DNA of 49,771 bases. It comes from Bacteroidota bacterium. GTDB lineage: Bacteria > Bacteroidota > Ignavibacteria > UBA10030 > UBA8401. The translations under genes were made by a program, and so were the position numbers. Every line of letters begins with the position of its first letter. The stretch's first letter is position 1. Below are positions 1 to 49,771 of this stretch, piece by piece. Below the pieces are notes generated by a model. The model was not told the DNA's origin, did no database searches, and worked only from the letters and a program-made list of their open reading frames with translations. The stretch lies in the NCBI GenBank assembly GCA_030679145.1, contig JAUXTU010000046.1:1-49771 (forward strand), in the 5' to 3' direction.

Positions 1-334
1 CGTCACCATCACCCGTGGCAACCCACACCATTAGATCAGGCCGTGCAATTTTTAAACCGGAAGCAATAGCAGTTGCACGACCGTGAATGGTATGAAAACC
101 ATATGTATCCATATAATAAGGGAAACGACTTGAGCAGCCGATTCCTGAAATGAACACAATTTTTTCCTTTGGATAATTAAAGTCCGGTAAAATACGCTGG
201 ACTTGAGCCAGAACGGAATAATCGCCGCATCCGGGACACCATCGCACGTCTTGGTCTGAAGAAAAATCTTTCGATGTATATTTTACGGTAGCAGTGGGTG
301 ATTGATTCACAACTGAATCTACAAGAGTGCTCAT
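1..334 (-). CDS. korB: 2-oxoacid:ferredoxin oxidoreductase, beta subunit (N-terminal part)
   Basis: This is the thiamine-diphosphate-binding beta subunit of a 2-oxoacid (probably 2-oxoglutarate):ferredoxin oxidoreductase, a cytoplasmic enzyme that interconverts 2-oxoglutarate and succinyl-CoA with ferredoxin as electron carrier. The window edge cuts the gene: about 111 N-terminal residues are visible and the C-terminus lies beyond base 1. Visible family motifs are WCPGCGDY near residue 32, [11 protein letters not shown] near 62, HGRA near 82 and the start of the ThDP/Mg motif (GDGD) at the cut. The ATG overlaps the TAA of the upstream alpha gene by one base, so the two subunits are translationally coupled. 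Substrate choice (2-oxoglutarate versus another 2-oxoacid) cannot be fixed from this fragment; the fused alpha partner fits Kor-type enzymes best. Confidence 0.9.
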
Positions 335-2172
335 TATAATTTTCCTCCTAACACATTATCGATTTTTTCTTCAATTTCAATTGAACGGAATGGTAAACCT
401 TGAACTTTATTTAATCCAATTGCAGAAACAAGGAATTTCTCGCGTAATATTTTGATAAGCTGTCCCAAATTGATCTCGGGAACTATAACATATTTATATT
501 TCGAAAGAATTTCTCCGACATTTTTCGGTAATGGATTAATATATTTCAGATGTAAATGCGCTACGGATTTTCCTTCTTTACGTTTTCGTTCAGTAGCAAC
601 TTTTATTGTTCCATATGTTCCGCCCCAGCCAACAACAAGAATATCACCGCTCTCCGGTCCTTCAACTTTTGCTAACGGAATATCATTCGCAATTCGTTCA
701 ACTTTTGCAGCACGTAATTTTACCATTAAATCATGGTTCTCAGGTTCGTAGTTGATGTTACCTGTTTTATCTTGTTTCTCTAATCCACCAATTCGATGTT
801 CAAGTCCTGGGGTACCGGGAATTGCCCATTCGCGTGAAAGAGTAATATCATCTCGAAGATACGGTTGGTAATTTACAGGATCAGTTCTAAATTTTGGAGC
901 AATTGATGGAAGATCTTTTTCTTGTGGTAAAAGCCATGGTTCTGAACCATTACCGAGATAACCATCGGTCAATAAAATTACCGGAGTCATATACTTGAGA
1001 GCGATTCGTGAAGCTTCAAAAGCCATTGTGAAGCAATCGCTTGGTGTTGATGCAGCGATTACTGGAATTGGGGCTTCACCATTTCTACCATAGACTGCTT
1101 GTAACAAATCTGCCTGTTCGGTTTTAGTCGGGAGTCCAGTACTTGGACCACCGCGTTGGACGTTCACTACGATAAGTGGTAATTCAACCATCACTGCAAG
1201 ACCCAAGGCTTCTGTTTTCAGTGCAAGCCCGGGACCGCTTGTTGTTGTAACTGCTAATGCGCCGCCGAACGCTGCACCAATAGCACTAGTAACTCCGGCA
1301 ATCTCATCTTCAGCTTGAAATGTCTTTACACGGAAATTTTTGAATGTTGATAGCTCGTGAAGAATATCGCTTGCAGGTGTTATTGGATATGATCCTAAGA
1401 ACAGGTCCAAGTTTGCCTGATGTGCGGCTGCAACAAGACCTAATGCCGTTGCTTGGTTTCCATTGATGTTTCGATATTTACCCGGAGTGAGAGGTGCCGG
1501 TTTTACATCATATTTTATTGCAAAGACATCAGTAGTTTCTGCATAGTTCCAACCAGCTTTCATTACGCGGGAATTTGCTTCAACCAATTCCGGTTTTTTG
1601 CCGAATTTTTCAATAATCCATTGGTTTGTATTATCCAATGTTCTATTGAACATCCAATACATCATTCCAAGGGCAAAAAAGTTTTTTGTCTTGTCTATGG
1701 TCTTTTGCGGTAAATTCAGATCGGCTAACGCTAGGTTTGTCAGCTTCGTGATATCAACTTGAAACAATTGATATTTGGATAGCGAACCATCTGCTAACGG
1801 GCTTTGTGAATATCCGGCAAGCTTTAAATTTTTGTCACCGAATCCATCGGTATTGACGATGATGATTCCATTTTCCTGAAGCGATCGAAGATTTACTTTT
1901 AATGATGCAGCATTCATTGCAACAAGAATATCGCAATGATCACCCGGAGTGTTGATCTCGGTTGCTCCAAAGTGAATTTGAAAACCACTGACTCCATATG
2001 TTGTGCCGATTGGTGCGCGAATCTCGGCAGGATAATCTGGTAAAGTACTCAGATCATTTCCCATTGCTGCAGATGTGTTTGTGAACTGTCCGCCGGTCAA
2101 CTGCATTCCATCACCGGAATCTCCTGCAAAACGGATAGTCACCTCATCCAATACACGAGTTTCTTTCTCCAT
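334..2172 (-). CDS. korA: 2-oxoacid:ferredoxin oxidoreductase, fused gamma-alpha subunit
   Basis: This 612-residue protein is the alpha subunit of the ferredoxin oxidoreductase, carrying the gamma domain at its N-terminus, the usual arrangement in KorA of aerobes and Chlorobi-like bacteria. Residues about 10-190 are the gamma domain ([16 protein letters not shown] at the start). Residues about 235-612 are the alpha pyrimidine-binding domain, with [18 protein letters not shown] and the diagnostic [18 protein letters not shown] stretch. Together with KorB it forms an alpha2beta2 enzyme converting 2-oxoglutarate plus CoA to succinyl-CoA, or the reverse in a reductive TCA cycle. An AGGAG ribosome binding site lies just before the ATG. 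There is no delta (ferredoxin-like) subunit gene next to it, which is normal for this class. Confidence 0.93.
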
Positions 2173-2224
2173 TTATTACTCCTCATTGAAAAATAAATAA
2201 TTGCGATAATTATTTGAATGGTTA

Positions 2225-2368
2225 AGATATCTGAAAAATTAATTGTCCTTTGTCATTCTGAGCGTAGCGAAGAATCCGCTGGCGGCGTGGGGAAAAATAA
2301 AGATCAAAAACTCCCGCGCGCAAACCGGATCCTTCACTTCGTCCCTTTGGGACTTTGTTCAGGATGAC
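2225..2368. repeat. Palindromic intergenic repeat (GTCATTCTGAGC family), copy 1
   Basis: The gap between ccdA and korA is filled by an imperfect palindrome. The left arm begins AGATATCTGAAAAATT and continues into GTCATTCTGAGCGTAGCG and AAGAATCC; the right arm (2327-2368) is the inverse, GGATCCTTCACTTCG through CAGGATGAC. The left arm reappears in inverse orientation, almost unchanged over about 50 bases, at 45770-45825. No open reading frame of note lies here. It is probably a non-coding dispersed repeat able to fold into a long hairpin. Confidence 0.75.
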
Positions 2369-2380
2369 GATGAATCCATT

Positions 2381-3115
2381 TTAAGACAGTGAATTCAAGA
2401 ACGGAAACCATTTTGCAAAATAACTTGCAATGATCGTTAAATAATTTGTGATCATTAAAATCCCAACTGCTACCAACATTACTCCGCCGACAACTTCAAT
2501 TGTATGGAAATGCTTCTTTATACGATTGAAGGCATTGAAAAATTTATTAATGCTTATTGCTGTCAAGAAGAACGGGATGCCTAAACCTAACGAGTAGACA
2601 AAAAGCAACACAATTCCTTGCAGTACTGTATCTTGCTGGCTGGCAATAGCAAGTATTCCTGCTAAAACCGGACCGATACATGGTGTCCAACCAAATGCAA
2701 AAGCCGCGCCAACTGCGAAAGAGCCTAAAATCCCGAGTTTTTTCTCTTGTAAGTGAAATCGTTTTTCATAATTGAGAAAACCAATCTTAAAAATCCCAAT
2801 CATATGAAGGCCAAAAACGATAATGATAGCCCCGGCAACCTTGCTGATGAGATTAAGATTATCATTCAATAATTGTCCGATGGAGGTAGCGGCGGCTCCC
2901 ATAAGAACAAAAATGAGTGTGAAACCAGAGATGAACACCAACGAGTTGATCATTACTGCGCGGGCAGCAGATTTATTATCACCTTTAATGTCATCAAGTG
3001 TATGTCCCGATATGAAAGAGATATAACCGGGAATAATTGGGAGTACGCACGGCGAAATAAATGAGAGTAAACCAAAAATAAAAGCAGTGAGAAGATTGAT
3101 ATTATCAGACAGCAT
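2381..3115 (-). CDS. ccdA: CcdA-family thiol-disulfide transport membrane protein
   Basis: This 244-residue inner-membrane protein belongs to the CcdA/DsbD-beta family, which passes reducing equivalents from cytoplasmic thioredoxin across the membrane to periplasmic partners such as cytochrome c maturation thioredoxins. About six hydrophobic segments are visible. The two conserved cysteines sit in the standard places: SPCVLPIIPGY (first helix, about residue 22) and GWTPCIGPVL (about residue 145). The length is typical of CcdA without extra thioredoxin domains. The start is supported by AAGGAG 11 bases upstream of the ATG. The next gene upstream encodes a sensor with a CxxCH heme motif, which needs c-type cytochrome maturation, but the two are separated by a terminator and need not be co-regulated. 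Confidence 0.88.
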   Translation of the reverse strand: MLSDNINLLTAFIFGLLSFISPCVLPIIPGYISFISGHTLDDIKGDNKSAARAVMINSLVFISGFTLIFVLMGAAATSIGQLLNDNLNLISKVAGAIIIVFGLHMIGIFKIGFLNYEKRFHLQEKKLGILGSFAVGAAFAFGWTPCIGPVLAGILAIASQQDTVLQGIVLLFVYSLGLGIPFFLTAISINKFFNAFNRIKKHFHTIEVVGGVMLVAVGILMITNYLTIIASYFAKWFPFLNSLS

Positions 3116-3304
3116 AAACTAAAACTCCTTATATATAGAATGTAGAAGAATTGTGCTCAAGTTTCAAGATAGAAGAAAATGATACAAAACGGTTACGTAA
3201 GTATAACAAAAGAATAGTGAGCAAAGTTGCTAATATGATGCAGGGAAGTGAAGAAAAGGTTTTAACTTGGAAAGGATATTCTTGTTACAAAGATTTTAAA
3301 AAAT

Positions 3305-3334
3305 ACAAAACCCGCTCTCTCAAGCGGGTTTTGT
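3305..3334 (-). terminator. Rho-independent terminator after the sensor kinase gene
   Basis: A near-perfect hairpin ACAAAACCCGCT / AGCGGGTTTTGT with a 6-base loop lies 28 bases past the stop codon of the kinase gene. On the minus strand the descending arm ends in a T-containing tract. The A/T-flanked stem could also work in the other direction. Confidence 0.75.
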
Positions 3335-3361
3335 CTAACTGCTAACAGCCAACCGCTGCTC

Positions 3362-4816
3362 TTAGATCGGCAGAGTTATCGCGTACGTCGTTCCTTTTCC
3401 TTCTTCGGAAACGAGAGTAATTTTTCCATTCTGTTTTTCAATGATCTTTTTTGCAAGAGCAAGATCTAATCCCACGCCGCCGCTTTGAACAACCTTAACG
3501 AACGGCTCGAATATCTTTTCTTGAAATGCTTTCGGAATACCGGCGCCATTATCTATAATTCTGATATATAATTTCCCCGCATCGGAATCTGTTTCCAAGC
3601 GAATAAATCCGCCTGCCGGAACATAGTTTGCAGCGTAGTTAATAATATTATCTAAGGCGCGCGCAGTTCTGTTCGCATCGATAATTGCTTGTCCATCGAA
3701 TTTTGCGGTGACATCAAATCGTATCTGCTGCTTTTCCAGATCGGATTTTACTATTGTTGCAACAGTGCGGGTAAGTTTACCAATGCTGGAAAGTTTTTTA
3801 TCCACCTTAATGTCTCCGGAAGTGAAATCAATCAAATCCTGCGTCATTCGATTGACGAGCTGTGCAGATTCTTTTGCCTCATCAAGCAATTCGTTCTTTT
3901 TAACTTCATCGAGAGTTGATTTTTTTATCTCGTCAATTGCATTGACAATATCTTTGATCGGTGAGCGGAAATCTTGAACGAGAGAAGCAGCAACTTGTCC
4001 AACGGTCGATATCCGTATTGCGTCCTGACTTTCTTTTAATGCACTTCTCATTTGCGTAAAGGCGCGTGCTAACGTTCCAACTTCATCATTGCCGTCAGGA
4101 AGTTTAAGATCATCGCTCATATTTCCTTTGCCGATTTCTTTGGTTGCATTTTCAAGTTTTTTCAATGGTGACTGAACTAAAGTTCGGAAGAAAATAAATC
4201 CGATGAGAATAATGAAGAAAGCCACGCCGCCGGAGATCATTGCTGATCGTTGTGAATTTTGTTGATTTGCATAAATGATCTTTGTTAAAGGGAAGTCAAG
4301 ATGTGCTACGCCAAGAACATCTCCAATCTGCACTTCATGACATCGTTGGCATTTTTTCTCGGCTATAAATGGAATCATTGCTTTAAAATCATCGCCAAGC
4401 CGGATCCATTGTTGTTTTCCTGTTGCAAGCACCTGATTGCCATATTGATTATCGTATTCGCCTTTGTTGTTCGCCAACAAAACACGTTCACCCAAACGAT
4501 GAACACGAGTGCTATCCATAAAATCTTCTGCGAGTCGCAATCGGCTTGTATCAATTCTGATATAGAGATCGTTCAAATTGGCGACCTGTTGAACTTTTTC
4601 AAGATATTTGTCGTTTACCATTTGGCTTTCAATCATCATGTTCACAAGAGATTCTTTCACGATCATTGCTTTTTGCAATGCAGATTCAAGAGCCTGCTCC
4701 TGCATCTGTTTTTCTTGATTCTCATTGTTCAAATAGACGCTGAGGGCAATTCCAATAATAAAAATTGGGACAAATGTTAGAAACAATTTTGTTGAAATGC
4801 TAAGATTACGAAACAT
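3362..4816 (-). CDS. Membrane sensor kinase-like protein with periplasmic CxxCH and no phosphoacceptor His
   Basis: About 484 residues counted from the ATG at 4816, which has GGAG five bases upstream; a longer in-frame start at 4858 lacks such a site. Order: TM helix (about 7-28), periplasmic domain (about 30-190) with a CQRCH c-type heme motif (Cys156, Cys159, His160) as in DUF3365/Tll0287-like sensors, second TM (about 193-211), HAMP linker (about 212-265), a coiled dimerisation segment, and a C-terminal HATPase_c domain. The ATPase boxes look intact: ALDNIINYA (N box), DNGAGIP (G1), FEPF (F box), GGVGLDLALAKK (G2). In the dimerisation helix the usual H-E/D-x-R-x-P is replaced by VQDFRSPI: Gln281 (codon CAA) stands where the phosphorylated His should be. 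It probably senses redox state or a gas, but how it signals is unclear. No response regulator gene is adjacent. Confidence 0.82.
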   Translation of the reverse strand: MFRNLSISTKLFLTFVPIFIIGIALSVYLNNENQEKQMQEQALESALQKAMIVKESLVNMMIESQMVNDKYLEKVQQVANLNDLYIRIDTSRLRLAEDFMDSTRVHRLGERVLLANNKGEYDNQYGNQVLATGKQQWIRLGDDFKAMIPFIAEKKCQRCHEVQIGDVLGVAHLDFPLTKIIYANQQNSQRSAMISGGVAFFIILIGFIFFRTLVQSPLKKLENATKEIGKGNMSDDLKLPDGNDEVGTLARAFTQMRSALKESQDAIRISTVGQVAASLVQDFRSPIKDIVNAIDEIKKSTLDEVKKNELLDEAKESAQLVNRMTQDLIDFTSGDIKVDKKLSSIGKLTRTVATIVKSDLEKQQIRFDVTAKFDGQAIIDANRTARALDNIINYAANYVPAGGFIRLETDSDAGKLYIRIIDNGAGIPKAFQEKIFEPFVKVVQSGGVGLDLALAKKIIEKQNGKITLVSEEGKGTTYAITLPI

Positions 4817-4923
4817 AATGGCTCCATTTAGTGTGTGTTCTGTCGGTAAATAGCACAAATTAGTCCGAATTTACAACTATTAAAACGAAAAATATTGGAA
4901 TTTGGATTAGTGAGGTGAAATAA

Positions 4924-4948
4924 AACAGGCGGATTGCATCCGCCTGTT
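4924..4948 (-). terminator. Rho-independent terminator of the arginine operon
   Basis: A perfect 10-bp stem AACAGGCGGA / TCCGCCTGTT with a 5-base loop is followed on the minus strand by TTTTATTT. It lies about 105 bases beyond argG, with a 69-bp repeat element between the gene and the terminator. Confidence 0.75.
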
Positions 4949-4978
4949 AATAAATGAGTGATATAAAATAAAATTAAA

Positions 4979-5047
4979 CGTCATTCCCGCATGTTTTAGG
5001 CGGGAATCTATTCTATGGATGTCCGATAGGAGCGTTCGGGCATGACG
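4979..5047. repeat. 69-bp intergenic repeat (CGTCATTCCCGC...CGGGCATGACG), copy 1
   Basis: The element starts CGTCATTCCCGC and ends CGGGCATGACG, so its ends are inverted copies of one another. It contains two potential hairpins: TTCCCGC with GCGGGAA, and an imperfect GTCCGA/TCGGGC pairing. A second copy of exactly the same length lies at 47055-47123. It sits in the 3' untranslated part of the argG message, ahead of the terminator. Confidence 0.8.
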
Positions 5048-5054
5048 TTACTCT

Positions 5055-6293
5055 TTACTTTTTTCGTTTTAATGCTTTTTTCACTTTGGCAAACTTTTCT
5101 TTGTTCACTCGATTATAGATTTTTGACGGCAATCCATAGATCTTTATGAATCCTTCCGCCGCTGTATGATCGTACGTATCCGCAACGGTATATGTTGCAA
5201 GTTTCAAATCATAGAGTGAGAACGGGGAAGTGCGTCCGGCAATTTCGATATTTCCTTTATATAATTTTACTTTTACAATTCCGGTTACGTTCTTTTGTGT
5301 TTCGTTGATGAAACCATCCAATGCTTTCTTTAATGGTGTGAACCATAAGCCGTTGTAAATAATAGTTGCATAATCGCTTGCCAATTTAATCTTGTAGTGC
5401 ATCACTTCTTTATCTAACGTAAGGCGTTCAAGTTCACGATGTGCAAAATGAAGTGTTACTGCAGCAGGAGCTTCATAAATTTCGCGTGATTTAATTCCTA
5501 CAAGGCGATTCTCTACTAGGTCAAGTCGCCCTACGCCGTTTGCTCCGGCGATCTCATTCAATTTGTGAATAAGAGAGACGCCATCCATTTTTTTTCCATT
5601 TAATCCAACCGGAATTCCTTCTTTGAATTCAAGAGTTACATATGTTGGTTTATCAGGAGCATTTTCCGGTGAAACTGTTCGTGTATATGCATCTTGCGGT
5701 GCAACTTCCATCGGATCTTCCAGAATGCCGCACTCAATAGCGGTTCCCCAAATATTTTCATCGATAGAGTATGGACTGTCTTTGGTCGCGGCAACAGGAA
5801 TTCCATGTTGCTGGCAATACTCAACTTCTTCTTCGCGTGATTTGAATTCCCATTCTCGAAGCGGGGCAATTACTTTTAATTCCGGTGCGAGTGCCATCAC
5901 AGCTACTTCAAAACGAACTTGATCATTTCCTTTTCCCGTACATCCGTGAGCAACGGCTGTGCAGTGTTCGCGCTTTGCAACTTCAACAAGCGCTTTTGCA
6001 AGCAATGGTCTTCCGATTGCCGTTGCCATCGGATAGTTATGTTCGTACAGTGCGCCTGCTTTTAATGCCGGGAAGATATAATCGTAAACAAATTCTTTTT
6101 CAAGATTCTGCATGAATACTTTTTTTGCACCGGATTTGTATGCTTTTTCCGGTACGCCGATCAATTCTTTTTTCTGTCCAAGGTTTCCGGTAACGGTAAT
6201 GACATCCGCATTATACTTTTCTTGCAGCCATTTTACGATGACGGATGTATCTAAACCGCCGGAATACGCAACTGCTATTTTTTGTTTTTTCAC
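5055..6293 (-). CDS. argG: Argininosuccinate synthase
   Basis: ArgG condenses citrulline and aspartate using ATP to give argininosuccinate, the penultimate step of arginine synthesis, in the cytoplasm. The N-terminus carries the PP-loop [10 protein letters not shown] used to bind ATP; citrulline/aspartate-site motifs such as [13 protein letters not shown] (about residue 120) and [11 protein letters not shown] (about 175) are present. The length, about 412 residues, is normal. There is no ATG at the start: a GTG (6293) stands 9 bases after AAAGGA and a TTG (6299) 3 bases after it, so GTG is preferred. It is the last gene of the arg operon, directly after argR. The C-terminus is lysine-rich. 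Confidence 0.95.
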
Positions 6294-6309
6294 GGTCAAT
6301 GTTCCTTTG

Positions 6310-6759
6310 TTATGTTAGTCTTTCGTTGATTAAATCTTTTAATATTTTTTCTATCTTGCTGATTTTTTTTACTGAAGCGGGTGTTACAAATACAGTATCA
6401 TCGCCGGCAACTGTTCCGATGATCAAAGGATTCATCAGTGAATCGACAAATGACGCGACACCGGAAGCTCTTCCCGGAAGGGTTCTGATCACAACCATCA
6501 CCTCATTATGTTCAACACTGAGGACTTCACGTCCGACAAGAGGGGAGATTTTTTCTTCGGATTGACCATTGAGTGAATACCGTAAACCATCATTTGTATG
6601 GATGCGTGATACGCCAAGTTCGGCCAGATCGCGGGACAATGTTGCCTGAGTAACATCAAAATTCCGTTTTTTCAACAACGCAACAAGTTCATCCTGGCTC
6701 GCAACAGGTTGTGATTGTATGATCTCTTTTATTATAAAAAGTCGTTGTGGTTTGTTCAT
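6310..6759 (-). CDS. argR: Arginine repressor ArgR
   Basis: This 149-residue protein is the arginine-sensing transcription regulator that, as a hexamer, binds ARG boxes and represses arginine synthesis genes. The N-terminal winged helix (about 1-68) contains [20 protein letters not shown] and the SRDLAELG recognition helix. The C-terminal oligomerisation and arginine-binding domain has the [10 protein letters not shown] motif with the paired Asp residues that contact arginine. The start is placed at the ATG at 6759; an in-frame GTG nine bases upstream is possible. It sits inside the operon it should control, between argF and argG, and an ARG-like box lies 30 bases upstream of its start, suggesting autoregulation. 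Confidence 0.94.
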
Positions 6760-6788
6760 ATACTTCACTTCTCAATACAACATCGCTA

Positions 6789-6802
6789 TGAATTTTTGTA
6801 CA
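6789..6802. promoter_or_regulatory. Candidate ARG box upstream of argR
   Basis: TGAATTTTTGTACA matches 12 of 14 positions of the TGAATwwwwATTCA ARG-box core and lies 30 bases upstream of the argR start, in the 67-base gap after argF. A single box in an AT-rich genome can occur by chance, so this is weaker than the tandem boxes at argC. Confidence 0.35.
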
Positions 6803-6826
6803 TCGGTCTAGTATAGATCCAATGTC

Positions 6827-7732
6827 TTACAACTTTCCAATCAGTTTAGCCATAATTGCTTTTTGAATGTGCAATCGATTCTCTGCTTGATCGTTAACAA
6901 CAGATTGTTTTCCATCTAATGCTTCGTCGGTAATTTCCTCACCACGATGCGCAGGAAGGCAATGCATAACAATAACATCTTTTGTTGCATGCCGCAGCAA
7001 AGATGAGTTAACCTGGTATTCCCAAAAATCGTATATCCGCTTTGTTTTTTCTTGCTCTTTTCCCATGCTCGTCCAAGTATCGGTATACACCACATCTGCT
7101 TTGTTCACGGCGTTTTTTGGATCGCGAATGATCTCGATCTTGCTCACTTTTGCATTGACCGCTTTGTCAAAAATTATTTTATTTGGCTCGTATCCAAAAG
7201 GAATTGCAAGTGTAAGATGAATTGGAATAATTGATGACAGTTCAAGCCAGGAATTAACAATATTGTTTCCATCACCCACGTAAGCAATTTTCACATGGTC
7301 CCGCAGTTTGTTATGCTGTCGAATGGTATAAAGATCCGCCATTATTTGACAAGGATGGGAAAGATCTGAAAGTGCGTTGATTACCGGAACCGTTGCATGC
7401 TTTGCGAGATCGAGCAATAACTGATGACTAAACACACGGGCAACAATTGCATCGTTAAACCGCGAAACCACATTGGCAACATCGGCGGCAGATTCACGAA
7501 CGCCGAGACCAACGCCTTCATCTGTTAAGAAAATTCCCTGTCCGCCAAGCTGAATGATACCAACCTCAAATGACACACGGGTTCGGAGTGACGGTTTTTG
7601 GAAGATCATTGCAACCGTTTTCCCGGAAAGTGGTTTTACATCTTTTTGCACTTTCAAAGAATCGGTGAGAGCGAGAAGTTCAAATACTTCGTCTCTATTT
7701 AAATCTGCTATGGATAAAAAATCTTTGGTCAT
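6827..7732 (-). CDS. argF: Ornithine carbamoyltransferase
   Basis: ArgF transfers the carbamoyl group from carbamoyl phosphate to ornithine, giving citrulline. The protein is about 301 residues from the ATG at 7732 (an in-frame TTG at 7753 is less likely). Carbamoyl-phosphate-binding SLRTR is present near residue 50, HPCQIMADL near 130, the ornithine-site loop DTWTSMGKE near 225, and the HCLPAHRGEE catalytic motif near 265. The intact SMG loop and SLRTR context argue for a true ornithine enzyme rather than the N-acetyl- or N-succinyl-ornithine transcarbamylases found in some Bacteroidetes. No strong ribosome binding site is visible. It is followed by argR after 67 bases. Confidence 0.93.
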   Translation of the reverse strand: MTKDFLSIADLNRDEVFELLALTDSLKVQKDVKPLSGKTVAMIFQKPSLRTRVSFEVGIIQLGGQGIFLTDEGVGLGVRESAADVANVVSRFNDAIVARVFSHQLLLDLAKHATVPVINALSDLSHPCQIMADLYTIRQHNKLRDHVKIAYVGDGNNIVNSWLELSSIIPIHLTLAIPFGYEPNKIIFDKAVNAKVSKIEIIRDPKNAVNKADVVYTDTWTSMGKEQEKTKRIYDFWEYQVNSSLLRHATKDVIVMHCLPAHRGEEITDEALDGKQSVVNDQAENRLHIQKAIMAKLIGKL

Positions 7733-7786
7733 TGTTATATTGGTAATTTTCAAAAATTAGTAAACTACATGATCGGGGATGAATAA

Positions 7787-7815
7787 TGAAATCTTGAAAT
7801 ATTGTAATCTTGCAA
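7787..7815. repeat. AATCTTGnAAT repeats between argF and argB
   Basis: Two tandem units, GAAATCTTGAAAT and TGTAATCTTGCAAT, lie in the 96-base gap. Further copies of the same motif occur on both sides of the broken four-helix-bundle gene (8688-8698, around 8712, and 9124-9140). An overlapping AATATT inverted repeat (to about 7827) could form a weak hairpin. Confidence 0.5.
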
Positions 7816-7828
7816 TAAGCAATATTTT

Positions 7829-8671
7829 TTAAAGTACAAGTTCTGTTCCAATACCTTCGTCTGTAAAAATTTCGAGAAGGAGTGAATGTTTTTTTCTTCC
7901 GTCGATCATGTGAACTTTCTTTACGCCGGCGTGCAGAGTTGAAAATGCGGATTTTACTTTGGGAATCATGCCGCCGCTGATAATTCCTTCGCCGAATAAT
8001 TCGCGTGCATTTTGTTCGGTTAATGTTGAAACAAGCTGCTTGTTTGCGATAACACCTTCAACATCACTCAGATACACTAATTTTTCAGCCTTGAGTGCTG
8101 AAGCAACTGCGGCTGCTGCAAGATCCGCGTTTACGTTGTAAATTGTTCCATCCGTTCCGACACCGAAAGGAGCGATCACAGGCATCAATTTATTTGTCAG
8201 AAACATCTGCAGAAAAGGAACATTCACATCAACAATCTTTCCAACAAGTCCTATGTCCTCTCCATCCTCAAGATATTTTTCAGCAGTTAACAGATTATTA
8301 TCCACGCCGCTTATGCCAACCGATTCGCCGTCATTTTGATTGATCAGATTCACAATCTCTTTGTTGATCTTTCCCGCTAGGACCATTTGAACAACTTCCA
8401 CCATTTTTTTATCGGTAAAACGATGCCCGTTCACAAATTGGGTCTCAATTCCTAGTTTGTAAGCAGTATCAGTTATCTCTTTGCCGCCGCCGTGAACGAT
8501 AACGATGTTGATCCCGATCTTTTTCAAAATGGTAACATCTTTTGCGAATCGTTGTTTCAACTCGGTTTCAGTTTGTGCAGCACCGCCATATTTAACAACA
8601 AATGTTTTCCCCTCATACTTTTGGATGTAGGGAAGGGCTTCGATAAGTATTTCTTCTTTGGATTGTGCCAT
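7829..8671 (-). CDS. argB: Acetylglutamate kinase
   Basis: ArgB phosphorylates N-acetylglutamate, the second step and often the arginine-feedback-controlled step of the pathway. The 280-residue protein has the amino-acid-kinase fold: KYGGAAQ near residue 28 (ATP phosphate-binding lysine and glycines), VHGGGKEI near 60, NVNADLAAAAVASAL near 180 and a catalytic-lysine segment GGMIPKV near 230. The N-terminus (about 25 residues before the first strand) is of intermediate length. The next gene upstream is the broken four-helix-bundle gene, which separates it from argJ. Confidence 0.95.
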   Translation of the reverse strand: MAQSKEEILIEALPYIQKYEGKTFVVKYGGAAQTETELKQRFAKDVTILKKIGINIVIVHGGGKEITDTAYKLGIETQFVNGHRFTDKKMVEVVQMVLAGKINKEIVNLINQNDGESVGISGVDNNLLTAEKYLEDGEDIGLVGKIVDVNVPFLQMFLTNKLMPVIAPFGVGTDGTIYNVNADLAAAAVASALKAEKLVYLSDVEGVIANKQLVSTLTEQNARELFGEGIISGGMIPKVKSAFSTLHAGVKKVHMIDGRKKHSLLLEIFTDEGIGTELVL

Positions 8672-8687
8672 AAGAGATTATATAATT

Positions 8688-8698
8688 CAAGATTGCAT
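8688..8698. repeat. Inverted repeat arm flanking the four-helix-bundle gene (left)
   Basis: CAAGATTGCAT here and ATGCAATCTTG at 9124-9134 are perfect 11-bp inverted copies that bracket the frameshifted gene. A small hairpin AAAATAACA/TGTTATTTT follows at 8706-8727, overlapping the gene's stop. Confidence 0.55.
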
Positions 8699-8719
8699 GA
8701 TTTCAAAATAACAAGATTG

Positions 8720-9098
8720 TTATTTTGCAGTATTCACCCTTTTTCGAAGATATTTTATAAAATTTGCAATTTGAGTAGAGATGTTTGTTGCCGATTCTTT
8801 CAAATTGTTAAATTCTATCTCGGAAATATATTCCTGATCTAGTGCGACATATAATAAACTTCTGACTTCACCCACGGAACCTTTCGAATACCCAAGAAAT
8901 TTAATGAATTCTTTATTGTTATCTCTTTCATAACCTTCAGCAATGTTTGACATAATAGAAACTGTTGCTCTTTGGATTTGATCTCGCAAGCCAAAAATCT
9001 TTAATAAAATATTTATTCTTGGTCAGGGAGTAAATATTTTTTGTTAGAACTCTAGCATCTTGCCAAACCTTCATTTCTTCAAATCTTTGAATTGCCAT
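8720..9098 (-). pseudogene. Four-helix-bundle (23S rRNA intervening-sequence type) protein, frameshifted
   Basis: The family is the small four-helix-bundle proteins first noticed inside 23S rRNA intervening sequences; their function is unknown. The reading frame opens at the ATG at 9098 (MAIQRFEEMKVWQDARVL...) and runs well to about residue 35, then must change frame at a run of five A/T bases (8993-8997): with one base fewer it would read DFGLRDQIQRATVSIMSNIA, the family's best-conserved segment, and continue to the stop at 8720. As it stands, only an 89-residue fragment from a TTG could be made. The cause is either a real one-base insertion or a homopolymer sequencing error. The gene interrupts the arg operon between argJ and argB in the same orientation and is bracketed by an 11-bp inverted repeat, which suggests later insertion. 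Confidence 0.8.
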
Positions 9099-9123
9099 AT
9101 ACTAATCTCTTAATATTGGAATT

Positions 9124-9134
9124 ATGCAATCTTG
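9124..9134. repeat. Inverted repeat arm flanking the four-helix-bundle gene (right)
   Basis: ATGCAATCTTG, the inverse of the arm at 8688-8698, followed by TAATTTTGTAAT of the same repeat style. It lies in the 48-base gap between the broken gene and argJ. Confidence 0.55.
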
Positions 9135-9146
9135 TAATTTTGTAAT

Positions 9147-10364
9147 TTATGATCTGTAGCTTGCGTTTATTCTAACATATTCAGCAGAAAGGTCGCATGT
9201 CCAGAATGTTGCTGAATGTTTTCCGTTATTCAGATCAACTGTAATGGTAAGTTCTTTTTGTTCGAGAATTTTTTTTGCTTTTTCTTCAGAAAAACTGATG
9301 TCGTAATTCTTTCCGAGAATTTTTAAGTCATCAAAAAATATTTCAGTCTTTGCGGGGTTAAATAGAATTCCAGACCTGCCTGCTGCGGCAAGAATTCTTC
9401 CCCAATTAGCATCTTCTCCATGGATTGCGGTCTTTACAAGCGGAGAATTGCATATTGTGCGTCCTGCAATTTCAGCATCTATTTTTGTCTTGGCTCCGGT
9501 TACGGTAATTTCAACAAACTTTGTTGCTCCCTCGCCATCTTTAACGATCAATTTAGAGAGCACAACCAGAACGTGTTCGAGTGCTGAATAGAATTTCTTA
9601 TAATCAGAGGTTCCTTCTTTAAGTTCTTTATTTTCAGCTTTTCCATTTGCGAGAATGATTGACATATCATTGGTGCTCGTATCACCATCAACGGTAATAC
9701 GATTGAACGACATATCGTTTGCCTCTTTGAATGCCTTCTTTAAGAGTTGATGCGAGATCTTTGCATCAGTAGTAATAAATGCAAGCATCGTTGCCATATT
9801 TGGTGCAATCATTCCCGATCCCTTCGCAATCCCACCAATGCGAACAGGAACACCGGAAAGCTCAATTTCAACTGCATATTCTTTTGGAAATGTATCGGTT
9901 GTGCAAATTCCTTCCGCAGCGTCGCTGTTGCCGTCGATTCGTAAATGTTTTACGGTCTCATAGATTCCGTGGGTCAACTTATCCATCGGTAAGAACTGTC
10001 CGATGACACCTGTCGATGAAACCAACACTTGTGATTCTTTTATGCCGAGTGCCGATGCGGTTGTTGAAATGGATTGTTTTGTGTTCATCATTCCGCGTTC
10101 GCCTGTACACGCGTTTGCGTTTCCACTGTTAATAAGGATTGCCTGAGTGGTTTTCGATTTCTTCAAGTGTATTTGATCCAGTGTAACACACGCAGCAACT
10201 GTCGCACTTTGTGTAAAGACACCTGCAGATACAGCAGGTACTACAGAATAGATCAGCGTAACATCTTTTTTTGATTTTTTAATTCCTGCGCGAACACCTG
10301 CTGCAAGAAATCCTTGTGCAGCACAAATACCGCCTTCAATTTTTTTGTACTTATGAGTTTTCAT
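9147..10364 (-). CDS. argJ: Bifunctional glutamate N-acetyltransferase / amino-acid acetyltransferase
   Basis: ArgJ recycles the acetyl group from N-acetylornithine to glutamate (and, if bifunctional, also uses acetyl-CoA), making the pathway cyclic. It is a self-cleaving Ntn-type enzyme: the autoprocessing site is in KGSGMIAPNMATMLAF, where the Thr of ATML becomes the N-terminal nucleophile of the beta chain. Other family segments are NSGNANACTG near residue 75, GEDANWGR near 310 and DLS(A)EYV(R)IN at the end. The chosen start, the ATG at 10364, gives 405 residues and leaves 19 bases to argC; a longer frame begins inside argC. No ArgA-type synthase is seen in the window, which fits a bifunctional ArgJ. 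Confidence 0.94.
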   Translation of the reverse strand: MKTHKYKKIEGGICAAQGFLAAGVRAGIKKSKKDVTLIYSVVPAVSAGVFTQSATVAACVTLDQIHLKKSKTTQAILINSGNANACTGERGMMNTKQSISTTASALGIKESQVLVSSTGVIGQFLPMDKLTHGIYETVKHLRIDGNSDAAEGICTTDTFPKEYAVEIELSGVPVRIGGIAKGSGMIAPNMATMLAFITTDAKISHQLLKKAFKEANDMSFNRITVDGDTSTNDMSIILANGKAENKELKEGTSDYKKFYSALEHVLVVLSKLIVKDGEGATKFVEITVTGAKTKIDAEIAGRTICNSPLVKTAIHGEDANWGRILAAAGRSGILFNPAKTEIFFDDLKILGKNYDISFSEEKAKKILEQKELTITVDLNNGKHSATFWTCDLSAEYVRINASYRS

Positions 10365-10383
10365 TATTAACTGATTGGATTTG

Positions 10384-11403
10384 TTAGAATAATCCGGCTG
10401 TTTCATCAAAGCCGAATAATAAATTCATATTTTGAACTGCCTGACCTGCCGCACCTTTAACAAGATTGTCGATTACTGAATGAAGAATGATCTGATTATT
10501 TCTTTCATAAACTTTCCATCCGATGTCACAGAAGTTTGTGTATTGAACATGTTTTATTTCAGGAACCGCATTGCCAATTAAACGAACGAATGGAGAATTG
10601 GTATAATACTTCTTATACGCAGATTCAATCTGTTCAAACGAGATATTTCCCTTTGGTGTGGTATAGATTGACGAATAAATCCCACGAGTGATCGGAATTA
10701 AATGCGGTACAAATGTAACAGTTGATTTTTGTCCTCCAAAATCGGAAAGAACAGTTTCGATCTCGGGTGTGTGTTGATGTACGCCAACCTTGTATGCTTT
10801 TACTGATTCATTTGCTTCTGTAAAGGAGAGATCAATTGATGAACTGCGTCCAGCTCCCGAAACACCCGAAAGAGAACTGATGGTGATTCCGGTTGTTTCA
10901 ATAAGATTCTCTTTTACCAATGGTAGAAGAGGGAGTAGTGCACTTGTTACATAGCATCCCGGATTTGCAATCAATTGAGCTGATTGAATATTTTGTTTAT
11001 TCCATTCAGGTAAACCATAGACAGCCTTGGAAAGATATTTTTCAGCTTTGTGTTCGTGCTTATAATATTTTGTATAGAGTCGAGCGTCTTGAAGACGAAA
11101 ATCTCCGCCAAGGTCGATCACTTTTTTCCCTGCATCAATTAATGCCGGAACAAAATTCATTGCTTCTCCGGAAGGGAGTGAAATAAAGACAAGATCGTCG
11201 TTTTTTATTTTGTCAATATTATATTCACCATAAACGAGGTTTGTTACAGAACGAAAATGTGGATATAGCTCATCAACTCGTTTTCCTGCGGATGAGTTGG
11301 CAAAAACGTGCGTTACTTCAACATTGGAATGTCGAAATAGGATCTTTAATAGTTCTGCTCCGGAATATCCCGATGCACCAATGATTGAGATTCGTTTTTT
11401 CAT
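10384..11403 (-). CDS. argC: N-acetyl-gamma-glutamyl-phosphate reductase
   Basis: ArgC reduces N-acetylglutamyl phosphate to the semialdehyde with NADPH. The 339-residue protein begins with the NADP-binding GASGYSGAELL loop directly after the first strand, which fixes the start. The catalytic cysteine is in NPGCYVTSA near residue 148, and the C-terminal half carries the dimerisation and substrate residues (SSLSGVSGAGR, and the HTPEIE histidine near 213). It is the first gene of the arg operon. There is no ribosome binding site before the ATG: the predicted promoter places transcription start on the ATG itself, so this message may be leaderless. Confidence 0.95.
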   Translation of the reverse strand: MKKRISIIGASGYSGAELLKILFRHSNVEVTHVFANSSAGKRVDELYPHFRSVTNLVYGEYNIDKIKNDDLVFISLPSGEAMNFVPALIDAGKKVIDLGGDFRLQDARLYTKYYKHEHKAEKYLSKAVYGLPEWNKQNIQSAQLIANPGCYVTSALLPLLPLVKENLIETTGITISSLSGVSGAGRSSSIDLSFTEANESVKAYKVGVHQHTPEIETVLSDFGGQKSTVTFVPHLIPITRGIYSSIYTTPKGNISFEQIESAYKKYYTNSPFVRLIGNAVPEIKHVQYTNFCDIGWKVYERNNQIILHSVIDNLVKGAAGQAVQNMNLLFGFDETAGLF

Positions 11404-11417
11404 TGCATAAATATACA
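11404..11417. promoter_or_regulatory. ARG box 1 (proximal to argC)
   Basis: TGCATAAATATACA matches the TGAATwwwwATTCA core at 12 of 14 positions. It abuts the argC start codon, covers the predicted -10 element and is centred 20 bases from ARG box 2, the same spacing as tandem ArgR sites in enterobacteria. Confidence 0.6.
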
Positions 11418-11438
11418 GATAGATGAATAATTATGCAA
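11410..11438 (-). promoter_or_regulatory. argC operon promoter (-35 TTGCAT, 17 bp, -10 TATATT)
   Basis: On the minus strand TTGCAT (11438-11433) and TATATT (11415-11410) are spaced by exactly 17 bases. Transcription would start about 7 bases further on, at 11403, the A of the argC ATG. The -35 lies in ARG box 2 and the -10 in ARG box 1, so bound ArgR would block RNA polymerase completely. Confidence 0.55.
11424..11437. promoter_or_regulatory. ARG box 2 (distal to argC)
   Basis: TGAATAATTATGCA matches the ARG-box core TGAATwwwwATTCA at 13 of 14 positions. It overlaps the -35 element of the argC promoter. With box 1 it makes the standard two-site operator bound by one ArgR hexamer. Confidence 0.65.
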
Positions 11439-11609
11439 GAAATTTTTAATCACAAAAATTGTTTCAATGTTCTCAGTCATTTTTTGGAAGCCCTGCAATT
11501 TTTCCGTATCTTCATCCGTAATTCACTCCAAATTTACGATGGTTTGGAATTTGTTATTTATACGCCAAAGGCACATCAGCCTTTGACAAAGAATTTAGGA
11601 TTTAATTAA

Positions 11610-12704
11610 ATGGGTTTTAATTGCGGTATAGTCGGTCTTCCAAACGTTGGTAAATCAACTCTCTTTAATGCAATCACATCTGCCGGTGCTGAAGCGGCAA
11701 ATTATCCTTTCTGTACGATCGAACCGAATGTTGGAGTTGTTCTGGTTGCCGATGAGCGGATCGACAAACTGGTAAATGTGTACGGCTCACAAAAGATTGT
11801 TCCCTCATCAATTGAGTTTGTTGATATCGCCGGACTTGTGAAAGGTGCGAGCAAAGGGGAAGGGCTTGGAAATCAATTTCTTTCTCATATCCGAGATGTT
11901 GATGCTATCGCGCACGTTGTCCGCTGTTTCGATGATCCGAACATCATCCATGTTGACGGAAGTGTGAATCCAAAACGCGATATCGAAGTGATTGAAACAG
12001 AATTGATTATAAAAGATCTTGATACAATCGAAAAAAAATTACGGGACGCAGAACATCGTTCTAAGAACGATAAAAAAGCGCGACCTGAAGCGGATTTTTA
12101 TAGCAAAGTAAAGGATCATCTTGCATCGGGAAGACTCGCGCGTTATGTCCAGATCCATAATGATGAAGAGAGAATATTCTTGCGCGATATGCATTTATTA
12201 ACAAGCAAACCGGTGATGTATGTTTGTAATGTGCACGAGAAAGAGATTTCCACAGGAAATAATTATGTCGAACAAGTAAAAGAAATTGCTGCGATCGAGG
12301 GAGCTAAAGTTGTCATCGTAAGTGCGGCAGTTGAAGCTGAAGTTGCAGAACTTCCTAAGGAAGATCGAGCTCTCTTTTTAGAAGGACTTGGTTTGAAAGA
12401 ATCCGGTTTACAGCAAGTTATTCGTGAAGGAATGGACCTTTTGGGATTGATAACATTCTTTACTGCAGGACCAAAAGAAGTCCATGCATGGACTCTTCGT
12501 AAAGGAGCAATGGCACCAGAAGCAGCGGGAGTGATTCATACTGATTTTGAAAAAGGATTCATCCGTGCTGAAGTAATGAAATGTGACGATCTCTTCAGAT
12601 TAAAGACTGAAGCAGCGGTAAAAGAAAATGGTTTGCTGCATGTTGAAGGGCGTGAATACATTATGGAAGACGGAGATATCTGTCATTTTAGATTCAATGT
12701 TTAG
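11610..12704 (+). CDS. ychF: YchF/OLA1-family P-loop NTPase
   Basis: YchF is a universally conserved Obg-related ATPase/GTPase associated with ribosomes and stress responses. The 364-residue protein has the Walker A motif [15 protein letters not shown] at the N-terminus, the [10 protein letters not shown] switch II region near 70, and a C-terminal TGS domain (about 280-364) with [13 protein letters not shown] and the conserved [11 protein letters not shown] ending. In place of the NKxD specificity motif the family has NxxE; CNVHEKE near 210 fits. It is transcribed away from the arg operon. No convincing promoter is visible in the shared upstream gap. Confidence 0.95.
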
Positions 12705-12710
12705 AAAAAT

Positions 12711-12780
12711 CTCTCGCTAAGATGCCAAGGCGGAAAGAAATATTAGCATTACTACTTGGCGGCTCTGCGACTTTGCGAGA
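12711..12780. repeat. Palindromic CTCGC-AAG intergenic repeat
   Basis: The left arm TCTCGCTAAGATGCCAAGGC and the right arm CTTGGCGGCTCTGCGACTTT plus GCGAGA are imperfect inverted copies flanking about 20 AT-rich bases. The element fills the gap between ychF and the zinc-ribbon gene and belongs to the same style of element as the CACAAAG repeats at 46.9 and 47.3 kb. Confidence 0.55.
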
Positions 12781-12789
12781 AAGTGACCA

Positions 12790-13374
12790 ATGAAATTCTG
12801 CCCGGAATGTAAAACTGAATATACGGATGAAGCAATCTTCTGCGCGGATTGTAATGTTCTGCTTGTAAACTTTCTTTCCAAACCTGATCCGATGAATGAA
12901 TGTGATAACTGTGGCGGTGAAGTAGATCTCGATTCTGATTTCTGTCCACAATGCGGTTCACTTTTTGCAGAAGATCAATATTCCTGCACTAATCATCCAA
13001 CAGGTGTTGCTATCGGTGTTTGTGTTGTCTGTCAGCAATTATTTTGCAATGAATGTTTGAATGAAAAGAATAAACGAAATTATTGCAATGACCATGTGCT
13101 GATTGAAGCGGTTGAAGGATGGACGGTTGTATTTTCTTCTACAGACTTTTACGAATCTCAAATTGTCCGTGGGAAATTGGAAAGCGCAGGAATCAATACA
13201 AACGCTCTTAATACTACAAACATTGGAATTATGGCAGATGGTTTTATGGATAATTCGTTGGGGCGTACAATCTTTAAATATCCCATAAAAATATTTGTTC
13301 CCGCCAGTCAATATCTTGAAGCATTAAAAATTGTGAATGAGGAATCCTCTGATGGGGAAATTGGACACAATTAA
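12790..13374 (+). CDS. Zinc-ribbon, B-box-like, DUF2007 domain protein
   Basis: This 194-residue cytoplasmic protein has three cysteine-rich metal sites in a row: CPEC...CADC (residues 4-21), CDNCG...CPQCG (about 38-58) and a B-box-like CTNHP...CVVC...CNEC...CNDH (about 66-102). After these comes a DUF2007-type domain (about 108-190), starting WTVVFSSTDFYESQIVRGKL, a small fold proposed for protein binding in signal transduction. The function is unknown. It ends inside the next gene: its stop lies 23 bases after the preferred phosphohexomutase start, so the two are probably co-translated. Confidence 0.75.
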   Translation: MKFCPECKTEYTDEAIFCADCNVLLVNFLSKPDPMNECDNCGGEVDLDSDFCPQCGSLFAEDQYSCTNHPTGVAIGVCVVCQQLFCNECLNEKNKRNYCNDHVLIEAVEGWTVVFSSTDFYESQIVRGKLESAGINTNALNTTNIGIMADGFMDNSLGRTIFKYPIKIFVPASQYLEALKIVNEESSDGEIGHN

Positions 13375-14800
13375 ATTCGGTAACGACGGCTGGCGTGCAT
13401 TGACCGGCGAGATCTTCAACGAAGAAAATCTTATCAGGGTTGCGGAAGCATTTGTTCGTTATCTGCAATCAAATAATTTAACATCAAGACCGGTCGCAAT
13501 TGGTTTTGACGGGCGAAAAGATTCTGATAATTTTGCCGCACTTTTTGCACAGGTTCTTTCCGGGAACAATATTCCCGTAATTCTTTCCCAATCAATTGTT
13601 CCTACACCCGTTCTCTCTTTTTCTGTGAAACATTTGAATTGCTCTTCAGGAATAATGATCACTGCAAGTCACAATCCTGCAGCGTATAATGGAGTGAAAT
13701 TTAAAGCAGGTTACGGCGGACCGTTTATTGTTGAGGAGACCCGTAAAGTGCGTGAGTTTCTTCGTGAAGAAATTGAAACAAAACGGAATGATGTAAATAT
13801 TGTCAAAAAAAACTTTCTTCCGGATTATATTCTTCACCTTCAAACAATAGTCGATTTCTCCGCATTAAAATTCTTTGCTGAAAACCCGGCTAATAATCCA
13901 AGTGTGATAATTGATTCTATGGGAGGTGCAGGGCAAACGATTCTTGAAGATATTCTCATCCCGCTTGGATGGAGAGCGCAGACGATTTTTGGATCACCGG
14001 AACCAAATTTTTACGACCGCAAACCTGAACCAATCGAAAAAAATCTTGAACCGCTGTTGTATAACGTGAGTGCAACAGATGCAATTCTTGGAATAGCTAC
14101 GGATGGAGACGGAGACCGTTGTGCGATATGTTTTGAAGATGGGAAATGGATATCCGTTCAACAAACGATTCTTTTACTGCTCTGGCATTTGCACGAACAT
14201 AAAAAATTGCGGGGTGCAATAATCAAGTCCGTTCCTGTAACAGATAAGGTTCGAGTGTTTGCAGAGCGATGGAATTTTCCATTCTATGAAGTGAATGTCA
14301 GTTTTCAAAACATTGCTGAAATAATGTTGAGAACGGAGTATATGCTTGGAGTGGAAGAGAGTGCGGGCTTTGGAATTCAGGGAAATGTGCCTGAACGTGA
14401 CGGGATCCTCTCGGGATTATTATTTTGCGAGCTGCTTGCAATGAGTGGAAAATCACTGTATGAATTATGGGATGATATTAAACAAATAGTCGGGGAATTA
14501 CATTACAAAAGAATTGATCTGAAACTTGAAGCGTCAGAGGATTGGAAAGAAAGTTTATTTAATCGGTGTGAACATTTTCATCCATCAAAGAATCTTGAAG
14601 AGTTTTTTATTGAGAAAGTCCGCAAGCTGCATGATAAAGAGACATTGAATGGAATTAAATTTTTGTTTGGAGATTCCCGCTGGCTTCTTATCCGTGCCTC
14701 ACAAACTGAACCATTGGTGAGAATTTATGCAGAAGGCAGAACGGACGATGAATTAAATAGGCTTTTAGAAGAGGGGAAGATGTTGATTATTAAACGTTAA
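13352..14800 (+). CDS. Phosphoglucomutase/phosphomannomutase family protein
   Basis: This is an alpha-D-phosphohexomutase that moves phosphate between the 1 and 6 positions of a hexose or hexosamine through a phosphoserine. The protein is about 482 residues from the ATG at 13352 (an upstream in-frame start at 13337 is possible). The active-site serine loop TASHNPAAYNGVKFK is near residue 105, the Mg-binding DGDGDR loop near 255, the sugar-binding GVEESAGFG loop near 335, and the phosphate-binding SQTEPLVRIYAEG loop near the C-terminus. All four loops are intact, so it should be active. The substrate (glucose, mannose or glucosamine phosphate) cannot be read from sequence alone; GEESAG-type loops fit PGM/PMM. 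The stop overlaps that of the convergent gene. Confidence 0.87.
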   Translation: MGKLDTIKFGNDGWRALTGEIFNEENLIRVAEAFVRYLQSNNLTSRPVAIGFDGRKDSDNFAALFAQVLSGNNIPVILSQSIVPTPVLSFSVKHLNCSSGIMITASHNPAAYNGVKFKAGYGGPFIVEETRKVREFLREEIETKRNDVNIVKKNFLPDYILHLQTIVDFSALKFFAENPANNPSVIIDSMGGAGQTILEDILIPLGWRAQTIFGSPEPNFYDRKPEPIEKNLEPLLYNVSATDAILGIATDGDGDRCAICFEDGKWISVQQTILLLLWHLHEHKKLRGAIIKSVPVTDKVRVFAERWNFPFYEVNVSFQNIAEIMLRTEYMLGVEESAGFGIQGNVPERDGILSGLLFCELLAMSGKSLYELWDDIKQIVGELHYKRIDLKLEASEDWKESLFNRCEHFHPSKNLEEFFIEKVRKLHDKETLNGIKFLFGDSRWLLIRASQTEPLVRIYAEGRTDDELNRLLEEGKMLIIKR

Positions 14801-15483
14801 TGGAAGAATAATCGGTATCCAATACCAATACCATACTCGTCAATTTTCGCAGTTGAATAACGCCCATCATTTCCATAATTGTCGCGAGTTTCAAAAACCC
14901 CATATCTACCGCCGATAATTAATTGTGATGTGTTTGTTGTCTGAAATGTTATTTCAGTACCAAAACCAGGTTTGGCAAATGCTAATCCCAAACTATATCC
15001 AGCCCAGATATTTGGAATTTGTTCAGAACATCGAACACCGATACCCAAGTTCAATGCTCCTTTACCGGAACTGATAGGAATGGAATTGATAAGGCCTAAC
15101 TCTGCATAAAGAGCGTCATATGTTCCTAACCGTAATCGATCCGTTCCAATGGCGAAATATTTAAAATCAAGTACAAGCGTAGGCCAAACGATAAATTTAT
15201 TTTTTGATGTTGATGTTGCTGCTGCTGTTAAACCAAACCGTATATATTCTCCTTTTGTTTCAATTCGAACGTTCCCTTCAGTATATGATGCAGGCCTAAA
15301 ATAACCGCTGCAGTCGCCAGTCTTTTGGAATTCGGCGAATTGACCTTTACCAACGGCAATTGTAAGGGCTGAATATGTTGAATCACTATCAGTGAATCCA
15401 ACGATGTAAGGGAAGAGGAGAAGGAAAATCAAAAGGGAAGTTAGATCATGCCGCTTTTGTCCTTGAAATGACCTTTTTGATAT
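14797..15483 (-). CDS. Predicted small outer-membrane beta-barrel protein
   Basis: About 228 residues from the ATG at 15483, which lies inside the 3' end of mqnC (38-base overlap), so it is translationally linked to mqnC. After a charged N-terminus a hydrophobic signal segment LTSLLIFLLLFPYIVG is followed by alternating polar/hydrophobic strands rich in Gly, Tyr and Phe, and a C-terminus ending YGIGIGYRLFFH, typical of outer-membrane barrels. No family is recognised. The position behind mqnC is probably accidental to menaquinone synthesis. A longer in-frame start at 15525 would bury the signal peptide. Confidence 0.6.
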   Translation of the reverse strand: MSKRSFQGQKRHDLTSLLIFLLLFPYIVGFTDSDSTYSALTIAVGKGQFAEFQKTGDCSGYFRPASYTEGNVRIETKGEYIRFGLTAAATSTSKNKFIVWPTLVLDFKYFAIGTDRLRLGTYDALYAELGLINSIPISSGKGALNLGIGVRCSEQIPNIWAGYSLGLAFAKPGFGTEITFQTTNTSQLIIGGRYGVFETRDNYGNDGRYSTAKIDEYGIGIGYRLFFH

Positions 15484-16540
15484 CATACAGCGTTCCTCGT
15501 TGAGCTGCATCAAATCCTGATTCATGAATGAGTTGGATACATTCCTCCGTATTTGTTTTGTTTACGAAGTTTGCAGCTGCGTGAACATTTTCTTCGAGTA
15601 ATGTTCCCCCAAAATCGTCTGCGCCAAAATGAAGCGCGATCTGCCCAGTCTTTTTTCCTTCGCTGAACCAAGAAGCCTGAACATGATCGAAGTTATCCAA
15701 ATAGACTCTTGAAAATGCGATCATTTCCAAGTAACGCTTTGGTGTTGCATAGGTCGGAATGATTTTTTCAAGGGGTGTATTTCCCGGTTTAAAACTCCAC
15801 GGAACGAATGCTGTGAATCCTTTATACTCGTCCTGCAATTCTCTAATCACTTCAAGGTGCTCAACAATGTCTTCATCTTTTTCAAGATGTCCGTACATCA
15901 TTGTAGCTGTTGATCTGAAACCTATCGTATGAGCTTCACGCATCACATTTAACCAATCTGCAGATGTTCCTTTTTTACTGCTGATCTTTTTCTTCACTCT
16001 GTCCGATAAGATTTCGGCGCCGCCGCCGGGAATTGATCGCTGTCCTGCATTCCATAATCGTTGAAGAACTTGTGCAAGAGTTAATCCTGAAACTCTAGCC
16101 ATCTCGATGATCTCGGAAGTAGAATAAAAATGCGGGTAGACTTCAGGAACCTCTTTTACTGTCCGTTCAACCATTTCAACATAATATTCGAATGGTAAAT
16201 CAGGATTCACACCACCTTGAAGAAGAATAGTAGTAATTCCTTTTTTTGCAGAATCTTTGAATTTCTGAATCATCTCATCAACGGAATGAGTGTAAACACC
16301 TTCTTCACCGGGATGACGATAGAATGCACAGAAGATACAATCGATGTTGCAGACATTGGTATAGTTTGGATTTGAATCGAGGACAAATGTTACTGCAGCA
16401 TCAGGATTCTTTTTGAATCGAATCTCGTTTGCAAGATCACCAAGATCCAATAATTGCGCGTTACGAAGAAGAAATAATCCTTCTTCTCTATTGATACGTT
16501 TATTATTTCGAACTTTAGCGTAAATTTCAGAAAGTGTCAT
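15446..16540 (-). CDS. mqnC: Cyclic dehypoxanthinyl futalosine synthase
   Basis: MqnC is a radical-SAM enzyme that cyclises dehypoxanthine futalosine, a central step in the futalosine route to menaquinone. The 364-residue protein has the cluster-binding CNIDCIFC (CxxxCxxC; Cys64, 68 and 71) followed by AFYRHPGEEGVYTHS, typical of MqnC rather than MqnE. Further shared features are LLQGGVNPDLP near 115, PGGGAEILS near 170 and YGHLEKDED near 220. It is separated from the preceding gene of the cluster by a strong terminator, so it may have its own promoter or depend on read-through. Confidence 0.93.
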   Translation of the reverse strand: MTLSEIYAKVRNNKRINREEGLFLLRNAQLLDLGDLANEIRFKKNPDAAVTFVLDSNPNYTNVCNIDCIFCAFYRHPGEEGVYTHSVDEMIQKFKDSAKKGITTILLQGGVNPDLPFEYYVEMVERTVKEVPEVYPHFYSTSEIIEMARVSGLTLAQVLQRLWNAGQRSIPGGGAEILSDRVKKKISSKKGTSADWLNVMREAHTIGFRSTATMMYGHLEKDEDIVEHLEVIRELQDEYKGFTAFVPWSFKPGNTPLEKIIPTYATPKRYLEMIAFSRVYLDNFDHVQASWFSEGKKTGQIALHFGADDFGGTLLEENVHAAANFVNKTNTEECIQLIHESGFDAAQRGTLYDIKKVISRTKAA

Positions 16541-16554
16541 CGCTGTAATTAAAA

Positions 16555-16587
16555 AACCCTGTCAAGGTTTAGAACCTTGACAGGGTT
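16555..16587 (-). terminator. Strong Rho-independent terminator between the TIR-like gene and mqnC
   Basis: A perfect 15-bp stem AACCCTGTCAAGGTT / AACCTTGACAGGGTT with a 3-base loop is followed on the minus strand by TTTTTTAATT. It sits in the middle of a run of menaquinone genes and should stop most transcripts before mqnC. Confidence 0.85.
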
Positions 16588-16599
16588 GAGAGAAAAAAA

Positions 16600-17484
16600 T
16601 TAAAATGTTACAGTGTATCCGGCTGCTTTCAGATCTTTGATCAAACTGAAACTGATCTCTTCCAGTTTAACAACGATTTCTTTGTAGGCGATTCCGGGAA
16701 TTCCTTTTGGAGGAGCGTCATCCTTTTTGTGGATGCAGCACACGCGGTTTGACCCTACTTTTCCGATCAGATAGCCAAGCTCAAACATTGCACTGTTAAT
16801 GTCATCAGGGTTATAGAGATAGTACGCATACTTTACTGTTGGATATTTTTCCAAAAATCCGACAATTGCATCGGGAGAACTGCCACGCTGGAATGTGACA
16901 CCATCAATTCCCATTTCTTTTAACAAATTGGAGAGTTGATTTTGTAATGCAGATTCTGACGACGAGAGAACAAGCACTTGTTTTTTTGAAATAGAATCTT
17001 CCTTTGAAACAGGAGGTGCAACAGTTGGCGCGGCTGCTTGCACAGGCGGTGGAGCCGGTGCAGCTTTTGGTGCTTCTTGTTTTACCGGTGCTGGAGCGGG
17101 TTGAGGTGCAGGTTTAACCGGAACTTCAGGTGGCACAACTGGTTCAACTTTTGGAACCGGAGCAGGTGCTGGCGCAGCTTTTGGCGGCACACTTTTCTTT
17201 GCTTCAATTTCAGCAAGCACCAACGATTGTTTCATCATTTCAAGGATTAACTGTGCTGAACTCTGATAAAAATATGCACCGTTTTCATCTTTAGTGATTT
17301 TCTCACGATGAGGGTTTGCTTTTTCGCCGATCTTTGCAATTGTATCTAGACACGATTTCCGCCACATCAAATATTGGCTTTGCATTTTGGCGTTGTACCC
17401 TGAAAATTCGTGACCACCTTCAGGTGTAAGTTTTTCACCTTGTTGGATTAATTCGTGTAGCTTTGTAACAGTCTGTTGGTCCAT
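16600..17484 (-). CDS. TIR-like nucleotide-binding domain protein with Pro/Ala linker
   Basis: This 294-residue protein of uncertain function has three parts. Residues 1-98 are helical, with SQYLMWRKSCLDTIAKIGEK resembling the N-terminal domains of bacterial TIR-like (PF10137) proteins. Residues 99-165 are a low-complexity Pro/Ala linker. Residues 167-291 are the TIR-like fold: QVLVLSSS (first strand), YAYYLYNPDD, SAMFELGYLIGKVG with Glu235 where the NAD-cleaving glutamate sits, then NRVCCIHKKD, PKGIPGIAY and LIKDLKAAGY. In the family the first strand usually ends in HGRD; here it is SSSE. Known relatives are NAD-consuming effectors such as those in CBASS and Pycsar defence. Here it is the last gene of a menaquinone transcript, 31 bases after mqnE/A. 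No cyclase or defence gene is adjacent. Whether it cleaves NAD is unknown. Confidence 0.72.
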   Translation of the reverse strand: MDQQTVTKLHELIQQGEKLTPEGGHEFSGYNAKMQSQYLMWRKSCLDTIAKIGEKANPHREKITKDENGAYFYQSSAQLILEMMKQSLVLAEIEAKKSVPPKAAPAPAPVPKVEPVVPPEVPVKPAPQPAPAPVKQEAPKAAPAPPPVQAAAPTVAPPVSKEDSISKKQVLVLSSSESALQNQLSNLLKEMGIDGVTFQRGSSPDAIVGFLEKYPTVKYAYYLYNPDDINSAMFELGYLIGKVGSNRVCCIHKKDDAPPKGIPGIAYKEIVVKLEEISFSLIKDLKAAGYTVTF

Positions 17485-17515
17485 TGGCTTAATTAGGATT
17501 ATAAAGTTACTTAAG

Positions 17516-19378
17516 TTATGAAATTACAACAACTTCTTCAATAAGTTTTTTGAAAATGGTCATTGCCTCTTTTTCTCGTTCACCGAGCCGATAATTGAAT
17601 CCTTGCAAATATTCAGAAGTTTCCACTGGCGATAATGTGATCATTCTTCCATGGAGTGTGCCGATTGATTCGAGCTGATTCTCTCCTTTTTCAAGCGAAT
17701 GGTGAATGATCTGTTGAAGTGCTTCTTTTCTCTCTGTAGAAAGAGTTCTTTTGTGTGCCCATACTGCAAATACAAAAGGTATTTTTTGCCAATCATACCA
17801 TTCTTTTGCGAGGTCGAATACCAGGTCGAACCCTATTAAGCCGGATTTATTGGCTTTCAATGCTTCATCACCGATCAAAAGAACCGCATCAAATTGGGAA
17901 AAATCATTGACACTTGCATGCATTCGAACAAAATTTGCTTTTACACCATATTTTTTTTCTAGAAGAACTTGAAGCAGTCTAACCGAAGTAGCAGTGTCGT
18001 CGATAATTCCAATGTTCTTACCACTCAAACCCTGCCAGCCCTCTTTTGAGAAGAGCATTACACTTTTTACTTGATCGCGTGTTGCAATACAATAATTCAT
18101 CAATTCAAGTTTTTGTTCCTGAGCGAAATAATCCATCAAAGAAAATAATCCTGCATCAATCTGATCTTTTGCAGAGAGCTGTCCCATTCTTCTCGGTACA
18201 ATGGGAAGGATCTTGAATTGGCGCTGTTCAATGTTTTCGTAGAACGGAACGGAGTTAAGGTATGGAATTTTCCCGATAACATTTTCCGTATTCACATTGA
18301 TAGCATTGTAATAGACATCCCGTTCAACAGGAATTTTCCCTGCGTCATTAATGATCTTGATCAATTTTTCTTTTGCCATATTCATCGGGCTTGTCGCCCC
18401 GGCATCGTGTGCAATTTTTTCGCCGCCGACAGTACCGTCCATATCATCCGCACCAAAGTTCAATGCAACAGATGCAACTTCTTCGGTCAACATTACCCAG
18501 TATGCTTTGATGTGTGGAAAATTATCAAGCATCAATCGAGAAATTGCAATTGTCTTTAGATCTTCAATCGCTGACGTAAAATCATTCTTCGGTTTTATTC
18601 CGGTATCACCCGGTTGAAAAGCAAGGGGAATGAAGGAAAGAAATCCATTTGTTTCATCTTGAGTTTCACGAAGTTTTGTCATGTGTGTTACACGTTCTTC
18701 GTATGTTTCAATGTGACCGTACAGCAATGTTGCATTCGAAGGGATTCCCATTTTGTGTGCTGTCTTGTGAACTTCGAACCAGGTCTTCGCACCGATCTTT
18801 TGATTAAAGAGTAGTTTCCGTACGCGTTCAGAAAATACTTCCGCACCTCCGCCCGGCATTGTTCGTAATCCGGCAGCATACAATTGACGAAGTACTTCGT
18901 CTATCGGCATTTTGAATTTCTTATGGAAGAAATCTATTTCAACCGCAGTGAATGCCTTTACATCGATCTGTGGGAATGCTTTTTTGATATCTCGAACCAT
19001 TCCAACATAATATTCCCACGGCCAATCCGGATGCAAGCCGCCGGTAATATGGACTTCATGAACATCGGAATTGAGTTTCGACAGAATTTCTTCGATCGTC
19101 ATTTCGTACGCAAGTGGAGTTCCCTGTTTAACTGCAAAGTCACAGAACTTGCACGAGAGAACACAAATGTTTGTCGGTTCGATCTTTTGGTTGACGACAT
19201 AATACACAGCGTCGCCGCTTTTCATTTGTTGAACGGCGTTCGCCATCTTTCCGATAGAAATTAGATCGTTCGATGCGAACATTGTCAGCCCATCTTCTAA
19301 TGAAAGACGTTGACCGTTTTGAACTTTATCCCAAATGGAAAATAGGTTTTTGTCTCTGAAATGTATAGATGTAATCAT
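17516..19378 (-). CDS. mqnE/mqnA: Fused aminofutalosine synthase (MqnE) and chorismate dehydratase (MqnA)
   Basis: At 620 residues this is far longer than MqnE (about 370) and contains two whole enzymes. Residues 1-362 are the radical-SAM aminofutalosine synthase: CVLSCKFC (Cys72, 76 and 79) then DFAVKQGTP, HITGGLHPDWPWEYY, MPGGGAE and GHIETYEERV. From about residue 366 a MqnA-type chorismate dehydratase begins at NVIGKIPYLNSVPFY and continues with DAGLFSLMDYF, IIDDTATSVRLLQVLL and VLLIGDEAL to the end. MqnA dehydrates chorismate to 3-(1-carboxyvinyloxy)benzoate, which is the MqnE substrate, so two consecutive steps are joined with the later enzyme first. There is no frame interruption at the junction, and the linker is only a few residues. 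It sits between ubiD and the TIR-like gene, with gaps of 25 and 31 bases. Confidence 0.9.
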   Translation of the reverse strand: MITSIHFRDKNLFSIWDKVQNGQRLSLEDGLTMFASNDLISIGKMANAVQQMKSGDAVYYVVNQKIEPTNICVLSCKFCDFAVKQGTPLAYEMTIEEILSKLNSDVHEVHITGGLHPDWPWEYYVGMVRDIKKAFPQIDVKAFTAVEIDFFHKKFKMPIDEVLRQLYAAGLRTMPGGGAEVFSERVRKLLFNQKIGAKTWFEVHKTAHKMGIPSNATLLYGHIETYEERVTHMTKLRETQDETNGFLSFIPLAFQPGDTGIKPKNDFTSAIEDLKTIAISRLMLDNFPHIKAYWVMLTEEVASVALNFGADDMDGTVGGEKIAHDAGATSPMNMAKEKLIKIINDAGKIPVERDVYYNAINVNTENVIGKIPYLNSVPFYENIEQRQFKILPIVPRRMGQLSAKDQIDAGLFSLMDYFAQEQKLELMNYCIATRDQVKSVMLFSKEGWQGLSGKNIGIIDDTATSVRLLQVLLEKKYGVKANFVRMHASVNDFSQFDAVLLIGDEALKANKSGLIGFDLVFDLAKEWYDWQKIPFVFAVWAHKRTLSTERKEALQQIIHHSLEKGENQLESIGTLHGRMITLSPVETSEYLQGFNYRLGEREKEAMTIFKKLIEEVVVIS

Positions 19379-19403
19379 TTACAATTAAGGTTATTAATAA
19401 AAA

Positions 19404-21170
19404 TTATCTCCAGTAACTATCCCATCGTTCGTCAACTTTTTTAACGATCGCGTCATCCATTGTCAATGGATTTGGATAACCGGTCTTCCATGTTGCATCA
19501 ATTCCCAAAACACCGTTATAAATGGGAGAGATACCGATCAATTTTTGTTCGGTAAAAATAATATCGCGTTCGCAGTCGAATCGAGTGAAGACTCCCCAAA
19601 TATAACTCTCTTGCTCGTTAATATCTACGTCAAAACTGACAGTTGCAGCAATCTTTACTCCTTCAAGATCGGGATGTTTAACAATTTTTTTAATGACTGC
19701 ATCACCATCTTTTTTCACTTTGACCAATAAGAACGAACCTTCAATAAGACGTGCGTCAATGATCCGTCTGTCGTACGAAGAAAGAGTTTTTACAACATCA
19801 TTCAATTTCTTTACATTCACTTTTTGTTTCGGCTTTTTCTTTTCCGTTGCATCAATGATCATTTTGCTGCCAAGATTCATTTTGAATGATGTAAAATCGA
19901 GCGTATCCAGCGGTACTTTCGGGATCATTACAAAATCAAAATGCGGGTCAAAATTATCGCGGATCGCTTTCAGTACTTCATTGAAATTTCGAACATCAAC
20001 ATTTTCAGAAACAGTGACCAAACATTTTGTAAGTGATAATTGTCCTGTTCCCATCAGACCAAGTGCGGCTTTCATCGCCTCTTTTTGATATCGTTCATTC
20101 ACCGAAACAACAAGAAGATTATGGAATCCTGCTTCGTAATACGCCCATATATTTTTTACTTCGTGATGAATCAGTCGGGCGAGCGGTGCAAGAATTTGCT
20201 GTGTTGCATCACCAATGAATTTATCTTCCATCGGCGGAATGCCGACAATAGTTGCAGGGTAGATTGGCTCTTTACGCCGAGTCATTGTATGAATATGAAA
20301 CACCGGAAAATCTGCCGCGTTGGAATAGTGACCGAAATGATCTCCAAATGGACCTTCAAGTCTTCGTTCTTTTGGTTTTACAATTCCTTCAAACACAAAC
20401 TCAGCATTTGCCGGAACAGAAATATTGATCGAACGACCTTTCACAAACTCCGTCGGCTTGCCTCGTAAGAAACCGGCAAACATTGCCTCATCAATTCCTT
20501 CAGGAAGTGCAGCAACTGTTGCAAGAAGAAGTGCAGGATCGCTTCCGATCACGAGTGCTACTTCAAGAGGCTGATTCATTTTCTCGGCAACGTGATAATG
20601 ATAGCCGCCACCTTTCCCGATCTGCCAATGCATACCTGTTGTTCGATCATCGTATTTTTGAATACGATACATTCCAATATTCCGTTTTCCGGTTTTAGGA
20701 TCGTAAGTGATCACTTGAGGAAGTGTAACAAACCGTCCGCCATCTTCGGGCCACGTTTTTAAAATAGGAAGTGCGGAAAGATTCGGTTCTTCGATCACCG
20801 CCTGAGAACGAGCGATCGTTACATTCTTCGGTCGCGCATTATATAAGCGCCGGATCATTGTTGATTCTTCAAAAAGAATCTTTGGCGAAGGGGGCATTAA
20901 TTTTTCTGCGAAAGCGATTAATTCTTCACCAAGTTCATCAGGATGTTTGTTGAGTGCGAGTTCGATACGCCGTTCACTTGCCAACATATTTATTACAAGC
21001 GGATAATCAGCTCCTTTAACGTTCTCGAATAATAGCGCAGGCTTACCCAGCTTTAACGAGCGTGTCGCAATCTCGGTAATTTCCAATTCAGGGTCGACTT
21101 CAACTTTTACACGATGAAGTTCTCCATTCTTTTCGAGATGTTTTACAAAGTCTTGTAGATTATCAAACAT
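19404..21170 (-). CDS. mqnL: UbiD-family prenylated-FMN decarboxylase (menaquinone branch)
   Basis: This 588-residue enzyme belongs to the UbiD family, which decarboxylates aromatic acids using prenylated FMN. Its place among mqn genes and its pairing with a ubiX-like gene indicate the decarboxylation of the prenylated 1,4-dihydroxy-6-naphthoate intermediate (MqnL in the futalosine route). Visible family features are GMYRIQKYD and GMHWQIGKGG near 165-190, the prFMN/metal segment EGPFGDHFGHYS near 285, and PPMEDKFIGDA near 320. The length is within the range of the long UbiD subgroup. It is separated from ubiX by the HEPN/MNT pair. Confidence 0.9.
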   Translation of the reverse strand: MFDNLQDFVKHLEKNGELHRVKVEVDPELEITEIATRSLKLGKPALLFENVKGADYPLVINMLASERRIELALNKHPDELGEELIAFAEKLMPPSPKILFEESTMIRRLYNARPKNVTIARSQAVIEEPNLSALPILKTWPEDGGRFVTLPQVITYDPKTGKRNIGMYRIQKYDDRTTGMHWQIGKGGGYHYHVAEKMNQPLEVALVIGSDPALLLATVAALPEGIDEAMFAGFLRGKPTEFVKGRSINISVPANAEFVFEGIVKPKERRLEGPFGDHFGHYSNAADFPVFHIHTMTRRKEPIYPATIVGIPPMEDKFIGDATQQILAPLARLIHHEVKNIWAYYEAGFHNLLVVSVNERYQKEAMKAALGLMGTGQLSLTKCLVTVSENVDVRNFNEVLKAIRDNFDPHFDFVMIPKVPLDTLDFTSFKMNLGSKMIIDATEKKKPKQKVNVKKLNDVVKTLSSYDRRIIDARLIEGSFLLVKVKKDGDAVIKKIVKHPDLEGVKIAATVSFDVDINEQESYIWGVFTRFDCERDIIFTEQKLIGISPIYNGVLGIDATWKTGYPNPLTMDDAIVKKVDERWDSYWR

Positions 21171-21178
21171 TAACAGTC

Positions 21179-21496
21179 CTAATTTATTTCAATCTCTAAA
21201 CCGGTACGCTTAATTTCATCAATTAACGGGTCACCGTCTTCATAATCTTTTGGAGAGTAAGTTTTTGTTTGAATAGAACTGTATTTTCTTAATGCAGGTA
21301 AGAATAATTTCATATCTTCAAACCCGATTCCAATAAATTCATCTGCAACTAAAGCGATATCAATATCGGAATGTACCCCCTGTTGATTTTTTGCAAAGGA
21401 GCCGAATAAAAAAGCTTTTCTCAAATGAATTCCTTCTGCTTTAACTTCTTGAGAAAATTTTCTTGCAATTTCTAACGCGCTAAGTTGAGTAACCAT
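21179..21496 (-). CDS. Minimal nucleotidyltransferase (MNT) of a HEPN/MNT pair
   Basis: This 105-residue protein has the polymerase-beta-type nucleotidyltransferase core: KAFLFGSFAKNQQG followed by HSDIDIALV, giving the Gly-Ser and Asp-x-Asp catalytic elements. Proteins of this size next to a HEPN gene act as toxin-antitoxin pairs in which the MNT partner modifies and silences the HEPN RNase; for this subfamily that is inferred. Its start overlaps the HEPN gene's end by 25 bases, so the two are co-translated. It lies inside the menaquinone operon, 8 bases before ubiD. Confidence 0.85.
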   Translation of the reverse strand: MVTQLSALEIARKFSQEVKAEGIHLRKAFLFGSFAKNQQGVHSDIDIALVADEFIGIGFEDMKLFLPALRKYSSIQTKTYSPKDYEDGDPLIDEIKRTGLEIEIN

Positions 21497-21864
21497 TCGC
21501 GATACTCCTTTACTTGATTCAAAATGGATTGTGTATTATTCTTTTCATACAGTTTATAGACTTTTTGACGATAGTCAGGATAACGTCCTTCAATTTGAAA
21601 ATTGTTCATTAAAATTAGAAAATCTTTTTTTGAATCGGGAATTTTAAAGTTTGCCTTTTCAAGGATGTAAACAAGATTGTGAACTTTTGGTGGTATGTTC
21701 CCTTCATTTGAATTTACCCAAATAGCTTTAGTGAGTTTTTCCAAAACAAGATGAGCAAAAAATAATGAATACACGAAATTTTCGGATTCAAATAAAGTCC
21801 ACACAACCTTCCAATCTTCTTCAGATGAATCAATCCAATATTTTATATGTTCCTGTTTTGTCAT
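21472..21864 (-). CDS. HEPN domain protein of a HEPN/MNT pair
   Basis: This 130-residue all-helical HEPN protein belongs to the PF05168 type: KYWIDSSEEDWKVVWTLF at the N-terminus, YSLFFAHLVLEKLTKAIWV in the second helix and PPKVHNLVYILEKA after it. It is the usual partner of the minimal nucleotidyltransferase encoded next. The strong Rx4-6H RNase motif of HepT-type toxins is not obvious, so nuclease activity is uncertain. It starts 5 bases after ubiX and overlaps the MNT gene by 25 bases, so the pair has no room for its own promoter between the menaquinone genes. Confidence 0.83.
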   Translation of the reverse strand: MTKQEHIKYWIDSSEEDWKVVWTLFESENFVYSLFFAHLVLEKLTKAIWVNSNEGNIPPKVHNLVYILEKANFKIPDSKKDFLILMNNFQIEGRYPDYRQKVYKLYEKNNTQSILNQVKEYREWLLNLAR

Positions 21865-21869
21865 ATATT

Positions 21870-22421
21870 TTATTCAAACTCTTCCGCTCTCCAGCCGCGT
21901 CCGCGTTTTTCGCCAATTGCGCCAAGTACCTTATCCGTAAAAGCACCAACATACTCATCAACAGTCTCAGGAACAAAGTACAGTGGTGATGAAATCGGCA
22001 TTACGATAGCACCGTAACCTGACAGCTTGCTTAATTGTTCGAGCGTTAACGTCGACAACGGAGTTTCACGAACACAGATGACCAATTTGTATCGTTCTTT
22101 TAATGCGACTTGCGCTGTTCGGGTTATTAAAGTGTCGCCAATTCCGGATGCAATTTTCCCAATTGTTGACGTGGAGCAGGGAAGGATCACATACGCATCA
22201 AAAAAATTTGAACCGGAAGCGATTGGTGCTGCAAGATCATCATCAGAAAATTGTCGTTTAACGTGCGGTAACAAATCTTTGTCGGACATTTTCAATTCAT
22301 CTTTCAGCAATGCTTTTCCCCATTTGCTGACGACAAGAAATTTATCTGATTGGGATTTTTTCAAAAAATCCAACGCATATACCGCTCCGGAACTTCCCGT
22401 AATGCCTAAGACGATTTTCAC
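21870..22421 (-). CDS. ubiX: Flavin prenyltransferase (UbiX family)
   Basis: UbiX prenylates reduced FMN, making the cofactor required by the UbiD-type decarboxylase two genes downstream (called MqnM in the futalosine route). The 183-residue protein has the Rossmann-like start VLGITGSSGAVYALDFL, PIASGSNFFDAYVILPCSTSTIG near 70-95 and the phosphate-binding VCVRETPLSTL near 130. All conserved elements are intact. Its start codon overlaps the prenyltransferase stop by four bases (ATGA), showing translational coupling. Confidence 0.94.
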   Translation of the reverse strand: MKIVLGITGSSGAVYALDFLKKSQSDKFLVVSKWGKALLKDELKMSDKDLLPHVKRQFSDDDLAAPIASGSNFFDAYVILPCSTSTIGKIASGIGDTLITRTAQVALKERYKLVICVRETPLSTLTLEQLSKLSGYGAIVMPISSPLYFVPETVDEYVGAFTDKVLGAIGEKRGRGWRAEEFE

Positions 22422-23245
22422 TGTGCGCTCACAAGAATCATAACAAGAATACTGAATCCCACTACAATATTGATCTTAAAGAACGCTAATTCCACATCTT
22501 CTGCTTTGTATTGCTCCAGCCAGAGAAGAAATCCGCTCAATAATAAGAACGGCAGTGCTACTAATGCTTTTAACGAAATCAAAACAAGTGCGATGAGTAC
22601 AAAGAATGCTAAGATGTGTAGTACGCCTGAAATTTGTAACGCCCGAATTTTTCCGAAACGGGATGGGAATGAAAATAATCCTGCTTTTTTATCAAACTGT
22701 TCATCAAGTGTAGAATAGATAATATCAAATCCTGTTGCCCAGAATAAATTGAACAACGGAAGAAGTAACGCTTCTCCGAATCTATCAATTGAACCGGTCA
22801 CTGCAAAAAATCCGCCGAGCGGACCCATTGCCAATCCCATTCCCACTCCAAAATGTGCGAGTGGTGTAAATCTTTTTAAGTATGGATAAACCACAAACAC
22901 TATTAATGGAATCGGAGATAGAAAAAAACAAAAATCGGAGATCAGCTTTGCTGAAACAAGATATAACGTTAAACCTACAAGCAGAACGCCGTAACTTTGT
23001 TTTAAGTTCAATTTTCCGCTGGGAAGTTCGCGAGTAATCGTGCGGGGATTATGTTTATCAATTTCTCGGTCGATAATTCGGTTCAACGTCATTGCAACCA
23101 AACGAGCGCCGACAGCTGCAACAAGAACTAAAATTAATAATAGAGTGGAAGGTCTTTCTTTAGACGCAAGAAACACACCGCTATAGATCATTGGCAGTGA
23201 AAACAGGGTGTGTTCTATTTTAATAAATGATAGATATTTTTTCAA
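22418..23245 (-). CDS. mqnP: UbiA-type prenyltransferase of the futalosine pathway
   Basis: This 275-residue integral membrane protein is a UbiA-superfamily prenyltransferase that attaches the polyprenyl tail to the naphthoate ring. About eight hydrophobic segments are visible. The two aspartate-rich Mg-diphosphate motifs are NRIIDREIDKHNPRT (about residue 56) and DIIYSTLDEQFDKK (about 170), both complete. It is the first gene of the menaquinone operon, and the neighbours identify the substrate as 1,4-dihydroxy-6-naphthoate rather than 4-hydroxybenzoate. The operon faces away from the isocitrate dehydrogenase gene, 145 bases away. Confidence 0.92.
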   Translation of the reverse strand: MKKYLSFIKIEHTLFSLPMIYSGVFLASKERPSTLLLILVLVAAVGARLVAMTLNRIIDREIDKHNPRTITRELPSGKLNLKQSYGVLLVGLTLYLVSAKLISDFCFFLSPIPLIVFVVYPYLKRFTPLAHFGVGMGLAMGPLGGFFAVTGSIDRFGEALLLPLFNLFWATGFDIIYSTLDEQFDKKAGLFSFPSRFGKIRALQISGVLHILAFFVLIALVLISLKALVALPFLLLSGFLLWLEQYKAEDVELAFFKINIVVGFSILVMILVSAQ

Positions 23246-23334
23246 GTCGGAATGCTCAATGTGAATGAAATCTTACAAAGGTACCGAAATTTTGCCGTTT
23301 TACAAAGATGATTTTTTAGACAGATTAGTCCATT

Positions 23335-23373
23335 TTGTTCACACCTCAATTTTTAGTATATTTTATAAAATAT
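23335..23373 (+). promoter_or_regulatory. Candidate promoter and palindromic operator of the isocitrate dehydrogenase gene
   Basis: TTGTTC (23335) and TATATT (23357) are spaced by 16 bases. The -10 region is part of a perfect 16-bp palindrome, ATATTTTATAAAATAT (23358-23373). An outer inverted pair CACACCT (23340-23346) and AGGTGTG (23382-23388) brackets the region, the right copy being next to the start codon. AT-rich palindromes are easily formed by chance, so the operator role is a proposal. Confidence 0.35.
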
Positions 23374-23390
23374 TGAATTAAAGGTGTGTA

Positions 23391-24407
23391 ATGTATAAGA
23401 TAACTCTCATTCCTGGTGACGGAATCGGTCCAAGTATTACTGAAGCAACAGTAAAAGTTATTGAAGCGACCGGTGTAGATATTCAATGGGATGAGCAATG
23501 CGCAGGAATGGCTGGAATTGAAAAACACAAAGACCCAATTCCGGAACAAACAATAGCATCAATTGCACAGAATAAAGTGGCATTAAAAGGTCCTTTAACA
23601 ACACAGCTTGGGAAAGGATTTCGCAGTGTAAACGTTGCACTTCGAAAAGAATTCGATCTTTATGTAAATCTTCGTCCTGCAAAATCGTTTGAAGGAGTTC
23701 CGTCACGTTACAGTAATGTTGATATTGTAATGTTTCGCGAAAATATTGAAGAATTCTACTCGGGCATTGAACATTACATTGATGCACAAAAAAGTGCGGC
23801 CGAAACGATCGGAATTATTACTCGATATGGAAGTGAGCGAATTGTCCGCGCGGCGTTTGAGTATGCGCGGAAGTTCAATCGGAAAAAAGTTTCGATAGTT
23901 CATAAAGCAAACATTATGAAATTTACCGGCGGACTTTTTCTTGAAGTGGGAAAAAAAGTAGCTGAAGAATTCCCGGATATTCAGTGCAATGACGTTATCA
24001 TCGATAATATGGCAATGCAGCTTGTGTTAAATCCGAACCAATACGATGTTATTGTAACCACAAATTTGTTCGGTGACATTCTTTCTGATCTTTGTTCCGG
24101 TTTAGTCGGCGGACTTGGAGTTGCTCCGGGTGCGAACATTGGAAAAGATGCAGCAATATTTGAAGCAGTACATGGAAGTGCACCGGATATTGCCGGCAAA
24201 GATATTGCAAATCCATCAGCACTCATTCTTGGCGCCGCAATGATGTTGAATCATTTTGGGGAAACTGTTGCAGCGGAAAAAGTATATAAAGCAATTCGTG
24301 AAACATTGAAGAATCCCAAAGAAGTTACGCGAGACTTGAATCCAAACTCAACTGTCGGAACAAAACAGTTTGCTGAGTTAATTGTTCAACACATAAAAAG
24401 CAATTAA
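23391..24407 (+). CDS. Isocitrate dehydrogenase, NAD-type (isopropylmalate dehydrogenase family)
   Basis: This 338-residue protein belongs to the beta-decarboxylating dehydrogenases that oxidise isocitrate, homoisocitrate or 3-isopropylmalate. It begins [14 protein letters not shown]. The substrate-loop sequence [20 protein letters not shown], with Ser-x-Asn and the arginines, fits isocitrate dehydrogenase; isopropylmalate enzymes differ here. Metal-binding aspartates lie in [11 protein letters not shown] near 225, and the nucleotide loop is [18 protein letters not shown] near 265, of the NAD-dependent kind. The size and lack of a phosphorylation loop match mitochondrial-type short NAD-IDH. 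It would feed 2-oxoglutarate to KorAB, or run in reverse. An AAAGGTG site precedes the ATG. Confidence 0.85.
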
Positions 24408-24539
24408 CAACTTTTGAGTAATAAGTTCTAAGTTTGAAGGTGGATGAGAAGTTCAAAAATGTGATAAAAATGAATAAACGAGAAACTTTGGTATCTAACG
24501 TATAACTTAATACTTAAAACCTAATACTGCTTTCTTCAA

Positions 24540-25544
24540 ATGAAAATTGGAAATATAAATATTGACCGTCCTTTGATTCTTGCACCGATGGAAGATGTTA
24601 CGGATATGCCTTTCCGTCTTGTCTGCAAAAAGCTTGGTGCTGATATCATGTACACTGAATTTGTCAATTCCGATGGATTGGTGCGGAATAACAAAAAGAC
24701 ATTTGAGAAGATGAGATTTTTGGAAGAAGAGCGTACATTTGGCATACAGATTTACGGCGGCGATGAGAATGCAATGGAAGGAGCTGCTCGTTTGGCGGAT
24801 TCACTCAAACCTGATATTATAGATATAAATTGTGGATGTTGGGTGAAACAAGTTGCCGGGCGAGGAGCCGGCGCGGGTTTGCTGAAAGATCTTCCAAGGA
24901 TGGAACGCCTTGTAACAAATGTTGTCAAAGCAACAAAAATTCCGGTAACAGTAAAAACGCGATTAGGCTGGGATGAATCCTCAATCAAAATCATTGAAGT
25001 TGCAAAAATGCTGGAAGGAATCGGAGTTCAAGGTCTCACTGTTCATTGTCGAACACGATCACAAGGACATAATGGCGATCCTGATTATTCTTGGATCCCG
25101 AAAATAAAAAAGGAAGTATCAATTCCAATTTTTGTAAACGGAAGTTTAGTTGATCCTCAGCAGATTAAAGAAGTGTTTGATGAAACTGGATGCGATGGTG
25201 TCATGATCGGTCGTGGCGCAATCGACAACCCTTGGATATTTGCTGATACAAAACATTATTTTGCAACCGGAGAGATCAATCCAAAGCGGACACTTGCAGA
25301 ACGAATCGATAAGTGTGTTGAATTATTACAGCTTTCTGTTGAACGAAAAGGAGAACGACGCGCTGTAATCGAAATGAGAAAATTTTACATCGGGTATTTG
25401 AAAGGAGAAGCGAATGCTTCCAAACTCCGCAATCATTTAATGATCTATAATGAAGCTCAACCGATCATTGATCTGCTTCAATCAGTAAAAGAGAAAGGAC
25501 ATATCGAAGAAGGGATGTTTACATCCGTAGAAATTGCTGCTTAA
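24540..25544 (+). CDS. dusB: tRNA-dihydrouridine synthase (DusB type)
   Basis: Dus enzymes reduce specific uridines in tRNA to dihydrouridine using FMN and NADPH. The 334-residue protein has the TIM-barrel start RPLILAPMEDVTDMPFR, the catalytic cysteine region IDINCGCWVKQVAGRGAG near 96-114, VKTRLGWDESS near 140, the FMN-binding LTVHCRTRSQGH near 165 and DGVMIGRGAIDNPW near 220, and a C-terminal helical tRNA-binding domain. The usual NxGCP is NCGCW here, with the cysteine kept and proline replaced by tryptophan. It follows isocitrate dehydrogenase after 132 bases in the same direction, probably as a separate unit. Confidence 0.9.
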   Translation: MKIGNINIDRPLILAPMEDVTDMPFRLVCKKLGADIMYTEFVNSDGLVRNNKKTFEKMRFLEEERTFGIQIYGGDENAMEGAARLADSLKPDIIDINCGCWVKQVAGRGAGAGLLKDLPRMERLVTNVVKATKIPVTVKTRLGWDESSIKIIEVAKMLEGIGVQGLTVHCRTRSQGHNGDPDYSWIPKIKKEVSIPIFVNGSLVDPQQIKEVFDETGCDGVMIGRGAIDNPWIFADTKHYFATGEINPKRTLAERIDKCVELLQLSVERKGERRAVIEMRKFYIGYLKGEANASKLRNHLMIYNEAQPIIDLLQSVKEKGHIEEGMFTSVEIAA

Positions 25545-25550
25545 GAAATT

Positions 25551-25613
25551 TTATTGCATATAATCTTGCGAAGATTCTATGCAATAAGCTATAAAACCTG
25601 CGTAAGGTTTTTG
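25551..25613 (+). terminator. Two hairpins after dusB, the second terminator-like
   Basis: The first hairpin (25551-25587) pairs TTATTGCATA with TATGCAATAA around an inner AATCTT/AAGATT stem and lacks a T-run. The second (25594-25612) is AAACCT / AGGTTT with a five-base loop and ends in TTTTT. Together they probably end the dusB transcript. Confidence 0.5.
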
Positions 25614-25719
25614 ATATAAGGGTTTCATGCAAGTATTGCAAACCAAAAAAACACATTTACTCTTGCACTTTCCTCGAAACTTCCTTATCTAATATTAAAT
25701 ATTCACACGTTGAGATAAA

Positions 25720-26355
25720 ATGATCGCCTTTGTTGTTGGTTTTATCATAGGATATTTGACCACGATCCCAATTGGTCCTATTAATTTAGCCGTAGTGATG
25801 AAAGCTCTGCGTAATCACACCGCGCAGGCATTATTGATTGGTATAGGTTCCGCGTTTATGGATATTATTTATTGCGCCGCCGCTGTTTTTGGAATTGGTT
25901 CCCTCGTTATACATCCTTCTCTTGAATTAACGTTTCGCATTTCAACCTTTCTAATTTTTTTTATTTATGGAATAAAAACAACATTTGGGAAATTACCTGA
26001 AGCACATTTCCAACCAAACGAAGAAGATGCACCAGGATTTAAACGTTATTTTTTACTGGGAATGGCAATGTACTTCTCCAATCCTTCATTCCTAGCATAT
26101 TGGATTACCATTGGTGGAATAGTTCATGGATATCACATCATTCATGCAACAATGCTGGATAATGCATTATTTGCACTTGGTACCGGAGTTGGAGTAACAG
26201 GCTGGTTCTTTACACTAGTTGAATTAGTTGAACGACACAAAATTAAATTCGAAATTAATAAAATTAGAAAAATTACGAGATTCTTTGGGTTGCTATTATT
26301 AATTGTAAGCTTATTTCTTGGATGGAGTCTCTTTAAGGATTTATTGATGAAGTGA
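25720..26355 (+). CDS. LysE-family amino-acid/metabolite exporter
   Basis: This 211-residue inner-membrane protein has about six hydrophobic helices. The N-terminus FVVGFIIGYLTTIPIGPINLAVVMKAL contains the IPIGPxN motif typical of LysE/RhtB exporters, with GIGSAFMDIIYCAAAVFGIG in helix two. The substrate is not identifiable; relatives export lysine, homoserine, threonine and similar compounds. A charged cytoplasmic loop (about 90-105, FQPNEEDAPGF) separates the two halves. It is followed by a strong shared terminator. Confidence 0.8.
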   Translation: MIAFVVGFIIGYLTTIPIGPINLAVVMKALRNHTAQALLIGIGSAFMDIIYCAAAVFGIGSLVIHPSLELTFRISTFLIFFIYGIKTTFGKLPEAHFQPNEEDAPGFKRYFLLGMAMYFSNPSFLAYWITIGGIVHGYHIIHATMLDNALFALGTGVGVTGWFFTLVELVERHKIKFEINKIRKITRFFGLLLLIVSLFLGWSLFKDLLMK

Positions 26356-26394
26356 AAACCCTGCAAAGAAAAAATGATTATGAATGAACAAAAA

Positions 26395-26421
26395 ATCCTG
26401 CCTTTCGGGCAGGATTTTTTT
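26395..26421. terminator. Bidirectional terminator between the LysE-type gene and the convergent lipoprotein gene
   Basis: ATCCTGCC / GGCAGGAT with a 5-base loop is followed by seven T on the plus strand and preceded by five A, which makes a T-run on the minus strand. It lies between the two converging genes. Confidence 0.85.
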
Positions 26422-26448
26422 TATGAAAAATTTATCGCTCATCAAAAA

Positions 26449-27252
26449 TCAATCGTCAGGATGTCCATCTTTATTTGAATCATGTCCTCCGCGACCTTTC
26501 CCGAATGATTTTTTTATTGCCTCATTAATCAATTCTTGATTTGTCTTTGATTGATCCGTAGGATCGAGAAGCAGATTGGTTTTAACATGGGTGAACCAAT
26601 CTCCAGTATTGAATCGCAAAGCAAGATTTAATGTGTTTGTGCTGGCTGCAACAGTAAAGTTGCCTTTGATCTTAAATTCCAATTCAATGTTCGATTTGAA
26701 AGCAAACTGAACCCAGTTACCGTTCTTTTTAATTGAACCCCAAACAGCTACACTATAACCGGCGATTGAATCGTTATTTGGTGTTCCTTTTCGATTATGT
26801 TCGTCGCTGTCCTCATAATGTTCGCCTTTTTGAATTCGATGTATTTTAAATTTGATCCCGTCGTAAGTGCCAGCTGGAAGGGTTTGATCCGCAAAATTCA
26901 CTGCATTCGAATCGCGAACATGAATAATAAATGGTCCTTTAAACGTAATATTTGATTCTCTATCATCGTCGGGTGATTCTTTTCCGGATGTATCAACCTT
27001 TACGGTATCGATATGAGATTCAAATTTAATTCTCTGAAGAACGACAACAATACTGTCGATGCGTAGTGAATCAACAGCCGTAATTTTCCCCAATGAAGTT
27101 GTTGAACTTACTTTTGAAAATCCAACGGACAAATTGATCGCTGGATTTGAAGTTCCTGCTGAAACCGGATCATCGGTTTTTTTGCATCCCCCAATAGCTA
27201 TAGTCATTACGATCATGAATATAGCCATCGAAAATAACTTTTGTTGCTTCAT
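26449..27252 (-). CDS. Lipoprotein, DUF4382-like
   Basis: This 267-residue protein starts with a signal peptide ending in the lipobox IAIGGC (Cys22), so it should be lipid-anchored in the outer or inner membrane. The body is beta-rich, with ITAVDSLRIDSIVVVLQRI, FKGPFIIHVRDS and TLPAGTYDGIKFKIHRI, a pattern seen in DUF4382 proteins of the FCB group. The C-terminus GHDSNKDGHPDD looks like a single calcium-binding loop (DxNxDG). Its function is unknown. Being monocistronic and convergent with the exporter gene, it has no informative neighbour. Confidence 0.65.
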   Translation of the reverse strand: MKQQKLFSMAIFMIVMTIAIGGCKKTDDPVSAGTSNPAINLSVGFSKVSSTTSLGKITAVDSLRIDSIVVVLQRIKFESHIDTVKVDTSGKESPDDDRESNITFKGPFIIHVRDSNAVNFADQTLPAGTYDGIKFKIHRIQKGEHYEDSDEHNRKGTPNNDSIAGYSVAVWGSIKKNGNWVQFAFKSNIELEFKIKGNFTVAASTNTLNLALRFNTGDWFTHVKTNLLLDPTDQSKTNQELINEAIKKSFGKGRGGHDSNKDGHPDD

Positions 27253-27376
27253 GTATTTACCTTTAAATAGTTTATAGATTGTGTTGCTCTAACATCATAA
27301 TACACTATAAACTTGGTAAAACACGTGATGCGTATCATGAAAAAATAAGTGCAATATTTTCAAAAAAAAAAAAAAT

Positions 27377-29287
27377 TTATTCTTCCAGTGTGGATATATC
27401 TCCCTCGCTTAATCCTTGTGCTCTTGCTTTTAAGAGACGGCGCATAATTTTTCCACTGCGTGTCTTTGGCAGAGAGGAAACGAACTCGATCTTTTCCGGT
27501 TTTGCGATCGGACCAAGTTCATGTGAAATGTGTTTACGAAGATCTTCAATGAGCAGTTCGTTCGGTTCGTTTCCGGATTTTAATATCAAATATGCATGAA
27601 TTGCCATTCCTTTTATTTCGTGGGGAAGGCCAATGACAGCAGCTTCTGCAACTGCGTGATGAGTTATAAATGCTGATTCGATCTCTGCCGTACCTAAACG
27701 ATAACCACTTACTTTGATAACATCATCAACGCGTCCGATCACCCAAAAATATCCATCACTATCTTTGCGAGCGGAATCACCTGCAAAATAATATCCGGGA
27801 TAAGTGCTCCAGTATGTTTTCACATAACGCTCAGGATCCTTGTAAATGGTTCTCATCATCGCCGGCCAAGGATTTTTCAAAATTAAAAATCCTTCCTCGC
27901 CGACCGGAACTGATTTTCCTTCAGCATTCACAACATCAGCATCAATGCCAGGGAATGGTTTTGTAGCAGAGCCGGGTTTCAACGGTTGCGCAGGCATTGG
28001 CGCCATCATGAACATACCGGTTTCTGTTTGCCACCATGTATCCATGATCGGGCATTTTTCTTTTCCGATAATTTTATAGAACCAACGCCATGCTTCCGGA
28101 TTAATCGGCTCACCAACGCTTCCAAGTAAGCGAAGGGAGGAGAGATCGTGACGATTCGCCCACGATTCGCCGAATCGCATCAAACCACGGATCGCAGTTG
28201 GAGTTGAATAAAAAATCGTGACGCCATATTTTTCAATAATCGACCACCATCGATCAGGATAAGGATACATCGGCGCACCTTCATACATTATTGATGTTGC
28301 CCCTGCGATCAGGGGACCATACACGATATATGAATGTCCGGTGATCCAGCCCGGATCTGCAGTGCACCACCAACGGTCTTCTTCTTTCAAGTCGAACACA
28401 TCTTTGATCGTTGCATGAATACCAACGGAATATCCGCCGTGTGTGTGAAGAATTGCTTTTGGTTTTCCTGTTGTACCTGATGTATAAAGAATGAACAACG
28501 GATCTTCTGCATCCATTACTTCCGTTTCACACTTCAATCCATTTTTAGACATTGGAAGTGTCATTAATTCGTGATACCAATAATCACGTCCTTGTTCCAT
28601 CATAACATCAATTCCGAGATGCTTAATGACAACAACATGTTCCGGTTGACCCGAACGTTTTAATGCTTCATCAACAATCTTTTTTAATTCAATTTTCTTT
28701 CCATTCATGTTCCCACCGTCGGCGGTGATAACAACTTTGGATCCGCTGTCTTCAATCCTGCCATGTAAAGCTTCAACGGAAAATCCTCCGTACACAACTG
28801 AATGCACTGCACCGATCTTTGCTGTAGCAAGCATTGCAATTACTGTTTCCGGAATGCGCGGCATATAAATTGTAACAAGATCTCCTTTTACTACTCCCAT
28901 GCTTTTCAAAACATTTGCAAATTTACACACTTCACGATTCATAGCGTGATATGAAAATGTTCTGACCTCTCCTTTTTCACTTTCCCAGATCAAGGCAAGT
29001 TTATTTCTGCGCCATGTCTTTACATGACGGTCCAATGCATTTAAAACAATATTGGTTTTTCCGCCGGTGAACCATTTATAAAAAGGTTTGTCCGAATCAT
29101 CAAGAACTTTATCCCACTTTTTATACCAGTCCAATTCTTCTGCTCGTTTAGCCCAATACGCCTGAATATCTTTTGCTGCTTCTATGCGCACTGCTTCAGG
29201 ATCTTTAACATTTGCTTGCGCTACTGTTTCTGGGGAGGGATGATACAATTCAGTGGAATTTTGTACAATTGGGTGTTCTTCCTTCAT
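27377..29287 (-). CDS. acs: Acetyl-CoA synthetase, AMP-forming
   Basis: Acs activates acetate to acetyl-CoA through acetyl-AMP. The 636-residue protein shows all family signatures: FYKWFTGGKTNIVLNALDRH near the N-terminus, the P-loop-like YTSGTTGKPKAILHTHGG near 265, DTWWQTETG near 410, YFAGDSARKDSDGYFWVIGR near 490 with the conserved aspartate, and PKTRSGKIMRRLLKA near 610, whose lysine is the usual acetylation site. Length and motifs point to acetate rather than longer acids. It is probably transcribed alone; AAGGAG precedes the start. Acetate use fits an organism that also carries KorAB and isocitrate dehydrogenase. Confidence 0.95.
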   Translation of the reverse strand: MKEEHPIVQNSTELYHPSPETVAQANVKDPEAVRIEAAKDIQAYWAKRAEELDWYKKWDKVLDDSDKPFYKWFTGGKTNIVLNALDRHVKTWRRNKLALIWESEKGEVRTFSYHAMNREVCKFANVLKSMGVVKGDLVTIYMPRIPETVIAMLATAKIGAVHSVVYGGFSVEALHGRIEDSGSKVVITADGGNMNGKKIELKKIVDEALKRSGQPEHVVVIKHLGIDVMMEQGRDYWYHELMTLPMSKNGLKCETEVMDAEDPLFILYTSGTTGKPKAILHTHGGYSVGIHATIKDVFDLKEEDRWWCTADPGWITGHSYIVYGPLIAGATSIMYEGAPMYPYPDRWWSIIEKYGVTIFYSTPTAIRGLMRFGESWANRHDLSSLRLLGSVGEPINPEAWRWFYKIIGKEKCPIMDTWWQTETGMFMMAPMPAQPLKPGSATKPFPGIDADVVNAEGKSVPVGEEGFLILKNPWPAMMRTIYKDPERYVKTYWSTYPGYYFAGDSARKDSDGYFWVIGRVDDVIKVSGYRLGTAEIESAFITHHAVAEAAVIGLPHEIKGMAIHAYLILKSGNEPNELLIEDLRKHISHELGPIAKPEKIEFVSSLPKTRSGKIMRRLLKARAQGLSEGDISTLEE

Positions 29288-29504
29288 GAATGAAGCTCCT
29301 TAATATAGATATAGATTGAAAATAGAGATTGATCAGTCCAAGAGTTTTGGAATATTACAGAAGAGAATTGACTATTGCAAGGTATGCTGAAAGTAATTTT
29401 ACACTTTCGGTTGTATTGAATATTTTGCTTCTGGATTCCTTAAATGGAAACACTGCTTTCTCTGTAAGGGAGGGGACATTTTATATTTTTAGTTGTTTTT
29501 TTTA

Positions 29505-31175
29505 TTACTTCAACTGCTCCAAGGCTTTCATTTTTTCTTCAGCGCGTTTCCGGTATTCTAGAATGCCTGTATGACGAGGTTGTATCAGCAATGTATTGTC
29601 CCAAATATTGATTGCTTCCTGATAATTTTCGTTCGCATACAGGGCAAGTCCTCGTTTAAATTGTTTCTCAACCTCTGGCTGCAGTTTTGCTCTTGCCAAT
29701 TCGATTGCGCCCGGGAGGTTTTTATTTTTGATGTTTTGTTTGGAAAGATCGAGCATCATTAACAACGCTTCAAAATAACGGCCTTCAGCCATTTCCTCTT
29801 TTGCTATTTCAAACTGATCGTCAAGACGGCCTGTTTTTATAGCGTTGAGGCCCGCTTTTGCTTGAGAATTTTTTGGTTCAACAGTTAACGCCCGCTCAAA
29901 TTCTTTTTGCGCATTATCAAATTGTTTTTTGTTCAATAAAGATCGAGCACGTTTAAGAATGGTTTTTACGTTCTCCTTGGAAAGATTTTCCAGATCGTCG
30001 ATACGGGATGATGCAGCCTCGTTTCCGGGGTCATTTTTTAGCGCTAGTTCGTAATTTTTTCTTGCGCGAGCAATTTCCCGTTGCTCCATTAAACTGTCTC
30101 CCGCTGCGATCAAATGATTAACGTATTCAGTCATTCTTTTTTTCGTTGCTGCCAATTGAGATTCAACGGTTGCGTTTGATGGATTTGCTCGAATCACCGT
30201 TGAATATGATGCAATCGCCGAAGCGAAATCGGATTTTTCTTCAAACTTTTTTGCCGCTTGTAAGTTTGTCGTTTCCACCGAATCCAATATGTTCTGCGAT
30301 TGTACAGTCATCTCGCGTGAATCGTCGTCGAATTCGTCAAATTCAATTGCCAAACGGAATTTTTGATATGCTTCGCTGTATCTTTTTTCAGAGAATAAAT
30401 TGTATCCTTCTTCATACGCTACCGAACGATGTTCTTCTGCAGATTCTCCGATAACAATATTCAATGAGAAGCACAGTTCACCCGGACCGAGTGCTACTTC
30501 TGTTGAAAATGCAGTTGACCGTATATTCATTCCTCCGTACACCGATTTGAACGCACGGGTACCCGCAACAAACGAAAGTTGATCTGATAACAATATTTCA
30601 GAACCGTACACCATTGCTCTATACGTTCTATTCTGCGCCGCTGCTTGTATCCGGACCCAATCAGGGATTGCCCAGATTGCGATTCCTCCGTTCAGCATGG
30701 TTTCCTTTGGTAAATTTGCAACGCTCATTCCAACATGAAGTCCGGAATTTTGAACTGAAAAAGGAAAATGAAATGCACTTCCGAACGCAAAACGAAAACC
30801 ATCTTGAACCTTGCTGATAACGCTGACTGAAGTTCCAATCGTGTGATAATTCCATAATCGTCTTCCGTATCCAACGGTGTAATTCGAAAGAGAATCCTGA
30901 TTGGCAATTCCCGCCGCAACTGTTCCCCAAAATGGGATCGAATATGCTCCGGACATCGATGCCAATGTGCGGAACCGGTTAGTACTTACGAGGAACTCAT
31001 TCTGATGAATACGTCCAACTTCGGAAGGATTGAGAAATAACGCACTGGCACGAGGCATCCACATTACGGAAGAAGATGCGAGTCCGTAATCTTTACTGCC
31101 GATTACAAATGATTGTGCTTCCGCGGCAGTGCCAACGAGACAGAGAATTACTGTAAGGCGGCAGATAAATTTCAT
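29505..31175 (-). CDS. PorV-like outer-membrane beta-barrel fused to TPR repeats
   Basis: About 556 residues from the ATG at 31175, which overlaps the cyclase stop by one base (TGATG). It has a signal peptide (to AAEAQ, about residue 22), then a PorV/UPF0164-like part (about 25-245) with SASALFLNPSEVG-style features (seen as PRASALFLNPSEVG), SIPFWGTVAAGIANQD and many alternating strands. From about 255 to the end run tetratricopeptide-type helical repeats (for example YEEGYNLFSEKRYSEAYQKF, and AKKEFEKSDFASAIASYSTV-like units). PorV-type barrels shuttle T9SS cargo at the outer membrane; a TPR tail would sit in the periplasm or outside. A T9SS role is suggested by three cargo genes nearby but is not shown. 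Confidence 0.68.
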   Translation of the reverse strand: MKFICRLTVILCLVGTAAEAQSFVIGSKDYGLASSSVMWMPRASALFLNPSEVGRIHQNEFLVSTNRFRTLASMSGAYSIPFWGTVAAGIANQDSLSNYTVGYGRRLWNYHTIGTSVSVISKVQDGFRFAFGSAFHFPFSVQNSGLHVGMSVANLPKETMLNGGIAIWAIPDWVRIQAAAQNRTYRAMVYGSEILLSDQLSFVAGTRAFKSVYGGMNIRSTAFSTEVALGPGELCFSLNIVIGESAEEHRSVAYEEGYNLFSEKRYSEAYQKFRLAIEFDEFDDDSREMTVQSQNILDSVETTNLQAAKKFEEKSDFASAIASYSTVIRANPSNATVESQLAATKKRMTEYVNHLIAAGDSLMEQREIARARKNYELALKNDPGNEAASSRIDDLENLSKENVKTILKRARSLLNKKQFDNAQKEFERALTVEPKNSQAKAGLNAIKTGRLDDQFEIAKEEMAEGRYFEALLMMLDLSKQNIKNKNLPGAIELARAKLQPEVEKQFKRGLALYANENYQEAINIWDNTLLIQPRHTGILEYRKRAEEKMKALEQLK

Positions 31176-32722
31176 CAATTTAAGGTATAGTTAATTTTGT
31201 GAACTGCCACTTCTTGTTTTTTTCCTTTGATGGGAATATTTCCCTGGGAAACAGATGGGAACAGTTTTTTTATTTCGAGTGCGATTTCATCAGTGACTAT
31301 AATTTCCATCGGTCCTGCAATTCCGCATAGTCGTGAAGAAAGATTCACCGTATCACCAATCGCCGTGAAATCCATACGATCGTGAGAACCGACGCTTCCG
31401 AGTACGGCGATCCCCGAAGCTATTCCAACACCGACGTTCAGGACATTCTCTTTTTGTTTTTTTCTTTTAATATTTAAAAGAGCAACTTCTTTTTGAATAT
31501 GAATAGATGCTTCAATAGCATTGCTGGTCATCCTCTCACCCCTGAAAATTGACATTATCCCGTCACCAAGAAATTTATCTACAACTCCGCCATGTTCGTG
31601 AATAACCCTTGTCTGAAGATCAAGATAATGATTCAGCGTTTCCACCACTTCTTCAGGTGATTTATTTTCCGAAAATGACGTGAACCCCCTGATATCTGTA
31701 AACATTGCACAAATAAGACTGCGCGTGCCGCCAAGCGTCATTTCTTTACCGGTAGAGATCATTTCAACGGTGGATTTTGAAACGAACTTTTGCATTTCTA
31801 CTTTTTCGCGTATTTGAACAACCATAAAGTTAAAATCGCGGGATAACATCCCCAGTTCATCCTTCATTCTGGTCGCAACATTAACCTGAAGATTCCCCGA
31901 GCCGACCTTGCGAGCAGCATCGGATAACACTATGATGATTCTGACGATATGTTTTGATACATAGAATACCAAGCCAATTGCGATGAGTGAAACGATAAAA
32001 CTATAAAGAAAAATTTTGAATTTCATATCACCAATCTTTGCCAGAAGAGTTTCCTTTGAAAAACTGATCGATGCACCGCCAACGATGATCTTTTTTATTA
32101 GTTTTCCTTCACGTTTGTTGACGACAATTGCCTGAACGAACCGCAGAGATGATGACGTTTCGATGAGGGTGGAGGAATCGGTCCGTGCAATCACATCCCA
32201 TTCTTTCGCCGAAATACGTTTGTTAAGCTCGTCCGAAACGAGGTGGGCAATAACCACACCTTTTCGGTCAATGATAAAGAGATGCTCAAGTCCCTGCAGT
32301 TTCAGGTTCTTGAAATTATTAACGTAATCTTGAATGATGGAAGGAGAATTAAGAAGCAGATTATCTTTTGCCGACGAATTTAATCCGAGCATAATTGAAT
32401 GACCGAGTGCTTCTGTCTGAAGACGGAGTTCACGTTCCTGCAATTGTGTGACGATTGTGCCGATGATGAGAGTGGTTCCAATAATCGAGGCCGCAACGAT
32501 AATGCTTAATTTCAGCCGGATTTGAAGACGAAGAAACATCTCCACGATATAATTCAGGCCAACTTGCGTATACCGCACAGTTACCTTAAAATCTTTGATA
32601 AAAAGGGATTTCAATTGGAAAAAATATCCATCTCGTTTATGCCAACGATCTCGGATTTTAGTGCGGTAAAGGGATGCCTTCCTGAGAAAAATATCTTTGA
32701 TTTCACGAAACGAAATTTTCAT
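31175..32722 (-). CDS. Membrane-bound class III adenylate cyclase with HAMP domain
   Basis: This 515-residue protein has a basic N-terminus (1-70), TM1 (about 73-93), an extracytoplasmic sensor domain of about 140 residues (PAS/Cache-like, HLFIIDRKGVVIAHL), TM2 (about 236-256), HAMP (about 258-310) and a cyclase catalytic domain (about 332-515). Catalytic residues are present: metal-binding Asp343 (FTDIRGFTSF) and Asp387 (KFLGDGIMSIF), adenine-selecting Lys383 with the FTAIGDTVN segment, and the transition-state Asn460 and Arg464 (NLSSRL). cAMP rather than cGMP is the expected product. It overlaps the PorV/TPR gene by one base, so the pair is expressed together. A cNMP-binding protein is encoded at 48.4-49.3 kb. 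Confidence 0.9.
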   Translation of the reverse strand: MKISFREIKDIFLRKASLYRTKIRDRWHKRDGYFFQLKSLFIKDFKVTVRYTQVGLNYIVEMFLRLQIRLKLSIIVAASIIGTTLIIGTIVTQLQERELRLQTEALGHSIMLGLNSSAKDNLLLNSPSIIQDYVNNFKNLKLQGLEHLFIIDRKGVVIAHLVSDELNKRISAKEWDVIARTDSSTLIETSSSLRFVQAIVVNKREGKLIKKIIVGGASISFSKETLLAKIGDMKFKIFLYSFIVSLIAIGLVFYVSKHIVRIIIVLSDAARKVGSGNLQVNVATRMKDELGMLSRDFNFMVVQIREKVEMQKFVSKSTVEMISTGKEMTLGGTRSLICAMFTDIRGFTSFSENKSPEEVVETLNHYLDLQTRVIHEHGGVVDKFLGDGIMSIFRGERMTSNAIEASIHIQKEVALLNIKRKKQKENVLNVGVGIASGIAVLGSVGSHDRMDFTAIGDTVNLSSRLCGIAGPMEIIVTDEIALEIKKLFPSVSQGNIPIKGKKQEVAVHKINYTLN

Positions 32723-33042
32723 TATTTTTCAATTTGTCTACGGAGAATTATTGCAATGAATAATCCCAAAAATGTTCAATCCCGTTGCGTAGAATACGAA
32801 ATTGACTAAATAAGATTACCACATTTAAAAACAAAAATCAATTTTGTCGGGATTAAAAAGATGGCGCTGCCGGGTTAAATGTGTGTTTACTTTATTGTTA
32901 TGTGTGTTGTAAAACACCAATCTATTTTTCACGACACAAAGAAGTCGGTGAATTATGAGGATTCCAGGAAACAAACAAAAACGCCGTTGACCTGTATAGG
33001 TTCAGCGGCGTTTTTTTATTATTAGTATTCTAAAAGAGAGTG
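32723..33042. other. Gap without a gene between the cyclase and the metal-binding protein gene
   Basis: This 320-base AT-rich stretch contains the upstream region of the cyclase operon and a bidirectional terminator at 32980-33017. No open reading frame with family signals or codon bias was seen, and no obvious RNA gene. Confidence 0.6.
32980..33017. terminator. Terminator after the heavy-metal-binding protein gene
   Basis: AACGCCG / CGGCGTT with an extended imperfect inner stem (TTGACCT / AGGTTCA) is flanked by AAAA on one side and seven T on the other. It lies 26 bases past the stop of the minus-strand gene and could stop transcripts in both directions. Confidence 0.8.
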
Positions 33043-33450
33043 TTACGATTTTTTTGCGTCACTCTTTTTTGATTTCATTGGTCTTCCATCCATTTTGCTT
33101 TCATCACCACAGCATCCATCACTGCAATCTTCATCCCCAGATTTTGATTTTTTCTTCACGTCAGTCTTTGAAGCAGTTTTTCCTTCATTTGCAGAGAAAC
33201 CGGCATCGCTGACCGCTTTGATCAATGTGGCAGAAGTTGTAGTGCTTGCCAATGTCACAGTAGCTTTTTTATTCTTTAGATCTACTTTTACTTCTTTTAC
33301 TCCGTCAACTTTTTTCAATGCTTTTTCAACTGTTCCCACACACGATTCACAGGTCATTCCAGAAACGTTTAATATTACCGTCTTTGATTTTTCTGCAGAA
33401 AAGAGGGAAATAGAAAAGACTAGTGTAAGTAATACGATCATTTTTTTCAT
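33043..33450 (-). CDS. Exported heavy-metal-associated (HMA) domain protein with Cys-rich tail
   Basis: About 135 residues from the ATG at 33450. A signal peptide (MKKMIVLLTLVFSISLFSA) leads to one HMA domain (about 22-90): VILNVSGMTCESCVGTVEKAL has the GMTCxxC metal site and the fold is complete through ATLIKAVSDAGFSA. The tail (about 95-135) is Lys/Asp-rich with a second cysteine group, CSDGCCGDE. It is probably a periplasmic or anchored copper- or mercury-binding protein; no transporter gene is adjacent. A longer in-frame start at 33507 would move the signal peptide inside and is unlikely. Confidence 0.8.
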   Translation of the reverse strand: MKKMIVLLTLVFSISLFSAEKSKTVILNVSGMTCESCVGTVEKALKKVDGVKEVKVDLKNKKATVTLASTTTSATLIKAVSDAGFSANEGKTASKTDVKKKSKSGDEDCSDGCCGDESKMDGRPMKSKKSDAKKS

Positions 33451-33839
33451 TATATCTCCGTTTGATTTTTGTTGATTGAATGTAAGATTAAGTGTCTCAA
33501 ATTTCAAGTTGGAATATTTTCAAGCTTCCGTAGTCTATTTATCAATGTTTCTCCCCACAATGAACATCCTTTGGTTTATTGAAGTTCCTTTTACTGCATT
33601 TTTCTTTCGGTCAGTATAATTTTTCTGTTTATAAAAACTAACAAATTAGAAAAAAATAATTGGATTCTATTGCTGAGAATGTATTATTTTTGATAAGCTT
33701 ACTGATGAATTGTAAAAAATTTAGTGTCATGACAACACAACCGCAAAGCAAATCTGCGAACAAATACCAATAAAATTTATTTTGTGTGAAGCCAAATCGC
33801 TTGGCTTTGTAAGAAAAAATAACATTTAGGAGGATGGCA
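33451..33839. other. Gap without a gene upstream of the first propeller gene
   Basis: The region is very AT-rich and separates divergent genes. It contains a possible plus-strand promoter (TTGATA at 33690, 17 bases, TAAAAA at 33713), a small hairpin AAGCCAA/TTGGCTT at 33789-33807 in the presumed leader, and an AGGAGG ribosome binding site at 33828-33833. No coding signal was seen. Confidence 0.5.
33690..33718 (+). promoter_or_regulatory. Candidate promoter of the first propeller gene
   Basis: TTGATA and TAAAAA are separated by 17 bases, about 120 bases upstream of the start codon. The -35 is good, the -10 weak. In AT-rich DNA such matches are common. Confidence 0.3.
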
Positions 33840-36038
33840 ATGAAAAGTTATGTTCGAATTTCCAGCTTTGTCGTTATATGTATTGGGATATTTTTATCCG
33901 TACAACTTACCAATGCTCAATGGGTTGGTATCACCGGACCTGGACCAACCAGTGTGACAGCATTTGCAAAACATGGCAGCGCACTCCTAGCCGGAACAAA
34001 TGGAAACGGAATTCATTCTTCCTCTGATAACGGCATCACGTGGCGAACCATCAATGGAGCAGGACCGGCAAATTTTGCTCCTACAATGATCCGTTCATTG
34101 TATTCAACAGGAACGCGCATCATCGCCGGCTCATATGCAAGCGGTTTATATTTTTCTACAGATGGAGGTAGTTCCTGGACAAGATATGCAACCGTTTCAT
34201 CCGGGGCGAGCATAAATGGAATTGTAAAAACTGATACGGTTATCTTTGCCGGCGGAGCAGGAATGTGGCGATCGTTGGACAAAGGTGTTACATGGGTAAG
34301 TGCCACTTCAGGTTTAACAAATACAAATGTTCGCGGTATGGGAACGATCGGCAATCTTGTCTTTGCAGGAACAGACGGGGGTATTTTTAAATCGACCAAT
34401 CTCGGCGTGACATGGAGTAAATCCGATTCAGGTATGGGCGGAACAACTAAATATGCCGGACATGTCGTTTCAAGTAATGGAGTTTTGTATGCAAATATAT
34501 CGAATGGATATTCCGGGGGTGGTGTCATTTATAAATCCACAAATAATGGAATTACGTGGGATAGTTCAAACGGAAATCTCTCGAGTTTATCGCTCACCGA
34601 TATTGAATGTTATGGCGACACAGTTTTTGTCGGATTAAACAATAATAAATTGGTCCGCTCAACGAACAAAGGAACAAGTTGGACTTCAATCACAACAGGC
34701 GTTGCTCAATATCCGTATGTAATTTTCATCGATAATAATCGCGTTTATGTTGGAGGCAACGCCGGAAATTTTGCAGGGGATGGCGGAGTTTTTGTTTCGA
34801 CAAATAATGGTACGGACTGGTCTAGAACTACATCTGCAATGTTAAGCGGATCGGTCAGAAGTTTCGGTAAGATCGGGGAAAACCTTTTAATGGGAATTGA
34901 TGCCGGAAATACATCAGCTTTGAACGGAGTGTATGTATCTACTAACCATGGTTCTCTATGGAATAAACCAAGCACGACACTTTCTGCAAATGGAAATCAA
35001 CTTAAAGCAAATGTTATGTTGGTAAAAGGTTCGAAGATTTTTGTTGCAGCTTCATCCAATGTTCCCTATGGAGTGTTTGCATCAACAGATGGTGGAACTA
35101 CTTGGTCATCAACCAACACAGGACTGTATCAATATGCCGATGTTTATCAGTTTCTTGCAGATGCTGATACTATTTACATTGCATCAAAAGAAGGATTATT
35201 TCGAACGACGAATGATGGTGCAAACTGGACACCCACACAAACAGGAATCCCGGCTGGTGAAGTAAAATCTATTGTAATGCGAGGTGATACTCTTTATGCT
35301 TCCAATGCAAGTAATAAATTATATCGGTCTGAAAATCGGGGACGTACATGGACATCAAAAACTACTGATCTTCCGCAATATATATATCTTTATAAACTGT
35401 TTGTGAGCGGTGAAAAACTATTTACAATCGGTGGAGACGGAGCAGGGGGATTATATCAATCATTAGACAGCGGAAGTCATTGGACAGCAGTGAATGCAGC
35501 AACATTTTCCGGTAATGGACTAGTTCTGAATCTTGTCATTGCTAAGCAGAATATTTTTGCATTGACAAATGCGGCAGGGATATATCTTTCCACCAACAAT
35601 GGCACAACATGGACACAGATCAATAAGGGAATTTCCGGATCGTATCCAAATTTTTCAAATGTGTTCGTTGCTTGGGATAGTGTATATGCATCAATGGGTG
35701 GAAGCGTCTATCGTGCAGGTCTGTCTGACTTCGGAATCACGAAGGTAGAGGAAATTCAATCAGGAATAACACCGCAGGAATTTGCCCTCGAACAAAATTA
35801 CCCCAATCCTTTCAATCCATCGACAACAATACGCTTTAACGTTCAACCTTTAGGTGCGACAACGTTGAAAGTCTACGATATCGTTGGACGAGAAGTGGCA
35901 ACGTTAGTGAATGAGAACCTAAAAGCGGGAACATACGAAGTGAAATTTAACGCTTCAAAACTTTCCAGCGGAATTTATTTTTATCAATTACACTCAGGAA
36001 ATTATTCGGCAACAAAACGAATGATACTTCTCAAATAA
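33840..36038 (+). CDS. Secreted beta-propeller (BNR/Ycf48-like) protein with T9SS sorting domain, 1
   Basis: About 732 residues; the ATG at 33840 is preferred over the one at 33834 because it lies six bases after AGGAGG. It has a signal peptide (to TNAQ, about residue 27), then roughly fourteen propeller-blade repeats with the Asp-box-like STNNGTTW / STDGGSSW pattern (residues about 30-640), and a C-terminal type A T9SS sorting domain of about 80 residues: FALEQNYPNPFNPSTTIRF, LKVYDIVGREVATLV, GIYFYQLHSG and the basic-hydrophobic ending KRMILLK. It should be exported by Sec, then carried across the outer membrane by T9SS and anchored or released. The binding target is unknown. It is the first of three tandem relatives. 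Confidence 0.85.
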   Translation: MKSYVRISSFVVICIGIFLSVQLTNAQWVGITGPGPTSVTAFAKHGSALLAGTNGNGIHSSSDNGITWRTINGAGPANFAPTMIRSLYSTGTRIIAGSYASGLYFSTDGGSSWTRYATVSSGASINGIVKTDTVIFAGGAGMWRSLDKGVTWVSATSGLTNTNVRGMGTIGNLVFAGTDGGIFKSTNLGVTWSKSDSGMGGTTKYAGHVVSSNGVLYANISNGYSGGGVIYKSTNNGITWDSSNGNLSSLSLTDIECYGDTVFVGLNNNKLVRSTNKGTSWTSITTGVAQYPYVIFIDNNRVYVGGNAGNFAGDGGVFVSTNNGTDWSRTTSAMLSGSVRSFGKIGENLLMGIDAGNTSALNGVYVSTNHGSLWNKPSTTLSANGNQLKANVMLVKGSKIFVAASSNVPYGVFASTDGGTTWSSTNTGLYQYADVYQFLADADTIYIASKEGLFRTTNDGANWTPTQTGIPAGEVKSIVMRGDTLYASNASNKLYRSENRGRTWTSKTTDLPQYIYLYKLFVSGEKLFTIGGDGAGGLYQSLDSGSHWTAVNAATFSGNGLVLNLVIAKQNIFALTNAAGIYLSTNNGTTWTQINKGISGSYPNFSNVFVAWDSVYASMGGSVYRAGLSDFGITKVEEIQSGITPQEFALEQNYPNPFNPSTTIRFNVQPLGATTLKVYDIVGREVATLVNENLKAGTYEVKFNASKLSSGIYFYQLHSGNYSATKRMILLK

Positions 36039-36097
36039 CAACATTCGAACAATTAACTTTAATTCTATCATCTATTTTTTACTAAAGGAGTAATACC

Positions 36098-38224
36098 ATT
36101 AAAAATACATTCTTGCATTTCCATCGTCTCGGTTTTCTTTTTATTTTAATTTGTTTTTTCAACTCTACAAATATTTTGCAAGCACAATGGACACAGGCAA
36201 GTGGTCAGGGAGGCGGTAACGTTTTGTCGCTTGCCGTTAATGGTGCAAATATCTTTGAAGGTTCTTCTGATGGCGTTTATCTTTCTACCAACAATGGAAC
36301 AAGTTGGACAGCAGTTAATTCGGGATTAACGAACACATATGTGAAATCTTTGGTTTTTAGCGGAACGAATCTTTTTGCTGGTACCAATAGCGGCGTTTTT
36401 CTTTCCACCAATAATGGAGTAAACTGGACGGAAGTAAAAACGGGCTTGACGAATTCGATTGTCAATGCAATAGTTGTTAATGGTACAAATCTCTTTGCCG
36501 GAACAAATGGCGGTGTTTTTCTTTCTACAAACAACGGTACAAGTTGGACGAAGGCAAGTACAGGCTTAATATATCCTTCTATTAAATCGCTTGCTGTAAT
36601 AGGATCGAATCTGTTTGCAGGGACTTTTAGCGGCGGTGTTTTTCTATCTACTGATAATGGTACAAGTTGGTCAGCGGTCAATACTGGGTTGACATTTCCA
36701 AATGTTCAGTCGCTTGCTGTAATTGGCACAAATCTTTTTGCAGGAACAGATGGTGGTGTTTTTCTTTCGACGAACAATGGGACAAGTTGGACAGCGGTTA
36801 ATTCCGGCTTAACATACGCAAATGTATTGTCTCTGGTATTCAGTAGTACAAATCTTTTTGCTGGCACAAATGGAGGAGGTGTATTTCTTTCCACAAACAA
36901 CGGAACAAGTTGGTCGGTGGTTAAAACGGGTTTAACAAATAATACTACTATCAATGCGTTAGCAGTAATTGGAACAAATCTCTTTGCGGGTTCAACAAGA
37001 GGTGTGTTTCATTCTACAAATAATGGGGGGAATTGGAATTCGGTAAAAACAAATTTTACAAATACGCATAACTATGCTCTTGTCTCAGACGTGTCCGGAA
37101 ATCTATTTGCAGGTGATTATCCCGGCAGCGGAGTATTTCTTTCCTCCAACAGCGGCACAAGTTGGACAGAGGTCAATGCGGGTTTAACGAACACCGCTGT
37201 TAAATCACTTATTGCCAGCCCAAATGGGACAGGAGGAACAAATCTTTTTACAGGAAATACTGGCGGCGTTTTTCTTTCATCGAATAACGGAATAAGTTGG
37301 AGTGCGGCGAACAACGGAATTGCAACTGCGGTTGTTTCAACATTTGCGACAATAGGTTCGAATCTGTTTGCAGGAACTAATGGTGGTATGTTTCGTTCCA
37401 CGAATACTGGAACAAGTTGGACGCCGATCAATTCAGGATTGACGTATACTGTTGTCAATGCTCTCGCAGTTAATGGTACGAATCTTTTTGCAGCAACCGG
37501 TGTTGGCGTTTTTCTTTCAACAAATAATGGTTCGAATTGGGTAGCCATCAACACAGGATTAACCACAACGTACGTAAACACACTTGCGGTCAATGGAACA
37601 AATCTTTTTGCAGGAACTCAATCCGGCGGTGTTTTTCTTTCAACGAATAATGGATCAAGTTGGACTGCGGTAAATACCGGTATTGAAAACTCTCGAGTTG
37701 ATGCTCTTATCGCTACTACGAATGGGAATGGCGGGACAAATCTTTTTGCCGGTGTTTATACGAAAGGCGTAATTCTTTCTACAAACAACGGAACAAGTTG
37801 GGAGGTTGTTGCTACAGGATTACCAATTGATTCCAGATACGTGTTGTCATTTACTATTAGCGGTACGAATTTATTTGCAGGAACGTATGGTGGCGGTGTT
37901 TGGAAAAGACCATTGTCAGAGATGATTACTTCCGTTGAAAAACTCTCGACAAAATTGCCTACGAATTTCAATCTCGAACAAAATTATCCTAATCCATTTA
38001 ATCCGTCTACAATGATCAGTTATCAATTACCGGTAAGCAATCTGGTCACTCTAAAAGTATTTGATAATGTTGGAAGAGAAGTTGCAACAATAGTGAATAA
38101 ACGACAAGAAGCAGGAACATATCAAGCGGCATTCAATGCGCAAGGATTGTCGAGCGGATTGTATTTCTATCAATTGAGAACGGGAAATTATTCAGAAACA
38201 AAAAAAATGATGCTTCTGAAATAG
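36098..38224 (+). CDS. Secreted repetitive beta-propeller protein with T9SS sorting domain, 2 (ATT start)
   Basis: About 708 residues. No ATG fits: AAAGGAG (36084-36090) is followed at the right spacing (7 bases) by ATT at 36098, which would give a normal signal peptide (MKNTFLHFHRLGFLF... to LQAQ); the first conventional alternative, TTG at 36113, is 22 bases from the site. The body consists of 13 full and one partial copies of a 42-residue unit (NLFAGTNGGVFLSTNNGTSW, then a spacer ending in GLT), strikingly uniform in protein and DNA. The C-terminal T9SS domain has FNLEQNYPNPFNPSTMISY and ends KKMMLLK. It is probably a cell-surface propeller of unknown target, 59 bases behind the first gene. 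Confidence 0.82.
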   Translation: MKNTFLHFHRLGFLFILICFFNSTNILQAQWTQASGQGGGNVLSLAVNGANIFEGSSDGVYLSTNNGTSWTAVNSGLTNTYVKSLVFSGTNLFAGTNSGVFLSTNNGVNWTEVKTGLTNSIVNAIVVNGTNLFAGTNGGVFLSTNNGTSWTKASTGLIYPSIKSLAVIGSNLFAGTFSGGVFLSTDNGTSWSAVNTGLTFPNVQSLAVIGTNLFAGTDGGVFLSTNNGTSWTAVNSGLTYANVLSLVFSSTNLFAGTNGGGVFLSTNNGTSWSVVKTGLTNNTTINALAVIGTNLFAGSTRGVFHSTNNGGNWNSVKTNFTNTHNYALVSDVSGNLFAGDYPGSGVFLSSNSGTSWTEVNAGLTNTAVKSLIASPNGTGGTNLFTGNTGGVFLSSNNGISWSAANNGIATAVVSTFATIGSNLFAGTNGGMFRSTNTGTSWTPINSGLTYTVVNALAVNGTNLFAATGVGVFLSTNNGSNWVAINTGLTTTYVNTLAVNGTNLFAGTQSGGVFLSTNNGSSWTAVNTGIENSRVDALIATTNGNGGTNLFAGVYTKGVILSTNNGTSWEVVATGLPIDSRYVLSFTISGTNLFAGTYGGGVWKRPLSEMITSVEKLSTKLPTNFNLEQNYPNPFNPSTMISYQLPVSNLVTLKVFDNVGREVATIVNKRQEAGTYQAAFNAQGLSSGLYFYQLRTGNYSETKKMMLLK
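36240..37910 (+). repeat. Internal ~126-bp tandem repeats of the second propeller gene
   Basis: Thirteen copies of a unit of about 126-129 bases, each containing ACAAATCTTTTTGCAGG-like and TTTCTTTCNACNAAYAAYGG-like segments, run in one direction. They encode the 42-residue propeller units. Similarity at DNA level makes unit gain or loss by recombination, and assembly collapse, likely. Confidence 0.8.
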
Positions 38225-38277
38225 TGCCAAACATTGTCAGCAAAAATTATTCACTAGAATAGGATTCGGGAAAAAAT

Positions 38278-39531
38278 ATGAAGAAACAAATCATCTTATT
38301 AATGGTAATAGCAATATCATCCTTTGCTCAATGGCAGCCAACCGACACGACCAATGTGGGTATAACAGGAAGTATTGTAACTCACGGGAATTTGATTTTT
38401 CAGTACGGCACTTACCAGGGATTTAGGATCTTCCGGAGCACAAACAACGGAATATCGTGGGAAAATATTTCGGCAACCGTTCCTTCAACTTTTACAAATA
38501 TCTATAGCTTTGGTGGAGAATTGTTTGGAGTCTATCTTGGGAATATATATGTCTCAACTAATAATGGCGACAGTTGGACATTGCGATCTACAGTTACTGT
38601 TACCGGTAATGGGGCAATATTGGCGTTGACTTCACTTGGTTCCACGTTGTATGGAATCTCGAATAGAAAATCGTTCTTTGTCTCAACAAACAGCGGCGTG
38701 AAATGGGAGGAAATCATCATCAACGATCCAAGAAACATGGTGATGGTTAACTTTGCAGCCGGCGGGGGCAAGCATGTTGCGGTATTTGCTAATGTTGGTG
38801 CGTTGGTTTCAACAAATAACGGTTCGACATGGATTGAGAAAAATCCAACTCTCGGAGGAATTTCCGGTGTTTACTCATTTAACGATATCGTTTTTGGATT
38901 TTCATTTGGCGGGGGAATTTATCGGATGGGAGCAAGCGATACCGGATGGATTGCCGTGAATAACGGAATTGCTGATAATGGCTTATACCAAATTCCCAAA
39001 TCGATGTATGGAAACGGGAATACTTTGTATGCTGGCGTGTGGGGACTCTTTTCTTCGCAAACGAAAATTTATTCTTCAGTCAACAATGGTGCAACATGGG
39101 ATACTCTTTCAACAACAGGATTATTGTTGAATAACACAACCGTAACTCCTTGGTTCCTCACGGCAAATCAATCCAATGTTTTTGTCTATTGTTACGGGAC
39201 CAAAATTCATGCCGTTTACTCGTTGTTACGGACGACAAGCGTTGACGATGTTTCCGAAAAGGTGCCGATTGAGTTTTCACTAGCACAAAATTATCCGAAT
39301 CCCTTCAATCCTAGCACAAATATTCGATTTACAGTTCATGACGATGGATTTACTTCATTAATTGTTTATGATGTTCTCGGGAAAGAAATTACAACGCTTG
39401 TTAATGAACAACTTACGGCAGGGAGTTACGAAACAACATTGAATGCAACAACATTGGTGAGTGGAATTTATTTTTATCGATTAATCAGTGGAAGTTCCAC
39501 GCAAATGGGGAAAATGATATTATTGAAATAA
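38278..39531 (+). CDS. Secreted beta-propeller protein with T9SS sorting domain, 3
   Basis: This 417-residue protein has a short signal peptide (MKKQIILLMVIAISSFAQ), about six propeller-like blades with STNNGDSW / SVNNGATW boxes (residues about 20-325), and a type A T9SS sorting domain (about 335-417): FSLAQNYPNPFNPSTNIRF, LIVYDVLGKEITTLV, GIYFYRLISG and GKMILLK at the end. It is the shortest and most divergent of the three tandem genes, lying 53 bases after the second, and the three probably form one transcript ended by the hairpin at 39603. Confidence 0.83.
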   Translation: MKKQIILLMVIAISSFAQWQPTDTTNVGITGSIVTHGNLIFQYGTYQGFRIFRSTNNGISWENISATVPSTFTNIYSFGGELFGVYLGNIYVSTNNGDSWTLRSTVTVTGNGAILALTSLGSTLYGISNRKSFFVSTNSGVKWEEIIINDPRNMVMVNFAAGGGKHVAVFANVGALVSTNNGSTWIEKNPTLGGISGVYSFNDIVFGFSFGGGIYRMGASDTGWIAVNNGIADNGLYQIPKSMYGNGNTLYAGVWGLFSSQTKIYSSVNNGATWDTLSTTGLLLNNTTVTPWFLTANQSNVFVYCYGTKIHAVYSLLRTTSVDDVSEKVPIEFSLAQNYPNPFNPSTNIRFTVHDDGFTSLIVYDVLGKEITTLVNEQLTAGSYETTLNATTLVSGIYFYRLISGSSTQMGKMILLK

Positions 39532-39602
39532 ATTTTTTGGAGCTGCTTTGAAGTTTCCATCTGGGGAGGTGGAAAAGTGACAAGTGGTTTCAAATTACAG
39601 AG

Positions 39603-39652
39603 CGGGATGTTGGCTGAAGGACTCCATTGGAGAAGGCACATCCCGTTTTTTT
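39603..39652 (+). terminator. Terminator after the three propeller genes
   Basis: CGGGATGT (39603-39610) pairs with ACATCCCG (39638-39645) around a 27-base loop that can form a further small stem, followed by seven T. Confidence 0.65.
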
Positions 39653-39725
39653 ATTTTAAACCTTGCTACACAAAACTAACTTTTCTATATTTTCCAGCCG
39701 TCTATCTCACGTCATCACCAAAGCA

Positions 39726-40235
39726 ATGTCAAAAATTTTTTGCACATCATTCGACTCCAAGATCGGAACGATCTATATCGCTTCGACGGAAAAAGGTGTT
39801 TGTAAAATCTGCATCCCAAAAGAGACTAAAAAAGATTTCTTCTCATGGCTTGCCACGAATTTCAACGAAGAAGATGTGGTGGACAATAAAAGCCGCAACA
39901 AAGATGTTATCGATCAGTTGACGCGTTACTTCAACGGTAAGCTTGCAAAATTTTCTATGCCGATGGATCTGCTTGGCACAACATTTCAGCTTCGTGTGTG
40001 GAAAGAACTCCGCAATATTCCGTACGGCACCACAATATCGTACAAGCAGCTAGCTCGACGTGTTGGAGTACCGCGCGGTTTCCAGGCAGTGGGAAGTGCG
40101 AACGGCTGCAATCCAATTCCGATCATTATCCCTTGCCATCGCGTGATCGGTACCGATGGATCATTGACCGGTTACGCTGCGGGAATTAAGACAAAAGAAT
40201 TTCTGCTCCGTGCTGAAGGTGCAATTCTTATTTAG
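39726..40235 (+). CDS. ogt: Methylated-DNA--protein-cysteine methyltransferase
   Basis: Ogt repairs O6-alkylguanine by moving the alkyl group to its own cysteine in a suicide reaction. The protein is 169 residues from the ATG at 39726; the in-frame extension to 39663 would overlap the preceding terminator region. The N-terminal ribonuclease-H-like domain (FCTSFDSKIGTIYIASTE) is followed by the DNA-binding/active domain: FQLRVWKELRNIPYGTTISY, the arginine-finger stretch RGFQAVGSANGCNP and the active-site PCHRVIGTDGSLTGYA. All catalytic residues are intact. It is monocistronic. Confidence 0.92.
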   Translation: MSKIFCTSFDSKIGTIYIASTEKGVCKICIPKETKKDFFSWLATNFNEEDVVDNKSRNKDVIDQLTRYFNGKLAKFSMPMDLLGTTFQLRVWKELRNIPYGTTISYKQLARRVGVPRGFQAVGSANGCNPIPIIIPCHRVIGTDGSLTGYAAGIKTKEFLLRAEGAILI

Positions 40236-40386
40236 GTGTTTCTCAAGAAAATCCCGCCTGTTACAAATCCATCCTGATGATATTATCCATCACGTGCGGC
40301 TTATTTTTGCTACGAATATTATATCTTGAATAAACAACAAATAATGCGTACTTATTGTCAGAAATAATTATTGTTCCGAGAAAATT

Positions 40387-40746
40387 ATGGCAAAAATATT
40401 GATTGTTGATGATGAAATTTCCGTCCGAAAATCCATCGTTGCTGTTTTAAAATTACATGGTCACGAAACGATAGAAGCGGATAATGGGGTAGTAGCCTAC
40501 GATATGATTAAATTACACCCGCCGCAACTTATTATCAGCGATGTGATGATGGCAAACATGAATGGTTTTATGCTCCGAGAGATTTTACTGCAAAATAAGT
40601 TAACCGCTGCAGTTCCGGTAATTTTAATGACAGGGTTAGCAAATAATGCCGGTGCTTGGGGATCAGATCCTTCTGTAAATTATATTACCAAACCATTCAC
40701 GATTGATGAATTGATGTTGCTCGTGAATAGTAGACTGAAAGCGTAG
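40387..40746 (+). CDS. Single-domain response regulator (receiver only)
   Basis: This 119-residue protein is a CheY-like receiver with no output domain. The acidic pair (IVDDE), phospho-accepting Asp (IISDVMM, about residue 54), Thr (LMTG) and Lys (ITKPF) are all present, so it should be phosphorylated. No kinase gene is next to it; the only kinase-like gene in the window, at 3.4-4.8 kb, lacks the donor His. The partner is therefore unknown. It lies alone between ogt and the helicase gene. Confidence 0.9.
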   Translation: MAKILIVDDEISVRKSIVAVLKLHGHETIEADNGVVAYDMIKLHPPQLIISDVMMANMNGFMLREILLQNKLTAAVPVILMTGLANNAGAWGSDPSVNYITKPFTIDELMLLVNSRLKA

Positions 40747-40909
40747 ATCTTTAGAAAAGATGTTTCTTGAAACTTCAGCTTAACCTCATTGCACGGTAGA
40801 TTTTCTTCTCTCATTGCATCGCCTTTGTTATTTGCGTATTTTCAATTTACGAATATGGTCGTCTGTTATTGTTCACTTTACATTTTAATACTCTAAGTAT
40901 TTCCAACGA

Positions 40910-43174
40910 ATGTCCTTACTGAATCAACTTAATCCCGTTCAACGTGATGCTGCGTCGGTCATTGATGGACCGACAATGATCGTCGCGGGAGCCGGAAGCG
41001 GAAAGACCCGCGTACTCACTTTTCGAATCGCTCATCTCTTAGAAGCCGGAATTCATCCATCAGAAATTCTTGCATTAACGTTTACCAACAAAGCCGCTAA
41101 AGAAATGAAGGAGCGGATCGAAAAGCTCATCGGAACGAAAGCGCATTCCGTTTGGGCAGGAACATTCCATTCGATCTTTGCGCGCATCCTTCGTCATGAA
41201 TGTGAACCGCTCGGTTATACCCGCTCATTCACCATCTATGATTCTGATGATTCTATCGGACTGATCAAAAATATTATGACGGGTATGAGCATCTCACAGC
41301 AGCAAGTGAATCCCCGTGCTGTTCTTTCACGCATCAGCGGTGCTAAGAACCAAATGATCTCGCCGCCGGAATATGAGCAGCTTGCGAAAGAATTTTTCGA
41401 ACAAAAGGTCTCCGAGATCTATACCGAGTATGTGAAGAAGCTTCATAAGAATAATGCGATGGATTTTGATGATCTGTTATTGAAACCGATCGAACTCTTT
41501 AAAAAGCATGAACGTGCGCTGGAAAAATATCAATACCGATTCAAATATCTTCTGGTAGATGAATATCAGGATACAAACCGAGCGCAGTATGTGCTGATCA
41601 ATATGATCGCACAAAAGTTCAAGAACATTTGTGTGGTGGGTGATGATGCGCAAAGTATCTATGCGTTCCGCGGCGCAGATATCAAGAATATATTGGATTT
41701 TGAACGCGATTATCCGAACGCAAAAGTATTCCGTCTTGAACAGAATTACCGCTCCTCAAAAACAATTCTTGCAGCTGCAGATTCTGTTATTAAGAACAAC
41801 CGCAATCAGATCAAAAAAACGCTGTGGACCGATAATCCAAAAGGTGAGAAGATATCGGTGATCGAAGCGGAAGATGATAAAGCTGAAGGTGTTCACATTG
41901 CACATCGCATTCAAGAACACATCACCAAAGAGAAACTTGACCTGAAAAATTTCGCCGTTCTCTATCGCACGAACGCGCAATCACGCTCCGTTGAAGATGC
42001 GATGCGTCGTGCAGGAATTCCATACGTTATCATTGGCGGCGTGGCATTCTATCAGCGAAAAGAAATCAAAGATGTTCTTGCATATCTTCGTCTGATCGTA
42101 AATCCGAAAGATGAAGAAAGTTTGCTCCGTGTGATCAATTATCCTGCACGCGGGATCGGCGACACGACGATCGAAAAATTGATCGAGCATTCCACCATCA
42201 CAAATTTATCGCTGCTTGATATCGTGATGAATCCCGGCGCAATATCATCATTGTCGGATCGGGCAAAAAATTCGGTTCAGCAATTTGGGAAACTCATTCT
42301 TAAATATGCAGAGCTGCGAACGCAGATCTCCGCGAGCGAAATTGCCCGCGCATTGGTAGATGAGCTTGGAATTCTACGGATGTATAAAGATGAGGGAACT
42401 CCGGAATCGCTCGGACGGTGGGAGAACGTGCAGGAACTGCTCTCTGCAGTTTCAGAATTCGTTGATGCAAACAAAGAACATCCTGCATTGGAAAATTTTC
42501 TTGAAGAAGTTGCGCTCGTTGCAGCAACTGATTCCATCGCGGATGAGAAAAATTCGGTGACGCTGATGACGCTTCACGCCGCAAAAGGATTGGAATTTCC
42601 TGTTGTCTTCATCTCCGGAGTAGAAGAAGGATTGTTCCCAATGTATCAAGGTTCGCCTGATCCTTCTGAACTGGAAGAAGAACGACGATTGTGTTATGTG
42701 GGTATCACCCGCGCAATGAAAAAATTATATCTCACGTACACTCGAATACGCTATCGCTTTGGCGATGTAACGTATCCTGTTGTTTCTCGATTTCTTTCCG
42801 AGATCGACGATTCGTTGCTTGATAAGGAAACAGTTCGTCGTCCCGCATATTCTCCAACGGTGATCTCTTCTCTCGCAAGTTCGCGCGACCGATATCTCAG
42901 TTCAATTCAACAAAAGAAAACGAAACAGACTGAACATTTTACACCCGATGCAGAAGTTGATTATGATTCCGAAACACAGGTCGCAACGGACTCCTTCGGA
43001 GAAGAGATCAAGTTGAAAGTTGGAGTGTATGTTGAACATGAAGTGTTCGGACGCGGGAAGGTGACACTGATGAGCGGTCGAGGTGAGTCCGCAAAAGCAG
43101 TGGTGAATTTTCAAAGTGTTGGTCCAAAAAATCTGATGGTTAAATTCGCACGATTGCGTGTGCTTGGTGCATAA
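40910..43174 (+). CDS. pcrA: UvrD/PcrA-type DNA helicase
   Basis: This 754-residue superfamily 1A 3'-5' helicase acts in repair and replication-fork maintenance. Motifs are in order: LNPVQRDAA (Q motif), AGAGSGKTRVL (Walker A, about 28), ALTFTNKAAKEMKER (Ia), YLLVDEYQDTNRAQY (Walker B, about 222), VGDDAQSIYAFRGAD (III), RLEQNYRSS (IV), LMTLHAAKGLEFPVVF (V) and ERRLCYVGITRAMKKLYL (VI). The C-terminal tail includes a KVGVYVEHEVFGRGKV Tudor-like end that in PcrA contacts RNA polymerase. Several genes in this family (uvrD, pcrA) are hard to separate; the tail supports PcrA. Its stop overlaps the next start (TAATG). Confidence 0.9.
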   Translation: MSLLNQLNPVQRDAASVIDGPTMIVAGAGSGKTRVLTFRIAHLLEAGIHPSEILALTFTNKAAKEMKERIEKLIGTKAHSVWAGTFHSIFARILRHECEPLGYTRSFTIYDSDDSIGLIKNIMTGMSISQQQVNPRAVLSRISGAKNQMISPPEYEQLAKEFFEQKVSEIYTEYVKKLHKNNAMDFDDLLLKPIELFKKHERALEKYQYRFKYLLVDEYQDTNRAQYVLINMIAQKFKNICVVGDDAQSIYAFRGADIKNILDFERDYPNAKVFRLEQNYRSSKTILAAADSVIKNNRNQIKKTLWTDNPKGEKISVIEAEDDKAEGVHIAHRIQEHITKEKLDLKNFAVLYRTNAQSRSVEDAMRRAGIPYVIIGGVAFYQRKEIKDVLAYLRLIVNPKDEESLLRVINYPARGIGDTTIEKLIEHSTITNLSLLDIVMNPGAISSLSDRAKNSVQQFGKLILKYAELRTQISASEIARALVDELGILRMYKDEGTPESLGRWENVQELLSAVSEFVDANKEHPALENFLEEVALVAATDSIADEKNSVTLMTLHAAKGLEFPVVFISGVEEGLFPMYQGSPDPSELEEERRLCYVGITRAMKKLYLTYTRIRYRFGDVTYPVVSRFLSEIDDSLLDKETVRRPAYSPTVISSLASSRDRYLSSIQQKKTKQTEHFTPDAEVDYDSETQVATDSFGEEIKLKVGVYVEHEVFGRGKVTLMSGRGESAKAVVNFQSVGPKNLMVKFARLRVLGA

Positions 43175-43884
43175 TGAACAATCATTATACAGCAAGCCCT
43201 ATAGAGAATAGATTCCTTTCGATCATCGGAGTTGCTGCATTTTGTTATCTTGTCATTCATTTCTCAACGATCTCAATTATTTCAAAATTCTTCTCGCTTC
43301 AAAATTCTTTTTTCGTTCTGCAGTTCGAACAGCATTTCTGGCAATACCTTTTCTCATTTCTTGCTGTGGTCGTTCTTTCCCGCGGACATTTGTGGAGCTA
43401 CGGAATCAATTCTCAAAATCTTAAGAGATCAATGGTATGGCTTGTTTGGCTGTATGGTGTGATCATAATGGCGACATTGATTTTTGGAGAATCATTTCTT
43501 CCTGTTCATTCGTCTAATCTTCCTGTCGGGACACGGGAAACATTCGTTTCTTTTCTCACCTATTGGATGTCTTCGCCTGTTGCAAATCAAATATTATTCT
43601 TTAGTTTTGGACAGACTGTTTTGATGAAACAATGGGGTGATTCATTTTCGATAAAAGGATTTCCTGTTGTGATTCTATTCTCGTCAATACTATTTGCGTT
43701 TGGTGCTACGTCCTCGCAATTTCAATTGGGTGAATATTCGATCATTCCGACATTTATTCTTGGTCTATTTAGCGGAGTTGTATATTGGAAAACAAATAGT
43801 CTCATCACTCCGATGCTTGGCCACGCATTCTATTTCGGATTCCCATTGTTTATTCACATTCTTAAGATCAATCTCTTCCAATAA
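43174..43884 (+). CDS. CPBP-like membrane protein with lost catalytic residues
   Basis: This 236-residue protein has about seven hydrophobic helices and resembles the CPBP/Abi (Rce1-like) membrane protease family. Where active members have EExxFR, it reads SSPVANQILFFSFGQ: the two Glu are Asn138 and Gln139 and the Arg is Phe. The second motif histidine is missing (FAFGATSSQ), while the last, in SLITPMLGHAFYF (His217), remains, with the family's YWKTNSL before it. It is thus probably an inactive relative, possibly binding or scaffolding. It is translationally coupled to the helicase gene by a one-base overlap. Confidence 0.62.
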   Translation: MNNHYTASPIENRFLSIIGVAAFCYLVIHFSTISIISKFFSLQNSFFVLQFEQHFWQYLFSFLAVVVLSRGHLWSYGINSQNLKRSMVWLVWLYGVIIMATLIFGESFLPVHSSNLPVGTRETFVSFLTYWMSSPVANQILFFSFGQTVLMKQWGDSFSIKGFPVVILFSSILFAFGATSSQFQLGEYSIIPTFILGLFSGVVYWKTNSLITPMLGHAFYFGFPLFIHILKINLFQ

Positions 43885-43936
43885 CCTTGGCGTCAACTAG
43901 TCTTTGAAACCAATAAAACTTTTTACTATACTATAG

Positions 43937-43964
43937 CCGTCCCATCAGTTGGGACGGTTTTTTT
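43937..43964 (+). terminator. Rho-independent terminator before metF
   Basis: CCGTCCCA / TGGGACGG with a 5-base loop is followed by TTTTTTT. It ends the helicase operon; metF starts 15 bases further on with GGAG just behind the T-run. The closeness allows an attenuation role, but no SAM-riboswitch features are visible. Confidence 0.8.
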
Positions 43965-43979
43965 ATATAGGAGTAAAAC

Positions 43980-44885
43980 ATGCATATCGCGGAAATCTTA
44001 AAACAACATTCTCCACATTTCAGCTTTGAATTCTTCCCGCCGAAGACTGAAGAAACATCAAAGTCACTCTTTGAATCGATCAAAGAATTGACTCCGCTGA
44101 AACCTTCGTATGTTAGCGTTACGTACGGCGCAGGGGGTTCTACACGCCAGTTGACGCACGATCTTATCGTGCGATTGCAAAAAGAATCTCAACTGACGAT
44201 CGTGTCTCATTTAACATGCGTTGGAGCGAGTAAAGATGAGATAAAGGAAATTCTGACAAAGTATAACGAAAGCGGAATTCAAAATATCATGGCACTTCGC
44301 GGTGATCCGCCAAAAGGCGAAACGCAATTCGTTCAAACGCACAATGGATTTGCGTATGCAGCTGAATTGGTCGCGTTCATCAAAAAACATTTTCCCAAGA
44401 TGGGTGTTGGTGTTGCCGGTTTTCCCGAAGGACATCCCGCCACGCCGAATCGTTTGAAAGAGATCGAAAATCTGAAAGCAAAAGTGGATGCAGGTGCGGA
44501 TTATATTTGCACACAATTATTTTTTGAGAATCGCGACTTTTACGATTTTTGTGAACGGTGTGAGATTGCCGGAATAAAAGTGCCGATCATTGCCGGTATC
44601 ATGCCGGTCACTTCCCGCAAAGGATTTATTCGAATGGCAGAATTGGCGCTCGGCGCACATTTTCCTGCAAAATTGATCCGTGCTGTTTCGCGTGCAGAAG
44701 ATGATGAGTACGTAGAAAAAGTTGGAGTCCATTGGGCTACCGAACAAGTGCGCGATCTTATTGACCGCAATGTTTCCGGGATTCATCTTTATACACTGAA
44801 TCGATCAAAACCGACATTGAAGATCTATGATGCTCTCGGCGTTAAAGATTCCGACAGCTTACGACGGACACCGATTCAATTATAA
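43980..44885 (+). CDS. metF: Methylenetetrahydrofolate reductase
   Basis: MetF reduces 5,10-methylenetetrahydrofolate to 5-methyltetrahydrofolate for methionine synthesis. The 301-residue TIM-barrel flavoprotein has FSFEFFPPKTEE near the N-terminus with the catalytic glutamate, VTYGAGGSTR near 47, HLTCVGASKDEI near 80, IMALRGDPPKGE near 102 and GVAGFPEGHP near 145. The length matches bacterial MetF without a C-terminal regulatory domain. The start is placed at the ATG after TAGGAG. No other methionine gene is adjacent. Confidence 0.93.
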   Translation: MHIAEILKQHSPHFSFEFFPPKTEETSKSLFESIKELTPLKPSYVSVTYGAGGSTRQLTHDLIVRLQKESQLTIVSHLTCVGASKDEIKEILTKYNESGIQNIMALRGDPPKGETQFVQTHNGFAYAAELVAFIKKHFPKMGVGVAGFPEGHPATPNRLKEIENLKAKVDAGADYICTQLFFENRDFYDFCERCEIAGIKVPIIAGIMPVTSRKGFIRMAELALGAHFPAKLIRAVSRAEDDEYVEKVGVHWATEQVRDLIDRNVSGIHLYTLNRSKPTLKIYDALGVKDSDSLRRTPIQL

Positions 44886-44928
44886 TAAAAATAAATCATT
44901 TCGTGATATCTTTACCCTAGAGAATAAA

Positions 44929-44985
44929 AGCATACCGTTCGTTTCCGCCAAAGAGCCGGCGGACAAGTTAAACGAACGGTATGCT
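44929..44985 (+). other. Long hairpin overlapping the start of the aldolase gene
   Basis: AGCATACCGTTCGTTT (44929-44944) is perfectly inverted at 44970-44985, and an inner CCGCC / GGCGG stem (44945-44949 / 44958-44962) extends it. The right arm contains the first possible ATG (44981) of the aldolase gene. A CCGCC/GGCGG core with the same flanks (TTGTCCGCC ... GGCGGAAA) recurs at 49679-49709. No T-run follows, so it is not a simple terminator. Confidence 0.7.
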
Positions 44986-45007
44986 AAGGAATGATGTAAC
45001 GAATCTA

Positions 45008-45652
45008 ATGACTATTCAATCCAATATTTCCACAGAAATAATAAATGTGTGCCGCAGAGTTGAAGCAAAAGGATTTGTTTCGGCAACTGATGGAAATATC
45101 AGTGTGCGGCTGCAGAATGGTAACATTCTTGCGACACCGACTTCGTTGAATAAAGGTTTGGTTCGTGCTGAAGATCTGGTTGAACTTTCATTGGATGGAA
45201 AACAGATCAGCGGAAAGAGAAAACCTTCCACTGAAATGAAGATGCATCTCTTCATCTATCAGCATCGAAATGATGTGAATGCCGTCGTTCATTGTCATCC
45301 GATCTATGCAACAGGATTTGCCGCCGCCGGAATTCCGTTAAAAGAAAATGTATTTCCGGAAGTGATAGTTGGATTTGGAAATATTCCGCTTGCAGCGTAT
45401 GCAACACCGTCTACTGAAGAAGTCGGAGAATCACTTCGTCCGTTTGTTAAAACACATGATGCGATATTGCTTTCAAACCATGGCGTAGTAACATACGGCA
45501 ATGATGTTTGGGATGCATATTTCAGGATGGAGAAAGTAGAACATATTGCTCACACGTTGTTTGTTGCCGAAACACTTGGCGGGACAAAGCAATTATCTTC
45601 CGTGCAAGTTGCGAGATTGAAAGAATTAGCCAAAACAGTGCATAGAAAATAG
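45008..45652 (+). CDS. Class II aldolase/adducin family protein
   Basis: This is a zinc-dependent sugar-phosphate aldolase or epimerase-like protein of about 214 residues from the ATG at 45008; an in-frame ATG at 44981 lies in the arm of a hairpin. Visible are the substrate loop ATDGNISVRLQNG near 25, the catalytic-glutamate segment KPSTEMKMHLF near 63, the zinc ligands HCHPIYATG near 85 and SNHGVVTYG near 150. Relatives include L-fuculose-1-phosphate aldolase and methylthioribulose-1-phosphate dehydratase; the neighbours do not decide the substrate. Confidence 0.82.
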   Translation: MTIQSNISTEIINVCRRVEAKGFVSATDGNISVRLQNGNILATPTSLNKGLVRAEDLVELSLDGKQISGKRKPSTEMKMHLFIYQHRNDVNAVVHCHPIYATGFAAAGIPLKENVFPEVIVGFGNIPLAAYATPSTEEVGESLRPFVKTHDAILLSNHGVVTYGNDVWDAYFRMEKVEHIAHTLFVAETLGGTKQLSSVQVARLKELAKTVHRK

Positions 45653-45666
45653 TATTTATGTGTAAT

Positions 45667-45825
45667 AGACATCTGAAAAATACCACATCACTGTCATTCC
45701 GAGGAGCAACGCGACGAGTCCCGAAGGGATCCCTTAGGGAGAATCCCGTTTTTTCATTCAAAAATAAAAACGAGATTCTTCACTTCGTTCAGAATGACAA
45801 AGGACAATCAATTTTTCAGATGTCT
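45667..45825. repeat. Palindromic intergenic repeat (GTCATTCTGAAC family), copy 2
   Basis: Perfect outer arms AGACATCTGAAAAA (45667-45680) and TTTTTCAGATGTCT (45812-45825) enclose GTCATTCCGAGGAGCAACGC on the left and its relative GAAGAATC...CAGAATGAC in inverse on the right, with an inner GAGAATCCCGTTTTT/AAAAACGAGATTC stem. The right half in inverse reads almost the same as the left arm of the element at 2225. Confidence 0.8.
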
Positions 45826-45856
45826 CTGTAAACTAGACCCATAATTAAAATAGATG

Positions 45857-45970
45857 GTCATTGCGAGGGAGCGATTTATCTGTCATCTTTTTGGCGGAAG
45901 CGACCGAAGCAATCTCCAAAAATATATGATAAGAACAAGATTGCTTCGACAAAAAACGTCTCGCAATGAC
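45857..45970. repeat. Palindromic GTCATTGCGAGG intergenic repeat
   Basis: The left arm GTCATTGCGAGGGAGCG ... GAAGCAATCTCC and the right arm GATTGCTTCG ... CGTCTCGCAATGAC are inverted copies around an AT-rich centre. The element ends six bases before the start codon of the next gene. Confidence 0.75.
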
Positions 45971-45976
45971 ATTACG

Positions 45977-46906
45977 ATGAGTTTTTTTAGTTTCTTACTG
46001 GTATTGCTATTTACTTCTTCGTTGCTTGCGCAGCCCAATACTTCATTCCCCAAATCGAAAACCGATAAAGTTCTTACAAAAAAACTTCAGGAACTTGTAA
46101 AAGATTTTAAGGGAGAAATCGGCATTTATGTCCGTCATCTCAAGAGTGGGAAAACGGTTGAGATCAATGCTGATACACTTTTTCCGACAGCGAGTATGGT
46201 GAAGATTCCGATCATGGTCGGAATCTTTGATAAGATTGAAAAAGGGGAATTGAAATACGATTCATTGCTGATGTATCGGGATTCGCTGCTTTATCCGGGA
46301 GAAGATATTGTGGGGGAGTTGAAAGATTCAGGAAGGATCTCATTAGGCAAGAATATCATGCTGATGATCACTACGAGCGATAATACCGGCAGTCTATGGA
46401 ATCAATTGATGGCGGGAACGGGAACGAGGATCAATGAAATTATGGAGCAGAATGGATTGAACGTTACCCGAGTCAATTCCCGTACGCCCGGACGTGAGGA
46501 AATGCGTTCGATCTATGGATGGGGAGTAACAACACCGCGTGAAATGGCTGAACTTGTGGTAAAAATTCGTGAAGGGAAAATTATCTCTCCGTGGGCAAGC
46601 GAACGGATGTACCGGAATCTTGCTCGAATCTATTGGGATGGCGAAGCATTATCCGAAATTCCGCCGTATATTCATGCAGCATCGAAACAGGGTGCAGTGA
46701 ATCAATCACGGTCCGAAGTTGTACTGGTGAATGCACCAAGCGGGGATTATATCTTTTGCGTGATCACAAAAAATCAGCAGGATGAAAGCTGGGTCAGAGA
46801 AAATGAAGGATTTGTTTTGCTGCGAAATGTTTCCCGAACGCTCTGGCAATATTTTGAACCAAAGGATAAGTGGAAATCGTTTCCGGAATCGATGAAGTAT
46901 CATTAG
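45977..46906 (+). CDS. Serine beta-lactamase-like (class A-type) hydrolase, exported
   Basis: About 309 residues from the ATG at 45977; the longer frame from 45854 would translate a palindromic repeat and bury the signal peptide (MSFFSFLLVLLFTSSLLAQ). The domain is the penicillin-recognising serine-hydrolase fold: SMVK (SxxK, catalytic Ser, in FPTASMVKIPIMVG), TTSDN (SDN motif), an omega-loop-like RTPGREEMRSIYGWG, and SKQGAVNQSRSE (KxG). It could be a beta-lactamase or a peptidoglycan-related hydrolase; the K-Q-G in place of K-T-G weakens the case for strong lactam cleavage. ddl, another wall gene, follows after a repeat-filled gap. Confidence 0.8.
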   Translation: MSFFSFLLVLLFTSSLLAQPNTSFPKSKTDKVLTKKLQELVKDFKGEIGIYVRHLKSGKTVEINADTLFPTASMVKIPIMVGIFDKIEKGELKYDSLLMYRDSLLYPGEDIVGELKDSGRISLGKNIMLMITTSDNTGSLWNQLMAGTGTRINEIMEQNGLNVTRVNSRTPGREEMRSIYGWGVTTPREMAELVVKIREGKIISPWASERMYRNLARIYWDGEALSEIPPYIHAASKQGAVNQSRSEVVLVNAPSGDYIFCVITKNQQDESWVRENEGFVLLRNVSRTLWQYFEPKDKWKSFPESMKYH

Positions 46907-46993
46907 CCACAAACACGCAAAGGCACAAAGGAAATATTTTTTTGAAATATAAATTTTGTGATAATTTTGTGTCTTAGTGACTTTGTGGCAAAG
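46907..46993. repeat. Palindromic CACAAAG-type intergenic repeat
   Basis: CCACAAACACGCAAAGGCAC (left) and TTTGTGTCTTAGTGACTTTG (right) are inverted relatives flanking an AT-rich middle. The element starts directly at the stop codon of the preceding gene. Confidence 0.65.
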
Positions 46994-47054
46994 TTTTTAT
47001 CTGTTCTGCATTTTTTAGTTACTAACTCATGGTACGCAAAGTCCAAAAATCAAT

Positions 47055-47123
47055 CGTCATTCCCGCACGTTTTTAGCGGGAATCTATATAATGGATGCCC
47101 GACTAAGGCATTCGGGCCTGACG
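47055..47123. repeat. 69-bp intergenic repeat (CGTCATTCCCGC...CGGGCCTGACG), copy 2
   Basis: Same length and layout as 4979-5047: inverted ends, a TTCCCGC/GCGGGAA hairpin and a GCCCGA/TCGGGC hairpin. Roughly four fifths of positions agree with copy 1. Confidence 0.8.
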
Positions 47124-47262
47124 ATTTTACTTTATTGGATATATTTTTTTCTCTGCGTAACGTGACTTATAATAGAAACAGCAAACTCTTGGCAATATTT
47201 GCCGCATCATGTCATACCGCAAAGTACGGCGGTAAAAAATGATTCAGGAAAATATCATTAAC

Positions 47263-47285
47263 CACAAAGACACAAAGGCACAAAG
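47263..47285 (+). repeat. Three 8-bp CACAAAG(A/G) tandem units before ddl
   Basis: CACAAAGA-CACAAAGG-CACAAAG ends nine bases before the ddl start codon, in the place where a ribosome binding site is expected. It is the half-element of the repeat at 46907-46993. Confidence 0.65.
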
Positions 47286-47294
47286 AATTTTATT

Positions 47295-48422
47295 ATGAAT
47301 TCAAAACTAAAAGTTGGCGTTCTTTTCGGCGGTCGTTCGGCGGAGCATGAAGTTTCCCTTGTCTCCGCGGCTTCTATTATCAATGCGTTGGACAAAACAA
47401 AATATGATGTTCTACCGATCGGGATCTCAAAAGAGGGACGATGGTTAAGCGCTGTTAATGCAATTCAATTATTGAAGGAACATTCGGGTCTTGAAAATTT
47501 TCCGGAGCATGTGCTTCTTCCTGATCCGAGAAAACAATCGCTGGTGAATATCAGCGGAGCATTTCCACAGAATGCAGAAAAGGTGGATGTTATTTTTCCG
47601 GTGATCCATGGAACATTCGGCGAGGATGGAACGATACAAGGATTGTTTGAGCTTGCGGATATTCCGTATGTTGGTGCGGGAGTTCTCGGCTCCGCCGTGG
47701 GAATGGACAAAGTGATCTCAAAACAATTATTGGAACGGGCGGATATTCCGGTAACAAAAGGAATCTGGTTCCTCTATTCCGATTTTGTAAAACGACCGAA
47801 ACATTATTTGCTGGATGTAGAAAAGAAGATCAAATATCCATGTTTTGTAAAACCGCCGAATCAAGGTTCGAGCGTCGGTATCAGCAAAGCGCATAATAAA
47901 AAAGAATTGATCGCCGCGATCCATCTTGCGGGAGAATATGACAGGAAGATACTGATCGAAAAAGCAGTTTCACGACCGAGAGAAATAGAAATGAGCGTAA
48001 TGGGAAATGACGAACCGATCGCTTCGCTTCCTGGTGAGATCGTTCCTTCCAATGAGTTCTATGATTATGATGCAAAATATGTGGATGGAAAATCTGTTGC
48101 AGAGATCCCTGCAAAACTTTCTCCGCAATTGATCAAAAAAATACAAGCGTGTGCGCTGAAGGCATATTCCGTTTTGGATTGTTCCGGTTTGGCGCGCGTT
48201 GATTTTCTTCTGCAAAAGAACGGAAAATTCTTTTTGAATGAGATCAATACGATTCCGGGATTTACCTCCATCAGTATGTATCCCAAATTGTGGGAAGCGT
48301 CAGGTGTTTCCTATTCGGAATTGTTGGACAAGTTGATAGGATATGCATTTGAACGGTACAATGACAAAAAGAAATTAAAAACATTCTACTCACCAAAAAC
48401 AGATTGGTATAAACAATCATGA
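47295..48422 (+). CDS. ddl: D-alanine--D-alanine ligase
   Basis: Ddl joins two D-alanines with ATP to make the dipeptide end of the peptidoglycan stem. The 375-residue ATP-grasp protein has VLFGGRSAEHEVSLVSA at the N-terminus, PVIHGTFGEDGTIQG near 100, GVGILGSAVGMDK-like GAGVLGSAVGMDK near 130, KPPNQGSSVGISK near 190 and FLNEINTIPGFT near 318. These are the canonical binding and catalytic segments. A tail of about 25 residues beyond the grasp fold is Lys-rich. The stop overlaps the next gene's start by four bases (ATGA). No good ribosome binding site is present; a CACAAAG repeat occupies its place. Confidence 0.95.
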   Translation: MNSKLKVGVLFGGRSAEHEVSLVSAASIINALDKTKYDVLPIGISKEGRWLSAVNAIQLLKEHSGLENFPEHVLLPDPRKQSLVNISGAFPQNAEKVDVIFPVIHGTFGEDGTIQGLFELADIPYVGAGVLGSAVGMDKVISKQLLERADIPVTKGIWFLYSDFVKRPKHYLLDVEKKIKYPCFVKPPNQGSSVGISKAHNKKELIAAIHLAGEYDRKILIEKAVSRPREIEMSVMGNDEPIASLPGEIVPSNEFYDYDAKYVDGKSVAEIPAKLSPQLIKKIQACALKAYSVLDCSGLARVDFLLQKNGKFFLNEINTIPGFTSISMYPKLWEASGVSYSELLDKLIGYAFERYNDKKKLKTFYSPKTDWYKQS

Positions 48423-49285
48423 TCACGAAAGAATTCTTATCCAAGATCCCGATCTTCAAATTCCTTCCCGAGGACGATCATATTTCATTGGTCAGTTTGT
48501 GGAAGATGAAATCTTTAAAAGCGGGTGAGGTGTTATTCCGCAAAGGGGAACCGGGCTCTTCAATGTATGTGATCGAAGAAGGGGAGGTTGAAATCCTTCT
48601 TCCGGTCGATCCGCCGGTGAACGAAGTTCAACTTTCAATTTTGAAGGAAGGGGAATTCTTCGGAGAACTTTCGCTCTTTGCAGACACGCCGCGCACCGCA
48701 ACAACCCGCGCGATTGCCGATACCACATTAGTGGAAATGCAGCGGGGAGATTTTATTACGTTCGTGATGGAACGTCCTTCAATCGGAATTTCGATGCTGG
48801 CTGAAATGGCGAAACGTCTGCAATTGACGAACGAGCTGATCACATCGCTTGCATCGAAGAATCCGAATGATGAGATAGAAGAGGCGTTGACTGTTGGTGA
48901 CCGCATTGCAGATAAAATTGCGGAATTCGGCGGGAGCTGGAGATTCATTCTTTCATTCGGTGCATTTATGTTCTTATGGATCGGAATAAATGTGCTTCAG
49001 TTTCTTGTGAAACCGTTCGATGAATATCCTTTTACATTTTTGAACCTGATGCTTTCCACCGTTGCGGCGTTGCAAGCGCCGGTGATTATGATGAGCCAAA
49101 ACCGCGCACAGAAAAAAGACAGACTGAAAGCAGATCTGGATTATCAGGTGAATGTGAAATCGGAACTGATGCTGCAGCAAATGCACCAAAAGATGGACAG
49201 ACTGCTTGATGAGGAGTTGGAGCATATTCGACGAGAGATCGACTTGATGAAAAGTCCGGCACAGAAGAAGCATTCAAAAAAATAA
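48419..49285 (+). CDS. Cyclic-nucleotide-binding domain fused to DUF1003 membrane domain
   Basis: This 288-residue protein begins with a cNMP-binding domain (about 1-135), KAGEVLFRKGEPGSSMYVIEEG and the phosphate-binding cassette FFGELSLFADTPRTATTRA, whose Glu and Arg are the cNMP contacts. A DUF1003 domain follows (about 160-270): a hydrophobic pair of helices, WRFILSFGAFMFLWIGINVL and the family signature FTFLNLMLSTVAALQAPVIM then MSQNRAQKKDRLKADLDYQV, ending in a coiled, charged tail. It is a cytoplasmic-membrane protein probably controlled by cAMP. The only cyclase gene here (31.2-32.7 kb) could supply the ligand. It is translationally coupled to ddl. Confidence 0.87.
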   Translation: MITKEFLSKIPIFKFLPEDDHISLVSLWKMKSLKAGEVLFRKGEPGSSMYVIEEGEVEILLPVDPPVNEVQLSILKEGEFFGELSLFADTPRTATTRAIADTTLVEMQRGDFITFVMERPSIGISMLAEMAKRLQLTNELITSLASKNPNDEIEEALTVGDRIADKIAEFGGSWRFILSFGAFMFLWIGINVLQFLVKPFDEYPFTFLNLMLSTVAALQAPVIMMSQNRAQKKDRLKADLDYQVNVKSELMLQQMHQKMDRLLDEELEHIRREIDLMKSPAQKKHSKK

Positions 49286-49311
49286 AAGTGCTGATAATTT
49301 TACGTAACAAG

Positions 49312-49346
49312 AAGCCTGTTGCCGATTTTCGGTGACGGGCTTTTTT
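49312..49346 (+). terminator. Terminator after the ddl/cNMP-binding genes
   Basis: AAGCCTGTTGCCGA / TCGGTGACGGGCTT (14 bp with three G-T pairs) and a 3-base loop are followed by TTTTTTATT. Confidence 0.8.
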
Positions 49347-49364
49347 ATTCTATTATCCACCGCC

Positions 49365-49494
49365 ACCCCGAAGGGGTCCTTCGGACTAGCAGATTCTTCG
49401 GTCGTTTCACTCCCTCAGAATGACGCATGCTAAATAATTAACGTCATTCTGAATGTAGTTCCAATTTTTTATTGGAACGGAATGAAGAATCCGG
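49365..49494. repeat. Two GTCATTCTGA-type elements in divergent orientation
   Basis: Read outward, 49424-49365 (minus) starts GTCATTCTGAGGGAGTG and 49443-49494 (plus) starts GTCATTCTGAATGTAG, each running into GAAGAATC. The first also contains a CCCCGAAGGGGTCCTTCGG hairpin. They are half-elements of the family seen at 2.2 and 45.7 kb. Confidence 0.6.
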
Positions 49495-49527
49495 TTTGTG
49501 TGGTTGGGATTTTTTTACGAATATAAG

Positions 49528-49559
49528 AAGCCGTTGCCAGTTTGGTGACGGCTTTTTTT
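49528..49559 (+). terminator. Second, related terminator
   Basis: AAGCCGTTGCCA / TGGTGACGGCTT with a 3-base loop and TTTTTTT closely resembles the terminator 216 bases before it, suggesting duplication. Confidence 0.7.
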
Positions 49560-49597
49560 ATTTACTAGAAGCTATCTCAAAAATGCCTAATCAATGT

Positions 49598-49709
49598 CAT
49601 TTCGATCCCGCTTTAGCGGGAGAGAAATCTAGTTTTTGCACCCATTTAATTGCCCTCGCTAAACGTCAGGCAATGAACTTGTCCGCCGTGCTCTATCTTC
49701 TGGCGGAAA
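49598..49709. repeat. GTCATTTCGA hairpin and CCGCC/GGCGG element
   Basis: GTCATTTCGATCCCGCTTTA followed by GCGGGAGAGAAATCT forms a CCCGC/GCGGG hairpin (49598-49633). Further on, TTGTCCGCC (49679-49687) and GGCGGAAA (49702-49709) repeat the core of the hairpin at 44929-44985. Confidence 0.5.
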
Positions 49710-49771
49710 ACGTTGTCAGACGTTGTCCACACTCGAATTCTGCATAAATTCAGCACATCATAAAAATAAAT

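Follow-up and report, generated by a model that had tools for sequence, protein, structure and literature searches.

The mqn locus and the fused gene

The window, i.e. the whole stretch of 49,771 nucleotides analysed here (contig JAUXTU010000046.1 of the Bacteroidota bacterium assembly GCA_030679145.1), carries on one strand a run of genes which, in the order of transcription, comprises a ubiA-type gene, a ubiX-type gene, two small genes, a ubiD-type gene, mqnE–mqnA, a TIR-like gene, and mqnC (Table 1). The mqnE–mqnA gene starts with ATG and consists of 620 uninterrupted codons, its sole stop being the terminal one; the frame of this length noticed in an earlier sequence-only reading, which gave no strand, is present on the minus strand. 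Nine related loci have a homologue of the TIR-like gene at the corresponding position; it is absent where mqnC directly follows the fusion.

In profile searches the MqnE half scores 480.2 bits with TIGR03700 against a curated equivalog cut-off of 434.55, and this model is the best among those of the paralogues, the MqnC and CofH models staying under their own cut-offs. Its closest solved structure by sequence is PDB 6xi9 (2.8e-83). The MqnA half scores 157 bits with PF02621 (cut-off 26), the match beginning at residue 368, close to the start at about residue 366 that the sequence-only reading had proposed, and its closest solved structure by sequence is the chorismate dehydratase SCO4506 (1.3e-22).

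The best PF02621 match of the genome is an MqnD candidate located elsewhere, beside a ubiE-like gene, and three genes are of the PF01048 nucleoside phosphorylase/nucleosidase type. The mqn/ubi gene run, together with the MqnD candidate and the PF01048 genes, indicates that the genome has the futalosine route, for which the fused domain is, as judged from sequence, the only credible MqnA candidate.

Table 1. Positions of the features of the fused gene, its neighbourhood, and the related loci (window coordinates unless a locus is named)
Feature	Position	Strand	Remarks
UbiA-type prenyltransferase, probable MqnP	22418..23245	−	TIGR01475, 266 bits vs 180.8; MqnP models match under their own cut-offs
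UbiX-type flavin prenyltransferase	21870..22421	−	TIGR00421, 144 bits vs 108.9
Two small overlapping genes between ubiX and ubiD	21179–21864	−	HEPN/nucleotidyltransferase toxin–antitoxin-type pair by eye
UbiD-type menaquinone biosynthesis decarboxylase	19404..21170	−	TIGR03701, 521 bits vs 495.9
mqnE–mqnA fusion gene	17516..19378	−	620 aa; open frame; both families above curated cut-offs; same frame in relatives
MqnE (radical-SAM aminofutalosine synthase) domain	18299..19336	−	residues 15–360; TIGR03700, PDB 6xi9, fold 6xig
CxxxCxxC motif for [4Fe-4S] cluster	19142..19165	−	Cys72/76/79; invariant in 54/54 fusions
Junction of MqnE C-terminus and first strand of MqnA	18278..18316	−	residues 355–367; length in fusions; +1-frame overlap in unfused sisters
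MqnA (chorismate dehydratase) domain	17537..18277	−	residues 368–614; PF02621, SCO4506, key Asn and Ser
TIR-like gene between fusion and mqnC	16600..17484	−	PF10137, 7.6e-9
mqnC, cyclic dehypoxanthinyl futalosine synthase	15446..16540	−	TIGR03699, 452 bits vs 428.1
Orphan MqnA-like paralogue	L003 1432–2241 (G000:C17)		PF02621; sole other MqnA-like gene besides mqnD
MqnA–MqnC fusion, family f8	L152 3152–5365; L153 4656–6722; L154 2316–4457; L155 5068–7161		single frame
MqnE-like gene just upstream of the f8 fusion (3/4 loci)	L155 3920–5140; L153 6900–8024; L154 4370–5473

Catalytic residues, selection, and predicted fold

The three cysteines to which the sequence-only reading had pointed form a CxxxCxxC motif, and all three are present in every aligned fusion (54/54), well past what chance would give. 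In the MqnA half, the key positions are those of the deposited SCO4506 variants, taken from the printed alignments: Asn to Ser in 7an7, Ser to Ala in 7an8, and Tyr to Phe in 7an9. The residues of the fusion matching them are Asn375, Ser439, and Tyr590, of which the first two are kept in 54/54 aligned fusions (Ser465 is also invariant) and Tyr590 in 50/54, including that of the window, with Phe in four. Both halves are under strong purifying selection, with dN/dS of about 0.015–0.022 for the MqnE half and 0.038–0.039 for the MqnA half in comparison with the two nearest congeners.

The AlphaFold2 model, built on the 54-sequence alignment, has a mean pLDDT of 86.7 and a pTM of 0.86, and its top fold matches in the PDB are MqnE (6xig, 7e-34) followed by MqnA, with MqnD (2czl) far weaker; the C-terminal half is therefore nearer to MqnA than to MqnD both by sequence and by fold, SCO4506 being its counterpart in each case. 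Both fused halves look active on these residues and folds, and the earlier view that one protein holds a complete MqnE and a complete MqnA is borne out by both families exceeding their cut-offs and by the retention of the key residues.

MqnE of Pedobacter heparinus (PDB 6xi9/6xig) resembles the N-terminal half in the whole domain, the CxxxCxxC motif, the fold, and the family score, but the solved protein stops after the MqnE domain, whereas in the fusion the MqnA domain comes directly after it. The C-terminal half is similarly alike to SCO4506 (PDB 7ahr and the variants; also 6o9a) in the whole domain, the key Asn, Ser, and Tyr, and the fold, but that MqnA is free-standing, while the fused one follows MqnE and lacks its own start. 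In CofGH, the bifunctional FO synthase, a CofH-type radical-SAM enzyme is known to be joined to its partner in the pathway, both being radical-SAM domains of F420 synthesis. With the CofGH model NF006687 the protein described here scores 250, while the cut-off is 1018.

Distribution and related fusions

The fusion was sought in 60 genomes, that of the window and 59 relatives, with the tally made from search rows and all sequences coming from metagenome-assembled genomes (MAGs). It is present whole in one frame in 41/60 genomes, and in eight further ones the frame spans the junction but is interrupted by the end of a contig or by a break in the frame (49/60 in total); separate mqnE and mqnA were found in none of the 60 genomes searched. 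In the wider class, families f13, f15, and f16 also have the fusion, whereas in f12 and f20 the genes are separate. Among named records, the fusion occurs in Ignavibacteria-type MAGs of the Bacteroidota, in one MAG with the label KSB1 (L045), and in one with the label Deltaproteobacteria (L043), the labels being given as recorded. A second putative MqnE–MqnA fusion, met in the phylum search in G252 (open frame 677), was rejected, as it consists of two frames with stops between them.

The MqnE and MqnA families are well known. In line with the sequence-only reading, no earlier description of their fusion into one protein turned up among the 5.39 million open-access papers covered; automatic annotation as a fusion may exist. 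Zhi et al. 2014 (PMC3914697) contains neither "Ignavibacter" nor "bifunctional", and "fus" stands there for Fusobacteria and similar words.

A different fusion is found in the same class, in family f8, four genomes of which (L152–L155) have MqnA and MqnC in a single frame, measuring 689–738 aa from stop to stop, in which Radical_SAM and PF02621 each exceed the cut-off. As in the MqnE–MqnA protein, MqnA is joined to a radical-SAM partner from its own pathway, but it is the other junction of the mqnE–mqnA–mqnC order that is fused, with MqnA first. The MqnE-like gene lying just upstream, in the copy read (L155), lacks a CxxxCxxC motif and is not matched by the Pfam Radical_SAM model, and a search of the four f8 genomes gave no MqnE scoring above the curated cut-off. 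Another frame, of 588 aa (L076, 2168–3931), from a MAG labelled Proteobacteria, begins like MqnA and continues with a radical-SAM-like part that has no visible CxxxCxxC.

Origin of the fusion and the order of its domains

All of the 62 fused sequences group in a single clade of the MqnE tree (support 98), and this clade adjoins unfused sequences of SAR202/Dehalococcoidia, Latescibacterota, Eisenbacteria, and Acidobacteriota (joint clade 100). The MqnA tree concurs, with a support of 99 for the fused clade, whose lone "separate" member, L053, is truncated by the end of its contig and runs from an MqnE domain into MqnA. Since both domain trees give one fused clade, we infer that the fusion arose once. 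Families f12 and f20, which belong to the same class and are unfused, are placed elsewhere in both trees, and therefore the mqn operon was probably passed between phyla at some time.

The unfused clusters of SAR202/Dehalococcoidia, Latescibacterota, and Acidobacteriota share the gene order with the fusion and are its sisters in the MqnE tree, but have two genes, overlapping or adjacent, in place of one. In SAR202/Dehalococcoidia the order is mqnE–mqnA–mqnC, and the mqnA start precedes the mqnE stop, with an overlap of 11–17 nt in the +1 frame; the run ubiA–ubiX–ubiD–mqnE–mqnA–mqnC with separate genes occurs in Latescibacterota (L058), Acidobacteriota (L062), and Riflebacteria (L083). Counted from where the last MqnE codon pair (GAAAAT or similar) ends up to the last base of the TAC of IPY, the distance is 22 nt in the unfused L057 and L060 against 21 nt in the window; taking out one base therefore gives both the fused frame and its spacing. 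The ancestor would then have had an mqnE–mqnA–mqnC operon in which mqnA, in the +1 frame, overlapped the stop of mqnE, and by the simplest route, inferred from present-day sequences, the loss of one base at the overlap would have created the single mqnE–mqnA frame.

The junction has the same length in 46/54 fusions, is longer by three residues in seven and by 15 in one, and is poorly conserved in sequence. As to an internal start for separate translation of MqnA, no conserved start codon was found across 53 fusions; in 35/53 the junction has no ATG, GTG, or TTG at all, and in 46/53 no ATG. The order of the domains is indeed reversed relative to that of the reactions, as the sequence-only reading had it, but no functional reason has to be sought for it: in unfused relatives from other phyla, mqnE already lies immediately upstream of mqnA and often overlaps it, and the reversed order is thus the inherited operon order.

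Function of the fused protein

Chorismate is the substrate of MqnA, whose product, 3-[(1-carboxyvinyl)oxy]benzoate, receives the adenosyl radical of SAM in the MqnE reaction to yield 6-amino-6-deoxyfutalosine. In the fused protein the C-terminal domain is predicted to dehydrate chorismate, and the N-terminal radical-SAM domain would couple the resulting 3-[(1-carboxyvinyl)oxy]benzoate to the adenosyl part of SAM. The protein is very probably a bifunctional enzyme of the futalosine pathway, making 6-amino-6-deoxyfutalosine from chorismate and SAM, fused once by the loss of a base at the gene overlap, with a matched dosage of both enzymes, carried on one polypeptide, as the chief effect. The family scores, key residues, folds, dN/dS, single origin, junction spacing, and shared operon order argue for this reading, as does the absence of the catalytic Asn from the other MqnA-like gene; against it count the Phe in place of Tyr590 in four fusions and the origin of every sequence from MAGs.

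The protein could, beyond that, be a channelling machine, selected for a fixed geometry in which 3-[(1-carboxyvinyl)oxy]benzoate is handed on by the MqnA site to that of MqnE, an idea that we regard as unlikely. The two steps are consecutive, the fusion is retained throughout the order with no genome found in which it is split, the junction length is mostly constant, and the pTM of the model is 0.86, all of which would fit such a device. However, the domain order and spacing follow from the ancestral overlap, an insert of 15 residues is tolerated at the junction, whose sequence varies, and in the second family the partner of MqnA is MqnC, whose step does not come next. That the junction is short and mostly constant, and that the fusion was retained, is accounted for equally well by the loss of one base in an ancestor. 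That the enol-ether intermediate passes between the two sites, coupling chorismate dehydration to radical-SAM adenosylation, is likewise rather doubtful; if true, the protein would be a natural channelling module in the futalosine pathway.

Far less probable is that the fused MqnA half is a remnant, either regulatory or without catalysis, and that the true chorismate dehydratase is encoded by the orphan PF02621 gene of contig C17. The orphan is present through most of the order, and it is closer than the fused domain to the MqnA of the unfused f12 and f20. Yet the key Asn is kept in 0/17 orphans, on which ground the gene was rejected as the real MqnA, and Glu or Asp replaces the MqnA-invariant Ser in 17/17, while the fused domains keep both Asn and Ser in 56/56 compared. 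Moreover, orphans persist in genomes in which neither mqnE nor mqnC was found, and the paralogue therefore probably has another function.

An assembly or sequencing artefact that merged two genes has practically no chance of being the explanation: every source is a draft MAG, nothing further speaks for it, the same junction recurs in dozens of independent assemblies at 58–96% protein identity, and neither of the signs against a true fusion named in the sequence-only reading, a join at about residue 363 or close relatives carrying a pair of genes instead, was found when sought.

The bifunctional enzyme would illustrate how one base lost at an overlapping operon junction can give a single protein, with living unfused sisters for comparison, and would provide the opening two steps of the futalosine pathway ready-made in one protein, of use for structures and tests of channelling. 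It also cautions that domain order need not mirror reaction order, and annotation by the best family model alone would miss the MqnA step in these genomes.
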